Part shown: positions 1 through 62,076 of the stretch, one piece after another | How positions within the stretch are numbered: the stretch's first letter is position 1 | How the letters are laid out: each line of letters opens with the position of its first letter | Assembly: GCA_016466735.1 (NCBI GenBank) | Contig: JAAOED010000016.1 | Location: 1-62,076 of the forward strand | Source of the DNA: Weissella confusa | GTDB taxonomy: Bacteria > Bacillota > Bacilli > Lactobacillales > Lactobacillaceae | Length of the DNA: 62,076 bases | Reading direction: 5' to 3' | The notes under the pieces: model-generated | The model's input: the letters and a program-made list of their open reading frames with translations, nothing else | Database searches by the model: none | What the model was told of the DNA's origin: nothing | Program-made: the position numbers and the translations under genes

Positions 1-430
1 AATCAATAGTGGTCGTTCAGCAGATGCGTCAATGGAGCAATCATTGGCTGCGTCAGCAGCGAAGTCAGCAGTAGCAGAATCAGATGCAGCACGCTCAGAA
101 GCAATTGCGGCGTCACAAGCAGCAGAACACGCCATTGCAAGTGAAAACGCAGCCGGCCAACACAATGCGGATTCAGTAGCGGCAGATGCTTCAGCAAATG
201 CATCATTGGTTGCAAGTGCGTCAGCATCATCAGCAGCAAACTCAGAAGCACAATCACTAATCAATAGTGGTCGTTCAGCAGATGCGTCAATGGAGCAATC
301 ATTGGCTGCGTCAGCAGCGAAGTCAGCAGTAGCAGAATCAGATGCAGCACGCTCAGAAGCAATTGCGGCATCACAAGCAGCAGAACACGCCATTGCAAGT
401 GAAAACGCAGCTGGCCAACACTACGCCTCA
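1..430 (+). repeat. 258-bp in-frame tandem repeat
   Basis: The sequence beginning AATCAATAGTGGTCG at 1 recurs almost unchanged at 259, giving a coding unit of 86 residues. Identity fades after about 430. A longer array may lie upstream of the window. Confidence 0.85.
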
Positions 431-496
431 TCAGTAGCAGCGGAAGCAGCTACGAATAATTCATTGGCAGATAGTGCATTGATTTCAAGCGCAGCT

Positions 497-1730
497 GAAA
501 ATGTTCAAAATGCTTTGAACGATGTTGTTCAAGATGGTGTGCGTGATTCAAAGATTAATGATTTGTACAACCACGCCATGGCTGAAGCACAAAAGCCAAC
601 TTCATCAGATGCTCATGAAACGGCAAAGACGTTGAACAACGATGCAGATCAAATCCGTAATGAAGCAAAGAAGAATTACGATGATAAGATTGCGGCAGTT
701 ATGAAGAATGTTGATGCAATTTACGATCAAGCGCGCAAGGACGGTGTTCATGCTGATGTGAAGAAGAAGCCATATATGGATATCGTAGCTGAAGCACAAA
801 ACCCATCAGAAAAGAATGCCGGTTTGGAAGTTGCTAAGTTGAACGACATGTTGCAAAAGATGGTCGATGCAATCAATGCTGATAAGGCGAGCCAAATTGA
901 TGCAGCCGCTCAAAACGTGCAAAACGCATTGGACGGGGCCGTACAAGATGTTGTTCGTGATGCAACGATTAATGACTTGTACAACCACGCCATGGCTGAA
1001 GCACAAAAGCCAAGCGCAACGAATGCTCGCGAAACAGCAAACACGTTGAATGATTATGCTGATCAAATCCGTAATGAAGCAAAGAAGAATTACGATGATA
1101 AAATTGCGGCAGTTATGAAGAATGTCGATGCGTTTACGATCAAGCACGCAAGGATGGTGTTCGAGCTGATGTAAAGAAGCAACCATACATGGATATCGTA
1201 GCTGAAGCACAAAACCCATCAGAAAAGAATGCCGGTTTGGAAGTTGCTAAGTTGAACGACATGTTGCAAAAGATGGTCGATGCAATCAATGCTGATAAGG
1301 CAAGCCAAATTGATGCAGCCGCTCAAAACGTGCAAAACGCATTGGACGGGGCAGTACAAGATGGTGTTCGTGATGCAACGATTAATGACTTGTACAACCA
1401 CGCCATGGCTGAAGCACAAAAGCCAAGCTCAACGAATGCTCGCGAAACAGCAAACAAGTTGAATGATTACGCAGATCAAATCCGTAATGAAGCAAAGAAG
1501 AATTACGATGATAAGATTGCATCATTCATGAAGAAGGCTGATGCAGTTTATGATCAAGCAATCAAGGATGGTGTACCTGCTTCAGTGAAGAAGGCACCAT
1601 ACATGGATATTGTTAAGGAAGCTCAAAATCCATCAGAAAAGAATGCTGGTACCGAGTTGGTAAAATTGGGTGATTTGTTGCAAAAGTTGATTGATGCAAT
1701 TAACGCTGGGAAGGCGGAAGCAGCAAATGA
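497..1730 (+). repeat. Three coding repeats of about 414 bp
   Basis: Near-identical units start at about 497, 911 and 1324. Each encodes a helical block with DLYNHAMAEAQKP, NEAKKNYDDKIA and NPSEKNAG motifs. The 414 then 413 nt spacing pins the frameshift to the second unit. The third unit has diverged most at its 3' end. Confidence 0.85.
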
Positions 1731-3340
1731 TGCAGCACGCTCAGAAGCAATTGCAGCATCACAAGCAGCAGAACACGCTATCGCAAGCGAAAACGCAGCT
1801 GGACAACACTACGCAGATTCAGTAGCAGCTGAAGCCTCAGCAAATGCATCATTGGTTGCCAGTGCATCAGCATCACAAGCAGCGTCAATGTCAAACGCAG
1901 CTGGACGTGAATCAGATGCAGCAATGGAGCAATCATTGGCCACATCAGCGGCAAAGTCAGCAGCAGTTTCAAATGCAGCGGCAGCTGGACAACACAATGC
2001 GGATTCAACGGCTTCATACGCTTCAGCAAATGAGGCGAAGGCATCAAGTGCTTCGGTCGCAGCTTCAGTAGCAGCGAACTCAGAAGCACAATCAATGATT
2101 AACGCAGGTCGTGAGTCAGATGCAGCAATGGAGCAATCATTGGCCACATCAGCAGCGAAGTCAGTCGCAGTTTCAAATGCAGCGGCAGCTGGACAACACA
2201 ATGCGGATTCAACGGCTTCAGACGCTTCAGCAAATGAAGCAAAGGCATCAAGTGCTTCGGTCGCAGCTTCAGTAGCAGCGAACTCAGAAGCACAATCAAT
2301 GATTAACGCAGGTCGTGATTCAAATGCGGCAATGGAGTCATCATTGGCAGCCAGCGCGGCAGTGTCACAAGCAACTTCATTCGCAAACGAGAGTACTCGT
2401 CAGTCAAACGCGGCAATGGAGCAATCATTGGCCAACAGTGCATCAGCATCACAAGCTGCATCATTGGCTAATGCGGCCGGACGTGAGTCAAACGCAGCGA
2501 TGGAACAATCATTGGCTAACTCAGCCCTTGCTTCATCAGTTGCAGCCGACGAAGCTAAGCAAGGTCAACACTATGCTACATCAGTAGCATCAGAGGCAGC
2601 TACGAATAACCAAAACGTAGCCGACTTCAACAACCAAAAGTCAGCCGCAGTTGCTGAGGCTAACAATGAAGCCAACGCACAACATGTTGCGAATGATCAA
2701 AATGTTGTTGATGCTATCAACAACATTAAGAATGCAACGGATGCGGACTCATTGACGGATGCAGTTGATAAGGCTGCTATCGCAATTGCAAATGCAGCAT
2801 CACGTAACGTTACTGCCCCTCGTGTAGTTAACACGAACGTGGTAAGCAACACTGCAGTTAGTGGTGTAAATGGTGGCGTGGCTAACGCTGGCAACCAAGC
2901 AAGTGCGAATGCAACAGCAGGGACGCCAGCACCGGTTGCTAACACAACTGCTGGTGCGGTTGCGCCGATTGCAAATGCGGCAGTTGCGACTGCTAGTGTA
3001 AACAACGGCGCTGCTACTCAAGCTGCAAATTCAGACAATGGTCGCCAACCAAAGAAGGTTGCCATTCATGATCGAAAGGCAGTTGCTGAAGGAAGCAAGT
3101 CATTGCACGATACGCAAATGAATAACAAGCACACTGGTCTTCTAACGTCATTGATTTCAGCGCTGGTTGCTGCAGTCTTGGCTTTGTTCTTCCTATTCAT
3201 CTGGAAGCGTCGTAAGCAACAAGAAGAAGAGAATGCCGCAGCTAATGCTGATGAGGCATTGTTGAAGGACGTTCAAAACACTAAGGATTCTTGGAAGTAA
3301 TCACTAGACTTCTGTGATATTTAAATATTTTGAAGTTAAC

Positions 3341-3376
3341 GACCACTCTTGAAATATCAAGGGTGGTTGTTTTTTT
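3341..3376 (+). terminator. Intrinsic terminator after first surface gene
   Basis: GACCACTCTTGA pairs with TCAAGGGTGGTT across a short loop and is followed by a run of eight T. Confidence 0.85.
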
Positions 3377-3923
3377 ATATCCGATATATTAACTAAAATT
3401 ATCAGTTTTTTTACATATTCCCAAAAAACGTGCAAAAGTTTCGCGGAGGGCTTACAATAAATTAGTAAATATCGGACAGGGATAGACTTGTTACTGAAAT
3501 GCCTGGTGTTCAGTATTTGCTAAAAGGGAATTGTTTAAGAGAAAAGGGGTGTTTTCTTATGTTCAAGAAGACGCAAAATGAAACGGAACGTACAGTTCGA
3601 TTCAAGATGTATAAGGATGGTAAGAAGTGGGTAACCCGCGGATTGGCAATCATGGGGGTTACGTTGATTGTTGGGGCGCCAGTGATGACGACTGGTGTGC
3701 AATTGGCGACGATTGAAATGGCTCATGCCGAAGAGGCATTTCAATTTAATAGTGTTCCACAGAGTGTTCTTGACGCTGCCAAGGACAATGCGGTAGTTGA
3801 TCTATCAAACAATCAGGAATTTTCAGACTGGCTAGCTTCAGTCGTTCGTAACTGGAATAACTATGCCTACCAACAAGCTGCGTTTAAGGCGTTAGGTGAA
3901 TTAGGCGCAGTACTAGCGGCCAA

Positions 3924-3967
3924 TGCTAACTTAACGACCGTGAATTTGAGCGGTCGTTAAGTTAGCA
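3924..3967. repeat. Perfect 17-bp inverted repeat at the frameshift
   Basis: TGCTAACTTAACGACCG (3924-3940) and its exact reverse complement (3951-3967) flank a 10-nt loop. The stop codon that breaks the surface gene lies in the right arm. There is no T-run, so it is not an ordinary terminator. Confidence 0.9.
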
Positions 3968-4280
3968 GCTAATGCACTTAACTCATCAAACGGCGCAGAG
4001 TTGTTCTGGCGTATGAACCTTTCAAGTATTTCAACATCAACGTTTGAAAACTTGGACATTTCAAATAACAACTTTGACTCAAATTTGATCTACACAATGT
4101 GGATTTCTCAAGGAAAGATTAATGAGACTGTTAAGAATATGAATCTTACTGGGAATGATCCTGAGATGATTTCAAAGATTCAAACTAATGGTCAAAGCAA
4201 TTCTGCCAATGAAACAGGATATGGTGTGGGTGGTATTTTCGTAAATGCTACGAACACTGATGGTTCTGATAATGGCGAAA

Positions 4281-5100
4281 ACGAGACGCCAAGTAACCCT
4301 GTAGAACCAGAGACGCCAAGTGTGACACCATCAGAACCTGGCGACAACGGAAATGGTGAGGAGACGAACCCAAGCGATCCAGAGACACCAAGCGTGACGC
4401 CATCAGAGCCTGGTGATAACGGCAATGGTGAGGAAACGAACCCAAGTGAGCCAGAGACACCAAGCGTGACGCCATCAGAACCTGGCGACAACGGTAACGG
4501 TGAGACGGAAACGCCAAGTAACCCAACCACACCGGCGGAACCAGAGAACCCAACGGTACCTGGTGACAATGGTAATGGTGAAGAAACGAATCCAAGTGAC
4601 CCAGAGACGCCAAGCGTGACGCCATCAGAGCCTGGTGACAATGGAAATGGTGAGGAGACGAACCCAAGCGAGCCAGAGACACCAAGCGTGACGCCGTCAG
4701 AACCCGGTGATAACGGTAACGGTGAGACGGAAACGCCAAGTAACCCAACTACACCGGCGGAACCAGAGACGCCAACGGTACCTGGTGATAACGGGAATGG
4801 TGAAGAGACGAACCCAAGTGAGCCAGAGACACCAAGCGTGACACCATCAGAACCCGGTGATAATGGTAATGGCGAGACGGAGACGCCAAGCAACCCAACT
4901 GCACCAGTAGACCCAGAGACACCAACGGTACCTGGTGATAATGGTAATGGTGAGGAAACGAACCCAAGCGAGCCAGCAACGCCATCAGAACCCGGTGATA
5001 ACGGTAATGGCGAGAACGAGACGCCAAGTAACCCAACAACGCCAGTAGACCCAGAGACGCCAACAGTACCTGGAGACAACGGTGATAATGGAGATAACAA
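4281..5100 (+). repeat. Coding Pro/Glu/Gly/Asn repeat array
   Basis: Degenerate units of roughly 18-25 residues combine NPSEPETPSVTPSEPGDNGN and NPTTPAEPETPTVPGDNGNG. Nucleotide identity between units is high enough to allow recombination. It probably forms an extended cell-wall-spanning stalk. Confidence 0.85.
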
Positions 5101-5698
5101 CGGCGAAGCAACACCAGAAGTACCTGCAACACCAGGTGATGGAGATCAGGGAAACACTGGTGACAATGCGTCAAATGGTAACGACAACACTAACCAAGGA
5201 AATGATGGTGCTGCGACCGATAACAGCACTGCTAACCAAGGAAACGTTGGTATCGTAACTGGCAACAATGTAGTTGTAACCGGTACAACCGGAAGTAACG
5301 GAGTACAAGTTGCTGCGCCTGTAACGAATGCCACAACTACGGTAACCGGTACGGCTGTAGCTGGTAATGTAACTGCACCGGTATCAGGAACGGTCGTTGC
5401 AACGCCGGTATCTGCCGGTGTTGCACAAATTCAAGACAGTGAGTTTGGCTTGAACCACGCGAAGTCATCACTTCACGATACGCAATTTAAGTCAGATAAG
5501 GGTGGCTTGATCGCTTCAATCTTGTCATCTCTTGTTGCAGCCTTGATTGCTTTGTTCCTAGTATTCTGGCGTCGTCGCAAGGAGACGGAAGAAGAAATGA
5601 ATGAGCGCCTTGGATTGAACAACGATGATGCTTTGCTAAGTGAAGTTGATAAGTTGAAGGATTCTTGGAAGTAAGGCCACATATTTAAATAATATACA

Positions 5699-5740
5699 AA
5701 GAGGCTATCTGTGATATACAGGTGGCCTCTTTTGTTTTTG
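5699..5740 (+). terminator. Intrinsic terminator after second surface gene
   Basis: AAGAGGCTATCTGT pairs, with G-T wobble, with ACAGGTGGCCTCTT, followed by a T-rich run. Confidence 0.8.
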
Positions 5741-5828
5741 TTATTTTTTTCAAATTTCAAAAGTGCTCTTGAGAGTGAAAAATCGGACAAACCGCTATAA
5801 TTAGGGATAACTATGGGGGACGATAATT

Positions 5829-8800
5829 ATGGTAGAAAATGAAATATATAAGGCCCGCGAAAAGAAATCAAGTACGAAGTGGGTCACGCAGGGCGCTGCA
5901 ATTTTGTCGACGGTTTTGGCGGCTTCATCGCCTATCATGCCAATTATTCAGATGACAGGTAGCGTCTTAGCAGACGATACAAATCAATCAACCGCGAATT
6001 TAGCGCTGACACAAGCTCTTCAAGATAAGAATTCACTTGCAAGCAAGTACGCCCAAGTGGTGACGGGAAATCAAGTTTCGGCGACAACCGGCGGACTAAG
6101 CGCAACCCGCTCTGATTTAGCGGCCGCTGAGTTTATCTTTGGTGAAAATCCGGCTGTAACTGGTATTGCGTTGGTGAATGGTCAATTAGCAGTTTCGATT
6201 GCCGAAGGAACGTCCACAGCGGCGGTTTTGGGTGTTTTAAATTATATTCAATCATCGGGATATAAGGCAGTTATCACGGCATCACCGGTCGCAACACATT
6301 TTACAAACAATGGCACAACGTATGGTAATCCGACCACTAGTTCATTGCCGTTAACGACATCGATTACTGACATTGACTTGCCAGCCGGCCTAGTTGAAGC
6401 GCTTCTACAATCGACAACGGCAAGCGGACAAACATTAGCAGAACTATTAAATGTCACGTCACCGGATGACTACAGTAAAGTCACGATTGCATCACTTAAG
6501 AACATCACGAATTTAAATTTGGCAGGTAATGAAACGCTCAACCAATGGATGCGTCAAAACATCGGTACCGCAACTTATAATCCAGGACAAACAAGTGGGG
6601 CCGAACTACGCAATTTTCAAAATCTGTTTAGCGTAATGACTGGTATTACGTCACTTAACATGTCCGGTTTAATGTCTGGTGTAACAGATATGTCAGTTAT
6701 CACAGCGTTTATGCAAGCTGTGAATTTGCCGAAGTTAACGAAGCTTACGACTCTTGATTTATCAAATAACGGAGGCGCAATTGACGTTAATTCGTTAAAT
6801 ATCAGTTCATCATCATTGACGACACTTAATTTAGCAAACAACAACATTTCAGGATTGGGATCGGGTTCACTTTCGAATTTGCCTAATTTGCTGAATTTGA
6901 ATCTGGCTGACAACAAAATTAACTTTTTGACATCTGGCGTGCAAAGCGTGTTTTACCAACTGCAGTCGTTGAATTTAGACAATAATCCGCTATCAGATAA
7001 TCAAATGAGTTGGTTGAACAAAATTATGACTGACAACCCTGATTTTGTCTTAACAATGAATAGTGGCCGAGCATCGTATATCGGTGAAGGAGGCCAGGAC
7101 GTCGTTATTGTTGGTCAAGAAGGTGCGGCATATGTCACAAAGACTGCCCAGAGTTTACAGGATGAATATTCGTCACTGAAGACAGGTGTTGAGGCGCAAT
7201 TAACCAAACTTGCTGATGCAGTTGTTGAATTAGCCAAATCCGATAATGTTGATGACCAAAAGTTGGCACAGAAGTACGCCACGGACATCGTGTCATTACA
7301 ACAGTTATGGCAGATGCTACCAAACATGGCAACGTTAGTAAGTCACGCGGATAACTATTCGACCATTTTCCAAGCGAAATCAGCAATGGACTTAGTACGT
7401 GGCAAATTGCAAACGGCACTACAAACCGTTACTGAAGATAATCAGGCGGTAGATAATACTGAAAAAGAGTCTGTCCCAAATGGCAGTGCGGCAGCTAGTG
7501 ATGCAGATTCGGCAGCAGCCCAATCGGAATTGGATGCCACTACTAAAAAGGGTGCATCAATTGCGGCCGAGCTAAGTTCGCTACATTCTGGATTGAACTT
7601 TGGCTCATACAGTTCGGCACTTTCAAGTATCTTGTCAGTTGCATCGAGTGCTGCAAAGGCGGCATCATCAATTGCAGCAAATGATCCAAGTGCAGATTAT
7701 CAAGCGGATACCGCGGCAACGACTTCAGCGTTAGCTGATCGTGGGGCTTCAAGTGCGGCAAGTTACCTATCTAATGCGCAGAGCAACATGGATTTGGCTT
7801 CTTCTGCATTATCAGCCGGAAATTCATATGCGGCTGCGGGTAACTTATCATCAGCAAACGAACTATTTGAGTCCGCAGATAATTTGTATAGTTCGGCAGC
7901 TAATTTCATTAAGTCAGCTGGCAATGCGCAATCGACGGCAGATGCCCAATTAAGCAACGCAGCCAGTGCAGCGGCGGTTGGATCAACGATGGTCAGTGAT
8001 GCGGATACAATTTCATTTGTGAATAGTAATGCTAAAACGGCACAAAGTTCAGCAGCTACAGCATCGAGTTTAGTAACATCGGTTAAGTCGCTATTGAATG
8101 AAACTGGTGAAATTAACAGTAGCTTGGCCTCGATGCTTGATTCTAGTGCGGCTTCATTTTTGGCGAGTGCGGTGGCAAAGGCAAATGAAGCTGCCTCAAT
8201 TGCACAAAGTTACACCGACCAAACAAAGTCAGCTGCTGATGGTGTCAAAAGTTTGGCAAGCGCAACGGGTAATGCTGGATTGAGCTACGTAGATATGGTG
8301 CTTGGAAACGGTACGACATTGAATACATCGAGTGTTGCATCGATTGCACGCAGTCAGATGACGTCAGCGGCCAATGGGGCAAATTCAGATGCAGTAGCAG
8401 CAGATAGTTACTTTAAGCAAGCATCCTCTGCGGTGGTTGTCGCAGAGTCTCAAGCGAGTGTTGCTGTATCGATTAAGAGTAGTATTATCAGTTCGATTTT
8501 GGCATCTCAATCAAGCGCAGCTCAAAGCTCATCCTCAGTTGAATCAGCAGTGCCGTCAGATAGCATGGCCCCTGAGCATTCTGACGCCACATCAGATAGT
8601 ACTTCAGAAGAAAGTGTGTCTTCAAATGCTTCGGAGGCCCCAAGCGAAGCGCCGGTGACGTCGAATGAGACGACGTCTTCAGAAGTATCATCTTCACCAT
8701 CAGAGGAACCAGAACAAAGCGTTGGTTCAGAAGCATCTGATACTTCAGGCGAAAATGCATCTGTAGAGACACCGGATTCTTCAGTTGCACCGTCAGAAGC

Positions 8801-10205
8801 GCCTGCGCCAAGTGAAGCACCAGTGACATCGGATGAGACACCGTCTTCAGAAGTCTCAGTTGCGCCATCAGAAACACCGGCCCCGAGTGAAGCGCCAGCA
8901 AGCTCAGATAGTACTTCAGAGGGAAGTGTGTCTTCAGAAGCGCCTGCGCCAAGTGAAGCACCAGTGACATCGGATGAGACACCGTCTTCAGAAGCGTCAG
9001 TTGCGCCATCAGAAACACCGGCCCCGAGTGAAGCGCCAGCAAGCTCAGATAGTGCTTCAGAGGGAAGTGTGTCTTCAGAAGCGTCTGCGCCAAGTGAAGC
9101 ACCAGTGACATCAGATGAGACACCATCTTCAGAAGCGTCAGTTGCGCCATCAGAGGCACCAGAACAAAGCGCTGGTTCAGAAACACCGGATTCTTCTGTA
9201 GAGCCGTCAGCACCGAGTGAAGCACCAGCAGCCTCGGATAGTACTTCAGAGGGAAGTGTGTCCAACGCTTCAGAAGCATCAAGCGAAGCGACTGCAACGC
9301 CTGACAGCACAACGGCAAATGAATCAACGGCCTCAGTCGCACCGGCTGAACCATCGGACAGTGTTTCGTCTAGCGAGACGGATGAATCATCGGCAGCACC
9401 TGCTGTGGTACCGGATCAAAGCGGTGGAGTAGCGACGCCATCAGAGATGCCTGCTGATAGTGGTTCCTCTAACGTAACGCCGAATGAAGTGCCGGCGCCG
9501 TCAGACGAGACAACGCCAAGTGATGTGTCGGTACCAACTGACGCTACAGATGGCAGCGCATCAAGCGAGGCCGGCGAAACGCCTACAATGTCAAATGAAA
9601 CAACGACTGATAGTTCACCAGCGTTAATGACGCCGGCTGAGACATCAGATAGCAACGTCTCAAGCGAAACTAGTGATTCGACGATGACGGCTTCTGTGGC
9701 ACCGGAACAAAGTGCTGGTTCGGAGGGCAGCGAATCTTTGCCAGTACCGGAGACGTTGAATGGAACGTCAAGCAACTTTTCTGAGGCAATCCAAACAACG
9801 ACAGGTGTTGTTTCACTTGGCGAAGACCAAGCTACCAACACTGGTAATGTTGAAGCTGCATCGACATCAACATCAACTACCGTACAACCAGAAACGGTAA
9901 CAGCAGAAGCAACTAGTGGTGAAGACAATGAACGCACGGCGGCTAGTGCACAAATTCAAGATATGGCTGATGGTAATGCCGAAACAACGTCAGCTGCGCA
10001 GAAGCAGGTGACAGGTGAGAACCAGTCATGGATAGCGTCCGTAATGGCCTCGATTGGGGCAGCTATTATGGGATTGTTTGCCGCACTGTTCACGCGTCGC
10101 CGTAAGGAACAAGAAGATGCAACAAGGTCGACGACATCTGACGATCAATTGTTTGACGAGGTTGAAAAGTTGAAGTCAGATTGGCAAGACGATAAGAAAA
10201 AGTAA
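5829..10205 (+). CDS. Large LRR/Ser-rich surface protein, intact (1458 aa)
   Basis: ATG at 5829 follows GGGGGA. The N-terminus has a long signal peptide with KWVTQGAAI, a degenerate relative of the KxYKxGKxW signal of the preceding gene. Residues about 220-400 form leucine-rich repeats (LTTLDLSNN, LTTLNLANNN, LLNLNLADN). Residues about 560-880 are Ala/Ser-rich and probably helical. Residues about 890-1350 are a Ser/Pro/Glu stalk with a 47-residue repeat. The C-terminus has one membrane segment, RRRK and a tail with LFDEVEKLKSDW, clearly related to the tails of the two genes before it, though SLHDTQ is missing. There is no LPXTG. A glycosylated adhesin or wall protein is likely; LRRs suggest protein binding. 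This is the only intact member of the trio. Confidence 0.85.
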   Translation: MVENEIYKAREKKSSTKWVTQGAAILSTVLAASSPIMPIIQMTGSVLADDTNQSTANLALTQALQDKNSLASKYAQVVTGNQVSATTGGLSATRSDLAAAEFIFGENPAVTGIALVNGQLAVSIAEGTSTAAVLGVLNYIQSSGYKAVITASPVATHFTNNGTTYGNPTTSSLPLTTSITDIDLPAGLVEALLQSTTASGQTLAELLNVTSPDDYSKVTIASLKNITNLNLAGNETLNQWMRQNIGTATYNPGQTSGAELRNFQNLFSVMTGITSLNMSGLMSGVTDMSVITAFMQAVNLPKLTKLTTLDLSNNGGAIDVNSLNISSSSLTTLNLANNNISGLGSGSLSNLPNLLNLNLADNKINFLTSGVQSVFYQLQSLNLDNNPLSDNQMSWLNKIMTDNPDFVLTMNSGRASYIGEGGQDVVIVGQEGAAYVTKTAQSLQDEYSSLKTGVEAQLTKLADAVVELAKSDNVDDQKLAQKYATDIVSLQQLWQMLPNMATLVSHADNYSTIFQAKSAMDLVRGKLQTALQTVTEDNQAVDNTEKESVPNGSAAASDADSAAAQSELDATTKKGASIAAELSSLHSGLNFGSYSSALSSILSVASSAAKAASSIAANDPSADYQADTAATTSALADRGASSAASYLSNAQSNMDLASSALSAGNSYAAAGNLSSANELFESADNLYSSAANFIKSAGNAQSTADAQLSNAASAAAVGSTMVSDADTISFVNSNAKTAQSSAATASSLVTSVKSLLNETGEINSSLASMLDSSAASFLASAVAKANEAASIAQSYTDQTKSAADGVKSLASATGNAGLSYVDMVLGNGTTLNTSSVASIARSQMTSAANGANSDAVAADSYFKQASSAVVVAESQASVAVSIKSSIISSILASQSSAAQSSSSVESAVPSDSMAPEHSDATSDSTSEESVSSNASEAPSEAPVTSNETTSSEVSSSPSEEPEQSVGSEASDTSGENASVETPDSSVAPSEAPAPSEAPVTSDETPSSEVSVAPSETPAPSEAPASSDSTSEGSVSSEAPAPSEAPVTSDETPSSEASVAPSETPAPSEAPASSDSASEGSVSSEASAPSEAPVTSDETPSSEASVAPSEAPEQSAGSETPDSSVEPSAPSEAPAASDSTSEGSVSNASEASSEATATPDSTTANESTASVAPAEPSDSVSSSETDESSAAPAVVPDQSGGVATPSEMPADSGSSNVTPNEVPAPSDETTPSDVSVPTDATDGSASSEAGETPTMSNETTTDSSPALMTPAETSDSNVSSETSDSTMTASVAPEQSAGSEGSESLPVPETLNGTSSNFSEAIQTTTGVVSLGEDQATNTGNVEAASTSTSTTVQPETVTAEATSGEDNERTAASAQIQDMADGNAETTSAAQKQVTGENQSWIASVMASIGAAIMGLFAALFTRRRKEQEDATRSTTSDDQLFDEVEKLKSDWQDDKKK
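8799..9190 (+). repeat. 141-bp coding tandem repeat
   Basis: Units starting at about 8799, 8940 and 9081 have a constant spacing of 141 nt and encode 47 residues rich in SEAP and SDETPSSE. Confidence 0.85.
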
Positions 10206-10232
10206 ATAAAGGTAGGCGCCTCTAAGCCTGCT

Positions 10233-10282
10233 GGCCATCTAGGCACTTAATCCTGTATTGAGTTGTCCAGGTGGCCTTTTAT
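10233..10282 (+). terminator. Probable terminator after third surface gene
   Basis: GGCCATCT pairs with AGGTGGCC across a long loop that can fold further, followed by TTTTATTT. Weaker than the other terminators here. Confidence 0.5.
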
Positions 10283-10356
10283 TTCGACCGCAAAGCAGTT
10301 AAAATATAAGAACGAGTTAGATTAGAAATTGATGAAAAGTGACCGGGGGGAATATC

Positions 10357-11307
10357 ATGGGACAACAATATGACACAATTATTTTAGGAGCCGGACCAGG
10401 TGGTATGACGGCTGCGACGTATGCTTCACGTGCGAACATGTCAGTATTGATGATTGATCGTGGTATTTACGGTGGTCAAATGAACAATACGGCTGAAATT
10501 GAAAATTATCCAGGATTTCCAACAATCCTCGGGCCAGAGCTGGCGGAGAAGATGTACGCGTCATCAACGCAATTTGGTGCTGAATACGCATTTGGAACAG
10601 TCCTCCACGTTGAAGCGCAAGCTGATGGTAGCTGGCGTGTTGTGACGGACATGGATGAATACATTGCGAACACGGTTATTGTCGCGACTGGAGCAGCCTA
10701 CAAGAAGCTCGATGTACCAGGTGAAGAATCATTTGCAGGTCGTGGTGTTTCTTACTGTGCGGTATGTGATGGAGCGTTCTTCCGTGGACAACACGTGATT
10801 GTTGTCGGTGGTGGTGACTCAGCTGTTGAAGAAGCCACATATTTGGCTGGCTTGGCTGAACATGTGACAATTGTTCACCGTCGTGACAAGTTGCGTGCCC
10901 AACAAATTTTGCAAGATCGTGCTTTCGCAAATGAAAAAATTTCATTTGTTTGGAACTCAGAGGTCGAAGAAATTTTGGGTGACGACAAGAAGGTGACCGG
11001 TGTTCGTGTGCGTAATAATCAAACTGACGAAACATCAGAGATTGATGCAGCTGGGGTGTTCATCTATGTTGGGTTATTGCCAGTTTCTGACCCGGTGCAA
11101 GATTTGGGGATTACGGACGCCAATGGCTGGATTATGACGAATGACCGCATGGAAACATCACAACCTGGTATCTTTGCGATTGGGGATGTTCGTGAAAAGG
11201 AACTACGCCAAATCACAACGGCGGTTGGGGATGCAGCTGTTGCAGGACAAAACGCTTTCTCATACAACGAAAACTTTAAGATGCGTGCATCTGAAGTAAC
11301 TGAATAA
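10357..11307 (+). CDS. trxB: Thioredoxin reductase
   Basis: NADPH-dependent flavoenzyme that reduces thioredoxin in the cytoplasm. The FAD-binding GAGPGG lies at residues 11-16, the redox-active pair in CAVC at Cys134 and Cys137, the NADPH-binding GGGDSA follows, and a C-terminal FAD motif GDV is present. The start at 10357 is chosen because GGGGGG lies 6-11 nt upstream; an in-frame ATG 18 nt earlier lacks such a site. The 316 residues fit the low-molecular-weight bacterial class. It is a single-gene unit between two terminators. Thioredoxin and peroxidase genes are not in the window. Confidence 0.95.
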   Translation: MGQQYDTIILGAGPGGMTAATYASRANMSVLMIDRGIYGGQMNNTAEIENYPGFPTILGPELAEKMYASSTQFGAEYAFGTVLHVEAQADGSWRVVTDMDEYIANTVIVATGAAYKKLDVPGEESFAGRGVSYCAVCDGAFFRGQHVIVVGGGDSAVEEATYLAGLAEHVTIVHRRDKLRAQQILQDRAFANEKISFVWNSEVEEILGDDKKVTGVRVRNNQTDETSEIDAAGVFIYVGLLPVSDPVQDLGITDANGWIMTNDRMETSQPGIFAIGDVREKELRQITTAVGDAAVAGQNAFSYNENFKMRASEVTE

Positions 11308-11320
11308 GATGATAACTATA

Positions 11321-11354
11321 AAGAGTCAATCCGGTATGTGATTGGCTCTTTATT
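11321..11354 (+). terminator. Terminator after trxB
   Basis: AAGAGTCAAT pairs with ATTGGCTCTT, followed by TATTAG. The T-run is short. Confidence 0.65.
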
Positions 11355-11443
11355 AGTAATTCCTAATTTATTACCAAAATGCGTGAAGATAGCGTAAAAT
11401 ATACAAGAGCGTTTTTGCTGATACGAAAGAAAGGGGTCCACAC

Positions 11444-12421
11444 ATGACGCAAGGAACTAAGATTATTGCCTCATCTCACTACGTTCCAAGTGATATCATC
11501 ACGAACGATGACTTGGCGGCAATCATGGATACGAACGACGAGTGGATTCAAGCACACACGGGTATCAAGGAACGACGCATCTCATTGCAAGGTGAGAATA
11601 CGTCTGATTTGGCCACGCAAGCAGCTCGCATGGCGTTGGCGCAAACCGACTTGAACCCTGAAGATATTGAATTGATTATTGTGACGACGTTTACGCCAGA
11701 TGGTCTTGCACCATCAACGGCAGCGTTGGTGCAACGTAATTTGAAGGCCGAAGGGGCTTGGGCATACGACATCTCAACTGCGTGCTCAGGATTTGTCTTT
11801 GGTATGAGTACAGCCGACAAGTTTATTCGTTCAGGGGTTTATAAGAATGCTTTGGTTATTTCAGCTGAAGTTAACTCTAAGATGATGGACTTCACGGATC
11901 GTACATCAACCGTATTCTTTGGTGACGGAGCGGCCGCAATGGTCCTTGTTGCGACTGAGGAGGACGAAGGCATCGTGAAGGGCGAAGAAATGCACACGAT
12001 TGGTGATGCAGAAGTCGTTCATTCAGGACGCATTCAACCGTTGTCACGCATTGCTGCTGACAATTATCCAAAGACAGATGCCTTCCACCAAGAAGGGCGC
12101 CAAGTCTTTGAAGAAGTTGTTCGCTTGATTCCGGATCACATTACTAACTTCTTGGCTGATCGTGATTTGACACCAAATGATGTTGATTACTTCATCACCC
12201 ACCAAGCAAACTTACGCATTATCGAGGCGATTGCTGAGGCAATTGATCAACCAATGGATAAGTTTGCAACGAATATTACAAAGTACGGTAACACGTCTTC
12301 AGCTGGTATTGGTATCGGGTTGGATGAATTGAATAAGGCAACTGATTTGACTGGTAAGCGCGTCTTGTTGACGGGCTTCGGTGCCGGATTTACATACGGA
12401 AGTCTGTTGCTGGAATTCTAG
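11444..12421 (+). CDS. fabH: Beta-ketoacyl-ACP synthase III
   Basis: Condenses acetyl-CoA with malonyl-ACP to start fatty acid synthesis. The catalytic triad is visible: Cys114 in STACSGF, His253 in THQANLR and Asn283 in KYGNTSSAG. The 325 residues are the normal length. A ribosome site AAAGGGG precedes the ATG. FabH usually sits in a fab cluster; here it stands alone between terminators, so either the cluster is elsewhere or this is a separate paralogue. Confidence 0.92.
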   Translation: MTQGTKIIASSHYVPSDIITNDDLAAIMDTNDEWIQAHTGIKERRISLQGENTSDLATQAARMALAQTDLNPEDIELIIVTTFTPDGLAPSTAALVQRNLKAEGAWAYDISTACSGFVFGMSTADKFIRSGVYKNALVISAEVNSKMMDFTDRTSTVFFGDGAAAMVLVATEEDEGIVKGEEMHTIGDAEVVHSGRIQPLSRIAADNYPKTDAFHQEGRQVFEEVVRLIPDHITNFLADRDLTPNDVDYFITHQANLRIIEAIAEAIDQPMDKFATNITKYGNTSSAGIGIGLDELNKATDLTGKRVLLTGFGAGFTYGSLLLEF

Positions 12422-12439
12422 TTTGCATATAAATTGATG

Positions 12440-12478
12440 GAACATGTGCGTTGGTGAAACACACATGTTCTTTTTTGT
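12440..12478 (+). terminator. Terminator after fabH
   Basis: GAACATGTG pairs with CACATGTTC and is followed by six T. Confidence 0.85.
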
Positions 12479-12553
12479 TTTTGAAAAATGTCACCGTTTG
12501 CATGAAAGTTTGTTAAAATAGTAACAGTTGATTTAGAACAGGAGGGTACAAAC

Positions 12554-12736
12554 ATGAACTATGAAGAATTACTAGAGCAGTTACGTACGGGTGAGCTTGA
12601 CCAATTCGTTCTTGAAGCAAAGGATTTTAAGGAGTTCTACGAAGTTTGGCGCAATTACCCTTATCAGAACGCCATTCGTGGCGTTGCAGACCGTGGGGGC
12701 GTTGTTACCTACACTGCAAAGAACACAAATGAGTAG
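12554..12736 (+). CDS. Small conserved-looking protein of unknown function (60 aa)
   Basis: An excellent AGGAGGG site 7 nt before the ATG and good codon use support this short gene. The protein is acidic at the N-terminus (ELLEQLRTGELDQF), then has FKEFYEVWRNYPYQNAIRG and a Gly-rich end. No signal peptide or membrane segment is seen. I do not recognise a named family. It lies directly upstream of the ptsHI promoter but appears to be a separate unit. Confidence 0.75.
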   Translation: MNYEELLEQLRTGELDQFVLEAKDFKEFYEVWRNYPYQNAIRGVADRGGVVTYTAKNTNE

Positions 12737-12794
12737 ATTTCTCGTCGAATCGAACGTTCACATTTTGTTCACAAAAGGCTTATGAAAAAGGTAA

Positions 12795-12832
12795 TGTAAG
12801 CGCTTGCTTATATTTGTTATACCTGCTAGAAT
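12795..12832 (+). promoter_or_regulatory. ptsHI promoter with overlapping cre site
   Basis: The cre-like sequence TGTAAGCGCTTGCT (12795-12808) overlaps the -35 box TTGCTT (12804-12809). A 17-bp spacer leads to -10 TAGAAT (12827-12832). The layout suggests CcpA repression of ptsHI transcription. Confidence 0.8.
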
Positions 12833-12862
12833 TAACTACATAAGGTTAGTTGAAAGATGTTT

Positions 12863-12876
12863 TGAAAGCGTTTTTA
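12863..12876 (+). promoter_or_regulatory. Second cre-like site in the ptsHI leader
   Basis: TGAAAGCGTTTTTA deviates from the cre consensus at the penultimate base. It lies about 30 nt downstream of the -10 box, a roadblock position. Confidence 0.45.
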
Positions 12877-12928
12877 ACTCAACTATTCCGTATTAAAGAA
12901 ATTATTTAATCTAGAGGAGATTATCACC

Positions 12929-13195
12929 ATGGAATCACGCGAATTTCACATTGTAGCAGAAACTGGTATCCACGCACGTCCAGCAACTTTGTTGGTACAA
13001 GCAGCTTCAAAGTTTTCATCAAACGTAACTTTGTCATACCAAGGCAAGGACGTTAACTTGAAGTCAATCATGGGTGTTATGTCATTGGGTGTTGGTCAAA
13101 ACGCCGACGTTAAGATTTCAGCTGAAGGTGATGATGAAGCTGAAGCATTGGCTGCTATTGCAGACACGATGTCAGCTGAAGGTTTGACTGACTAA
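12929..13195 (+). CDS. ptsH: Phosphocarrier protein HPr
   Basis: Carries phosphate from enzyme I to sugar-specific EIIA proteins, and when phosphorylated on Ser46 acts as CcpA co-repressor in Firmicutes. His15 lies in TGIHARPA and Ser46 in [13 protein letters not shown], so both sites are present. The 88 residues are standard. AGAGGAG precedes the ATG. First gene of the ptsH-ptsI operon, 51 nt before the enzyme I start. Confidence 0.97.
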
Positions 13196-13246
13196 TTTTA
13201 GTCAATAATTAATATTTGAACATTTACTTTGAGGGATAAGACGGCG

Positions 13247-14974
13247 ATGGCAAAAGAAATTAAGGGAATTGCGGCATCAAACGGTGTTGCAATTGCAAAA
13301 GCATACAAGCTCGTTGATCCTGATTTGTCTTTTGATACTCGTACAGTAGACGATGTTCAAGCTGAGAAGGACCGCGTAGAAGCGGCCTTTTTAGCATCTA
13401 AGACAGATTTGGAACAAATTCGAGACAAAGCAGCTACTTCAATGGGGAAAGAAGAAGCTGAAGTGTTTACAGCACACATCATGGTTTTGGAGGATCCAGA
13501 ACTTTTGGGTGGTATTACTGGCAAGATTGACAGTGATAGCGTAAACGCAGAAGCCGCCTTGAAGGAAACGACGGACATGTACATTGGTATGTTTGAGGCA
13601 ATGGCTGATGACAACCCATACATGGCGGAGCGTGCAGCGGATATTCGTGACGTGACGAAGCGTGTCTTGAGTCACTTGTTGGGTAAGGAATTGCCAAACC
13701 CAGCATTGATCAAGGAAGAAGTTGTGATTGTTGCGAAGGACATGACACCTTCAGATACAGCACAATTGGATCGTCAATACGTTAAGGGATTCATCACCAA
13801 CGTTGGTGGACGCACAGCGCACGCAGCTATCATGGCTCGTACGTTGGAAATCCCAGCTATCGTAGGTTCAAAGGTTGCCACTGAAGAAATTCAAGAGGGT
13901 GACATGGTTATTTTGGATGGTCTTGATGGTGTTGCAATTGTTGACCCATCTGAAGACCAAATCACAACATACCGTGCTAAGGGTGACAAGTATGCCGCTC
14001 AAAAGGCAGAATGGGCAACGTTGAAGAACGAAAAGTCTGTATCTGCTGACGGTAAGGAGTTCTTGGTTGGGGCCAACATTGGTACACCTAAGGACTTGGA
14101 AGGTGTTGTTGATAACGGTTCAGAAGGAATTGGTTTGTACCGTACGGAATTCTTGTACATGGATTCAAAGGAATTGCCTACTGAAGACGAGCAATTTGAA
14201 GCCTACAAGAAGGTCCTTGAGGGTATGAATGGTAAGCCAGTTACGGTTCGTACGATGGACATCGGTGGTGACAAGTACTTGCCTTACTTGCCACTTCCTG
14301 AAGAGGAAAACCCATTCTTGGGTTACCGTGCCATCCGTATCTCATTGGATCGTGACGACATCTTCCGTACACAGTTGCGTGCCTTGTTGCGTGCATCAGT
14401 TTACGGTGATTTGTGGATTATGTTCCCAATGGTGGCAACGTTGCCAGAATTCCGTGCAGCGCGCGATATCTTCAATGAAGAGAAGGCGAAGTTGCAAGAA
14501 GCTGGTGTGCCGGTAGCTGATGATATTAAGTTGGGAATCATGATTGAAGTGCCAGCTGCGGCTGTATTGGCTGATAAGTTTGCACAAGAAGTTGACTTCT
14601 TCTCAATCGGAACGAACGACTTGATTGGTTACTCAATGGCTGCTGACCGTGGAAACGATAAGATTTCATACTTGTACCAACCATACAACCCATCAATTTT
14701 GCGTTTGATCAAGAACGTGATTGATTCAGCCCACAAGTACGGCAAGTTTGCTGCGATGTGTGGTGAAATGGCGGGTGATCCTATTGCCGTACCAGTTTTG
14801 GTCGGTATGGGATTGGATGAATTCTCAATGTCTGCAACGTCAGTTTTGCAAACACGTTCATTGATGAAGCGTTTGGATACGACGAAGATGGCTGAATTGG
14901 CTGACAAGGCCTTGGATGCTGAGACGAACGAAGAAGTTATCAAGTTGGTTCAAGAAGCTGTTCCAGCTGAGTAA
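13247..14974 (+). CDS. ptsI: PTS enzyme I
   Basis: PEP-protein phosphotransferase that phosphorylates HPr at the expense of PEP. The phosphorylated His192 lies in [12 protein letters not shown], and the PEP-binding barrel shows [23 protein letters not shown] and the catalytic Cys region [10 protein letters not shown]. At 575 residues it is of full length. The ATG at 13247 is preferred over an upstream in-frame TTG because GAGGG lies 11 nt before it. Confidence 0.97.
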
Positions 14975-14983
14975 TGAATAAGT

Positions 14984-15017
14984 AAGGCGTGCGACCGCTC
15001 GGTGGCACGCCTTTTGT
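14984..15017 (+). terminator. Terminator after ptsI
   Basis: AAGGCGTGC pairs with GCACGCCTT, followed by TTTTG. Confidence 0.75.
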
Positions 15018-15042
15018 AATTAAAATTTTTTGGGGGGAAGCT

Positions 15043-15831
15043 ATGAGCAGACGACCAATTGTAGTTGGAAACTGGAAAATGAATAAATTACCCAGCGAAG
15101 CAGCAGCGTACATTAAGGAAGTTGGCCCAATGTTAGTGCAGTACGAGGGGGTTGATACTGTTCTAGCTGGACAAGATGTTCTGTTGGATGCGATGGTTTA
15201 CGCGGCCAGAAACACGCCAATCTGTATTGGTGCTGAAAATGTGTACTGGGAAGATCGGGGTGCCTATACTGGCGAAACCAGCCCAGCAGCGTTGGCTGAT
15301 TTGGGTATCAAAATGGTCATCATCGGCCACTCTGAGCGACGTAACTATTTCCGAGAAACTGATGAAATGGTTAATTTGAAGACGTTGGCAGTGTTGCGAA
15401 ACGGCTTAATGCCAATTGTTGCGATTGACGAAGCAGTACAGTTGGAATCAAGTAACGATCATGCTCATTGGATTGTCAATCAAGTGGTTGAGTCATTAAA
15501 GGGTGTGACGGAAGCTGATATGGCAAACGTTATGTTGGCTTATGAACCAACGGCTGCAATTGGGTCAGGGCAGGCGATGAGTCCAGAAATTGCTCAAAAG
15601 AGTTTGTGGATTATTCGTCAAACGGTCGCAGACATGTTTAATCAAGCCGTGGCGGATAATATACGTATTTTGTACGGTGGATCTGTGAAACCAACAAATG
15701 TGTATGATATTTTGTCACAACCAGATATCGATGGCGTTCTGGTTGGGGATGCAGCTTTGGATGCTTCAACGTTTATTGAGTTAGTTAGCCTGGCCGAACA
15801 AGCAAAAAGAACGTTGCGAAAAGACGCATAA
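15043..15831 (+). CDS. tpiA: Triosephosphate isomerase, divergent loop 6
   Basis: Interconverts dihydroxyacetone phosphate and glyceraldehyde 3-phosphate. Lys12 (GNWKMNK), His96 (IIGHSERR) and Glu168 (AYEPTAAIGSG) are the catalytic trio, and the phosphate-binding YGGSVKP is present. The 262 residues are slightly long. Loop 6, normally close to EPxWAIGTG, reads EPTAAIGSG and has lost the conserved Trp. The ATG follows a GGGGGGAAG site. It may be the only isomerase or a paralogue with a shifted substrate; the sequence supports an active enzyme but not which role. Confidence 0.85.
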   Translation: MSRRPIVVGNWKMNKLPSEAAAYIKEVGPMLVQYEGVDTVLAGQDVLLDAMVYAARNTPICIGAENVYWEDRGAYTGETSPAALADLGIKMVIIGHSERRNYFRETDEMVNLKTLAVLRNGLMPIVAIDEAVQLESSNDHAHWIVNQVVESLKGVTEADMANVMLAYEPTAAIGSGQAMSPEIAQKSLWIIRQTVADMFNQAVADNIRILYGGSVKPTNVYDILSQPDIDGVLVGDAALDASTFIELVSLAEQAKRTLRKDA

Positions 15832-15915
15832 AAGCATCGCAGTTTTGTCGAAGTTGCCCGATATACTATCAGTGTAGAGTTGATAATAGTATATGTAATA
15901 GGGGGATTACGACAT

Positions 15916-16113
15916 ATGTTTAAGTTCATGGAAAAGATTTTGTCTGACGGTAGCTTTGTAAAGGTTTACCTAACGTCAGGAGAATCATTCATTTTGAATG
16001 AAATTAACGGTGAAGCAGAAGGCATGATTTTGGGATCACACAATGCAGGTGGTCGCAAGGTCCGCTATGCGGTGAATGAATCAGAAATCGCAGCTGTTCG
16101 CGAACACTGGTAA
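15916..16113 (+). CDS. Small protein of unknown function (65 aa)
   Basis: ATG follows GGGGGA at a 9-nt spacing. The predicted protein reads as short beta strands (VKVYLTSGESFILN, EGMILGSHN, KVRYAVNESEI) and lacks a signal peptide. A small beta-barrel is conceivable but I cannot assign a family. A perfect bidirectional terminator closes the gene. Confidence 0.7.
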   Translation: MFKFMEKILSDGSFVKVYLTSGESFILNEINGEAEGMILGSHNAGGRKVRYAVNESEIAAVREHW

Positions 16114-16114
16114 A

Positions 16115-16160
16115 CATAAAAGCACGTCTCGGTACAATGAGACGTGCTTTTATGTTTTTA
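16115..16160. terminator. Perfect bidirectional terminator
   Basis: CATAAAAGCACGTCTC (16115-16130) and its exact reverse complement (16139-16154) surround an 8-nt loop. A- and T-rich flanks serve the convergent genes on both sides. Confidence 0.93.
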
Positions 16161-16165
16161 CTAGA

Positions 16166-16879
16166 TTAGGAATTTTTGACTACTGAAATATCGGTATCTG
16201 GGGTCGAATCGATACTGATATTTCCAGTGTCAGGGGTAACTTCAGAACTCGTTAAATCGTTGGCCGTACCAGAACTGTCTTCAGTGTTTGAGCTTTCAGA
16301 AGTCGTTACGCTAGATAAGCTAGAAGATACTTCTGATGAATCTGAAGAAGACGTACTAGTTGTCGTTGTGACAGAATCGTTACTACTAGTTGATGTTGAG
16401 CTAAGTTCTGAGGAACTTAGCTGACTTGTTGAACTTAGCGAAGGTTCTTGTGCTGCACCTGAGCTAATTGTTGGCTGTGAGCTTGATGCCGCTGAAATGA
16501 TGTTGCTAGGTGTGCTAGTAGATTCGAAAACAGGCGTGTTGTCTTCCGATTGCGCCAGGCTTGATTCTTCATTGGATTCCGCGCGGACAAACTTACTTGT
16601 TCTAGCCGTTGTAGGACTGCTTGTTTGGTTGTCTGTGTTTGGCATCGCTTCAATGTAACTAGCTGGCTCAACCGGACTAATACCGGCAGCAATTAATTTA
16701 TCGTTAAAAGATTGAATGCTAGCCAATGATGCCGAAACGCGTTCGGACTGACGAACTGGATTTTGTGGCCTGTCATCTGGCGAAAACCAGCTCATTGCGT
16801 AAGAGGCGCCAAATAGATAAATCGGCACTGCAATGATTAAACTGACCAGTCCTAATATTGAAAATTTTAGTTTCTTCAT
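16166..16879 (-). CDS. Membrane-anchored Ser/Thr-rich protein of unknown function (237 aa)
   Basis: The minus-strand ATG follows a strong GAGGAGGAGG site. Residues about 6-32 form one hydrophobic segment after the basic start MKKLK, so the rest should lie outside the cell. From about residue 90 on, the chain is almost entirely Ser, Thr, Glu and Asp, a flexible and possibly glycosylated stalk. A short helical part with NDKLIAAGISPVEP lies between. There is no C-terminal anchor. Function unknown. Confidence 0.75.
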   Translation of the reverse strand: MKKLKFSILGLVSLIIAVPIYLFGASYAMSWFSPDDRPQNPVRQSERVSASLASIQSFNDKLIAAGISPVEPASYIEAMPNTDNQTSSPTTARTSKFVRAESNEESSLAQSEDNTPVFESTSTPSNIISAASSSQPTISSGAAQEPSLSSTSQLSSSELSSTSTSSNDSVTTTTSTSSSDSSEVSSSLSSVTTSESSNTEDSSGTANDLTSSEVTPDTGNISIDSTPDTDISVVKNS

Positions 16880-17129
16880 AAACGCAACCTCCTCCTCGTT
16901 GGCCTGCTTATGTTGCTTATATATATAAGTCTACACGACATTGCATGACATAACAGTCGAGCATGTAACAAACGTAAAACGGAATAGTTGCTTCCGAGTA
17001 ACGGTAAGCGTTTCACAGACGGTTCAAACAATTCGTGAGAAAGCCGATTAAATGCAACATAACGTGTGAATTATGTTACAATATATGACAAGGGATATTC
17101 CCAGATAACTATACTTTTAAAACAAGTAA

Positions 17130-18497
<1,368 letters not shown>

Positions 18498-18529
18498 TCA
18501 CTAGCATCTGTCAATTTGATAGATTAATT

Positions 18530-18572
18530 AAAGACGAAACCAATTCGCAAGATTTGGTTTCGTCTTTTTTTA
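18530..18572 (+). terminator. Strong terminator after eno
   Basis: AAAGACGAAACCA pairs exactly with TGGTTTCGTCTTT, followed by a run of T. Confidence 0.92.
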
Positions 18573-18580
18573 TATCTTTG

Positions 18581-18611
18581 TTGACTTCAAGTACACTTGA
18601 AGTTGTAGAGT
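18581..18611 (+). promoter_or_regulatory. MerR-type promoter with perfect 20-bp operator
   Basis: -35 TTGACT (18581-18586), a 19-bp spacer and -10 TAGAGT (18606-18611). The overlong spacer contains the perfect dyad ACTTCAAGTACACTTGAAGT (18584-18603). Both the spacing and the dyad are diagnostic of MerR-family control, in which the activator untwists the spacer. Confidence 0.88.
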
Positions 18612-18629
18612 AAATACCGAGGTAAGCAA

Positions 18630-18981
18630 ATGAGTATGAGTATTGGTGAAGTTGCCCAAAAAATGGCAATGAGTACAGCGACAATTCGTTACTCGTGACA
18701 GCGGTGGACGCCGTGTATTTGACGAGGATGCAATACATTTATTGACAACGGCTCAGCATTTGAAAAATACGGGGATGTCGATAGCCGACATCAGAATGTA
18801 TGTTGCCTGGATTGTTGCTGGTGAAGTAACTGTGCCCGAACGTTTGGCGTTTTTAGAAAATCATCGCAAAAAAGTGCTCGCAAGGATTGCCTTAGAACAA
18901 GAAAGTCTTGCGGCGGTGGAAGTTAAAATCAACAACTATCGTCATCGTATTCAAGATTTGGAGGAAGATTTACATGACTAA
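18630..18981 (+). pseudogene. MerR-family regulator, internal out-of-frame deletion
   Basis: From ATG 18630 the frame gives MSMSIGEVAQKMAM and TATIRY, a typical MerR HTH start, then hits TGA at 18696-18698. The rest of the protein continues in another frame from about 18695 (RDSGGRRVF, then a helical region with coiled-coil character to 18981). Compared with the family, about 12 residues between the two HTH helices and the wing are missing, which fits a deletion of roughly 35 nt near 18692-18697. The 3' end overlaps the SDR start by 8 nt, so the two were one operon. The operator is intact. Confidence 0.85.
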
Positions 18982-19720
18982 GATTGCGGTTGTAACGGGT
19001 GGTAGTCGTGGTATTGGACGCGCGACAGTTTTGGAATTTGCTAGTAAAGGTGTGGATGTTATTTTCACATATAATTCCGGGTTAGCGGAAGCAGAAGAAG
19101 TTAAGGAATCTGTTGAGCAACTTGGGGCACGAGCAATTGCGCTGCAATTAAATGTTGCCAAACAAGATACGTTTGCTGATTTTGCGGAAAATATCAAGGA
19201 TGCCTTAACGCAATTGGGAACTGAAAAGTTTGATATTTTGGTAAATAATGCTGGTACGTCAAACCATGATAAAATTTTGGACATCACCCCAACGACATTG
19301 GATAGTTTGTACGAGGTTCACGTCAAAGCCGTCGTGTTTTTAACACAAGTTTTGACACCATTACAAAATGATGGTGGCGTGATTATCAACACATCGTCGG
19401 GGTTAACACGTCTAACATTCCCGGGCAGTGGTTTGTATGGCATGTTAAAGGCGGCGGTAGAGACATTGACGCGTTATATGGCTGTTGAATTTGCTGATCG
19501 TAAAATTCGTGTAAACGTCGTTGCGCCCGGACCGATTGCAACTAGCTTCAGTGGTTTGGATGATAATGTTGAACAACAAGGGGTGCTTGCTGATTATGCG
19601 GCATTGGGACGCATTGGTCAGCCTGAAGACGTTGCCAAAGTAACGGTTGCGTTGGCAATTGAATCTGGGGAATTTGTAACGGCGCAGCGCGTAGAAGTTT
19701 CTGGTGGAATTGCTTTGTAA
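18974..19720 (+). CDS. SDR-family oxidoreductase
   Basis: NAD(P)-dependent short-chain dehydrogenase/reductase of 248 residues. TGGSRGIG near residue 10 binds the cofactor, NNAG follows, the catalytic Ser lies in INTSSG, and YGMLK holds the Tyr-x3-Lys pair. The ATG at 18974 with GAGGAAGA upstream is chosen over a longer in-frame start inside the MerR gene. It was probably the target of the adjacent MerR regulator. The substrate cannot be told from sequence; FabG-like activity is possible. Confidence 0.88.
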   Translation: MTKIAVVTGGSRGIGRATVLEFASKGVDVIFTYNSGLAEAEEVKESVEQLGARAIALQLNVAKQDTFADFAENIKDALTQLGTEKFDILVNNAGTSNHDKILDITPTTLDSLYEVHVKAVVFLTQVLTPLQNDGGVIINTSSGLTRLTFPGSGLYGMLKAAVETLTRYMAVEFADRKIRVNVVAPGPIATSFSGLDDNVEQQGVLADYAALGRIGQPEDVAKVTVALAIESGEFVTAQRVEVSGGIAL

Positions 19721-19722
19721 AG

Positions 19723-19812
19723 CTGCACGTATATCACGACAACCTGTTCCGCGTGGATGGTAATGTTATCGCAGCTGTTCACACAGTTGATGTAGCTGAT
19801 TTCGTTTTGTAG
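19723..19812 (+). pseudogene. Possible gene remnant (30 codons)
   Basis: An open frame with no start codon reads LHVYHDNLFRVDGNVIAAV and ends at TAG 19810-19812. Its normal codon use suggests the 3' end of a lost gene after the SDR. I do not recognise the source. Confidence 0.35.
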
Positions 19813-19916
19813 AAAGCAGTTGCTTTTTATTAATTAATCACGAGTTAAAACAATAAGGATACGAGTTTGAATGAATGGCGATATACTATTCTCAACCATG
19901 AGGGAGGTGGCTAATA

Positions 19917-20864
19917 ATGCAGGAAGTACTATTATCAGTTAACCCCGTACCCGATGATGTTCGGTTACGCTTATCAGAGTCAGCAGTTAAAGTTGTGACT
20001 GCTGACGATTTATCACCAAAGGACATCCCGTCAGTAACAATTATGTATGGATGGGATCCTGAGTTAGGACACAAAATAATTACCTCAGAGCATAATAATC
20101 TCAAGTGGGTTCAGCACTTGGGGACAGGCGTCAATGATTTGCCACTTGATATTTTGAAACAGCAAGGTGTGCAGGTGACTAACGCAAGTGGGGAGAAATC
20201 AGTGCCAATTGCGCAAACTATCTTAGGGTATATCCTATTTGTTGCCAGAGGAATCAATGAGTATCACCTCAAAACAACGTGGGCACCAGATACTAATCAA
20301 TATACATTGAGTGAATTACCAACGATTATTTTTGGTACTGGGAAAATCGGTACACAAATTGCGACGTACATTAAAGCATTGGGTGGACATGTTGTCGGTG
20401 TAAATACAACTGGCCTAGGCCCAAGTGTATTTAATCAGATCGTTCGATTGCACGATGTTCAGGATGTTGCACAATCAGCTAAGGTACTTGTGAACACATT
20501 GCCTGGAACTGCGGAAACTATAAATCTATTTGACGAATCATTTTTAAGCCAATTTAACGATTTGCAATTGTTCATTAATACCGGACGTGGGGATAGTGTT
20601 GACCAAGATGCGCTTCTAAAATTAATTAATGCCGGAAAGATTGGTTTTGCGGCATTGGACGTTACGACGCCTGAACCGCTCCCAGATGGACACCCATTAT
20701 TAACCAATCCGAAAGTGCTGGTGACACAACATACTAGTTGGGCGGAACATAATGCTCCAAAACGACCGGATACACTATGGAAAGTTGTGCTCCAGAATAT
20801 CCCGGCTTATCTACGTGGCGACCCCCTGCCATTTAATCGTGTAGATTTGCAAAAGGGCTACTGA
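19917..20864 (+). CDS. D-isomer-specific 2-hydroxyacid dehydrogenase family protein
   Basis: NAD(P)-dependent reductase of 2-oxoacids (315 aa). GTGKIG near residues 141-146 is the dinucleotide-binding motif. The catalytic Arg lies in NTGRGD, the Glu in TPEPLPDGHP and the His in TQHTSW. GAGGGAGGTGG precedes the ATG. The short N-terminal domain and sequence are closer to the phosphoglycerate-dehydrogenase-like branch than to D-lactate dehydrogenase. Substrate unknown. Monocistronic. Confidence 0.85.
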   Translation: MQEVLLSVNPVPDDVRLRLSESAVKVVTADDLSPKDIPSVTIMYGWDPELGHKIITSEHNNLKWVQHLGTGVNDLPLDILKQQGVQVTNASGEKSVPIAQTILGYILFVARGINEYHLKTTWAPDTNQYTLSELPTIIFGTGKIGTQIATYIKALGGHVVGVNTTGLGPSVFNQIVRLHDVQDVAQSAKVLVNTLPGTAETINLFDESFLSQFNDLQLFINTGRGDSVDQDALLKLINAGKIGFAALDVTTPEPLPDGHPLLTNPKVLVTQHTSWAEHNAPKRPDTLWKVVLQNIPAYLRGDPLPFNRVDLQKGY

Positions 20865-20901
20865 CAGTTTGGGGCAGTAATCTTATATCGTTTCTATTGG
20901 G

Positions 20902-20937
20902 AGATGCTATCGCACTTTGTGATGGCATCTTTTTGTT
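20902..20937 (+). terminator. Terminator after hydroxyacid dehydrogenase
   Basis: AGATGCTATCGCA pairs with TGTGATGGCATCT, allowing wobble, then five T. Confidence 0.85.
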
Positions 20938-21014
20938 TAGTGGCCTTATTTCCGCTGTTAAATTGTCAGGGTGCTATACTAACTTTTGATAAAAGATAAG
21001 GAAGTAAGGATGTC

Positions 21015-22436
21015 ATGCAAGAGAGTCAAAACGGTTTGAAGCTATGGTTATCAATGACAGCAGTCGGATTGTTCACATTTATGAGCACTTTGGATGCGTC
21101 AATTGTTAATATTGCATTGCCTGTTATGTCAAAAGAGATGAATATCCCAATGAATCAAGCAACGTGGACGGTCTCAATTTATTTGATTGTTATTTCTGGA
21201 TTGTTGGCTTTGTTTGGTAACTTGGGTGATCAACTCGGTAAGATTAAGATATTTAGAATTGGAACAATTGTGTTCACACTAGGTTCTGTATTGGCGGGAA
21301 TTGATTTAGGTTTGCCATTTTTGTTATTTGCCCGTTTTGTACAAGCCGTTGGTGCATCAATGACGATGAGTAATTCATTTGGAATTACGACGACACTTGC
21401 ACCGCAAAACCTACGTGGTCGTGCGATGTCATTCATCGCTGCTTGGGTATCACTTGGTTCAATCCTTGGTCCAGCGCTTGGTGGGTTGTTGCTACAACAC
21501 TTGTCATGGTCATACATTTTCTGGATTAACGTGCCAATTGGTATCATTGCTATCGTAGCAGGTGCGTTCTTGCTACCAAAGTCATCAAAGAAGGGTGTAA
21601 CGCCTCAAATTGATTGGTTTGGTGCCGTGTCATTGTTCTTGTTTGTTGCTGTTTTGTTCCTTGGACTAAACGTGGCGCAGGTGCAAGGATTCTTGGCAGC
21701 TTGGCCATTGGCTTTGATTGTCATCGCCATCATTTTGTTTGTCTTGTTTATTCGTCACGAATTGCATGCCGAAAAGCCGTTGCTTGATTTGACGATTTTC
21801 TCATCAAAGCTATTCACAATCAGTTTGATTACGGCGTTCCTAGTGTTCGTCACAAACTTCTTTATTAATGTTTTGATGCCATTCTATCTTGAGAATTTGC
21901 GTGGCTTGAGCACTGGTACATCAGGAATGTACATGTTGCTATGGCCAGTTGCCATGTTGGTCTTCTCCGCTTTGTCAGGTACGTTGGCCGACAAGATGGA
22001 TCGTGAGTACGTGACTTTGTTTGGCTTGACGGTGTTGGCAATTGTGATGTTCACATGGTTCTTCGTTGATGGTGAGTCACCAATGTTGTTGATTGGTTTG
22101 TTATTGGCCGGTTCTGGATTTGGAATGGCCTTCTTCCAATCACCAAATAATGCGTTGATTATGTCAAACGCCCCACAAGATAAGTTGGGTGTGGCGGGAT
22201 CATTGAACGCTTTGTCACGTAACTTGGGGATGATTACTGGTACCACATTGGTTACGTCAGTTTTGTACGCAGCCATGAGCGCGAAGTTGGGTAAGTCAAT
22301 CACAACGTATCCAACGCACAACCCTGAAGTCTTTGTCTTCGGAATGCACGTTGCCTTTGCAGTTGCTGGTGTTTTGTTGGTCATCGCATTCATCATTACG
22401 TTCTATCGTGTCTTGATGCGTCGTGCAACGAAGTAA
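21015..22436 (+). CDS. MFS multidrug exporter, 14-TM DHA2 type
   Basis: Proton-driven efflux protein of the major facilitator superfamily (473 aa). The N-terminus FMSTLDASIVNIALPVM is the typical DHA2 helix 1, LGDQLGKIKIFRIG is motif A after helix 2, and ALGGLLLQHLSWSYIFWINVPIG is motif C with its following loop. About 14 membrane segments can be counted. AAGGAAGTAAGG precedes the ATG. Substrate unknown; EmrB/QacA-like drug export is the usual role. No local regulator. Confidence 0.88.
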   Translation: MQESQNGLKLWLSMTAVGLFTFMSTLDASIVNIALPVMSKEMNIPMNQATWTVSIYLIVISGLLALFGNLGDQLGKIKIFRIGTIVFTLGSVLAGIDLGLPFLLFARFVQAVGASMTMSNSFGITTTLAPQNLRGRAMSFIAAWVSLGSILGPALGGLLLQHLSWSYIFWINVPIGIIAIVAGAFLLPKSSKKGVTPQIDWFGAVSLFLFVAVLFLGLNVAQVQGFLAAWPLALIVIAIILFVLFIRHELHAEKPLLDLTIFSSKLFTISLITAFLVFVTNFFINVLMPFYLENLRGLSTGTSGMYMLLWPVAMLVFSALSGTLADKMDREYVTLFGLTVLAIVMFTWFFVDGESPMLLIGLLLAGSGFGMAFFQSPNNALIMSNAPQDKLGVAGSLNALSRNLGMITGTTLVTSVLYAAMSAKLGKSITTYPTHNPEVFVFGMHVAFAVAGVLLVIAFIITFYRVLMRRATK

Positions 22437-22450
22437 TTTTTAAAAAATTC

Positions 22451-22486
22451 ACGAGATGTTCGATATTCGAATATCTCGTTTTTTGT
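22451..22486 (+). terminator. Terminator after MFS exporter
   Basis: ACGAGATGTTCGA pairs with TCGAATATCTCGT, followed by six T. Confidence 0.88.
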
Positions 22487-22514
22487 TGAGAGTGGCCGGT
22501 TCCTATGGTATGCT
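22486..22514 (+). promoter_or_regulatory. Promoter of secG-rnr-smpB region
   Basis: TTGAGA (22486-22491), a 17-bp spacer and TATGCT (22509-22514). The leader downstream holds two palindromes, ACCCCAGGGCTGGGGT and TTCGTTTAAACGAA. Confidence 0.7.
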
Positions 22515-22580
22515 AGTTAGGTATAAAACCCCAGGGCTGGGGTAATTCGTTTAAACGAAAATGAAGAGGAGGGCGCCCAC

Positions 22581-22817
22581 ATGTACAACGTATTGTTGAC
22601 AGCGATGATTGTCGTTGGTGTGTTGATTATTTTGGCAGTGTTGATGCAACCATCGAAGCAACAAGATGCTTTGTCAGCCTTGTCAGGTGGCGGCGGAGAT
22701 TTGTTCGCAACGCAAAAGGCACGTGGGTTCGAGGCAGTGATGCAACGAATCACGGCTATTCTTGGAGCTATCTGGTTTATTTTGGGATTGGCACTAGTTT
22801 ACCTTTCTTCACACTAA
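22581..22817 (+). CDS. secG: Preprotein translocase subunit SecG
   Basis: Small membrane subunit of the SecYEG channel (78 aa). Two membrane segments (residues about 3-20 and 55-75) flank the conserved Gly-rich loop LSGGGGDLFATQKARGFE. A strong AGAGGAGGG site precedes the ATG. The order secG-rnr-smpB is widespread in Firmicutes, which supports the call. Confidence 0.95.
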   Translation: MYNVLLTAMIVVGVLIILAVLMQPSKQQDALSALSGGGGDLFATQKARGFEAVMQRITAILGAIWFILGLALVYLSSH

Positions 22818-22833
22818 ACACTAACAGCGCTAT

Positions 22834-22866
22834 GACCTCTCGTGACTTGTTACGAGGGGTCTTTGA
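22834..22866 (+). terminator. Weak terminator-like hairpin between secG and rnr
   Basis: GACCTCTCGT pairs with ACGAGGGGTC, but only a mixed TTTGATT follows, so partial read-through into rnr is likely. Confidence 0.45.
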
Positions 22867-22890
22867 TTATTTAAGAAGAGTGAGATTTAA

Positions 22891-25248
22891 ATGGACGCAC
22901 AAAATTTGCAGGACCAATTATTTGGGTTCTTGAAGGCAAATCCAACGCAAGCTTATCCAGCACAAACGCTGGCTGACGGTTTGCGCTTGGATGATGCCAA
23001 CGCCTTTACGAAGGTCGTTCAAGCACTAGCTGCTTTGGAACGCGGTGGTAAGGTAAAGGTTAATGATGAAGGCGCATTCCAATATGACGCCGAAAAGGAA
23101 GGGATTATTGGTGTCTTCAAGTCTAATGACAAGGGCTTCGGCTTTGTTCACTATGACGACAAGGAAGAAGATGTTTTTATCAATCCCGATAACACGATGT
23201 TTGCCGTTCAAGGTGACGAAGTTCGTGTGAAGTTGTTGACGAAGGGTGACGCAAACACTGGTCGTGGGCCTGAAGGTAAGGTTGCTGAAATCATTACCCA
23301 TGCTCGTGAACACGTGGTTGGTGAATTTACACTTGGTTCAGAATACAAGGGTTATGTTGGAAGCATTCGTTTGACGGATAAGAAGTTTGCGTCATTCGAA
23401 TTCTTGGTTAAGGAAGGTGGCGTTTCAGCTACCGACGGCGAAGTGGTTGTGGCCTCAATTGACCAATACCCTTCAGCCGTTGCACCAAAGCGTTTCACGG
23501 GTGCGATTACGGAGAAGGTCGGATACAAGGATGATCCTGGTGTCGACATTCTACAAATCGTGTACAACCACGATGTGCCACACGTCTTTCCAGAAGCTGT
23601 GTTGGAACAAGCTAACAAGATTCCTGATGAGGTGCAAGACTTCGAGCGCGAGGGTCGTGAAGATATCACGGACCAACCACTTGTGACAATTGACGCCATT
23701 GAGTCTAAGGACTTGGATGACGCGGTTGTCGTTTGGAAGTTGCCAAACGGAAACTTCCACTTGGGTGTTCACATTGCCGACGTGTCACACTACGTTGTCG
23801 AAGGCACGCCATTGGATGAGGAAGCTTATAACCGTGGTACGTCAGTTTACTTGACGGACCGTGTTATTCCAATGTTGCCTCGTAACATCTCTAACGGAAT
23901 CGCATCATTGAACCCTGGCGTTGACCGTTTGGCCATGTCTGCCGAAATGGAATTCACACCAGCTGGTGATTTGGTAAACCACCGTTTGCACACATCAGTT
24001 ATGCGTTCACATGCTCGTATGACGTACAAGGCAGTTAACGCTATCTTGGCCGGCGATGAAGAGACGCGTTCAGAGTACAGCGACCTTGTGCCAATGTTCG
24101 AAGAAATGGAACAATTGCACAACGCGTTGGCTGCTAAGCGTACGAAACGTGGTGCAATCGAATTTGATGCACCTGAGGCAAAGATTATCGTTGATGAGAC
24201 GGGTAAGCCAACGGACATCGAATTGCGTGAGCGTGGTTTGTCAGAACGTATGATTGAGTCATTCATGTTAGCAGCCAACGAAACGGTTGCTATGCACTTT
24301 GATCAAGCAAACGTGCCATTCTTGTACCGTATTCACGAGTCACCAGATGCTGACCGTGTTCAAAACTTCGTGGACTTTGTGAAGGCCCTTGGTGCACCGG
24401 TTAAGATTGACCCAGAAAACATCAAGTCAACTGACTTGCAAGCCATCCACAACTTCTTCTTGGATCGTCCAGAAGAACAAATGGTTTCAACCATGATGTT
24501 GCGTACGATGAAGCAAGCCAAGTACTCAGACCAACCATTGGGACACTTTGGTATTGGTGCTGAATACTACACACACTTCACGTCACCAATTCGTCGTTAC
24601 CCTGATTTGACGGTGCACCGTTTGATTAAGTGGTACGAGAAGAACGGTTTGGGTGAAGATGCACAAGCCAAGTACCGTGATAAGTTGGCTCAAATTGGTG
24701 AGGATACGTCAGTTCGTGAGCGTCGTGCCGTTGATACTGAACGTGATACGGATGCCATGAAGAAGGCCGAGTTCATGGAGGACAAGGTTGGCGACGAATT
24801 CGAGGCAGTGGTAAACGGTGTCTTGAAGTTCGGTATGTTCGTTTCATTGGAGAACACGGTTGAAGGTTTGATTCACACATCAAACTTTACAGATGACCAA
24901 TATGTCTACGATGAAGCACACATGGCTTTGATTGGCCGTCGTTTCCACCACATCTACCAAATCGGACAACCGGTTAAGGTGCGTTTGATTCGTGTTGATA
25001 AGGAACAATCAGCTTTGGACTTCGTTTTGGTTGATCCAGATGCTGCCCCAATCACTGACATCAAGGTGCCAGAGGACCGTCGCGGTGCCTTTGGTGGTCG
25101 CAACCGCGGTGAACGTCGTAGCAACGACAAGAACAACCGCTCAAGCAAGGGTGGTAAGACCCACAACGGTGGAAAGCCATTCGGTGCAAAGTCAGACCGC
25201 AAGCCTGAATCAAAGCACCAGAATACTAACCGCAAGGGACGTCATTAA
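22891..25248 (+). CDS. rnr: Ribonuclease R
   Basis: Processive 3'-to-5' exoribonuclease that degrades structured RNA and works with SmpB-tmRNA on stalled messages (785 aa). Domains in order: N-terminal winged helix, cold-shock domains with GVFKSNDKGFGFVHYDD, the RNB catalytic domain with DIESKDLDDAVV-like acidic residues and GVHIADVSHYVVEG, an S1 domain (VNGVLKFGMFVSLEN) and a basic Arg/Lys/Asn-rich tail. Length and order are standard. Confidence 0.97.
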   Translation: MDAQNLQDQLFGFLKANPTQAYPAQTLADGLRLDDANAFTKVVQALAALERGGKVKVNDEGAFQYDAEKEGIIGVFKSNDKGFGFVHYDDKEEDVFINPDNTMFAVQGDEVRVKLLTKGDANTGRGPEGKVAEIITHAREHVVGEFTLGSEYKGYVGSIRLTDKKFASFEFLVKEGGVSATDGEVVVASIDQYPSAVAPKRFTGAITEKVGYKDDPGVDILQIVYNHDVPHVFPEAVLEQANKIPDEVQDFEREGREDITDQPLVTIDAIESKDLDDAVVVWKLPNGNFHLGVHIADVSHYVVEGTPLDEEAYNRGTSVYLTDRVIPMLPRNISNGIASLNPGVDRLAMSAEMEFTPAGDLVNHRLHTSVMRSHARMTYKAVNAILAGDEETRSEYSDLVPMFEEMEQLHNALAAKRTKRGAIEFDAPEAKIIVDETGKPTDIELRERGLSERMIESFMLAANETVAMHFDQANVPFLYRIHESPDADRVQNFVDFVKALGAPVKIDPENIKSTDLQAIHNFFLDRPEEQMVSTMMLRTMKQAKYSDQPLGHFGIGAEYYTHFTSPIRRYPDLTVHRLIKWYEKNGLGEDAQAKYRDKLAQIGEDTSVRERRAVDTERDTDAMKKAEFMEDKVGDEFEAVVNGVLKFGMFVSLENTVEGLIHTSNFTDDQYVYDEAHMALIGRRFHHIYQIGQPVKVRLIRVDKEQSALDFVLVDPDAAPITDIKVPEDRRGAFGGRNRGERRSNDKNNRSSKGGKTHNGGKPFGAKSDRKPESKHQNTNRKGRH

Positions 25249-25249
25249 A

Positions 25250-25451
25250 ACAGAGCATAGAGCAACGTTTTTTGGCTGAAAGCCAAAAATCAGGTATCCG
25301 GAGATAAGCAAAGAAATTTTTGGTGCGCTGCAAGCGTGCCAAAATTTGTTGGCTTATCGTAGAGATGCCTGAAGTTGCGCCAGGCGTTTAATAACAGAGC
25401 ATAGAGTGATGTCCGAAACCACGCCAGGCGTTTAACAGAGCATAGAGCAAC
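25250..25451 (+). repeat. Structured repeat region between rnr and smpB
   Basis: ACAGAGCATAGAG occurs three times (25250, 25394, 25435), with CGCCAGGCGTTTA repeated in between. Between copies 1 and 2 lie a hairpin TTTTGGCT/AGCCAAAA (25270-25288) and a long stem from TCAGGTATC (25290) to GATGCCTGA (25372), also pairing GATAAGC with GCTTATC and AAATTTTTGG with CCAAAATTT. No ORF fits. It may be an RNA element controlling or processing the rnr-smpB message, or a mobile repeat. Confidence 0.7.
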
Positions 25452-25477
25452 AAGAAAGCTTTAGGAGGTCGTTAAAG

Positions 25478-25945
25478 ATGGCCAAGAAGAAGTCAAATGC
25501 AGATGGTGCATTGGCAACAAACAATAAAGCAAAGTACAACTACTTTATCGGCGAAACGTATGAAGCCGGGATTGAACTGACAGGAACAGAAATCAAGTCA
25601 GTTCGTGCCAGCAAGATTACAATTGCGGATGGGTTCATTCAAATTCGTGACGGCCAAGCTTGGTTGGACAATGTTCACATTAGTCCATTTGATCAAGGTA
25701 ACCGTTTCAATCACGAACCCTTGCGTAGTCGTCGATTGTTGTTGCACAAAAAAGAAATCAAAGCGCTAGGTGAAGCAACGGCACAACAAGGTAAAACAAT
25801 TGTGCCATTGCGCGTTTACTTGAAGCACGGTTTCGCCAAGGTATTGATTGGCGTTGCGACTGGTAAGCACAACTACGATAAGCGTGAAACAATTAAAAAG
25901 CGTGATCAAGACCGCGATTTGCGTCGCAGCCTAAAGGTCCGTTAA
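25478..25945 (+). CDS. smpB: SsrA-binding protein SmpB
   Basis: Binds tmRNA and delivers it to stalled ribosomes (155 aa). The oligonucleotide-binding barrel shows [23 protein letters not shown] and [23 protein letters not shown]. The basic C-terminal tail that enters the decoding channel ([10 protein letters not shown]) is present. TAGGAGGTC precedes the ATG. Probably co-transcribed with rnr despite the 229-nt structured gap. Confidence 0.97.
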
Positions 25946-25949
25946 ACGA

Positions 25950-25986
25950 AAGGAGCGAATTCCACCAGAATTCGCTCCTTTTTGTA
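25950..25986 (+). terminator. Terminator after smpB
   Basis: AAGGAGCGAATTC pairs exactly with GAATTCGCTCCTT, followed by T-rich sequence. Confidence 0.9.
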
Positions 25987-26001
25987 TGCAATCATCCGGT
26001 A

Positions 26002-26018
26002 TGTCAGAAAAACTGACA
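26002..26018 (+). promoter_or_regulatory. GlnR box
   Basis: TGTCAGAAAAACTGACA fits the GlnR/TnrA consensus TGTNA-N7-TNACA at every fixed base and lies 84 nt before the glutamine transporter start. It predicts repression when nitrogen is plentiful. Confidence 0.82.
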
Positions 26019-26102
26019 TCGTACAACATTAAAAAATCGGTTTGGTGTAGCATAAGAGTAAATGGGAAATACAAAATTAAAAGACTAGAGGAGGATTGTG
26101 TA

Positions 26103-27551
26103 ATGCGTAAATGGCTCGTTGGCCTCATGGTGCTTGCAGCGTCGATAGTGGGAATGGTAGCAGGGGTACCAAACGCACATGCTGCATCATCACACTACAC
26201 AATTACGACCGATACGACGTTCCCGCCATTTGAGTTCCAAACTCAAGGTGGTGACTACCGTGGTATCGATATGGATATGCTGAAGGAAATTGCGAAGCGC
26301 GAGGACTTCACTTACACATTGAAGCCAATGAGTTTCAACGCTGGTGTGCAGGCGGTGCAAGCTGGTCAAGTTGATGGTATCTTGGCCGGTATGTCAATTA
26401 CTGATGAACGTAAGCAAACGTTTGATTTCGGAACGCCATACTACAAGAGTGGTATTGTCATGGCTGTTGCTAACAAGTCTAAGGTCGATTCATTGGATGA
26501 CTTGAAGGGAAAGACGGTTGCGGCTAAGACAGGTAGTTCCGGTGCGATGTATGCGCAACGCATGGCTAAGAAGTACGACTTTAAGATTACGTACTTCAAT
26601 GACTCAAACACGATGTACAATGACGTTATCATTGGTAACACAGTGGCGGCGTTTGAAGATCAACCGGTTATGGCCTATGCCATTCAACAAGGCACGAAGA
26701 TGAAAATCGTGACGGATCCGGCTGATGGAAACTGGTACGGTTTTGGTGTTAAGAAGGGTGATAACGCTGAGTTATTGAAGAAGTTCAACGAAGGTTATGC
26801 CAAGATTGTTAAGGATGGAACCTACGATAAGATTGTTAACCGTTACCTTGGTGAAGGTGGTTACAACTACAAGGAAAACGCAGCTGCTAAGTCAGCTGCC
26901 GACCAATCAATTTGGTCATTGATTCAAGAAAACAAGGCTGCCTTGTTGGATGGTTTGATTAAGACGTTGCAACTAACAGTTGTTGGTATCGTTTTGGCTG
27001 CTATCTGGGGTGTTTTGTTGGGTGTGCTGGGTGTTGCACCAAGTAAGCTGGTTCGTGGTATCTCATCAACGATTATCTACATTTTCCGTGGTCTACCAAT
27101 GCTAGTTTTGGCGTTCTTTATTTACATTGGAATTCCTAACTTGACAGGTCAAAAGATTCCAGCATTTACGGCTGGTGTGATCACGTTGATTTTGAATGAA
27201 GGTGCCTACATTGGTGCATTTGTGCGTGGTGGATTTAAGTCAGTTGACCCTGGTCAATTGGAAGCTGCTCGTTCATTGGGAATGCCATACGGTAAGGCGA
27301 TGCGTAAGGTTGTGATGCCACAAGGAATTCGCTTGACGATTCCAAGTTTCATTAACCAATTCATCATTACGTTGAAGGATACGTCAATCTTGTCAGCAAT
27401 CGGTATTATTGAATTGACGCAAACTGGAACATTGATCATTGCGCGTAACTTGCAAGGATTCAAGGTTTGGTTGATGATTGCCGTTTTGTACTTGATTGTC
27501 ATCACGTTGTTGACGTGGTTATCTAACTGGGTAGAAAAGAGGATTAACTAA
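26103..27551 (+). CDS. Glutamine-type ABC transporter, fused substrate-binding and permease protein
   Basis: Uptake of a polar amino acid, probably glutamine (482 aa). A signal peptide (residues 1-27, ending AHA) is followed by a solute-binding domain (about 30-270, with [21 protein letters not shown] and [10 protein letters not shown]). The HisM-type permease domain (about 290-480) has several membrane segments and [21 protein letters not shown], the loop that contacts the ATPase. Such fusions are common in lactic acid bacteria (GlnP type). ATG 26103 with GAGGAGGA upstream gives a proper signal peptide; the longer frame does not. Under a GlnR box and overlapping the ATPase gene by 1 nt. Confidence 0.92.
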
Positions 27552-28288
27552 TGGCAGCGATTGTTGAAGTTAAAGATGTCCACAAGAGTTACGGTAAAAA
27601 CGAAGTCCTAAAGGGCATTAGTTTGGACGTTGAAGAAGGCGAAGTTGTGGTTATGATTGGACCTTCTGGTTCAGGTAAGTCAACTTTCTTGCGTTCACTA
27701 AACAAGCTAGAAGAAATTAATTCTGGTCAAATCAAGATTAATGGTTGGGACTTGGTTGATCCAAAGAACAACATTGATAAGACCCGCGAAACGATTGGGA
27801 TGGTGTTCCAACACTTTAACCTATTCCCGCACTTGACGGTTTTGCAAAACATGATGTTGGCACCGGTCGAAGTGGCTGGTCAAACGAAGGCTGAAGCAGA
27901 AGAAACAGCGCGTGCGTTGTTGGCCCGCGTTGGCTTGGCAGACAAGGCAGATGTCAAGCCAAACACTTTGTCAGGTGGACAAAAGCAACGTGTCGCAATC
28001 GCGCGTGCGTTGGCGATGAATCCTAAGATTATGTTGTTTGACGAACCAACGTCAGCCCTTGACCCAGAAATGGTTGGGGATGTGTTGGGGGTTATGAAGG
28101 AACTTGCTGAAGAGGGGATGACGATGATCGTTGTAACCCACGAAATGGGCTTTGCCAAGCAAGTTGCGGATCGTGTTGTATTCTTTGCGGATGGTTACAT
28201 TCGCGAAGAAGGCACACCTGAGGAAGTATTCAATAACCCACAAGATGACCGCACGAAGGAATTCTTGGACAAGGTTTTGAATGTTTAA
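27551..28288 (+). CDS. glnQ: Amino acid ABC transporter ATP-binding protein
   Basis: ATPase partner of the preceding permease fusion (245 aa). Walker [11 protein letters not shown]-loop [14 protein letters not shown], signature [15 protein letters not shown], Walker [16 protein letters not shown] and the H-loop VTHEMGFA are all intact. Its ATG overlaps the preceding stop by 1 nt, so translation is probably coupled. Confidence 0.93.
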
Positions 28289-28297
28289 GTGCAAATG

Positions 28298-28338
28298 AAA
28301 ACCGCGTATCCACTGATTTTGGTGGATACGCGGTTTTT
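28298..28338 (+). terminator. Terminator after glnQ
   Basis: AAACCGCGTATCCAC pairs exactly with GTGGATACGCGGTTT, followed by T-rich sequence. Confidence 0.92.
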
Positions 28339-28355
28339 AGTTTTGAAAAGGGAAA

Positions 28356-28961
28356 GTGGTTTGTGTCCGTCCTTACGGCCGGAGTGACCTGCCCCTTCTT
28401 TTCACGCGGCTCTTATTCCTTCACAGGAAGCCGCCTGATTTCCTACGCGTGTCGAGACACGCTCCGGTCAAGCCTTTTCGCTAACCCAAGCGGACCATGA
28501 CCTGTGGGGAGCGGAGTCCACGCCAATGGCGCGTACACCTTTACCTCCTCGTGGCTCTAAGCGGGAAACCCGCTAAGAACCCACACCCACGGGTCAAGGT
28601 CCACTTGGGTCTATACGCTCGGCGGGGCAGGTCACAGCAACCAAGCGATACTCTGATTGTTTGATAATCATCCACCGCAATACATCGGGTTGAACTGTTC
28701 ACCCATTCATTTTCCGGTGGATGACAATCTACAACAGACTAGAATATATTGGCTGCTGTGGCTGGGGGCGCCCCGCGTATAGAACCGGACATGGCTAAAC
28801 CTGTGGGGGTAATACTTAGGGGTTTTACCCCTTAGTATTACGGAGGGTAAAGGTGCACGCTGCAACGCAGTGGACTCCGCCTCCCACGGTTTTGACATGT
28901 CCGGTTTAGTGGGCCAAAAAAAGCCCCCAGCCACTCGACGCAACGCGTCGACACTGACCAC
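28356..28961. repeat. Palindromic repeat element, copy 1 (about 606 bp, inverted orientation)
   Basis: Fills most of the gene-free stretch between glnQ and the SMR genes. Terminal inverted repeats are GTGGTTTGTGTC and GACACTGACCAC. Each half forms a large hairpin: GTGACCTGCCCC near the left end pairs with GGGGCAGGTCAC, and GTGGCTGGGGGC pairs with GCCCCCAGCCAC in the right half. Inner hairpins include CTAAGCGGGAAACCCGCTAAG-like pairs. It is the reverse of copy 2 at 54540. No convincing CDS or transposase lies inside. MITE-like or structured-RNA element of no class I recognise. Confidence 0.82.
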
Positions 28962-28974
28962 AAACTAACTTATT

Positions 28975-29289
28975 TTACTCCGTCAACTTCAACCCAACGG
29001 CAGCGGCTAGAATCAAAGCGATAAACAGGATACGCTTCCAGTCGCGGGACTCACCGTAGAAGAGCATACCGACTAGGGTACCACCAACGGTTCCGATACC
29101 TGTCCAGACAGCATAAGCAGTTCCCAGTGGAATATCACGAATTCCAAGTGATAGGAATGACAAACTGAAGCCGAAGCTAAGTAGCAAGCCCACAATAGCG
29201 CCCCAGTGACGACGACGGTGCCATTCGTTCATCATCACAACACCGCTCGTTTCACCAAGTCCAGCGATAATAATAAATAACCAAGACAT
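28975..29289 (-). CDS. SMR-family guanidinium exporter, second subunit
   Basis: Four-helix small multidrug resistance protein (104 aa) with the conserved membrane Glu in AGLGETSGV. The ATG at 29289 (MSWLF) is preferred over one at 29298 because GGAGG abuts the latter but lies 9 nt before the former. That leaves 1 nt between it and the stop of the first subunit. It probably forms a heterodimer with the upstream gene; the riboswitch implies guanidinium as substrate. Confidence 0.88.
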   Translation of the reverse strand: MSWLFIIIAGLGETSGVVMMNEWHRRRHWGAIVGLLLSFGFSLSFLSLGIRDIPLGTAYAVWTGIGTVGGTLVGMLFYGESRDWKRILFIALILAAAVGLKLTE

Positions 29290-29290
29290 A

Positions 29291-29614
29291 TTAGGCATCC
29301 TCCATAAGCTTCAAGCCGATAACACCAAATAACAAAACGGCAATCAATGATAGTTGAATAGCGTTCATGGCTTCACCGTAGAACATCCAATTCGCGACAA
29401 TCGTGGCAGCTGTCCCTAAGCCAACGAAGATGGCGTAAACAGTACCAACTGGCAATTCGTCACTGGCCTTCAAAATCATAAAGAATGACAGAATTAGCGA
29501 CGCTGCCGTTAGCAGGTACATTGGCCAGGTCTCAGAGTGCTTCATACCAAGCACCCACATTGGTTCCAAGACAACCGCTGCGGCAACCTTTAACCACGGG
29601 TTTGATAGTTTCAT
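29291..29614 (-). CDS. SMR-family guanidinium exporter, first subunit
   Basis: Four-helix membrane protein (107 aa) with the essential Glu in VVLEPMWVLGMKHS. It is the first gene after the guanidine-I riboswitch, with AAGGAG upstream of the ATG. The pair resembles the YkkC/YkkD arrangement, in which two different SMR chains form the transporter. Guanidinium/proton exchange is the established role for SMR genes under this riboswitch. Confidence 0.9.
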   Translation of the reverse strand: MKLSNPWLKVAAAVVLEPMWVLGMKHSETWPMYLLTAASLILSFFMILKASDELPVGTVYAIFVGLGTAATIVANWMFYGEAMNAIQLSLIAVLLFGVIGLKLMEDA

Positions 29615-29635
29615 ATAAATCTCCTTGACGCATTA

Positions 29636-29690
29636 AAACAAGAAAAGCCTGGGAGTTAGCGGCACATTTGTCGTTAACTCCCAGGCTTTT
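29636..29690 (-). terminator. Riboswitch-controlled terminator
   Basis: On the minus strand AAAAGCCTGGGAGTTAACGA pairs with GCTAACTCCCAGGCTTTT, followed by a T-rich run. The first arm includes the 3' conserved part of the aptamer, so ligand binding would compete with termination. Confidence 0.85.
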
Positions 29691-29763
29691 GTCCTTCCGT
29701 GTACGTGCAAAGCACGCGTTTGCTCTTGGACCAGACCACTACGTGCGGAACCCTAGCAAACTT
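29665..29763 (-). promoter_or_regulatory. Guanidine-I (ykkC) riboswitch
   Basis: The minus strand reads CTAGGGTTCCG, then GGTCTGGTCCAAGAGC, then ACACGG and GGACAAAAGCCTGGGAG, in the order and spacing of the guanidine-I class. Guanidinium binding should prevent terminator formation and switch on the two SMR exporters. Confidence 0.93.
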
Positions 29764-29764
29764 T

Positions 29765-30355
29765 TTAATGCGATTTAATTGATGATTCCAGTCTATCAGA
29801 CTGGGTTTGACCTGGCAACTCGGTATGCAATTCGTAAGACGACCCGAGCATGCGCTGGGGTGTTGCGAAGAATGACAGCCAAGGAGCTGTGCGACCGCTG
29901 GCGATAAATTGCCAGCGATCCAAGAAGGCAGCAATCAAAACGAGTTGCGCTTCATTTGGCTCATCATAAATGGTGATGGCCAAACGACCATCGTTATTTG
30001 GCTGCGTGATTGCCAGTTGGTGGTGTAGGTGGGTGATTTGAAATTTTTGTTTGTCCAGATTACCCAGAATCAACCAATTCAAACCACTCACAAATGATAT
30101 TTCGTGTAGTTGCAATGATAGGCCGATTGAACCTACTTGCTGCCCACTAACTGTCATTGTGAAACGGGGCAGAAAACCTAATGAAGCCTGTTCGAGTTCA
30201 GCTAAGACCGTTGCGCTTTGATTAAGTATTCGAAGGGTATTACCCTTTTGACCCATTTCTCCGGTAATATAATAAGCGATGGCTCCGGTAGCGTCTGTTA
30301 CAAGACTCATGCCGGTTGCCGAGTGGGTAACTTGTGTTAATCGTAATTGACGCAT
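29765..30355 (-). CDS. LURP-one-related-like protein (196 aa)
   Basis: AAGGAGG precedes the minus-strand ATG. The pattern of short beta strands (LVTDATGAIAYYITGEMG, LRILNQSATVLAELEQ, FTMTVSGQQVGSIG) resembles the tubby-like LURP-one/YxjI family; this is recognition by pattern only. No signal peptide or membrane segment. It ends 2 nt before the riboswitch, so it may feed transcripts into it, but a link to guanidine is not shown. Confidence 0.6.
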   Translation of the reverse strand: MRQLRLTQVTHSATGMSLVTDATGAIAYYITGEMGQKGNTLRILNQSATVLAELEQASLGFLPRFTMTVSGQQVGSIGLSLQLHEISFVSGLNWLILGNLDKQKFQITHLHHQLAITQPNNDGRLAITIYDEPNEAQLVLIAAFLDRWQFIASGRTAPWLSFFATPQRMLGSSYELHTELPGQTQSDRLESSIKSH

Positions 30356-30413
30356 CCCAAAGTCCTCCTTATGACTATTATATAGAATTCACAGAAGAAA
30401 AGCGGTGATTAAC

Positions 30414-31079
30414 ATGGAGAAATTATCAAAAACAGATTGGTGGGGACCGTTGCAAACTGTTATGGGCCCCGAATATTGGGAACGTGTGGCAACCTTTTTG
30501 AAGGATGTTTATGCACATGGTGAGGTCTATCCAGCCTTGCCAAATGTTTTTGCAGCACTTGTTGCGACACCTTTAACTGATGTCAAAGTTGTGATTCTTG
30601 GTCAAGATCCGTATCCAAATCCAGGGCAGGCGCAGGGGTTGAGTTTTTCAGTACCGGCTGAAATGGCCTTGCCTAAATCCTTAATCAATATTTATCGAGA
30701 ACTGGCGGATGATCTGCAGGGTGCAGTGCCAGCTGATGGTGATTTGCATCGTTGGGCAGAACAAGGCGTTTTATTGTTGAATACTGTGCTCACTGTGCCG
30801 GCACATCAAGCAGGTGGGCACGCTGGCCAAATTTGGGAACCACTAACTGATGCCATCATTTCACTGGTGGCTGAGCAAAAACAGCCGACCGTCTTTATTC
30901 TTTGGGGCAAGCAGGCGCAGGCAAAGCGCAAGCTAATTGTCGGTGAACACAATTTGATTTTAGAAGCGCCGCATCCAAGTCCATTGTCAGCTTATCGTGG
31001 CTTTTTCGGGTCAAAGCCATTTAGTCAAACGAATGATTTTCTGCGTGAAAATGGCGTTCAACCAATTAATTGGGTTTGA
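30414..31079 (+). CDS. ung: Uracil-DNA glycosylase
   Basis: Removes uracil from DNA (221 aa). The catalytic Asp lies in GQDPYPNPGQAQGLSFS and the DNA-inserting loop in HPSPLSAYRGFFG. ATG 30414 is preferred; a GTG 9 nt earlier in frame is an alternative. Divergent from the LURP-one-like gene. Confidence 0.95.
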   Translation: MEKLSKTDWWGPLQTVMGPEYWERVATFLKDVYAHGEVYPALPNVFAALVATPLTDVKVVILGQDPYPNPGQAQGLSFSVPAEMALPKSLINIYRELADDLQGAVPADGDLHRWAEQGVLLLNTVLTVPAHQAGGHAGQIWEPLTDAIISLVAEQKQPTVFILWGKQAQAKRKLIVGEHNLILEAPHPSPLSAYRGFFGSKPFSQTNDFLRENGVQPINWV

Positions 31080-31189
31080 TGTGAAAAAAATCACAATATT
31101 TCCCCCTTTTCACTAGTAAATGGGCTGATTATTTGTAATAATAGATTTTGTAAGATAAATAACGATTTTAAAAGTGGAGGTTTTCCATC

Positions 31190-32167
31190 ATGGAACTCTT
31201 TGAACAATTGTCATCACAAATTAAGGGCCAAGGTAAGACTTTGGTATTCCCTGAAGGGGAAGACGTACGTATCCAAGGTGCAGCTATTCGTTTGGCTGCC
31301 GAAGAATTGGTAAAGCCAATTTTGTTGGGTAACAAGGCTGAAATCGAAGCAACTGCAGCAGCAAACAACTTCGACTTGTCAGGTGTTCAAATCGTGGACC
31401 CAGCTGAGTATCCAGCTGACGCCCGTGAGAAGATGGTTGATGCATTGGTTGAGCGTCGTAACGGTAAGACAGACGCAGCTACTGCTTCAAAGTGGTTGGA
31501 AGACGTAAACTACTTCGGAACGATGTTGGTATACCTTGGTGTTGCTGACGGTATGGTTTCAGGTGCAACTCACCCAACTGGTGACACTGTACGTCCTGCT
31601 TTGCAAATCATCAAGACGGCACCAGGTTCATCACGTATCTCAGGTGCATTCGTCATGCAACGCGATGACGAGCGTTACATCTTTGCCGATGCCGCTATTA
31701 ACATCGACATTGACGCACAAACGATGGCTGAAATTGCTATCCAATCAGCTAACACGGCTAAGGTATTTGGTATCGATCCTAAGGTTGCAATGTTGAGCTT
31801 CTCAACGAAGGGATCAGCTAAGGCACCACAAGTTGATAAGGTTGCCGAAGCTACGTTGTTGGCTAAGACAGCTGCACCTGAGTTGGCCATTGATGGTGAA
31901 TTGCAATTCGACGCCGCCTTTGTTGAGTCAGTTGCAGCCGCTAAGGCTCCAGAATCAGAGGTTGCTGGTCACGCTAACGTCTTCGTATTCCCTGACTTGC
32001 AATCAGGTAACATCGGTTACAAGATTGCACAACGTTTGGGTGGATTCGAAGCTATCGGACCTGTTTTGCAAGGTTTGGCAAAGCCAATCTCAGACTTGTC
32101 ACGTGGTGCTAACGAAGAAGATGTCTACAAGGTAGCCATCATCACGGCAGCACAAGCAATGGCCTAA
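31190..32167 (+). CDS. pta: Phosphate acetyltransferase
   Basis: Interconverts acetyl-CoA and acetyl phosphate (325 aa). The short class without an N-terminal regulatory domain. GATHPTGDTVRPALQIIK and the C-terminal ANVFVFPDLQSGNIGYKIAQRLGG are characteristic. In heterofermenters it serves the phosphoketolase route to ethanol or acetate. GGAGG lies before the ATG and codon bias indicates high expression. Confidence 0.95.
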   Translation: MELFEQLSSQIKGQGKTLVFPEGEDVRIQGAAIRLAAEELVKPILLGNKAEIEATAAANNFDLSGVQIVDPAEYPADAREKMVDALVERRNGKTDAATASKWLEDVNYFGTMLVYLGVADGMVSGATHPTGDTVRPALQIIKTAPGSSRISGAFVMQRDDERYIFADAAINIDIDAQTMAEIAIQSANTAKVFGIDPKVAMLSFSTKGSAKAPQVDKVAEATLLAKTAAPELAIDGELQFDAAFVESVAAAKAPESEVAGHANVFVFPDLQSGNIGYKIAQRLGGFEAIGPVLQGLAKPISDLSRGANEEDVYKVAIITAAQAMA

Positions 32168-32182
32168 TTAAAGATTGAAAAT

Positions 32183-32218
32183 AAACTCATGGATCGATTG
32201 GTCCGTGAGTTTTTTTGT
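32183..32218 (+). terminator. Terminator after pta
   Basis: AACTCATGGATC pairs, with two wobble pairs, with GGTCCGTGAGTT, followed by seven T. Confidence 0.88.
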
Positions 32219-32322
32219 TTCCAAATTGGCGAGAGAAACGCCTAAACACTTAGTCCCACTAATGGGAAACGGCTTCCTTTTTCGTCTGTAATCTATCTGT
32301 CAAAAATGGTATACTTATACCT

Positions 32323-32796
32323 ATGAGATTAGCAGTGAATACAGTAGAAGAAACACAAGCATTGGCTGCTAAACTAGCGGCCAATGTTCAACCAGGGGAC
32401 ACCATCTTATTGAACGGTGACCTTGGTGCCGGAAAAACAACCTTTACCCAAGGATTTGCCAGGGCACTTGGCATTAAGCGTCCTTTGAAGAGTCCGACAT
32501 TTACATTGGTACGTGAATATCAAACAGAAAATTTCCCACTATACCACTTGGACGTTTATCGTTTGGGTGAAGAAGGTGGGGCTGAAGAATTAGGCCTAGC
32601 TGAATATTTTGGCGGTGAGGGTGTTGCTTTGATTGAATGGTCAGAGTTTATCCAATCTGAATTGCCAACGGATGTGTTAACGATTGACTTGGATCGTGTC
32701 TCATCGGATACGACAGGCAACCAACGCACAATCACGGTTAGTGCAAAAGGCCCTCGTAGCCAGGCACTATTAGCAGCTATCGAAGGAGAAGCGTAA
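32323..32796 (+). CDS. tsaE: tRNA t6A biosynthesis ATPase TsaE
   Basis: P-loop ATPase needed for threonylcarbamoyl-adenosine formation at tRNA position 37 (157 aa). Walker A GDLGAGKTT lies near residues 32-40; SPTFTLVREY and PLYHLDVYRL follow. First gene of a long tight run reaching glmM. Its stop overlaps the next start by 1 nt. Confidence 0.93.
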   Translation: MRLAVNTVEETQALAAKLAANVQPGDTILLNGDLGAGKTTFTQGFARALGIKRPLKSPTFTLVREYQTENFPLYHLDVYRLGEEGGAEELGLAEYFGGEGVALIEWSEFIQSELPTDVLTIDLDRVSSDTTGNQRTITVSAKGPRSQALLAAIEGEA

Positions 32797-33308
32797 TGGA
32801 TGTCATGATTAGACCAGCTGAAGGGCAAGATGCTAAGCCAATGTTGGCGTTGTTGCATCAGTTGCAATCAGAATCAACGACCTTCATGGTGGCTCAGGAC
32901 TTGGGCAAAATTGATGACGTAACCGAGTCTGATAATATCAGTTACTTGCAATCAACAACCAACAATATTATTTTGTTGGCAGCTAGTGACGAAGGTGACT
33001 TGTTTGGCATTATTTCAGCGGCTGCGTTACCAAACCAACCACGCGAAGTGGAAGTGGGCGTCGCGGTACTTGAAGCTTATCAAGGATTTGGTTTGGCCCA
33101 GGCGTTGATTGCTGAAATGTTGGATTGGGCAACCGATTACAGTTCAGTCGATGTTATCCGCTTAACGGTGCAAGCACATAATGCGCCAGCTATTCATATT
33201 TATGAGAAGTTTGGCTTTGAGCGCGTGACTGGTTCTGATGCTATCGTTCTTGACGGTGCAGGCCAGCCGGTTGCAGCCTTTGATATGATGCTCGATATTA
33301 GAAACTAA
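32796..33308 (+). CDS. GNAT-family N-acetyltransferase
   Basis: Acetyl-CoA-dependent transferase (170 aa). The acetyl-CoA loop is VGVAVLEAYQGFGLAQAL, and VQAHNAPAIHIYEKFGFE is the usual C-terminal motif. It occupies the place after tsaE where rimI is often found, but similarity to RimI is not strong enough to name it. Substrate unknown. Confidence 0.85.
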   Translation: MDVMIRPAEGQDAKPMLALLHQLQSESTTFMVAQDLGKIDDVTESDNISYLQSTTNNIILLAASDEGDLFGIISAAALPNQPREVEVGVAVLEAYQGFGLAQALIAEMLDWATDYSSVDVIRLTVQAHNAPAIHIYEKFGFERVTGSDAIVLDGAGQPVAAFDMMLDIRN

Positions 33309-33327
33309 CAATTGAGGAATAGATAAC

Positions 33328-33861
33328 ATGAATTTTGTCGCAATGGACTTTGAAACAGCGAGTGCACAGCGTCATAGTGCCGTTTCAATGGCACTTGTGG
33401 TGGTGCGCGACAATGTACTCGTTGATGAATTTTATACGTTAATTAAGCCGGAATCATATTTTGATGCTCGCAACACCAAAATACACGGTATTACTGAGGC
33501 GGATGTTGCTGATGCACCGAAGTTTCCAGCAGTATGGGATCACATCAAGCAATTTTATACACCAAATCAATTGGTGATTGCGCACAATGCACCATTTGAT
33601 AATGGGGTTTTGCGTGAGACATTAGGACACTACGGTATTTCGGCACCACATTATTTGTCATTAGATACTGTTCGTACCTCGCGTAAGTTGTATCCACAAC
33701 TGCCAAATCACAAGTTGAACACAGTTGCGGCTGCGTTGAATATTGATTTGGAACACCACCACAACGCTTTGGATGATACGGTTGCAGCAGCACGCATCTT
33801 GGTGACGCAAGCTGAACAATTCGGGGTTGACCCATTGAAACAATTAGTAAAGGTTATTTAG
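33328..33861 (+). CDS. DEDDh 3'-5' exonuclease, DNA polymerase III epsilon-like
   Basis: Single-domain exonuclease (177 aa). The acidic residues lie in AMDFETA, HNAPFDNGVLRE and HHNALDDTVAAA, where the His and Asp complete the DEDDh set. It lacks helicase or other domains. DNA or RNA proofreading or trimming is likely, but the substrate is not evident. Confidence 0.88.
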   Translation: MNFVAMDFETASAQRHSAVSMALVVVRDNVLVDEFYTLIKPESYFDARNTKIHGITEADVADAPKFPAVWDHIKQFYTPNQLVIAHNAPFDNGVLRETLGHYGISAPHYLSLDTVRTSRKLYPQLPNHKLNTVAAALNIDLEHHHNALDDTVAAARILVTQAEQFGVDPLKQLVKVI

Positions 33862-33874
33862 CGGAGAAAGAGTG

Positions 33875-34768
33875 ATGACAACACAACTAAAGACAGCCTT
33901 TCCAGGGCTAGAAATTCAACAAAACGTTGATTTGTCAGCATACACAAACACACGAGTTGGTGGAAATGCCGAATGGGCGTTCTGGCCACATGATGATGAA
34001 GAATTACGTGATGTTTTGTTGTACGCTAATGACAATGACATGCCAGTGACGGTCCTTGGAAATGCGTCTAACTTGATTATTACGGATGCTGGTCTAGTAG
34101 GCTTGGTTATCTTCTTAACTAAGATGACTGACATCGCAGTGTCTGGTACGCGCATTAAAGCTCATGCTGGTGCTGCCATTATTGATGTGACCCAAGTAGC
34201 TCGTGAACATGACTTGTCAGGTATCGAATGGGCCGCAGGTATCCCAGGTTCTGTTGGGGGTGCCGTTTACATGAACGCGGGTGCTTATGGTGGTCAGGTT
34301 GACGAATGGCTTGAATCAGCTGACGTTATGACACCAACTGGTGAAATTAAGACGTACACAAACGAAGAATTGGCGTTTGCCTACCGTCACAGTTTGGTAC
34401 AAGAAACCGGCGATGTCATCTTGGCCGCAACGTTTAAGTTGGAACCAGGAGATGGTGCTGAAATTGAAGCTAAGATGGAAGATTTCAACCAAAAGCGTGC
34501 AAGTAAGCAACCTTTGGAGTTCCCATCTTGCGGTTCTGTGTTCAAGCGCCCAGAAGGTTACTTTGCTGGAAAATTGATTATGGATGCTGGCTTGCAAGGC
34601 TTCCAAATCGGTGGTGCACAAGTATCAACAAAACACGCAGGATTCATTGTTAATCGTGGCGATGCAACCGGTTCAGATTACATCAACGTAATCAAGCACG
34701 TTCAATCAGTCGTCAAGGAAAAGTTTGGCGTTGATTTGGAAACTGAAGTGCGTATTTTGGGATTGTAA
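33875..34768 (+). CDS. murB: UDP-N-acetylenolpyruvoylglucosamine reductase
   Basis: NADPH-dependent FAD enzyme that makes UDP-MurNAc for peptidoglycan (298 aa). TRVGGNAEWAFWP, VLGNASNLII, EWAAGIPGSVGGAVYMNAGAYGG and CGSVFKRPEGYFAGKLI are conserved. ATG 33875 follows CGGAGAAAG; a GTG one codon earlier is the alternative. Fits the envelope theme of this run. Confidence 0.96.
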   Translation: MTTQLKTAFPGLEIQQNVDLSAYTNTRVGGNAEWAFWPHDDEELRDVLLYANDNDMPVTVLGNASNLIITDAGLVGLVIFLTKMTDIAVSGTRIKAHAGAAIIDVTQVAREHDLSGIEWAAGIPGSVGGAVYMNAGAYGGQVDEWLESADVMTPTGEIKTYTNEELAFAYRHSLVQETGDVILAATFKLEPGDGAEIEAKMEDFNQKRASKQPLEFPSCGSVFKRPEGYFAGKLIMDAGLQGFQIGGAQVSTKHAGFIVNRGDATGSDYINVIKHVQSVVKEKFGVDLETEVRILGL

Positions 34769-34794
34769 TTTGTAATTGAATTAGGGGAGGATTT

Positions 34795-36852
34795 ATGGAG
34801 TTATTACAAACCATAGTGGCGTTAACGTCATTAGTGGTCATTAGTAATATTTTGTCTCACTTCCTCAAACGTGTGCCGGTCAGCTTGATCCAAATCGCTT
34901 TGGGTCTGCTGGCCGCTTTGTTTTTTAATCTACACGTTGAGTTAGAGACAGAATGGTTCTTGTTGCTGTTTATTGCACCACTTTTGTATTCCGATGCTTG
35001 GCGCTTTCCAAAGAAAGAACTTTGGGAGCTTCGCGGAGCCATTTTCGGAAATGCCATTTTATTGGTATTTATTACCACAATCTTAGGTGGATTTATTATT
35101 TATGCTTTGGTACCGGAATTACCATTACCGGTAGCTTTGGCCATCGCAGCTATCTTGTCACCAACTGATCCGGTGGCCGTGGCAGCGATTGCTAAGCAAG
35201 CAAAATTGCCACCATCAATCATGCACTTGGTTGCTGGTGAAAGTTTGATTAACGATGCCAGTGGTTTGGTGGGATTCAAATTTGCTGTCGCAGCTGCTTC
35301 AGCGGGAACGTTCTCACTATTTGCCGCAACATCTAATTTCCTATACATTTCTTTGATGGGGACGGTTGTTGGATTGGTATTGGGATTTGCATTGAATACC
35401 TTGGGCGACTGGTTATCAGCTCACGGTAATACTGATGTTGTTTTCCGCGTGGTGTTACAACTGTTCACACCGTTCTTGGTCTACCTATTGGCGGAAGAGC
35501 TTCATACGTCAGGAGTTATCGCGGTCGTGGTGGCTGCCATTGTTCAGAATTTGCATACGCAGAATGATGCGGATTACTCAGGTGAGTTGCACGTGGTAGG
35601 TATCAATACCTGGAACGTATTTGGTTATCTTTTGAACGGCTATATTTTCGTTATCCTAGGAATTGAATTGCCATTGGCGACGAACCTTGGAAATTCAGTG
35701 TCACTACCAATGGCGTTGCTATATGCTGTCATTACGTGGCTGGTCATCTTCGGTATGCGTGTGATTTGGACGTACATTAACCAATGGGTTCGCTTGAAGA
35801 ACCACAAGAACGAAACCGCTTCTTGGCGTGTGGCGTTATTGTCAGGACTATCAGGTGTCCGTGGTGCCGTGACGATGGCCGGTGTGTTGTCTGTGCCATT
35901 GATGACAGACTCAGGTGTGCCATTCCCACAACGTTCATTGATGCTATTTATTGCAGCGATTGCGATTATCATCTCGTTGTTGGCTGCGGTTATCTTCTTG
36001 CCACTGTTGGCTGAAAAGCCCAAGACACAGGTGCCACCTGGTGACACAGAAGCGCATCCGGTCGTTGCCCAACACATGTCTGAAGCGCGTGCGCGTGTCT
36101 ATGTCTTGCAGTCAGCGGTTCGTGAAATTGAGACGCGTCGTCGTGAATCAAATCAAGCAATTGCCTACGAAATTATTTTGCGTTACCAAATGCAAATTCG
36201 TCAGTTGCAGATGCGCTTTATGAAGGCCGACAAGTTAAGCCCAATTTTGAAGGCTGAAATCAACCTACGTGAAATTGCGTTGGATGCTGAGCGTAGTGCA
36301 TTGCGAAAGCTATTAGTGGAAGAACGTATTACGCCACTGGTCTTTGCCAGTGAAAACCGTCGTATTGATCGTATGGAAGCTGATCTGGATGATTTGGTGA
36401 CGCACGACAAGCGTAAGCGCACATGGCGCCAGCTTAAGCGTTTCGTTGTGATGACGCGTCGCTCAATCCGTGTTTGGTTGAGTGATGATTCATCTGATCG
36501 TTTGATTGCCGAGTACAATGTTGCGCGTCACGAAGCAGCTAAGGAAGCGATTTCTGCGATTTCTGCTTATCTTGAAAGTGAAGCTGGTCAAGCTTCGAAG
36601 ACTGATCAAACGGCAGCTTACAATTTGATTATTACGTACCGTTCACGCCTTGAGCATGAGAAGCATGATCATGGTGGTCCACAACAAGAAGCGTTGGTCC
36701 GTATGGATCTTGAAGTTGCTGGATTAAATGCCCAACGTGAAGCGACGCAACATTTGTATGATGCGCACTTTATCTCAGCTGAGACGGGGTTGAAGATTCG
36801 ACAAATGATTAACTTTGCTGAGGCGGGAATGTTAACTGATGAAGAAGAATAG
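34795..36852 (+). CDS. CPA1-family Na+/H+ antiporter
   Basis: Cation/proton exchanger of the NhaP/NHE type (685 aa). Residues 1-410 hold about 12 membrane helices with the SPTDPVAVAAI and ESLINDASGL motifs that bind cations. Residues about 420-685 form a long charged helical cytoplasmic domain with probable coiled coils, likely regulatory. Being next to the c-di-AMP synthase is notable because c-di-AMP controls ion transport in Firmicutes; direct binding here is speculation. Confidence 0.88.
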   Translation: MELLQTIVALTSLVVISNILSHFLKRVPVSLIQIALGLLAALFFNLHVELETEWFLLLFIAPLLYSDAWRFPKKELWELRGAIFGNAILLVFITTILGGFIIYALVPELPLPVALAIAAILSPTDPVAVAAIAKQAKLPPSIMHLVAGESLINDASGLVGFKFAVAAASAGTFSLFAATSNFLYISLMGTVVGLVLGFALNTLGDWLSAHGNTDVVFRVVLQLFTPFLVYLLAEELHTSGVIAVVVAAIVQNLHTQNDADYSGELHVVGINTWNVFGYLLNGYIFVILGIELPLATNLGNSVSLPMALLYAVITWLVIFGMRVIWTYINQWVRLKNHKNETASWRVALLSGLSGVRGAVTMAGVLSVPLMTDSGVPFPQRSLMLFIAAIAIIISLLAAVIFLPLLAEKPKTQVPPGDTEAHPVVAQHMSEARARVYVLQSAVREIETRRRESNQAIAYEIILRYQMQIRQLQMRFMKADKLSPILKAEINLREIALDAERSALRKLLVEERITPLVFASENRRIDRMEADLDDLVTHDKRKRTWRQLKRFVVMTRRSIRVWLSDDSSDRLIAEYNVARHEAAKEAISAISAYLESEAGQASKTDQTAAYNLIITYRSRLEHEKHDHGGPQQEALVRMDLEVAGLNAQREATQHLYDAHFISAETGLKIRQMINFAEAGMLTDEEE

Positions 36853-36861
36853 GGGGACGTT

Positions 36862-37695
36862 ATGAACATTGATTTTGAATCACTCATAAAAACTATTAGC
36901 GTCGTCCGTATTATCGATATTGTCATCGTTTGGTGGCTGTTGTACCGCTTGATGATGTTGATTCGCGGAACGAAAGCCGTCACGTTGCTACGTGGTGTTG
37001 GTATCGTTATCGCGGTTAAGCTAATCAGTTGGTACGTTGGTTTGACGACCATTTCTTGGTTGACTGATCAAATCATTAATTGGGGAGTTATTGCATTGGT
37101 AGTTGTGTTCCAGCCAGAAATTCGTCGTGGTTTGGAGCACTTGGGGCGCTCAGCTTTGTTTAAGCAAAAGCAAGCCTACCAGCAGGAAACACGTTTGATT
37201 AATGAATTGGATGATGCCATTCAATACATGTCAAAGCGTCATATTGGTGCCCTAATTTCGATTGAAATGGAAACCGGTTTGGAAGAGTACATTGAAACTG
37301 GGATTAAAATTGACGCTGAAGTTTCAAGTCAATTATTGATTAATACGTTTATTCCGAATACACCGTTGCACGATGGTGCGGTTATCATTAAGGACGCACG
37401 ATTAGCAGCAGCAGCGGCTTATCTACCGTTGTCCGATAACCCAACGATTCCAAAGGAACTGGGAACTCGTCACCGTGCGTCAGTTGGAATTTCGGAAGTA
37501 ACGGATGCCCTAACGATTGTTGTGTCAGAAGAAACAGGGGATGTCTCAATCACGCGTAATGCGGAATTGATGCAATCACTGTCTCGCGAAGACTATCGCA
37601 AGTACTTAACACGTCAGTTGGTGCCAGCTGATGGGGATGTCAAGCAGACATGGTGGTCACGCGTGATGCCATTTGGTAAGCGAGGTGAGAAGTAA
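36862..37695 (+). CDS. cdaA: Diadenylate cyclase CdaA
   Basis: Makes cyclic di-AMP from two ATP (277 aa). Three N-terminal membrane helices, then the DAC domain with LHDGAVII and the RHR of GTRHRASVGISE, both needed for catalysis. The order cdaA-cdaR-glmM is strongly conserved in Firmicutes and supports the call. Confidence 0.96.
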   Translation: MNIDFESLIKTISVVRIIDIVIVWWLLYRLMMLIRGTKAVTLLRGVGIVIAVKLISWYVGLTTISWLTDQIINWGVIALVVVFQPEIRRGLEHLGRSALFKQKQAYQQETRLINELDDAIQYMSKRHIGALISIEMETGLEEYIETGIKIDAEVSSQLLINTFIPNTPLHDGAVIIKDARLAAAAAYLPLSDNPTIPKELGTRHRASVGISEVTDALTIVVSEETGDVSITRNAELMQSLSREDYRKYLTRQLVPADGDVKQTWWSRVMPFGKRGEK

Positions 37696-37696
37696 C

Positions 37697-38677
37697 ATGA
37701 AAAAAGGATATGACAAAATTGTCTATGTTGTTGCGACTTTGCTTGTTGCCATCTTAATGTCAGCCTACGCGGACGGCCAATCTAATGGGACAACGCGTAC
37801 GAAGACTGCGACGAGCGAGTCTACCACGGGGTTGCTCAAAGGGATGGTATCCTCTAAAACGGAAACTGTCGCAGTGCCTGTGCAATTGACGGGGATTGAT
37901 ACAGACGACTATTACATTAACGGGGTGCCGGATACGGTTGATGTGACGCTAACGGGTTCATCAGCGTTAGTAACGGCCGCTAAGAACACTAAGAACTTCC
38001 AAGTCTATGCTGATTTGAAGAAGTTGACTGATGGTGAGCACACAGTTGCTTTGAAAGTGTCAGGGTTGAATCGCGATTTGACTTATAAGCTAGCGAAGCA
38101 GAAATTAACGATTACCATTTACAAGCGTACGTCTGCTTATTACACGGTCCACACGGACTACAATAAGGATGCGATTGCTGATGGTTACACAGTTGGTACG
38201 GTGACATCTTCAGTGAATAACGTGCAATTGATGGGACGTCAAAGTGCGATTGATTCAGTTGCAAGCGTTGTCGCTGCGGTTAATTTGCAACGTGATACGA
38301 AGAAATCTGTTTCACAGGAAGTTAATCTGCAAGCACTTGATGTGAATGGTCACGTGGTTGACGTGGCAATTTCACCACAAGTGACGACGGTGAAGATTCC
38401 AGTTTCTGCTGGAACAGGCACGAAGCAAGTGCCGATTGCAATTAAAACAAAGAACGGCAATGCCGATGATTTCGATCTTACGGGGTCTGTGAATGAAATC
38501 ACAGTTCGTGGTAAGATTGACGTATTAAATAAATTAAAGGAAATTCCAGTTACTGTTGATTTGTCTGGCGTAACAAGTGCGTCATCTCAGACCATTACTG
38601 TTAACACGCCAGAAGGTACAGACAGCGTTGATCCAACGACAGTAACAATTACAATTACGCCGAAGGAGCAAAATTAA
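37697..38677 (+). CDS. cdaR: YbbR-domain regulator of CdaA
   Basis: Extracytoplasmic regulator of the cyclase (326 aa). One membrane helix near residues 8-24 and then repeated YbbR beta domains, seen as recurring VPV-type and VDVTLTGS/NEITVRGK motifs. ATG 37697 with GAGAAG upstream is chosen; the CdaA stop is directly before it. Confidence 0.92.
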   Translation: MKKGYDKIVYVVATLLVAILMSAYADGQSNGTTRTKTATSESTTGLLKGMVSSKTETVAVPVQLTGIDTDDYYINGVPDTVDVTLTGSSALVTAAKNTKNFQVYADLKKLTDGEHTVALKVSGLNRDLTYKLAKQKLTITIYKRTSAYYTVHTDYNKDAIADGYTVGTVTSSVNNVQLMGRQSAIDSVASVVAAVNLQRDTKKSVSQEVNLQALDVNGHVVDVAISPQVTTVKIPVSAGTGTKQVPIAIKTKNGNADDFDLTGSVNEITVRGKIDVLNKLKEIPVTVDLSGVTSASSQTITVNTPEGTDSVDPTTVTITITPKEQN

Positions 38678-38680
38678 GAC

Positions 38681-40039
38681 ATGGTTGAATTACATTACTT
38701 TGGAACAGATGGGGTTCGCGGTATTGCGAACAAGGAGCTAACACCTGAGTTAGCTTTTCGACTAGGACGAATGGGTGGTGCGGTATTGACGCGTCACGCT
38801 GAAGGACGTCGCCCACGTGTGTTGGTAGGACGTGATACACGTATGTCTGGTCAAATGCTTGAACATGCTTTGATTGCTGGTTTGCTTTCTGTTGGTATTG
38901 AAATCTTGCGTTTGAACGTTATTTCAACGCCAGGTGTTGCGTACCTAGTTCGTGCACAAAAGGCTGATGCTGGTGCACAAATCACAGCATCACACAACCC
39001 GGCTGAAGACAATGGTATCAAGTTCTTCGGGGCTGATGGTTTCAAGTTGTCAGACGAATTGGAAGCTGAAATTGAAGCGTTGTTGGACGCGCCAGAAGAT
39101 ACGTTGCCTCGCCCAGCTGCTGAAGGTTTGGGAACTGTTTCTGACTTCCCAGAAGGTGCTGCTAAGTACCTTGAGTACTTGCAAACGACGATTCCTGATA
39201 ACTTGGATGGTATGAACATTGCCATTGATGCTGCCAACGGTGCAACGTCAGGCCTTGTCGCAAACTTGTTTGCTGATATGGGGGCTGACTTCGTTACGAT
39301 GGCAACATCACCTGATGGTTTGAACATCAACAAGGGGGTGGGGTCAACGCACCCAGAGGCAATCGCTAAGTTTACGGTTGAAAATGGTGCCCAAGTTGGG
39401 TTGGCCTTCGACGGTGACGGTGACCGTTTGATTGCCGTAGACGAAAACGGTGACATTGTTGATGGTGATAAGGTCATGTTTATCACTGGTAAGTACTTGT
39501 CAGAGCACGGTCGCTTGAAGCAAGACACGATTGTAACGACAGTTATGTCAAACATCGGAATGTACAAGGCAATGGCTGAGAACAATATCTCATCTGTTAA
39601 GACAGCTGTTGGTGATCGTTACGTTGTTGAAGAGATGTTGAAGTCAGGTTACAACCTTGGTGGTGAGCAATCTGGTCACGTGGTCTTCTTGGATTGGTCA
39701 ACGACGGGTGACGGTATGTTGACGGCGTTGCAATTGTTGCATGTGATGAAGTCAACGGGTAAGAAGTTGTCAGAGCTTGCGGCTGAGATGACGGTTTACC
39801 CACAAAAGTTGGTTAACGTTAAGGTACAAGACAAGAAGGCTGCGTTGGAGAACGAAGCCATCAAGCAAGTGATTGCCGAAGTCGAAGCTGAGATGGGTGA
39901 CAATGGTCGTGTCCTAGTTCGTCCTTCAGGTACACAAGACTTGTTGCGTGTCATGGCCGAAGCGCAAACTGAAGAACTTGTCAGTGAATACGTTGACCGT
40001 ATTGTTGCGGTTGTTCGTAAAGAAGTTGGGGTAGACTAA
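38681..40039 (+). CDS. glmM: Phosphoglucosamine mutase
   Basis: Converts glucosamine 6-phosphate to the 1-phosphate on the way to UDP-GlcNAc (452 aa). The phosphoserine lies in [11 protein letters not shown], the metal loop is DGDGDRL, the sugar loop GGEQSGH and the phosphate loop [12 protein letters not shown]. The last is usually RPSGTEPLIRVM, so it has diverged a little. Confidence 0.96.
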
Positions 40040-40041
40040 TA

Positions 40042-40356
40042 ATGGCTGCAGAGTATCAAACGCTTGATATCATCGAAGAAATTACGCGTAATGATGGCTC
40101 GACCTACAAAGAAATTGGAAATCTATTGCATAATGGTCAAGCTGAGTACGCGGCTGAGCAGGGGATGATTAAGAGTGTCCGCATTCTTAAGATTAATATT
40201 CCGCACTCAGGTAACGTTGAAAAGTATGAAAAGTATGTAAATGAGAATTTTGAAATTCCAGAGATGGTAGCCATCAAGGAATACACTGAATGGACGAAAA
40301 CACCAGAGATGGATGAGGTCATTCAGAAAATCCTCACTGAAAATCAGGTTAGTTAA
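40042..40356 (+). CDS. Protein of unknown function (104 aa) after glmM
   Basis: Begins 2 nt after the glmM stop and ends before a terminator, so it is the last gene of the run. Predicted alpha/beta, acidic and soluble, with no signal or membrane segment. Recognisable stretches such as YKEIGNLLHNGQAEYAAEQG do not bring a family to mind. Confidence 0.75.
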   Translation: MAAEYQTLDIIEEITRNDGSTYKEIGNLLHNGQAEYAAEQGMIKSVRILKINIPHSGNVEKYEKYVNENFEIPEMVAIKEYTEWTKTPEMDEVIQKILTENQVS

Positions 40357-40362
40357 CCACCT

Positions 40363-40396
40363 AAGCAACAATCCGGTGCGATTGTTGCTTTTTTTG
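40363..40396 (+). terminator. Terminator of the tsaE-glmM run
   Basis: AAGCAACAAT pairs exactly with ATTGTTGCTT, followed by seven T. Confidence 0.9.
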
Positions 40397-40445
40397 TATA
40401 GTTACAATATCCTTAAAGAACTTAAACCTTGGGGAGGGGTGTAAC

Positions 40446-42269
40446 TTGGCTACAATTGTTGAAAAATTAAATACGGTTCGAAATGCCAAGCACGTTTCGC
40501 TTGAAACTGTTTCCCTAAATGGTATTTCGGCTGATCGCTATCGCCAGTTTGTGCATAGTAATGACAACATTACGCTTGGGGAAATCACAACGATGCTTGA
40601 TTTGTTGACGATGTCATTTGCTGAACTATGGATGGATACGGATGAATGGGATGATACCCACGGTGTACAGCTAGATGGCGCGCAAACAATGTCGGCGGAA
40701 GAACTGGCACAAAAGCGGGATAAGACAGAACAAGAGTATCGTGATACTGGTTACAAGGGCTTTCACCTAATCGCTTTGACGTTCGATGTTTTGCATAAGC
40801 GACGTGTGCAGGCGTCATATCGTGAGCCGCTAGATGCTATTTTGGCTGAGCTTTCGCGCTATCAGATGTTTACTCATTTTGAAATGCAGGTATTCTCACA
40901 GCTCGCACCAGTGTTGCGGGCGTCTGAATTCTACCCGCTGTATGAAATCTTTATTCGCAGCGTCCCGGAATTCACGAGTTACATTCCACAACGGGTCGGT
41001 GAGCTTGTGCTGCGCGTTCATTATCGTGCCTTGGTGTTGTTGATTCATGACTCAGTGAATTCGGTTGAGACAATGCGTTTTGTTTTGCATGCCATTTCAA
41101 AGCAACCGAATAACGCAGGTAACTTGGAATTACGCATGCTGGCTCATTATGCCGAACTCCTAGAAGAATATTTCTTTGGCAATCCTGTTCATGCGGAAAA
41201 TGAGTTCCGGATATTCATTGAAGCGGCACAACGCCGACAAGTTGCGTTAATGTCATTTGGTGAGATGACATTTGATTTGGCTGGCATTTGGCAAGTGGTC
41301 ACATCTAAGCGTCGTCACTTGAAGAATGATGGCAAGAGTTTGTTTACAAAGTCGTATGAAGACCAAACGTTTGTCTCGTTGAATGAAAATATCCGTGATA
41401 GCGTGGCTCATATTTGTGCTGTGAAAGGGATTTCCAAAGATGAGTTACTGGGTTTCGGTATTTCTAAGCAACGATTGGATACGATTGTTGACCAACCGGA
41501 ATTAATGACGTTGACGGAAATGCTTAAGATGATGCATATCTTACGGGTTGAGCCAACTGATATCACGGTATATGCCAAGCTAACCGTTCGGACTCCTGGC
41601 GTGGACTGGAATGACTCGTTTGCCGCTTGCACGGCTGATGATTTTAAAACGATGATTCAAACAGAAGAAGATGCGTATGAACGTGCTGAAAATCCGCGTC
41701 ACTTGCTGAATAGTTTTACCTATCGTGGCTTAGCAGGGCAACATTTAGTAGATAAATGGTTACTGTCTGATGAAGCCAGCCAGCTGGCACGCGACGTGCA
41801 AGGCTATCTTGATAGTCTACAAGTTTGGCAGGAAGCTGATCACCGTGTTGCGCGTTGGGCAATGCTGGATTGCGAGGATATTGAAGATGTTATTTACCGG
41901 GCGCTGTTTTTAAGTCGTCACGTGGAAAATCGCGATATCTTCCGTACGCCGCTTAATGTGGTGCTCCATGATTTGGAGCCGGTCTTGATTCAGGCACTAC
42001 TCAAGCGAGATCAAACACGTTTTGAGAAAATTTTGACCGTTATGAACCGTGCTGCTGCTGGCGACAGTAAAATTATGCAGTGGGCAAATTGGCGCACGCG
42101 TATGGCGGTGAATAATTTGTATGCGACATTTTTTGATGATCCCGTTGAAGCGATGCGACAGTTAGAACGTTTCTTTACGGATTACCAGATGCTAACAGGC
42201 AAATCGTTCATCACGTCTCGATACCAAGTATTGCTTAACGACATTAATGACATATATGGCCTAGCCTAA
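40446..42269 (+). CDS. Doubled Rgg-like regulator, first of pair (607 aa)
   Basis: Starts at TTG, with GGGGAGGGG 6-7 nt upstream. Residues about 5-65 look like the Rgg helix-turn-helix (NGISADRYRQFVHSNDNITL, then a helix ending FAELW). Residues about 95-290 are all-helical with the Rgg C-terminal pattern (LSRYQMFTHFEMQVFSQL). The pattern then recurs: an HTH-like part (GISKQRLDTIVDQPELMTL) at about 320-390 and a second helical part with SLQVWQEADHRVARWAM at 395-607. Classical Rgg proteins are about 280-300 aa, so this equals two in one chain. DNA and peptide binding are inferred. Confidence 0.7.
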   Translation: MATIVEKLNTVRNAKHVSLETVSLNGISADRYRQFVHSNDNITLGEITTMLDLLTMSFAELWMDTDEWDDTHGVQLDGAQTMSAEELAQKRDKTEQEYRDTGYKGFHLIALTFDVLHKRRVQASYREPLDAILAELSRYQMFTHFEMQVFSQLAPVLRASEFYPLYEIFIRSVPEFTSYIPQRVGELVLRVHYRALVLLIHDSVNSVETMRFVLHAISKQPNNAGNLELRMLAHYAELLEEYFFGNPVHAENEFRIFIEAAQRRQVALMSFGEMTFDLAGIWQVVTSKRRHLKNDGKSLFTKSYEDQTFVSLNENIRDSVAHICAVKGISKDELLGFGISKQRLDTIVDQPELMTLTEMLKMMHILRVEPTDITVYAKLTVRTPGVDWNDSFAACTADDFKTMIQTEEDAYERAENPRHLLNSFTYRGLAGQHLVDKWLLSDEASQLARDVQGYLDSLQVWQEADHRVARWAMLDCEDIEDVIYRALFLSRHVENRDIFRTPLNVVLHDLEPVLIQALLKRDQTRFEKILTVMNRAAAGDSKIMQWANWRTRMAVNNLYATFFDDPVEAMRQLERFFTDYQMLTGKSFITSRYQVLLNDINDIYGLA

Positions 42270-42304
42270 AAAACGACCCGCACAGATTTGTGCGGGTCGT
42301 TTTT
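42269..42304. terminator. Perfect bidirectional terminator
   Basis: AAAAACGACCCGCACA pairs exactly with TGTGCGGGTCGTTTTT across a 4-nt loop. It ends the first doubled Rgg-like gene and the small minus-strand gene. Confidence 0.93.
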
Positions 42305-42305
42305 G

Positions 42306-42410
42306 CTACTTCTTCAAGGCTTTCTTAGTCGTCTCAACGTGTGCTTCGTATGTTGCGCGCGTAGTGGCGGGCATTTGTGTCAACATCCAGTTTGGCATCA
42401 AATTCTTCAT
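42306..42410 (-). CDS. 34-residue small protein between the Rgg-like genes
   Basis: Minus strand. ATG at 42410 follows TGAGGA at 7 nt, and TAG at 42306-42308 lies at the edge of the shared terminator. A -10 TATACT lies upstream with only a weak -35. The peptide starts MKNLMPNWMLTQMPATTRAT and ends in a Lys-rich tail. It lacks the hydrophobic C-terminus of known SHP pheromones. Its place between two Rgg-like genes suggests a cognate peptide or a small regulator; unproven. Confidence 0.6.
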   Translation of the reverse strand: MKNLMPNWMLTQMPATTRATYEAHVETTKKALKK

Positions 42411-42558
42411 GAAAATCCTCATCTTTTTTCTTTTGATGCTATTAGTATAGCTAGCCAAAAGTCCTATTTAACGGAAAGTGTCAAAAATGAGACAAAATCG
42501 CCCGCTTTTTTCATAGTTTGTGGGTATCATGAAGGAAATGATGAAAGGAGTGGCCACC

Positions 42559-44421
42559 ATGACGCAGATGATTGCCGAACGGATTAATGAAATTCGTAAG
42601 AACAAGAATGTTTCTGTCCAAACGATTGTGGATAACGGCATTTCGAAAAGTAAATATTTTGCCTTTATTCGGGGCGAACGTGATTTGGCAATCAGTGATC
42701 TGCAGATTTTGATGGATGTGCTAACGATTTCATTTGCCGAATTAGTTGTAGATACTGATGTTGTGCAGGCGCCGTTCACGTTGAATTTACTGCGCGCCCG
42801 TGATTTGACGTTAACTGAACTAGAGGTTTACCAAAAAGCCTTGTGGGAAAAATATCAGCGAACGCAGCTGGTGGCGTATTACCAATACAATCTGGCGTTT
42901 CAATATCTGATTGCGCACAAGCAGGAAGTAGACTGCAAACCGTTCGTGACAGCTATCTATGAAGAGTTGAAAGATTATCAACTATTTACGTTTTTTGAAA
43001 TTCAGTTGTTTTCAATTATTGCGGATAAGCTGACCCCAAAGCGATTCTATCGAATGTACGAGATTTTCACTAAGAGTATTGGGATATTCGCCGGGTACAT
43101 GCCGATGCCAATTTATCTAACCATTTTGCGTATTCATTATTACGCGCTCGTACATTTGATGCGTCCAACGCTGAAGTCGTTACCGACGATGTTGTTTGTG
43201 TTGGATGCAATTATAAACCAGCCAGCGCGACCATCGAATGTTGAGTTGTTTATGCTACGCCAATTCGCGAAGATGCTGAAGTCTTATTATATTGAAAACA
43301 GTCCAGCTGCTGAGCGTCAATTTGCAGAGTGGGTTGCGGTGGCCGTTAAGCGAGGAAGTCAGGAAGTTAAAATGACATATGATACGATGTCATTTCCAGG
43401 ACTTTGGCAAGCGCTCACAATGAAGCGACACCACATGAAGCACGATGCACCAAGCATGTTTTCGACAACCTATGACGAATTGCCTAAGGCTGAAATGGCT
43501 GCTAGTTTCGGGGTTGCCTTACGGTACTTAATTAAAGGCAAGCACATCAATAGTAGCGAGCTAACACAGTACGGGGTGACGCGTTCGAAGTTATACCGCA
43601 TTATGCATCAGGAAGTGGCAATTCGGTTGGAAGACCTTTTCGATATGATGAAGTACCTGCGATTATTACCAGCAGACTTAACGGTGTTTTTCCAAGTGAA
43701 TCCGAACTCGAAGGCGAAAAATCGTTTTGCAGCCTTTGATGTTAATCCGTATGACTATCAAACCGTGGCCGAACAAGCCCTGGCTGAGTACGGTCGCACC
43801 GGTAATCATGCTGATTACGAAACGGCGTTGGAATTCCAAATCTATGTGAATCAGCAACTGTCGGATTTTGATCCAACGAGCATTATCCAAATCGATTTAG
43901 CGAAAACCATTACAGACTACTTATTACATTTGGATGAATGGCACGAAGCAGAACACCGCCTGGTGACTTATTCGTTTGTTGATTTAGATGATGTTGAGTT
44001 GATCATAAAGCGACTCGGGATTGCAGATGAGTATATGCATAATCGTCAGGTATTCCGTGCACCAATTAGTTCAATCTTAAATAATGCTGAGTTTGTGTTG
44101 TTGAAGTATTTGCTTGAAGACAATCGCGAAGCATTTGACCGCATTCTAAAAATCGCAGAAGGCGAAGTCCAACGTGACCCACGCATTTTCGCGTTTGCAA
44201 CCTGGCGTTGGCGTCTGGATGTTTATCGGGTTTATCAAATGTTCTTCGATTATCCTGAGGTTGGTTTAGCGGCCTTTGAGGATTTCGTCTGCGACTATCA
44301 GCGTTTAACAGGGAATCAATTATTTAAAAACGAACGAAATTTCATTGCCGATACGCTTCGTCATCACTTCAATCTGGTTAACGGAATTGATCAAACACAA
44401 AACGATTCGCTTGACGAATAA
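42559..44421 (+). CDS. Doubled Rgg-like regulator, second of pair (620 aa)
   Basis: ATG 42559 with AAAGGAG upstream. Same plan as the gene at 40446: N-terminal HTH-like domain (NGISKSKYFAFIRGERDLAI, ending SFAELV), an Rgg-type helical domain (LKDYQLFTFFEIQLFSII) to about 290, a second HTH-like part (YGVTRSKLYRIMHQEVAIRL) and a second helical part (HLDEWHEAEHRLVTYSF). The two are paralogues with moderate identity along their whole length. A duplicated regulator pair is clear; targets and ligand are unknown. Codon use is less biased than in housekeeping neighbours. Confidence 0.7.
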   Translation: MTQMIAERINEIRKNKNVSVQTIVDNGISKSKYFAFIRGERDLAISDLQILMDVLTISFAELVVDTDVVQAPFTLNLLRARDLTLTELEVYQKALWEKYQRTQLVAYYQYNLAFQYLIAHKQEVDCKPFVTAIYEELKDYQLFTFFEIQLFSIIADKLTPKRFYRMYEIFTKSIGIFAGYMPMPIYLTILRIHYYALVHLMRPTLKSLPTMLFVLDAIINQPARPSNVELFMLRQFAKMLKSYYIENSPAAERQFAEWVAVAVKRGSQEVKMTYDTMSFPGLWQALTMKRHHMKHDAPSMFSTTYDELPKAEMAASFGVALRYLIKGKHINSSELTQYGVTRSKLYRIMHQEVAIRLEDLFDMMKYLRLLPADLTVFFQVNPNSKAKNRFAAFDVNPYDYQTVAEQALAEYGRTGNHADYETALEFQIYVNQQLSDFDPTSIIQIDLAKTITDYLLHLDEWHEAEHRLVTYSFVDLDDVELIIKRLGIADEYMHNRQVFRAPISSILNNAEFVLLKYLLEDNREAFDRILKIAEGEVQRDPRIFAFATWRWRLDVYRVYQMFFDYPEVGLAAFEDFVCDYQRLTGNQLFKNERNFIADTLRHHFNLVNGIDQTQNDSLDE

Positions 44422-44668
44422 AAAAAGTTGCGATATTTGTGTCAATTCTGGCACTTTTGGGTTGATACCTGCACTTATGTCTTAATCTTACATCATAGCC
44501 AAGGGGCAAACGATAAAGCAGACTGAGAATGTCGGAGGTTTTTGACTCCTGACGTGACCAAGTCGCCCTTATCAGGTGCGTCGTTAGTCTTACGCCTGAC
44601 TGAAGTCAGGGGTTTTAGACCAACAGCTACTGTGAGAAAAGAAGAGATAGAAAGTGAGAGGTGGAGAC
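44422..44668 (+). promoter_or_regulatory. Structured leader upstream of 44669
   Basis: The 247 nt contain no gene. GGAG/CTCC (44535-44549 region), TCAGG (44572) with CCTGA (44595), and alternatively CCTGAC (44595-44600) with GTCAGG (44605-44610) can pair. The last two exclude each other, as in an attenuator. No known riboswitch class is recognised. Confidence 0.4.
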
Positions 44669-44971
44669 ATGAACTGGATTCCTGAGATGATGAAGCGCGC
44701 AGCCAAGTACGGTGGTGATTTGGATCACCCTGAAGTTGTGGCCTGGGCACATGAGCAATGGCAAAATGCAGCCAACGAGTGGCGTTATGAAGTCGACGGT
44801 GAACACCGTTTCCGCACGCAAGCAGAACTAGCTGCGTACCTCCACGTTGGTAAGATGCAATTGACCAAGTTTATCTCAAAGGGCGCTGAAGAGTTCCAAT
44901 TGCGCGGACACATGATTCGCGTCAACGACGACGTCTTTATGGCCCGTGAACAAGAAGCACAAATTAGCTAA
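44669..44971 (+). CDS. Protein of unknown function (100 aa)
   Basis: ATG 44669 follows GAGAGGTGGAG. Soluble, partly helical; the second half (FRTQAELAAYLHVGKMQLTKFI) reads like a small helix-turn-helix and might bind nucleic acid. Followed by a terminator. No family recognised. Confidence 0.7.
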   Translation: MNWIPEMMKRAAKYGGDLDHPEVVAWAHEQWQNAANEWRYEVDGEHRFRTQAELAAYLHVGKMQLTKFISKGAEEFQLRGHMIRVNDDVFMAREQEAQIS

Positions 44972-44976
44972 TCACA

Positions 44977-45008
44977 AGCACTGCAATCTTCGGGTTGTGG
45001 TGTTTTTT
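44977..45008 (+). terminator. Terminator after 44669 gene
   Basis: AGCACTGCAATC pairs, with wobble, with GGTTGTGGTGTT around TTCG, followed by T. Confidence 0.8.
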
Positions 45009-45019
45009 CGTTTTAGTTG

Positions 45020-45337
45020 GTGGTGTGTGTCGACGCATTGCGTCGAGGCATGGGGTCGCGGGACTATCTCCGGCAAAGTTCAAACCAGGGCAACCGAATG
45101 GCGCGGACGCCATTCAGCGGGGCAAATAATTCCCCCTAATCCTTTAAGTCCTGTATGGGCTTACCTGAATAGCGCCGGCCATGCGGCATGTTGCCCTGAT
45201 TTGAACGCTCCGATAGTCCCGCAACCCCATGCCAGCAGCCGAGATGGTCTATTCTGTTTGAGATGATCATCCACCGTAAAAACATGGGTGAACAGAAGGG
45301 GCAGGTCACTCCGGCCGACAGGACGGACACATACCAC
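45020..45337. repeat. Palindromic repeat element, copy 3 (about 318 bp)
   Basis: Terminal inverted repeats GTGGTGTGTGTC and GACACATACCAC match those of the 606-bp copies. It has the end hairpin TCGACGCATTGCGTCGA, one large stem (GCATGGGGTCGCGGGACTATC-type arm closing with GATAGTCCCGCAACCCCATGC-type arm), the shared linker CTGTTTGAGAT and only the outer end of the second module (GGGGCAGGTCACTCC). It is thus a one-module form. The stem sequence differs from copies 1 and 2 while pairing is kept. Confidence 0.8.
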
Positions 45338-45470
45338 TAACCCTACATACTAAACAAAAAGAAGCGTTTAACTCAATTAGTAAAATGTAATTAAACTGTA
45401 ATAAAAACAAGAACGCTATCATAGCAACACGTTAAACGTTTTATGAAATTTTGATTGTTAAAAAGTCATA

Positions 45471-45499
45471 TTTACGTCATGAAATGCCCGTGCTATAGT
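45471..45499 (+). promoter_or_regulatory. Promoter of the pyr operon
   Basis: TTTACG (45471-45476), a 17-bp spacer and TATAGT (45494-45499), just upstream of the PyrR attenuator. Confidence 0.65.
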
Positions 45500-45531
45500 A
45501 TTTTCAACAACAAATAACCTTTTAAATTTTT

Positions 45532-45663
45532 AGTCCCGTGAGGCTACAAAGGGTTGCGTTGATTAGGGGTACAGGGGAATTTCAACACTCGCATGGGGAA
45601 GGACTACCACCAGACTAATCAGAAGCACAGCCTCGTGAATCACTGGATTCACGAGGCTTTTTT
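45532..45663 (+). promoter_or_regulatory. PyrR-dependent attenuator
   Basis: AGTCCCGTGAGGCT (45532-45545) fits the PyrR binding loop consensus. Downstream AGCCTCGTGAATC (45629-45641) pairs with GATTCACGAGGCT (45646-45658) followed by T, forming the terminator. AGCCTCGTG can also pair with part of the PyrR loop region. UMP-bound PyrR should promote termination before pyrB. No pyrR gene lies in the window. Confidence 0.92.
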
Positions 45664-45685
45664 ATTGCAGAAAAAGGAGTGGCAC

Positions 45686-46588
45686 ATGCGGCATTTTGTT
45701 AACTTGAACGATTTACCAACCGAAACGATTATGGCTTTGATTGAAGATGCGTTGGCTTATAAGAACGGATCAAAGGAAGTTGAACAGTCAAATCGATTGG
45801 TCGCCAATCTATTTTTTGAGAACTCAACACGCACGCATTCGAGCTTTCAGGTAGCAGAAACGAATCTGGGGTGGCATCAGGTCGTGATTGACCCACAAAC
45901 TAGCTCGACACAAAAAGGTGAGAGCCTGAGCGATACACTTAAGACGTTGGGGGCAATTGGGGTAAGTGTTGTGGTCCTGCGCCACAAGATTAATGACTGG
46001 TATGCTCCATTGATTAAGGAAGCAACACCTTACATGCCACAGCTTGTTAATGCTGGCGACGGTAATGGTCAACACCCATCGCAAAGTTTGTTGGACTTGG
46101 TCACTATCTATGAAGAGTTTGGCAAGTTCGACGGATTGAAGGTCCGCATTGTTGGGGACTTATCACACTCACGCGTGGCACGTTCAAATGCCGAAATTTT
46201 GCAACGACTAGGCGCGACGGTTTCATTTGCTGGTCCGGAAGACTGGTATCCAGCAGATTTTGACCAGTTCGGCTCGTACACAACATTTGATGATGATTTA
46301 GCTGACTTGGACGTGGTGATGTTACTACGTGTGCAACATGAACGCATTGCGACTGTTGAAAATGCGGACTTTTCACCAATTACATATCACTTTGAATACG
46401 GTTTGACAGAGGAACGCTATAACGCTTTGAAGGATTCGGCAATCGTGATGCACCCAGCACCGGTTAACCGCGGGGTAGAAATTGCGGATCAATTGGTTGA
46501 GGCTAGCAAGTCACGTATCTTCCAACAAATGACGAACGGCGTATATGCCCGCATGGCGATATTGAACGCTTTAACTGAGGAGAATTAA
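45686..46588 (+). CDS. pyrB: Aspartate carbamoyltransferase
   Basis: Forms carbamoyl aspartate in pyrimidine synthesis (300 aa). The carbamoyl-phosphate site is ENSTRTHSSF, and HPSQSLLDLVTI and VMHPAPVNRGVEI are present. ATG 45686 with AAAGGAG; the longer frame runs through the attenuator. First gene of the operon, 1 nt before pyrC. Confidence 0.97.
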   Translation: MRHFVNLNDLPTETIMALIEDALAYKNGSKEVEQSNRLVANLFFENSTRTHSSFQVAETNLGWHQVVIDPQTSSTQKGESLSDTLKTLGAIGVSVVVLRHKINDWYAPLIKEATPYMPQLVNAGDGNGQHPSQSLLDLVTIYEEFGKFDGLKVRIVGDLSHSRVARSNAEILQRLGATVSFAGPEDWYPADFDQFGSYTTFDDDLADLDVVMLLRVQHERIATVENADFSPITYHFEYGLTEERYNALKDSAIVMHPAPVNRGVEIADQLVEASKSRIFQQMTNGVYARMAILNALTEEN

Positions 46589-46589
46589 A

Positions 46590-47867
46590 ATGGCAAGTTT
46601 GCTAATTAAGAACGCACAAGTTGTGTCACATGATGATGAATTGATTAACCAAGATATATTGGTTGAAAATGGCAAAATTACAGCAATTGATGTGGTTTTG
46701 GAAGCACAAGCTGACCGCGTAATTGATGCAAAGGGTGCTTTGCTAACGCCTGGTTTGGTTGATATTCACGTACACTTCCGTGAGCCAGGATTTGAATATA
46801 AGGAAACAATCGCAACTGGGTCAAAAGCCTCAGCACGTGGCGGATTTACGACAGTAGCAGCAATGCCAAACTTGAATCCAGTACCAGCAACGGTTTCAGC
46901 GTTCCAACAAGTCCAAGCTAAAAATGCGAGTGATGGTGTCGTACACATCGAACAATACGCTGCGATTTCAGAAGGTTTGACATCAGATGATGTGAGCGAC
47001 ATCCAAGCGTTGGCTGATGCTGGTGCAATCGCCTTCACGAATGATGGTAAGGGTGTTCAAACGGCAGGAACGATGCTAACAGCAATGAAGGCGGCTGCAT
47101 CAGTTGACCGTCCATTGGTGGCACACCTGGAAGATGAATCATTGATGAACGGTGGGGTGATGAACCTCGGTAAGCGTTCTGAAGAACTTGGTCTACCTGG
47201 GATTGACCCATTGGCTGAATCTTCACAACTAGCGCGTGATTTGGTATTGGCTAAGGCTGCTGGTGTGCATTACCACGTCGCTCATTTGTCAACAAAGGAA
47301 TCAGTTGCCTTAGTGCGAATGGGTAAGCAAATGGGTGTGAAGGTGACAGCGGAAGTTTCACCACACCACTTGTTGTTGGATGAAAATGACATTGACGGTG
47401 ATAACGCCTTGTTTAAGATGAACCCACCGCTACGTGCGCCAGAAGATCGCGCTGCTGTAATCGCGGGATTGCTAGACGGCACGATTGATATGGTTGCAAC
47501 TGACCATGCGCCACACAGCGTTGAAGAGAAGGAACGTTCATTTGTTGGGGCTGCGTTTGGTATTACTGGCATTGAAACGAGTTTCCAATTGCTATACACG
47601 CACTTGGTTAAGCCGGGCATTGCGAGTTTGGAACAGCTACTAAACTGGATGGTGTCGCAACCGGCCAAGGCGTTCAATTTGTCAGCGCCAACGACACTAG
47701 CTGTTGGCGAAATCGCGGACTTGGCACTGTTTGATTTAGAGACAGCTCACACGATTACGGCAGATGAATTTGTATCAAAGGGTGTGAACACACCATTTAT
47801 CGGGGTAACAATTTACGGACAAACAGTATTGACGGTAGTTGCCGGCGACGTTGTTTATGAAGCATAA
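46590..47867 (+). CDS. pyrC: Dihydroorotase
   Basis: Closes carbamoyl aspartate to dihydroorotate (425 aa). Metal ligands lie in DIHVHFREPG and later HLEDES, HVAHLSTKES and ATDHAPH. Class I type by length. Starts 1 nt after pyrB. Confidence 0.97.
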   Translation: MASLLIKNAQVVSHDDELINQDILVENGKITAIDVVLEAQADRVIDAKGALLTPGLVDIHVHFREPGFEYKETIATGSKASARGGFTTVAAMPNLNPVPATVSAFQQVQAKNASDGVVHIEQYAAISEGLTSDDVSDIQALADAGAIAFTNDGKGVQTAGTMLTAMKAAASVDRPLVAHLEDESLMNGGVMNLGKRSEELGLPGIDPLAESSQLARDLVLAKAAGVHYHVAHLSTKESVALVRMGKQMGVKVTAEVSPHHLLLDENDIDGDNALFKMNPPLRAPEDRAAVIAGLLDGTIDMVATDHAPHSVEEKERSFVGAAFGITGIETSFQLLYTHLVKPGIASLEQLLNWMVSQPAKAFNLSAPTTLAVGEIADLALFDLETAHTITADEFVSKGVNTPFIGVTIYGQTVLTVVAGDVVYEA

Positions 47868-47877
47868 GGGGAAGAAC

Positions 47878-48960
47878 ATGAAGCGCTATCTGGTTTTGGA
47901 AAATGGTTCAGTGTATGCCGGCGAGGGGTTCGGATCATTGAAGCCGGTTGTTGGAGAATTGGTTTTTAACACAGGTATGTCAGGCTACCAAGAATCAATT
48001 ACGGACTTGTCTTATCACGGGCAAATTTTGACGTTTACGTACCCGTTGATTGGTAACTACGGGATTAACCGTGATGATTTCGAATCATTGAAGCCCGCCG
48101 CATCGGCGATTGTTACACACGAAATTGCGCGTCGCCCATCGAACTGGCGATCACAAATGTCAATTGCGGAATGGGCCGAAGCAATGGATTTGCCTGGTTT
48201 GACGGGCATTGATACGCGTGCTTTGACGAAGGAACTTCGTGATTACGGTGTTATGAAGGCGACAATTGTTGACGAAGTAACAGAGACAACGGTTGCTGAC
48301 TTGCAAGCAACGCAACTTTCAAATCAACAAGTTGCCGAAGTAACGACAAAGACGACTTATGTGAATCCAACTGAAGGCGTCTCAATTGCGATGATTGATT
48401 TTGGCTTAAAGAATTCAATTCTTCGTGCTTTGTCTAAGCGCGGTGTGAATGTCATGGTGTTCCCAGCTGACGTTGACGCAAAGACAATCTTGGATACGAA
48501 TCCAGATGGCGTGTTGCTTTCAAATGGACCTGGTGATCCTGAATCAGTTGAAGGCGTCTTAGATGTCATTCGTACGTTGCAAGACCGTTTGCCATTGATG
48601 GGAATTTGCTTGGGTCACCAACTATTCTCACTCGCTAACGGGGCAGAAACGTACAAGGTGAAGTTTGGTCACCGTGGCTTTAACCACGCGGTGCGCAACT
48701 TCACGAACGGTCGTGTTGACTTCACGTCACAAAACCACGGATACGCTGTTTCAGCTGAATCAATAGTTGGGACGAACCTTGAAATCACACACGAAGAAAT
48801 TAACGACCACACCGTTGAAGGCGTTCGTTTGAAGAACCGCCCAGCATTCTCAGTGCAATTCCACCCAGATGCTGCGCCTGGTCCACACGATGCTGAATAC
48901 TTGTTTGACCAATTTTTGGATATGATTGCTGAAGAGAAGAAGGGGGCGGCACATGCCTAA
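47878..48960 (+). CDS. carA: Carbamoyl phosphate synthase, small (glutaminase) subunit
   Basis: Supplies ammonia from glutamine (360 aa). The catalytic Cys lies in [13 protein letters not shown] and the His/Glu pair in [13 protein letters not shown], a variant of the usual HPEASPGP with Asp instead of Glu. ATG 47878 follows GGGGAAG. Overlaps carB by 8 nt. Confidence 0.96.
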
Positions 48961-51900
48961 GCGCGAGGACATTAAGAAGGTTTTGGTTATCGGTTCAGGA
49001 CCAATTGTCATTGGACAAGCGGCTGAATTTGACTACTCAGGCACGCAAGCAGCGATGTCATTGAAAGAAGAAGGTTATGAAGTCGTTTTGGTTAACTCAA
49101 ACCCAGCGACAATCATGACGGACACTGAGATGGCAGATAAGGTTTACATCGAGCCGTTGTCATTGGAATTCTTGGAACGCATTTTGCGAAAGGAACGTCC
49201 TGACGCCATCGTGCCAACGCTGGGTGGTCAGACTGGCTTGAATATGGCCAAGGATTTGTCTGAAGCGGGCATCTTGGATGAGTTGCACATCGAACTTTTG
49301 GGAACGAAGCTATCAGCCATTCAAGAAGCTGAAGATCGCGAAGAGTTTAAGGATTTGATGGATCGCTTGAATGAGCCGGTGCCCGAGTCAACGATTGCGA
49401 CGACAGTTGAAGAAGCGGTGGCGTTTGCTGACGAGCACGGTTACCCAGTGATTGTCCGTCCAGCCTACACGCTAGGTGGAACTGGTGGTGGTATTGCCAA
49501 CGACCATGCACAATTGGTTGAAATTTCAGCGAATGGATTGGAATTGTCACCGGTTACGCAAGTATTGATTGAACGTTCAATCGCCGGTTTCAAGGAAATT
49601 GAATTCGAAGTGATGCGTGATGCCGCTGACAACGCCTTGATTGTGGCTTCGATGGAAAACTTTGACCCAGTTGGGATTCACACAGGCGATTCAATCGTGG
49701 TTGCGCCGGTACAAACGTTGGCTGACCGCGAGTTACAAATGATGCGTGATGCGGCCTTGAAGATTATCCGCGCCTTGAAGATCGAGGGTGGTGTTAACAT
49801 CCAAATGGCCTTGGATCCTGAATCGTTTAAGTACTACATTATCGAGGTTAACCCACGTGTATCTCGTTCATCTGCTTTGGCGTCAAAGGCAACGGGTTAT
49901 CCAATTGCCAAGATGGCAGCCAAGATTGCGGTGGGATTGACGTTGGACGAAATTATTAACCCAGTAACGGGTACGACAATGGCTGAGTTCGAACCGGCTT
50001 TGGACTACGTTATCGTTAAGATTCCACGCTGGCCATTCGACAAGTTTGCAACAGCTGACCGTCGTTTGGGAACGCAAATGAAGGCAACTGGTGAAGTGAT
50101 GGCCATCGGTCGTAACATCGAGGAAGCCATGAACAAGGCCGTTCGTTCACTAGAAATTGGTGCAACGGGCTTGAACGACATCACGTTTGATAACACGACG
50201 GATGCGGATTTGCTAGATGCGTTGATGCCAGCGCGTGATGATCGTTTGTTCATGATTGCAGATTTGTTCCGCCGTGGTGTGTCAATTGATGATGTCCACA
50301 ACCGCACGAAGATTGATTATTTCTTCTTGGATAAGGTATTGCACTTGGTCGAGCTAGAACAAGCGTTGAAGCAAAACGTTGGGGATGCTGACACGCTTGA
50401 ATTGGCCAAGCGTAACGGGTTCGCAGATAAGACGATTGCTGGTTTCTGGGGCAAGACAGTCGCTGAAGTGCGCGCAATGCGCCAAGCGATGGGACTCCAA
50501 CCAGTCTACAAGATGGTTGATACGGTGGCGGCTGAGTTTGAATCACAAACGCCGTACTACTATTCAACTTATGAACAACAAAATGAATCAGTTGTAACGG
50601 ATAAGGAAAGCGTCCTCGTGTTGGGATCAGGCCCAATCCGTATCGGACAAGGTGTTGAATTTGATTATGCGACGGTGCACGCGGTAAAGGCGATTCAAGC
50701 GGCGGGCTACGAAGCTATTATCATGAATTCAAATCCAGAAACGGTTTCAACTGACTTCTCAGTTTCAGATAAGTTGTACTTCGAACCTTTGACGTTGGAA
50801 GATGTGATGAACGTGATTGATTTGGAGCAACCAAAGGGTGTTGTCGTGCAATTCGGTGGTCAAACGGCGATTAACCTGGCTGCACCACTTGCTGAACATG
50901 GCGTGCAAATTTTGGGAACGACGGTTGCGGACCTAGACCGAGCTGAAGATCGTGAAGAGTTTGACCAAGTTATTAAGCAACTTGGTTTGCCACAACCAGT
51001 TGGTAAGACAGCAACGACTGTGGCTGGCGCATTGGCTGCGGCGGATGAAGTTGGTTATCCAGTCCTAGTGCGTCCATCATACGTTTTGGGTGGTCGCGCC
51101 ATGGAAATTGTGACGAACCCAGACGAATTGACGGATTACATGGGACGTGCGGTGCAAGTCTCAAATGATCATCCGGTTTTGATTGACTCATATTTGATGG
51201 GTTCAGAAGCGGAAGTCGATGTTTTGTCAGATGGTGAAACGGTGATTATTCCTGGTGTCATGGAACACATTGAGCGTGCCGGGGTGCACTCAGGTGACTC
51301 AATGTCAGTTTATCCAGCCCAAACGCTTTCACAAAAGGTGAAGGATGAAATGGTGGCTGCGTCAATCGACTTGGCAAAGGCGATGAACACGGTCGGCTTG
51401 ATGAACGTCCAATTCGTTATTCACGAGGATACAGCATACGTTATCGAAGTTAATCCACGTGCCTCACGTACAGTGCCGTTCATTTCAAAGGTGACGCACT
51501 TGAAGTTAGCACAATTGGCAACGCGCGTAATGTTAGGTGAGCGATTGGCCGACATGGGCTTTGAAACGGGTGTCGTGCCTGAGCCGAAGACAGTTCACGT
51601 AAAGGCACCAATCTTCTCATTCACGAAGTTGCCAGATGTTGACTCATTGCTTGGACCAGAAATGAAGTCAACTGGCGAAGTGATGGGATCAGATTTAACG
51701 TTTGAAAAGGCATTGTACAAGGCGTTTGTGGCGTCAAACGTGAAGGTGCCAACGTTTGGTAACGTGCTGTTCACTGTTGCTGACGAAGACAAGGGTGAAG
51801 CCTTGTCCTTGGCACGTCGCTTCGATGACCTTGGGTTCCAATTGGTTGCCACGGCTGGAACGGGCGCTTTCTTCGCGCAGAACGGTTTGCGTGTTGAGGT

Positions 51901-52132
51901 GTTAGATAAGATTAGCGAAACTGATAACAATGCTGTTACGGCGATGCGTGAAGGTAAGCTACAAATCGTTGTGAACACCGCACGTCAAGACGGAACGACG
52001 ATGTCAGATGGTCGTTTGATTCGTAACGCAGCCATTGAAAATGCAGTGCCATTGTTTACGGCATTCGATACGGTGGCAGCCTTGTTGAGCGTTTTGGAAT
52101 CACAATCATTCGCTGTTACGCCAATGGACTAA
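48953..52132 (+). CDS. carB: Carbamoyl phosphate synthase, large subunit
   Basis: Two ATP-grasp halves make carbamoyl phosphate (1059 aa). Each half starts with a nucleotide loop ([19 protein letters not shown] and [18 protein letters not shown]), with ALGGTGGG-like and [22 protein letters not shown] motifs, and the C-terminal regulatory domain (about 930-1059) follows. ATG 48953 with GGGGGCGG lies inside the carA end. Full length. Confidence 0.97.
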
Positions 52133-52189
52133 CATAGATAAAATACCCGGCTACGGCTGGGATACATAAAGAAAGAGGGAGAATTTATC

Positions 52190-53161
52190 ATGGCTGAAGA
52201 TCGATTTGCAGTACAACTACCAGGTTTGGATTTGAAGAACCCATTCATGCCGTCATCAGGTTCCTTTTATTACGGGCTTAACCACATGAAGGATTTTGAT
52301 TTGAACAAGATGGGTGCGTTGGTGTTGAAGACCACAACGGTTGATGAACGTCGTGGTAACCCACAACCTTGGATTATCAATACCCGAGCCGGCATTATGA
52401 ATTCGGTTGGGTTGGCTAATCCGGGGATGGATAAGGTAGCAACTGAGATTCTGCCTGAGTTGGAAACGCAATTGCCAGACTTGCCAGTGATGATTTCAAT
52501 CGCCGGTGAGTCGGTGGCCGAGTATCGTACCTTGGCAAAGGTCTTTGATAAATTCGATTATATTAAGGCATTGGAGCTTAACTTGTCTTGCCCAAATGTT
52601 GATAAGGGTGGTATGGAATTTGGCGTTGATCCAGATAGCGCGGCTGAAGTTGTGGCTGCAGTTCGTGATGTCACGGATAAACCACTCTATGCCAAGCTAT
52701 CACCAAACGTTACTGACATTAAGCCAATTGCCAAGGCGGTTGAAACCGCTGGTGCCGACGGGTTGGTGTTGATTAACACGGTGGTGGGAATGAGTTTGGA
52801 CATTGCATCACGCCAAGTCCGTCTTTACCGTGGTACGGGTGGCATCTCGGGCGCATCAGTTCATCCAATTGCCGTCCGCATGGTGTGGGAAGCGGCGTCA
52901 GTTGTTGATATCCCAATCATTGGGGTTGGCGGTGTCCGCTCAATGGATGATGCCCTGGAATTGATGTTGGCCGGCGCATCAGCTGTGCAAATCGGCGCAA
53001 TGAATGCTGAGGACCCACTCTTCATCAGCAAGCTAGTAGATGAACTGCCAGCGGCTTTAGACAAATATAATTTTGCGTCGGTTCGTGAGATTCCGACAGC
53101 ACTACAGAAGTTCCCAGCACCTTTAACGGCGTGGGAAGCTAATCACCCAGGAGACAATTAA
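52190..53161 (+). CDS. pyrD: Dihydroorotate dehydrogenase, class 1
   Basis: FMN enzyme that oxidises dihydroorotate (323 aa). ELNLSCPNVDKGG holds the catalytic Cys of class 1 enzymes, with NTVVGMSLDI and GTGGISGASVHPIAVRM following. The sequence looks closer to class 1B, which normally needs PyrK, but no pyrK is in this operon. GAGGGAGA precedes the ATG. A small hairpin CCCGGC/GCTGGG lies between carB and pyrD. Confidence 0.92.
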   Translation: MAEDRFAVQLPGLDLKNPFMPSSGSFYYGLNHMKDFDLNKMGALVLKTTTVDERRGNPQPWIINTRAGIMNSVGLANPGMDKVATEILPELETQLPDLPVMISIAGESVAEYRTLAKVFDKFDYIKALELNLSCPNVDKGGMEFGVDPDSAAEVVAAVRDVTDKPLYAKLSPNVTDIKPIAKAVETAGADGLVLINTVVGMSLDIASRQVRLYRGTGGISGASVHPIAVRMVWEAASVVDIPIIGVGGVRSMDDALELMLAGASAVQIGAMNAEDPLFISKLVDELPAALDKYNFASVREIPTALQKFPAPLTAWEANHPGDN

Positions 53162-53164
53162 CCG

Positions 53165-53878
53165 ATGACAAAGCCAGTATTTATTGCCTTAGATTTCCCA
53201 GACGCCCAAACGATGTGGACGTTTTTGAATCAATTCCCGGCGGATGTCCGTCCAGCGGTTAAAGTGGGGATGGAGTTGTTCTACCGTGAAGGACCAGCCT
53301 TAGTTACCGCTTTGAAGGAACAAGGCTTTACCGTTTTTCTTGATTTGAAGCTTTACGACATTCCAAATACAGTGCAACAGGCAACGAAAAATGTTGCCCG
53401 CCTGGGTGTGGATTATTTGACGGTTCACGCGGCCGGTGGTGTGCGTATGCTCCAAGCGGCTAAGAATGGTGCGCAAGAAGGGGCCGACGCGGCCGGTGTA
53501 ACGGCACCAAAGTTGTTGGCCATCACACAACTGACTTCATTTTCTGAGGAAGAAATGCAGACAACTCAACTCGTGACGGTTCCAATGCGTGAATCAGTTA
53601 TCCACTTGGCGCAACTAGCGGCCGAAGCTGGTGTAGCAGGAACGATTTCATCAGCGTTCGAATCATCAGATATTCATGCGAACACGCCAGCTGGCTTCTT
53701 ATCAATTACGCCTGGTATCCGCCTTGCTGGGGATACGGTTGGTGATCAAAGCCGTGTTGTCACACCAGCACGGGCAGCCGAAATGGGCGCCGACGGTATT
53801 GTGGTTGGCCGTTCGATTACGCAGGCAACGGATCCAGTTGCTGCATATCAACTTATTGAAACAGAATTTAACGCTTAA
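53165..53878 (+). CDS. pyrF: Orotidine 5'-phosphate decarboxylase
   Basis: Makes UMP from OMP (237 aa). The catalytic network is FLDLKLYDIPNTV; DGIVVGRSIT closes the phosphate site. Starts 3 nt after pyrD. Confidence 0.97.
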   Translation: MTKPVFIALDFPDAQTMWTFLNQFPADVRPAVKVGMELFYREGPALVTALKEQGFTVFLDLKLYDIPNTVQQATKNVARLGVDYLTVHAAGGVRMLQAAKNGAQEGADAAGVTAPKLLAITQLTSFSEEEMQTTQLVTVPMRESVIHLAQLAAEAGVAGTISSAFESSDIHANTPAGFLSITPGIRLAGDTVGDQSRVVTPARAAEMGADGIVVGRSITQATDPVAAYQLIETEFNA

Positions 53879-53892
53879 AACGGAGAAGACTT

Positions 53893-54534
53893 ATGACAGA
53901 TTACAAAGCAGCAGTTGCCCAAGCCTTGTTGGATATCGAGGCTATTAAGCTACAACCAAACGATCCATTCACATGGGCGTCAGGTTTGAAGAGCCCAATT
54001 TATACGGATAACCGTAAGACGATTGCTTTCCCAAAGGTCCGCAAGTTGATTGCAAAGGGTTTGGCGAATTTGATTAAGCACGAGTACCCAGAAGTCGAAG
54101 TTATTGGTGGCGTGGCCACAGCCGGCATTCCACACGCAGCTTGGGTGGCAGCTGAACTTGAATTGCCAATGATTTACGTGCGCTCAAAGCCAAAGGATCA
54201 CGGCGCTGGTAAGCAAATCGAAGGTGAGCTAACGGCTGGTCAAAAGGTTGTCCTTATCGATGATTTGATTTCAACGGGTGGCTCAGTTTTGGGTGCCGTT
54301 GAAGCAACACGTCGTGAAGGCGGGGAAGTGTTGGGCGTTGTCTCAATTTTTTCATACGAACTACCAGCGGCTGATGAAAACTTCGCAGCAGCTGAGACAC
54401 CATTTGCTTCGTTGACGACTTACTCAGCTTTGATTGATGCAGCGATTGCGTCAGGTCAAGTAGATGATGCTGATTTGGAGACCCTACAAGCCTGGCGCCA
54501 AGACCCAAAGGCGTGGGGTGAAGCACGCGGATAA
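53893..54534 (+). CDS. pyrE: Orotate phosphoribosyltransferase
   Basis: Joins orotate and PRPP (213 aa). The PRPP loop is VVLIDDLISTGGS, and VRSKPKDHGAGKQIEG is the flexible catalytic loop. Last gene of the pyr operon; no intrinsic terminator is seen, and repeat element copy 2 begins 6 nt after the stop. Confidence 0.97.
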   Translation: MTDYKAAVAQALLDIEAIKLQPNDPFTWASGLKSPIYTDNRKTIAFPKVRKLIAKGLANLIKHEYPEVEVIGGVATAGIPHAAWVAAELELPMIYVRSKPKDHGAGKQIEGELTAGQKVVLIDDLISTGGSVLGAVEATRREGGEVLGVVSIFSYELPAADENFAAAETPFASLTTYSALIDAAIASGQVDDADLETLQAWRQDPKAWGEARG

Positions 54535-54539
54535 AGTTT

Positions 54540-55145
54540 GCGGTGTGTGTCGACGCGTTGCGTCGAGTGGCTGGGGGCTTCTTTTCACGCGGCTCTTATT
54601 CCTTCACAGGAGGCCGCCTGGTTTCCGCCGCGTGTCGAGACACGCTCTGGTCATGCCCCAATCGCTAAACGAGGAGTGTCAAAATAGTGGCGGGCGGAGT
54701 CCTGAGCAAGCTCGGTGCACCTTTACCCCTTGTAGCACTAAGCGGTAAAACCGCTAAGTGCTACTGCCACATATTTAGCCACTCCTCGTTCTATACGCGG
54801 GGCGCCCCCAGCCACGGCAGCCAAGATATTCTAGTCTGTTTGAGATTTACATCTACCGGAAACCAAATGGGTGAACGGTTTACCTTGATGTATTTTGGTG
54901 GATGAAAATCGAACAATTATAGTATTTCTCGGCCGCCGTGACCTGCCCCGCCGAGCGTATAGACCCAAGTGGACCTTGACCCGTGGGTGTGGGTTCTTAG
55001 CGGGTTTCCCGCTTAGAGCCACGAGGAGGTACAGGTGTACGCGCCATCGGCGTGGACGCCGCTCGCCACAGGTCATGGTCTACTTGGGTTAGCGAGCCTA
55101 AAGAAGGGGCAGGTCACTCCGACCGTAAGGGCGGACACAAACACC
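54540..55145. repeat. Palindromic repeat element, copy 2 (about 606 bp)
   Basis: Two modules face each other. Module A has end hairpin TCGACGCGTTGCGTCGA, outer stem GTGGCTGGGGGC (54567) with GCCCCCAGCCAC (54804), an ACGAGGAGTG/CACTCCTCGT stem and the inner hairpin CTAAGCGGTAAAACCGCTAAG. Module B, on the opposite strand, has the outer stem GTGACCTGCCCC (54938) with GGGGCAGGTCAC (55106), a CCCAAGTAGACC/GGTCCACTTGGG stem and CTAAGCGGGAAACCCGCTAAG-type inner hairpin. Equivalent stems differ in sequence but keep pairing. Short ORFs across it share VALSGK-type runs only because the hairpins are conserved. Confidence 0.83.
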
Positions 55146-55176
55146 AAACCTTTTTCGAAATTCCGAGTGTTTATAT

Positions 55177-55205
55177 TTGTAACCGCTTACAAGGTGCGTT
55201 ATTAT
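55177..55205 (+). promoter_or_regulatory. CcpA-controlled promoter (perfect cre)
   Basis: cre TGTAACCGCTTACA (55178-55191) overlaps -35 TTGTAA (55177-55182); a 17-bp spacer leads to -10 TATTAT (55200-55205). Confidence 0.82.
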
Positions 55206-55232
55206 AAACATGTACCAAAGGAAGAAAGGTAG

Positions 55233-55313
55233 ATGATAACTTTGGAAGAAACAATTATTTCAACCACATTAGTATCATCATCTACTGCAATCCATGCGGG
55301 CGTGTCACAGTAA
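55233..55313 (+). CDS. Possible 26-residue peptide in the CcpA-regulated unit
   Basis: ATG 55233 follows AGGAAGAAAGG, 28 nt from the -10 box. The peptide MITLEETIISTTLVSSSTAI continues for six residues to TAA at 55311-55313. It could be a functional small protein, a leader peptide, or the start of a lost gene. No family recognised. Confidence 0.4.
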   Translation: MITLEETIISTTLVSSSTAIHAGVSQ

Positions 55314-55656
55314 TGACGCAAGATAACAACACGTATCATTTTTAAGAGATAAACACATTAGTCATGATTTGACATCTCTTGCGATCATTAGCATCGGTTA
55401 CTTCGACGACGGACGATAATCCAGTGATGGATGTAAGCTTGTTCAGAGATTGGAGGCTGCTCCCGACACGGTTTGATGAAAATTTCAAATAGCTTGGATG
55501 CGGTAGAGATGAGACTATAGATTTGGTTGTGACCATACCTTAGCGACAGACAACTAAAGCTGCAGATTAGTTCTCTAAGGTGGTCCTTTTACAATTGAAT
55601 ACAGGGTGGCGGAGTAGCGCTTCCCTAGCTATGTGTCGCAAATCATAGCTGAAGTG

Positions 55657-55687
55657 ACCGCGGGCCAACGTGCCGGCGGTTTTTTTG
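55657..55687 (+). terminator. Terminator of the CcpA-regulated unit
   Basis: ACCGC pairs with GCGGT, and after one mismatch GGC with GCC, followed by seven T. Confidence 0.8.
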
Positions 55688-55798
55688 CGCACACAATAAG
55701 AAGATAAAAATTCACAAAGCTGTCACGACTACCTATCCCAAAAGCGGACGATTGTTGGTATCATGTAACATGAGACAAATTGTGAAAGGTGACAAATC

Positions 55799-57043
55799 AT
55801 GAATATCGGACTATTCACGGATACCTATTTCCCGCAGGTTTCCGGGGTTGCAACATCGATTCAAACGTTGCGACGTCAATTGGAAGCTAACGGACATAAG
55901 GTTTATATTTTTACGTCTACCGATCCGAAGGTAAAAAAGGGGACGCTTGAACCAAATATCTATCGTTTTGCAAGTTTGCCATTCGTTGGATTTAAGGATC
56001 GACGCATTACATATCGTGGTGCGATTCAGGCTGTTCAATTAGCTAAAAAACTACAACTTGATATCGTACACACACAAACTGAGTTTTCGCTCGGCGTAAT
56101 GGGGAAGTTTGTTGCACGTCAATTGAAGATTCCGGTTGTACATACGTTCCACACGAATTATGAAGACTACTTGCACTACATTGCCAACGGTAAGATTATT
56201 CGCCCAGGTAGTGTGGCTGTGATTGCTCGCAACTATATGGCGGGCATGACCGGCATTATTTCACCATCACGTCAGACCTACGATACGTTGATGAAGTATA
56301 AGGTGAAGGCACCGATTGAGATTATACCAACCGGTGTTAATGTGCTTCATTCACCTGCAGAAGATACTAGTGTTGTCCTACGTGAAAAATTAGGTCTTAA
56401 GCCAGAAACACCAGTGGTATTATCATTGGGACGCGTTGCTTTTGAAAAGAACCTTGATGATGCGCTATCAGTATTTGCTGAAGCCTTAGAAGAGGTGCCA
56501 GATGCGATGTTTATCATCGTTGGGGGTGGTCCAGCAATGGCGGCTTTGCAAGAGCACGTGTCAGCACTAGAGATTGACGACCATGTTATTTTTACTGGAG
56601 AGGTCAATCACAACGATGTTTACGGTTACTACAAGATGGGCGATGTCTTTGTTTCGGCCTCGGTTTCTGAAACGCAAGGGCTAACCTTCATCGAAGCAAT
56701 GACCGCTGACACACCAGTTGTTGCTATTCACAGTCCATATCTTGACACCATTGTTACTGATGAAAACATCGGTACATTGGTCGACGATAGTTTTGGGTTA
56801 CTTGAGCCGATGGTTATGTATCTGAAAGCCAAGGCAACGGGTGAAATGATTGGCAATCCTGAAACACGGGCAGCTGTGTTGCATGAGATTGACGAACGAA
56901 CATTTGGTAAACACGTCATTGATTTCTATGCAGAAGCGTTGGCTGTTTATCATGAAGAGGAGGATACGGAAGCTGCCGAAGCAAACGATGTGGAGTACTC
57001 AAAGACATTCCTGCTTCGGAATCCATTCCGACGAGATGATTAA
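55799..57043 (+). CDS. GT4 glycosyltransferase, probable diacylglycerol glucosyltransferase
   Basis: Retaining glycosyltransferase (414 aa). The N-terminal NIGLFTDTYFPQVSGVATSI and HTQTEFSLG/VVHTFHTNYEDY, plus the C-terminal sugar-nucleotide site SVSETQGLTFIEAM, match the enzymes that put the first glucose on diacylglycerol for lipoteichoic acid anchors (LafA-like). Context with a second transferase and ltaS fits. Overlaps the next gene by 1 nt. Confidence 0.85.
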   Translation: MNIGLFTDTYFPQVSGVATSIQTLRRQLEANGHKVYIFTSTDPKVKKGTLEPNIYRFASLPFVGFKDRRITYRGAIQAVQLAKKLQLDIVHTQTEFSLGVMGKFVARQLKIPVVHTFHTNYEDYLHYIANGKIIRPGSVAVIARNYMAGMTGIISPSRQTYDTLMKYKVKAPIEIIPTGVNVLHSPAEDTSVVLREKLGLKPETPVVLSLGRVAFEKNLDDALSVFAEALEEVPDAMFIIVGGGPAMAALQEHVSALEIDDHVIFTGEVNHNDVYGYYKMGDVFVSASVSETQGLTFIEAMTADTPVVAIHSPYLDTIVTDENIGTLVDDSFGLLEPMVMYLKAKATGEMIGNPETRAAVLHEIDERTFGKHVIDFYAEALAVYHEEEDTEAAEANDVEYSKTFLLRNPFRRDD

Positions 57044-58074
57044 TGATTAGAATTACGATGTTTTCTTCAGCTGAAACGGTACCTGGTCAAGGCGTCGGCT
57101 CAGCATATCGTGAGTTGATAAATTTGTTGACGGCACGGTTTAAAGATAAGTTTCAAGTCCGCATCAATAGTTTGGCGCCAGCTGACATTAGTCACTACCA
57201 CACCATTGATTTTTGGTTTTATTTGAACACATTCTTGCCTGGCCGTGGTCGTCGCATTGGATATGTTCACTTTTTACCTGAGACACTAGAGGGGTCAATT
57301 AACCTCCACTGGCCAGTTAAGAATATTTTTTATTGGTATGTGATGGCGTTTTATAAGCGTATGAATCACATTGTTGTTGTTAACCCAACGTTCATCGATA
57401 AACTGGTGGCGTTAGGGGTTAAGCGTGAAAAGGTGACGTATATTCCAAACTTTGTCACGAAGACGCAATTCCATCCGTTACCAGATGACCAAAAAATGGC
57501 GTTGCGAAAGCAATTTGGTATTGATCAAGATGCTTTTGTCGTCTTGGGCGTTGGCCAAATTCAAGAACGCAAAGGTATCTGGGATTTTATTGCCATGGCA
57601 AAAGATAATCCAGATTGGACGTTTGTTTGGGTTGGTGGATTCTCATTTGGGTCAATTACAGCTGGTTACGATGAGTTAAAAAAGGTTTTGAAAAACCCAC
57701 CGGCCAACCTAAAATTCCCAGGGATTGTTGACCGTGCAGTTATTAATGGTTATTACAATGTGGCGGATGTTTTCCTGTTACCAAGTTATACGGAGTTGTT
57801 CCCAATGTCTGCTTTGGAGGCATTTAGCACGGGGACGCCAACAGTCTTGCGTGATTTGGATTTGTACCGTGCCATTATCGATGGTTATTATCTCGCCGGT
57901 TCAGACCGTGAAGCGATGCAAGCACAATTAACAGCTTTGCACGATCAACCTGAACTGCGTGCTAAATTGTCAAAGCAGTCCTTAGCTGCGTCTGAACGTT
58001 ATTCTGCTGATTACGTGGCAGATATTTGGGAGAAATTCTATACCGAACAAGCGGGCTTGAAAAACAAGGGGTAA
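57043..58074 (+). CDS. GT4 glycosyltransferase, probable second glycolipid sugar transferase
   Basis: 343 aa. MFSSAETVPGQGVGSAYRELI is typical of the CpoA/LafB group, which adds the second hexose to monoglucosyl diacylglycerol. PSYTELFPMSALEAFSTGTP is the donor site with the conserved Glu. Membrane-associated by inference. Co-translated with the preceding gene. Confidence 0.82.
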   Translation: MIRITMFSSAETVPGQGVGSAYRELINLLTARFKDKFQVRINSLAPADISHYHTIDFWFYLNTFLPGRGRRIGYVHFLPETLEGSINLHWPVKNIFYWYVMAFYKRMNHIVVVNPTFIDKLVALGVKREKVTYIPNFVTKTQFHPLPDDQKMALRKQFGIDQDAFVVLGVGQIQERKGIWDFIAMAKDNPDWTFVWVGGFSFGSITAGYDELKKVLKNPPANLKFPGIVDRAVINGYYNVADVFLLPSYTELFPMSALEAFSTGTPTVLRDLDLYRAIIDGYYLAGSDREAMQAQLTALHDQPELRAKLSKQSLAASERYSADYVADIWEKFYTEQAGLKNKG

Positions 58075-58078
58075 GTCA

Positions 58079-59089
58079 ATGACGAGACGGAATGGCATTG
58101 TTTTTACCATCATGATGCTAATTGGTTTGGGGATTTTGTACTGGTCTTTCCGTAAGATTAGTTGGACACAATTTGCATCGGAAGTTAAAAACGCGAATTG
58201 GTGGTGGTTGATTGTCGCGGTTGGCGCGATGGTGGTCTATCTACTATTAGAGGCAGTTGTTGTTAAGATTTTTGTTGATGATGCCCATGAAAAGCTGAGT
58301 TGGCGTGATGCTATCCGAGTGCCGCTGGTTGAACAATTAGGGAATGGTATTACGCCATTCGCTACTGGTGGACAACCTATGCAAATGATTACCCTTGCAC
58401 AGGCTGGCATCGATCCTGGCCGTGCGGGTTCGATTTTGTTGATGAAGTTTGTGGTTTACCAAGGCATGATTGTTGTTAATTTTTTGATGGCGTTAACAAT
58501 TGGGTACCACTACATTGCTGATAAGCTACATGCGTGGGCTATCTTAGTATTATTTGGTTTTGTGATTCACTTAGCGGTGATTGTAGGGCTCTTGTTGGTT
58601 ATGTACTGGCCAATGTTGACCCGCACAATGGTCTTGTTAGTGTTTAAGCCAATTGGCTGGTTTAGGCCAGCAGTTGTTGAAAAATGGAAGGATGTCGTCG
58701 ATGAGAAGATTGATAATTTTCATCGCGAAAGTGTCCGCATGAGTCATGATTGGCCGGCGTTGGTCAAAGCAATTGTGGTCACATTTTTCCAAATGGCGGT
58801 GTACTACCTCATTCCATACTTTATCTTGTTGGGATTAGGCGTATCGCCAATTAATGTTATTTTGGTGACAGCCTTACACGTGCTGATTGTGATGGTGATT
58901 TCGTTGTTCCCAATCCCAGGCGGAACTGGGGGAGCGGAAGCTGGATTTGCAGTTTTATTCTCCCAATTCTTGCCATCTGCATCTGTATTGCTATTCGCCA
59001 TGATGATTTGGCGTTTGATTACCTACTACCTGGGGATGTTTGCAGGTATCGTTGCCTTTAATCTGAATGCAGCGAAGAGAAGGAAATAA
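58079..59089 (+). CDS. Flippase-like integral membrane protein (UPF0104/MprF N-domain type)
   Basis: About 8 membrane segments (336 aa) with GNGITPFATGGQPMQ and FPIPGGTGGAEAGF, motifs of the lysyl-phosphatidylglycerol-synthase transmembrane family. The soluble aminoacyl-transferase domain of MprF is absent, so it may move a lipid, perhaps the glycolipid made by the two preceding enzymes. That role is inference from order. Confidence 0.8.
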   Translation: MTRRNGIVFTIMMLIGLGILYWSFRKISWTQFASEVKNANWWWLIVAVGAMVVYLLLEAVVVKIFVDDAHEKLSWRDAIRVPLVEQLGNGITPFATGGQPMQMITLAQAGIDPGRAGSILLMKFVVYQGMIVVNFLMALTIGYHYIADKLHAWAILVLFGFVIHLAVIVGLLLVMYWPMLTRTMVLLVFKPIGWFRPAVVEKWKDVVDEKIDNFHRESVRMSHDWPALVKAIVVTFFQMAVYYLIPYFILLGLGVSPINVILVTALHVLIVMVISLFPIPGGTGGAEAGFAVLFSQFLPSASVLLFAMMIWRLITYYLGMFAGIVAFNLNAAKRRK

Positions 59090-59091
59090 AC

Positions 59092-59346
59092 ATGAGTCGA
59101 GAAAGTGATTTGGTACAGATTGCACAGCGCATTCGTGCCATGATGATTGATGATCGTGAAGAAATCCAAACCCGTCATTTTGACGCGTTTGGGGTGACGG
59201 TCGTGACAGTAGTCTATGACCGACCATCAAAGGTATTTGCGGTTGAAGGTCTACGTGATAATAATCGACGTTTTGCATTTGATGATGCCGATTTAGTTGC
59301 GATTGATATTTACGAAGCGCTTCAAGACTTTAAGGAAACCTTTTAA
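59092..59346 (+). CDS. YkuJ-family small protein (DUF1797)
   Basis: 84 aa, 2 nt after the flippase-like gene. Pattern HFDAFGVTVVTVVYD, then FAVEGLRDNNRRFAFDDADLVAIDIYEAL, matches the YkuJ/DUF1797 family. Function unknown in the family; soluble. Confidence 0.82.
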   Translation: MSRESDLVQIAQRIRAMMIDDREEIQTRHFDAFGVTVVTVVYDRPSKVFAVEGLRDNNRRFAFDDADLVAIDIYEALQDFKETF

Positions 59347-59468
59347 ATAGTTGCAGATACGCACAAGTATTTAAGACGATTTTATGTTTCTTTAATGGAA
59401 GAGCGGTATACTGAATATTGTAATTTTTAAGGTCGGATGGACCTAGAGAGAAAATGGAGCGTAATAAA

Positions 59469-61634
59469 ATGCAACGAGTAGTTTCAGTCATCAAGAAATG
59501 GTGGCCAGACTTCAACTCAACTGTAGGCTTCTTTATGCTATCGGTCTTCTTGGTATGGTTGAAGACGTATTGGGCATATAAGACAAACTTTTCATTGGGT
59601 GTACAAGGAACACTTCAAGAGTTCTTGTTGTTCTTGAACCCAATTCCAACGGCAATTATTTTGCTCGGAATTGCGTTGTACTTCCGTGGACGCATCGCTT
59701 ACTGGTTGATGTTGCTAATTAACCTTGTGCAATCAATTTGGTTGTTCGCCAATATGTTGTACTACCGTGAGTTCTCTGATTTCTTGTCATTGAACATCAT
59801 GGGGTCTGGTGGGTCAGTTGAAAATAACTTAGGTAAGTCAATTGCGGGAATCATTCACGTATCTGACTTCCTAGTCTTTGTTGATATTATTGTCTTGATT
59901 GTCCTTTTGCTAACGAAGGTGATTAAGGTTGATAAGACGGCGGTCCAAAAGCGCTTTGCTGCTTTGGTAACCGCATTCGGTGTTCTGTTGATGTTTGTTG
60001 GTTATGGTATCGCTTCTAAGGATCGTTCTGGTCTTTTGACGCGTACGTTTGATAACAACTACATCGTTAAGTATCTTGGTTTGAATGAGTACGCAGCCTA
60101 TAACATCTTCAAGACGAAGCAGACTGCGGATGTTAAGAAAGAAGCTAAGGCCTCAGACCTAGATAAGATTAAGAAGTTTGTTGATGGTAACAAGACGTTG
60201 GAGAACTCTGTTTACTTCGGTAAAGAGAAGGGCAAGAATGTCATCATGTTCCACTTGGAGTCGTTCCAACAATTTTTGATTGATTACAAGGTAAATGACG
60301 TTGAAGTGACGCCAAATTTGAATGCGTTCTACCACGATCAAAATACGTTGGCGTTTGATAACTTCTATAATGAAGTCGGTCAAGGTAAGACGGCCGATGC
60401 TGAAACAATGCTGGAGACGGGATTGTTCGGTACGGCTTCCGGTTCAGCCATGGTTAACTACGGTACGTCAAATACGTACCAAGCCGTGCCAGCTATCTTG
60501 GACCAACAAGGTTATACGACAGCTGCTTTCCACGGTGACGTTGCTTCGTTCTGGAACCGTGACAACACGTATAAGTCATGGGGTTATGACTACTTCTTTA
60601 GTAAGCCATATTTCAAGGACGCGGATAACGCAAATTACAACATTGGTTATGGTATGAAGGATAAGATTTTCTTGCAGGACTCTGCTAAATATCTTGAACA
60701 ATTACCACAACCATTCTATTCAAAGATTATTACGGTGACGAACCACTATCCATATGACCTGGATAAGCAAAACATTTCGATTGAGAAGACGACCACTGGT
60801 GATAAGACGGTTGATGGTTACGTACAAACAGCACGCTACCTTGATCAAGCATTTGGTGAGTTCCTAACTTGGATGAAGAAGTCAGGTTTGTATGACAACT
60901 CAATGATTGTTTTGTACGGTGATCACTATGGTATTTCAGAGAACCACCCAGCGGCAATTGCGAAGTTGATGGGCAAGAGTTCAGTTAACTCATATGACTT
61001 GGCTAACTGGCAAAAGGTACCATTCATTGTGCACGCACCTGGTTTGCAAGGTGGTATTAACCACACTTATGGTGGTGAAATTGATGTGATGCCAACGATT
61101 TTGCACTTGCTTGGTGTTTCAACATCAAATAACGTGCAATTCGGTCAAGACTTGCTAGCGCCAAACCGCAAGCAGGTTGTACCATTCCGTAACGGTGACT
61201 GGGTATCTGCAGAATACATGAAGTATGGTGGAAACTACTACGTCACAACGACAGGTACAAAGATCAAGCCAAAGGAAGATCCGCGAGCTAAGCAAATTAT
61301 TGATGAGACACAAGCATACGTTAATAAGATGCTAACGTACTCAGATGATGTGCAAACTGGCGATTTGCTACGCTTCTACACACCAGAAGGTTTCAAGAAG
61401 GTTAATAAGAAGGACTACTCATATAAGAAGGCCGACGGACTTGCTCTCTTGAAGAAGATGGATAAGCAAAGTGATACGACTTTGATTGATCAGCACAATC
61501 ACACGTCTACGATGAGTGACTATGTGACTGATGCGCCTGAATTAGGTGGACAACCACAAACAATTCAACAAGCTGTTTCAAGCAGTGAATCTTCAAGTGA
61601 AGAAACGCCAACTGATGACGCAGCACAACAATAA
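59469..61634 (+). CDS. ltaS: Lipoteichoic acid synthase
   Basis: Transfers glycerol phosphate from phosphatidylglycerol to the glycolipid anchor (721 aa). Five N-terminal membrane helices (to about 190), a linker, then the extracellular sulfatase-fold domain with the nucleophilic Thr in GQGKTADAE, and LYGDHYG and HAPG motifs. The C-terminal tail is Ser/Glu-rich. ATG 59469 is preferred because GGAG lies 9 nt before it; ATG 59454 is possible. Adjacent glycolipid genes complete the pathway. Confidence 0.93.
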   Translation: MQRVVSVIKKWWPDFNSTVGFFMLSVFLVWLKTYWAYKTNFSLGVQGTLQEFLLFLNPIPTAIILLGIALYFRGRIAYWLMLLINLVQSIWLFANMLYYREFSDFLSLNIMGSGGSVENNLGKSIAGIIHVSDFLVFVDIIVLIVLLLTKVIKVDKTAVQKRFAALVTAFGVLLMFVGYGIASKDRSGLLTRTFDNNYIVKYLGLNEYAAYNIFKTKQTADVKKEAKASDLDKIKKFVDGNKTLENSVYFGKEKGKNVIMFHLESFQQFLIDYKVNDVEVTPNLNAFYHDQNTLAFDNFYNEVGQGKTADAETMLETGLFGTASGSAMVNYGTSNTYQAVPAILDQQGYTTAAFHGDVASFWNRDNTYKSWGYDYFFSKPYFKDADNANYNIGYGMKDKIFLQDSAKYLEQLPQPFYSKIITVTNHYPYDLDKQNISIEKTTTGDKTVDGYVQTARYLDQAFGEFLTWMKKSGLYDNSMIVLYGDHYGISENHPAAIAKLMGKSSVNSYDLANWQKVPFIVHAPGLQGGINHTYGGEIDVMPTILHLLGVSTSNNVQFGQDLLAPNRKQVVPFRNGDWVSAEYMKYGGNYYVTTTGTKIKPKEDPRAKQIIDETQAYVNKMLTYSDDVQTGDLLRFYTPEGFKKVNKKDYSYKKADGLALLKKMDKQSDTTLIDQHNHTSTMSDYVTDAPELGGQPQTIQQAVSSSESSSEETPTDDAAQQ

Positions 61635-61639
61635 GTATG

Positions 61640-61673
61640 AAAGCACTTCAGCAATTGCTGAGGTGCTTTTTTG
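61640..61673 (+). terminator. Terminator after ltaS
   Basis: AAAGCACTTCAGCA pairs with TGCTGAGGTGCTTT, followed by T. Confidence 0.9.
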
Positions 61674-61714
61674 CATCTCTGGATTGTTCGGAAAAATGCG
61701 ATATAACAAAGTAG

Positions 61715-61743
61715 TTGACGAACGTTCGTGGATGGGGTATATT
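61715..61743 (+). promoter_or_regulatory. Promoter with TetR-type palindrome
   Basis: TTGACG (61715-61720), a 17-bp spacer and TATATT (61738-61743). The perfect palindrome ACGAACGTTCGT (61718-61729) abuts the -35 box, as in autoregulated TetR-family promoters. No gene follows within the window. Confidence 0.65.
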
Positions 61744-61822
61744 ATTTAAGCACTCAAATGAGCGGTACAAAATGTATTTAATCAACGAGTTGTCATTCAT
61801 AAAAAGAAGTTGAAATTGGTTG

Positions 61823-61851
61823 TTGACAATCGGTTGAGTCTTCTGTAATAT
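61823..61851 (+). promoter_or_regulatory. Strong promoter P1, probable rRNA operon
   Basis: Perfect -35 TTGACA (61823-61828), 17-bp spacer and -10 TAATAT (61846-61851). Confidence 0.85.
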
Positions 61852-61917
61852 ATATTAAGTCGTTTCGGGGTATTTGATACTTATGAACGACGTATGAAAA
61901 TTGATTGAAATTAGTTG

Positions 61918-61946
61918 TTGACATTTCATTCTTTCTTCTGTAGTAT
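61918..61946 (+). promoter_or_regulatory. Strong promoter P2, probable rRNA operon
   Basis: Perfect -35 TTGACA (61918-61923), 17-bp spacer and -10 TAGTAT (61941-61946). It shares TTCTTCTG-like and ATATATTAAGTCGT sequence with P1, 95 bp upstream, so the two arose by duplication. Confidence 0.85.
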
Positions 61947-62076
61947 ATATTAAGTCGTCAAGGCGACGACGTAGGTCATTGAAAACTGAATATCGTTTCG
62001 ATGAAACAAATGTGTAGGGTCATCAAGCTAAGCTTGATGCAAAAACATTTGCGAAGTCAATTCGCTAGTAAATTCG
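61947..62076 (+). other. Probable rRNA operon leader
   Basis: CATTGAAAACTGAATA (about 61978) resembles the boxA-side sequence of Firmicute rRNA leaders and spacers, and ATCAAGCTAAGCTTGAT forms a hairpin. The window ends before any 16S rRNA sequence, so the assignment rests on promoters and leader alone. Confidence 0.6.

Follow-up and report, generated by a model that had tools for sequence, protein, structure and literature searches.

Architecture of the palindromic element

The window, a 62,076-nt stretch of Weissella confusa DNA (contig JAAOED010000016.1), was found to contain three copies of a palindromic repeat, at 28359-28954, 45022-45334 and 54540-55145, all of which lie between open frames, in agreement with an earlier sequence-only reading of the same DNA. 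The coordinates which that reading had assigned to the copy beside pyrE (54540-55145) were correct, and the element is present in the sequence as claimed. Its layout runs from a closing stem through an end hairpin, module A, a central hairpin, a mirrored module B and a second end hairpin to the other arm of the closing stem. The features are listed here, with R2 denoting a covariance model built on a four-genus alignment (A5):

54540-54551, plus strand: left arm of closing stem P1 (terminal repeat), GCGGTGTGTGTC
54550-54566, plus strand: left end hairpin, TCGACGC GTT GCGTCGA
54567-54815, minus strand: left module, type A1, reverse homologue of the right module, outer stem 12/12 paired; R2 match at 54644-54814 (minus)
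54578-54657, plus strand: additional structured 80-bp piece within the left module, 74/80 identical to 28395-28474
54816-54937, plus strand: central imperfect hairpin, GGCAGCC...GGCCGCC
54938-55117, plus strand: right module, type B, which contains the conserved CTTAGCGG/CCGCTTAG hairpin
55118-55134, plus strand: right end hairpin, CCG.CC GTAA GG.CGG
55134-55145, plus strand: right arm of closing stem P1, GACACAAACACC
28359-28954, minus strand: second full copy, flanked by an ABC transporter ATPase gene and an SMR gene that converge on it
45022-45334, plus strand: third copy, with an A2 left module and an internal deletion (no right module), directly behind a terminator

The description of two facing modules of about 300 bp held in part: the modules are homologous and in mirror orientation, as R2 matched both strands (54935-55120 on the plus strand, E-value 1.1e-29; 54644-54814 on the minus strand, E-value 1e-13), while their spans are 249 and 180 bp. 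The left module is the longer of the two because of the extra 80-bp piece, whose counterpart at 28395-28474 occupies the opposite module in the copy at 28359-28954; in that copy R2 matched 28451-28638 (minus) and 28755-28937 (plus). Terminal inverted repeats are likewise present, and their 12-mers are degenerate in the pyrE copy (GCGGTGTGTGTC; reversed GGTGTTTGTGTC), with GTGGTNNGTGTC being the commoner family form among 52 ends. The outer stems are fully paired in both modules (54567-54578/54804-54815 on the left and 54938-54949/55106-55117 on the right). The inner stem, which had been quoted as differing in sequence between the modules while still pairing, was found to form 10/10 pairs on the left (54669-54678/54780-54789) and 11/12 plus one G-T on the right (54964-54975/55077-55088). 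The RNA folding energy of the element was -306.8 kcal/mol compared with a shuffled mean of -218.6 (z-score -12.2; 0 of 20 shuffles equal), and a fold with DNA parameters gave a z-score of -9.0 (20 shuffles).

Near the second full copy, a Guanidine-I riboswitch (Rfam RF00442, 82.5 bits) was detected at 29676-29767 on the minus strand, upstream of two overlapping small minus-strand ORFs. The ORF tested behind this riboswitch is a Small Multidrug Resistance protein, and the copy at 28359-28954 lies directly downstream.

Base pairing under sequence change

Pairing was found to be maintained while sequence varies, as had been proposed from the letters of the window, in the alignments of module B, of module A2 and of four genera. 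The 63 pairs of module B accounted for 2014 cells, of which 98.0% were paired; 17 of the pairs were altered on both sides (1 of 500 shuffles as high; mean of shuffles 14.4), and the covariation score was 0.227 compared with 0.092 in shuffles; further pair types showed no excess over shuffles (37 vs 37.3). Much of this signal stems from the two versions of B, and thus the events are fewer than the cells. Module A2 displayed changes on both sides at 24 of 69 pairs (shuffled mean 11.6; 0 of 500 as high); in its outer stem, 18 of 22 pairs had changed in this way and, on the plus strand, none on one side alone. The four-genus alignment, composed of twelve matches from three other genera and one Weissella sequence, had 45 of 63 pairs altered on both sides and a paired fraction of 90.1% of cells, compared with 63.3% when shuffled and 33-42% in slid versions, a score that is favored by the fitting of the alignment to the model. 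Sequences were excluded from the module alignments for length or orientation (2/34 for B, 11/23 for A1 and 22/58 for C).

Across 4959 cells (248 pairs on both strands, mostly Watson-Crick), 4800 were Watson-Crick, 30 G-T, 60 A-C and 69 other, counts which are biased toward Watson-Crick by the restriction to shared, Watson-Crick-dominated pairs. A-C exceeded G-T in A2 (25 vs 4) and A3 (10 vs 1), as if the minus strand folded. When folding energies were compared by strand, A1, A2 and A3 were more stable on the minus strand, B and C on the plus strand, and whole elements on the plus strand in 19 of 25 cases (3 of the 28 chosen elements were excluded for uncertain left ends); therefore, no one strand stands out.

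Two explanations that differ from mobility bear on these data. The first is a functional structured RNA family (a cellular ncRNA or 3′ UTR element) that has been repeatedly duplicated, with selection acting on the RNA fold. This explanation would account for (i) the compensatory change across genera, (ii) the strand asymmetry of the folding energies and (iii) the z-score of the fold; however, the modules favor opposite strands, and together with the genomic evidence presented below this renders it unlikely. The second holds that long palindromes are kept complementary by copying from arm to arm (template switching or gene conversion), the fold itself having no selected function. The near-perfect Watson-Crick arms with few wobble pairs, the hypervariable yet paired outer stem of A2, and the inversions and collapses seen at individual sites are all consistent with such copying, and the scarcity of wobble pairs could come from DNA arms copying each other. 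Yet the multi-branched layout and the CTTAGCGG/CCGCTTAG hairpin are retained in other genera, and arm copying alone does not predict the inequality of A-C and G-T, such that we view it as an improbable account of the family.

Copies, insertion sites and neighboring genes

When G000, the assembly to which the window belongs, was searched by blastn, 60 matches were obtained. The 52 end sites read in this assembly were resolved into 22 two-ended elements, one truncated copy and seven ends at contig tips, with an eighth contig-tip end on C7. We infer that the assembly holds about 27 elements, as four left and four right tip halves would pair into four additional elements. Most ends consist of GTGGTNNGTGTC plus a hairpin, of which there are two main types and several rarer ones, and all 22 two-ended elements carry a GT-rich 12-mer plus hairpin at both ends, in the manner of the terminal inverted repeats by which MITEs are recognized. 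The module types comprised A1, which is homologous to B, two versions of B itself, and three unrelated types (A2, A3 and A4), with A3 also found inverted in the right slot. Modules are thus exchanged between copies and between arms.

Orthologous sites were sought for 19 elements of the assembly, the pyrE copy being one of them, among loci that included those obtained with a 12-piece flank query in four genomes. At least one resolved counterpart was found for 14 of the 19 sites and none for the remaining five. The 38 resolved site-by-genome comparisons, which were read by eye, included 11 empty sites, 13 filled sites (200 nt or more) and 14 remnants, in which fragments of the ends persist in a gap of 17-86 nt, with two further comparisons unresolved. 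The 11 empty sites support the proposed mobility, or at least turnover. At least four of the 13 filled sites were inverted (C2:49936 in G006, C20:15285 in G007, C8:35389 in G005 and C14:17384 in G006). We equate genomes G005 and G007 with W. confusa DSM 20196 and VTT E-062653, because the genomes reached via pyrE gave identical match lists. In the empty allele of C2:55085 the T-tract of a terminator joins the downstream flank directly, and in the filled allele the element lies between them; C1:167597 and C20:36676 resemble this site in that the insertion adjoins a T-tract. No target duplication, which a MITE would be expected to leave, was seen by eye at these three empty/filled pairs. Exchange by homologous recombination could account for part of the differences between sites. 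Minimal forms, in which a closing stem encloses a single hairpin as if a full element had collapsed, were also observed (L185:9528-9551 in G006, L224 and L225).

The position of the elements relative to genes and terminators was then compared. Rho-independent terminators, identified by a simple rule of hairpin plus T-tract, were found within 45 nt outside 29 of the 52 ends compared with 111 of 3000 random positions, and 20 of the 22 two-ended elements had at least one adjoining terminator. Part of this excess reflects the location of the elements behind genes, as the control positions were drawn at random from the same loci, coding regions included, rather than from other gene ends. Among the 21 elements for which both neighbors were read, with genes called by open frame only, 16 occupied tandem gaps, five convergent gaps and none divergent gaps; at the tandem sites, the orientation was the same as that of the genes in 11 cases and opposite in five.

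This placement bears on a role of the element as a transcription terminator or insulator behind genes. Each of these 21 elements follows the 3′ end of at least one gene, and the element is intergenic and highly structured, as such a role would predict. In opposition, a terminator already adjoins most two-ended elements, and the element is absent from 11 of the 38 orthologous comparisons. The suggestion that the copy at 54540-55145 serves as terminator for pyrE was not supported, as a consensus scan of 54400-55300 detected no terminator-like site, and we consider a terminator or insulator function very improbable. At the pyrE site of two W. confusa relatives that lack the element, a terminator-like hairpin is present whose left arm is absent in the window (by eye). 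The same body of evidence also weighs against the duplicated RNA family introduced above, including (i) the mixed orientation to genes, (ii) the location of most copies of the assembly behind terminators, (iii) gain and loss at the same sites, and (iv) promoter-like sites that occur at chance frequency (1 vs a mean of 0.8) and outside the element.

Distribution, known families and proposed mechanism

Within the genus, blastn matches were detected in 6 of 28 genomes, that of the window included. A covariance model (R1) built from 32 B modules identified the family in 11 of 397 Lactobacillaceae genomes and 4 of 40 genera, three besides Weissella. Model R2 matched each of seven genomes of this first sample (from at least 34 to at least 146 matches, with a maximum of 150 candidates scored per genome). 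With stricter filters it matched 19 of 395 Lactobacillales genomes, of which 15 belong to the family, and six genera were reached in this second sample. Outside the family, four genomes had six matches among those listed, and four of the six covered the short hairpin alone. The load was extreme in G164 (genome of about 2.6 Mb), in which the 140-300 kb interval of C1 (L312-L319) carries 36 module matches in 23 clusters over 160 kb, some with three modules in succession. These elements likewise end with a GT-rich arm plus hairpin, and many of their modules overlap what are probably spurious open frames. Terminator adjacency in G164 was weak: of 29 candidate ends, not all of which are real ends, five had a terminator within 45 nt (random 166/3000) and nine within 110 nt (random 394/3000).

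BOX repeats are modular, and the pneumococcal BOX, RUP and SPRITE repeats are shorter than the element. They are described as foldable intergenic repeats that are clustered and in some cases contain ORFs (PMC10969869; see also PMC3049150). On the basis of such descriptions, rather than sequence comparison, the element is set apart by its near-complete pairing and its location behind terminators. The mobile/repeat sequence candidates (MRSC) of bacterial structured-RNA surveys, e.g., MRSC-65-2, are reported to have many copies per genome, strong covariation, a structure that may matter as DNA and inconsistent orientation, and often to lie near transposase genes (PMC11109978). The element similarly occurs several times per genome, displays covariation and has no consistent orientation; however, MRSC-65-2 is depicted as a single long stem (PMC11109978), whereas the element is multi-branched, about 300-600 nt long (one copy is 1026) and built of two mirrored modules. 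The REP/BIME sequences associated with RAYT transposases are high-copy intergenic palindromes with REPs of 20-40 bp (PMC3733652), and are like the element in copy number and location but differ in that the Y1 transposase was not found in G000. IS1272 is described as targeting stem-loops, with replacement of the target stem-loop and without target duplication (PMC5678879). The element shares the stem-loop targets and the lack of target duplication, yet the terminator is retained at C2:55085 and C1:167597; the pyrE site, where the left hairpin arm is missing, is equivocal in this regard. GOLLD, ROOL and OLE are large, highly branched RNAs, with GOLLD known in part from Lactobacillales and GOLLD and ROOL assigned to phages or prophages (PMC12286853), and the element differs from these in its dispersed multicopy nature and absence of an Rfam match.

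The earlier impression that no named RNA family is involved was upheld by Rfam searches of the element at gathering and relaxed thresholds, which gave no relevant match; a scan at E-values up to 1 returned two weak matches to unrelated families and no intron model. The family was also not described in the literature searched, outside of which lie most subscription papers. The element does not show the full set of defining features of a MITE, REP, group IIC intron, IS1272 or ornate RNA, and it is best read as behaving like a structured mobile repeat (BOX, BIME or MRSC) that is unusually large. The sequence-only reading had named beforehand a single recent duplication, covariation at chance level and a match to a described family as grounds for giving it up; what was observed were many diverged copies, covariation above controls on most measures and no match to a described family.

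Domains of candidate mobilizing enzymes were sought in the element-bearing Weissella genomes. Y1_Tnp (PF01797) was present in two of the six and was not found in the readable part of G000, nor in G006, G007 or G008. RVT_1 (PF00078) was found in none of the six, the readable part of G000 included, and DDE_Tnp_1_6, which we take to be the domain of the IS1272 family, was not found in the readable part of G000. These three mobilizers are therefore unlikely. Group IIC introns also insert behind terminators, and an ORF-less intron of this group or a relative would fit both this preference and the multi-domain fold. The lack of an intron match in the Rfam scan, the missing reverse transcriptase domain in all six genomes and the closing terminal inverted repeat of the element make an intron origin exceedingly improbable.

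Several copies carry additional sequence that may represent cargo. In the 1026-bp version of G005 (L140), the central hairpin encloses a terminator-like hairpin and two small ORFs, an arrangement suggestive of cargo, with one of these ORFs matching phrog_21154, a phrog family without assigned function. In another G005 copy (L236:5577-6788, on C6) the central hairpin continues into an open frame of 307 amino acids with only weak, sub-threshold family matches. At a common point of module B, at least three G000 copies give way to an insert with an ORF-like start near MTGGSNF and the end ITGEYIFLNSDK*; contig tips C4, C23 and C9, on the one hand, and C27, C7, C8 and C20, on the other, share sequence and resemble the opposite ends of an insert that carries an ORF. 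The inner part of this insert was absent from the readable contigs of G000, and its ends had no match in plasmids or viral contigs. ORFs between modules were also considered as cargo at 15 loci of other genera and were found in L278 and L279, where the single long ORF of each proved to be an ordinary host gene (a LysR regulator and a family-8 glycosyltransferase, respectively) that probably lies between separate elements.

Overall, the family is dispersed, modular and strongly structured, shares an architecture held by a closing GT/AC stem, undergoes gain or loss and inversion at its sites, and is common to several genera. We consider it probable, with some reserve, that this modular intergenic repeat of Lactobacillaceae is mobile and relies on the folding of one strand in order to propagate or persist. 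In such a mechanism, the element would spread in folded single-stranded form, either as ssDNA or as an RNA copy, and a putative enzyme would join it beside the T-tract of a terminator, outside of the transcribed sequence, such that terminators may serve as safe landing places in Weissella. Module swaps and inversions would then arise by recombination among the many copies and between mirrored arms, and long palindromes may later collapse to a closing stem with one hairpin. A bolder version, which we put forward only tentatively, would place it in a new class of mobile element, a giant multi-branched folded ssDNA or RNA that is moved by an undescribed enzyme, settles behind terminators, carries genes in its loops and reaches about one per 7 kb in the 160-kb stretch of G164. 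If confirmed, one common group of food and gut bacteria would hold, per genome, from tens to well over 100 copies of a structured element that is new to the libraries and literature searched, providing a natural experiment on the upkeep and spread of long bacterial palindromes, with a mobilizing enzyme of terminator preference as the search target. For genome annotation, the overlap of modules with probably spurious open frames and the presence of copies at contig breaks call for caution.

Plasmid and phage collections were also scanned. Beyond one stretch on an L. paracasei plasmid, one query matched seven records through its coding end, and three of those records were annotated as pyrH. The end motif was not found in viral contigs, and a search of these for the conserved hairpin led to a single IMG/VR contig in which R2 matched both strands weakly (L364:5254-5414), which may represent a related hairpin carried by a phage. 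The plasmid stretch (L275:4001-4285; NZ_CP080339.1, L. paracasei plasmid p3) is related to the element; nrdI precedes it, and a gene for an IS30 transposase lies downstream. This is apparently the same site as L271 in G361 (genus g12), and thus genus g12 is probably Lacticaseibacillus.
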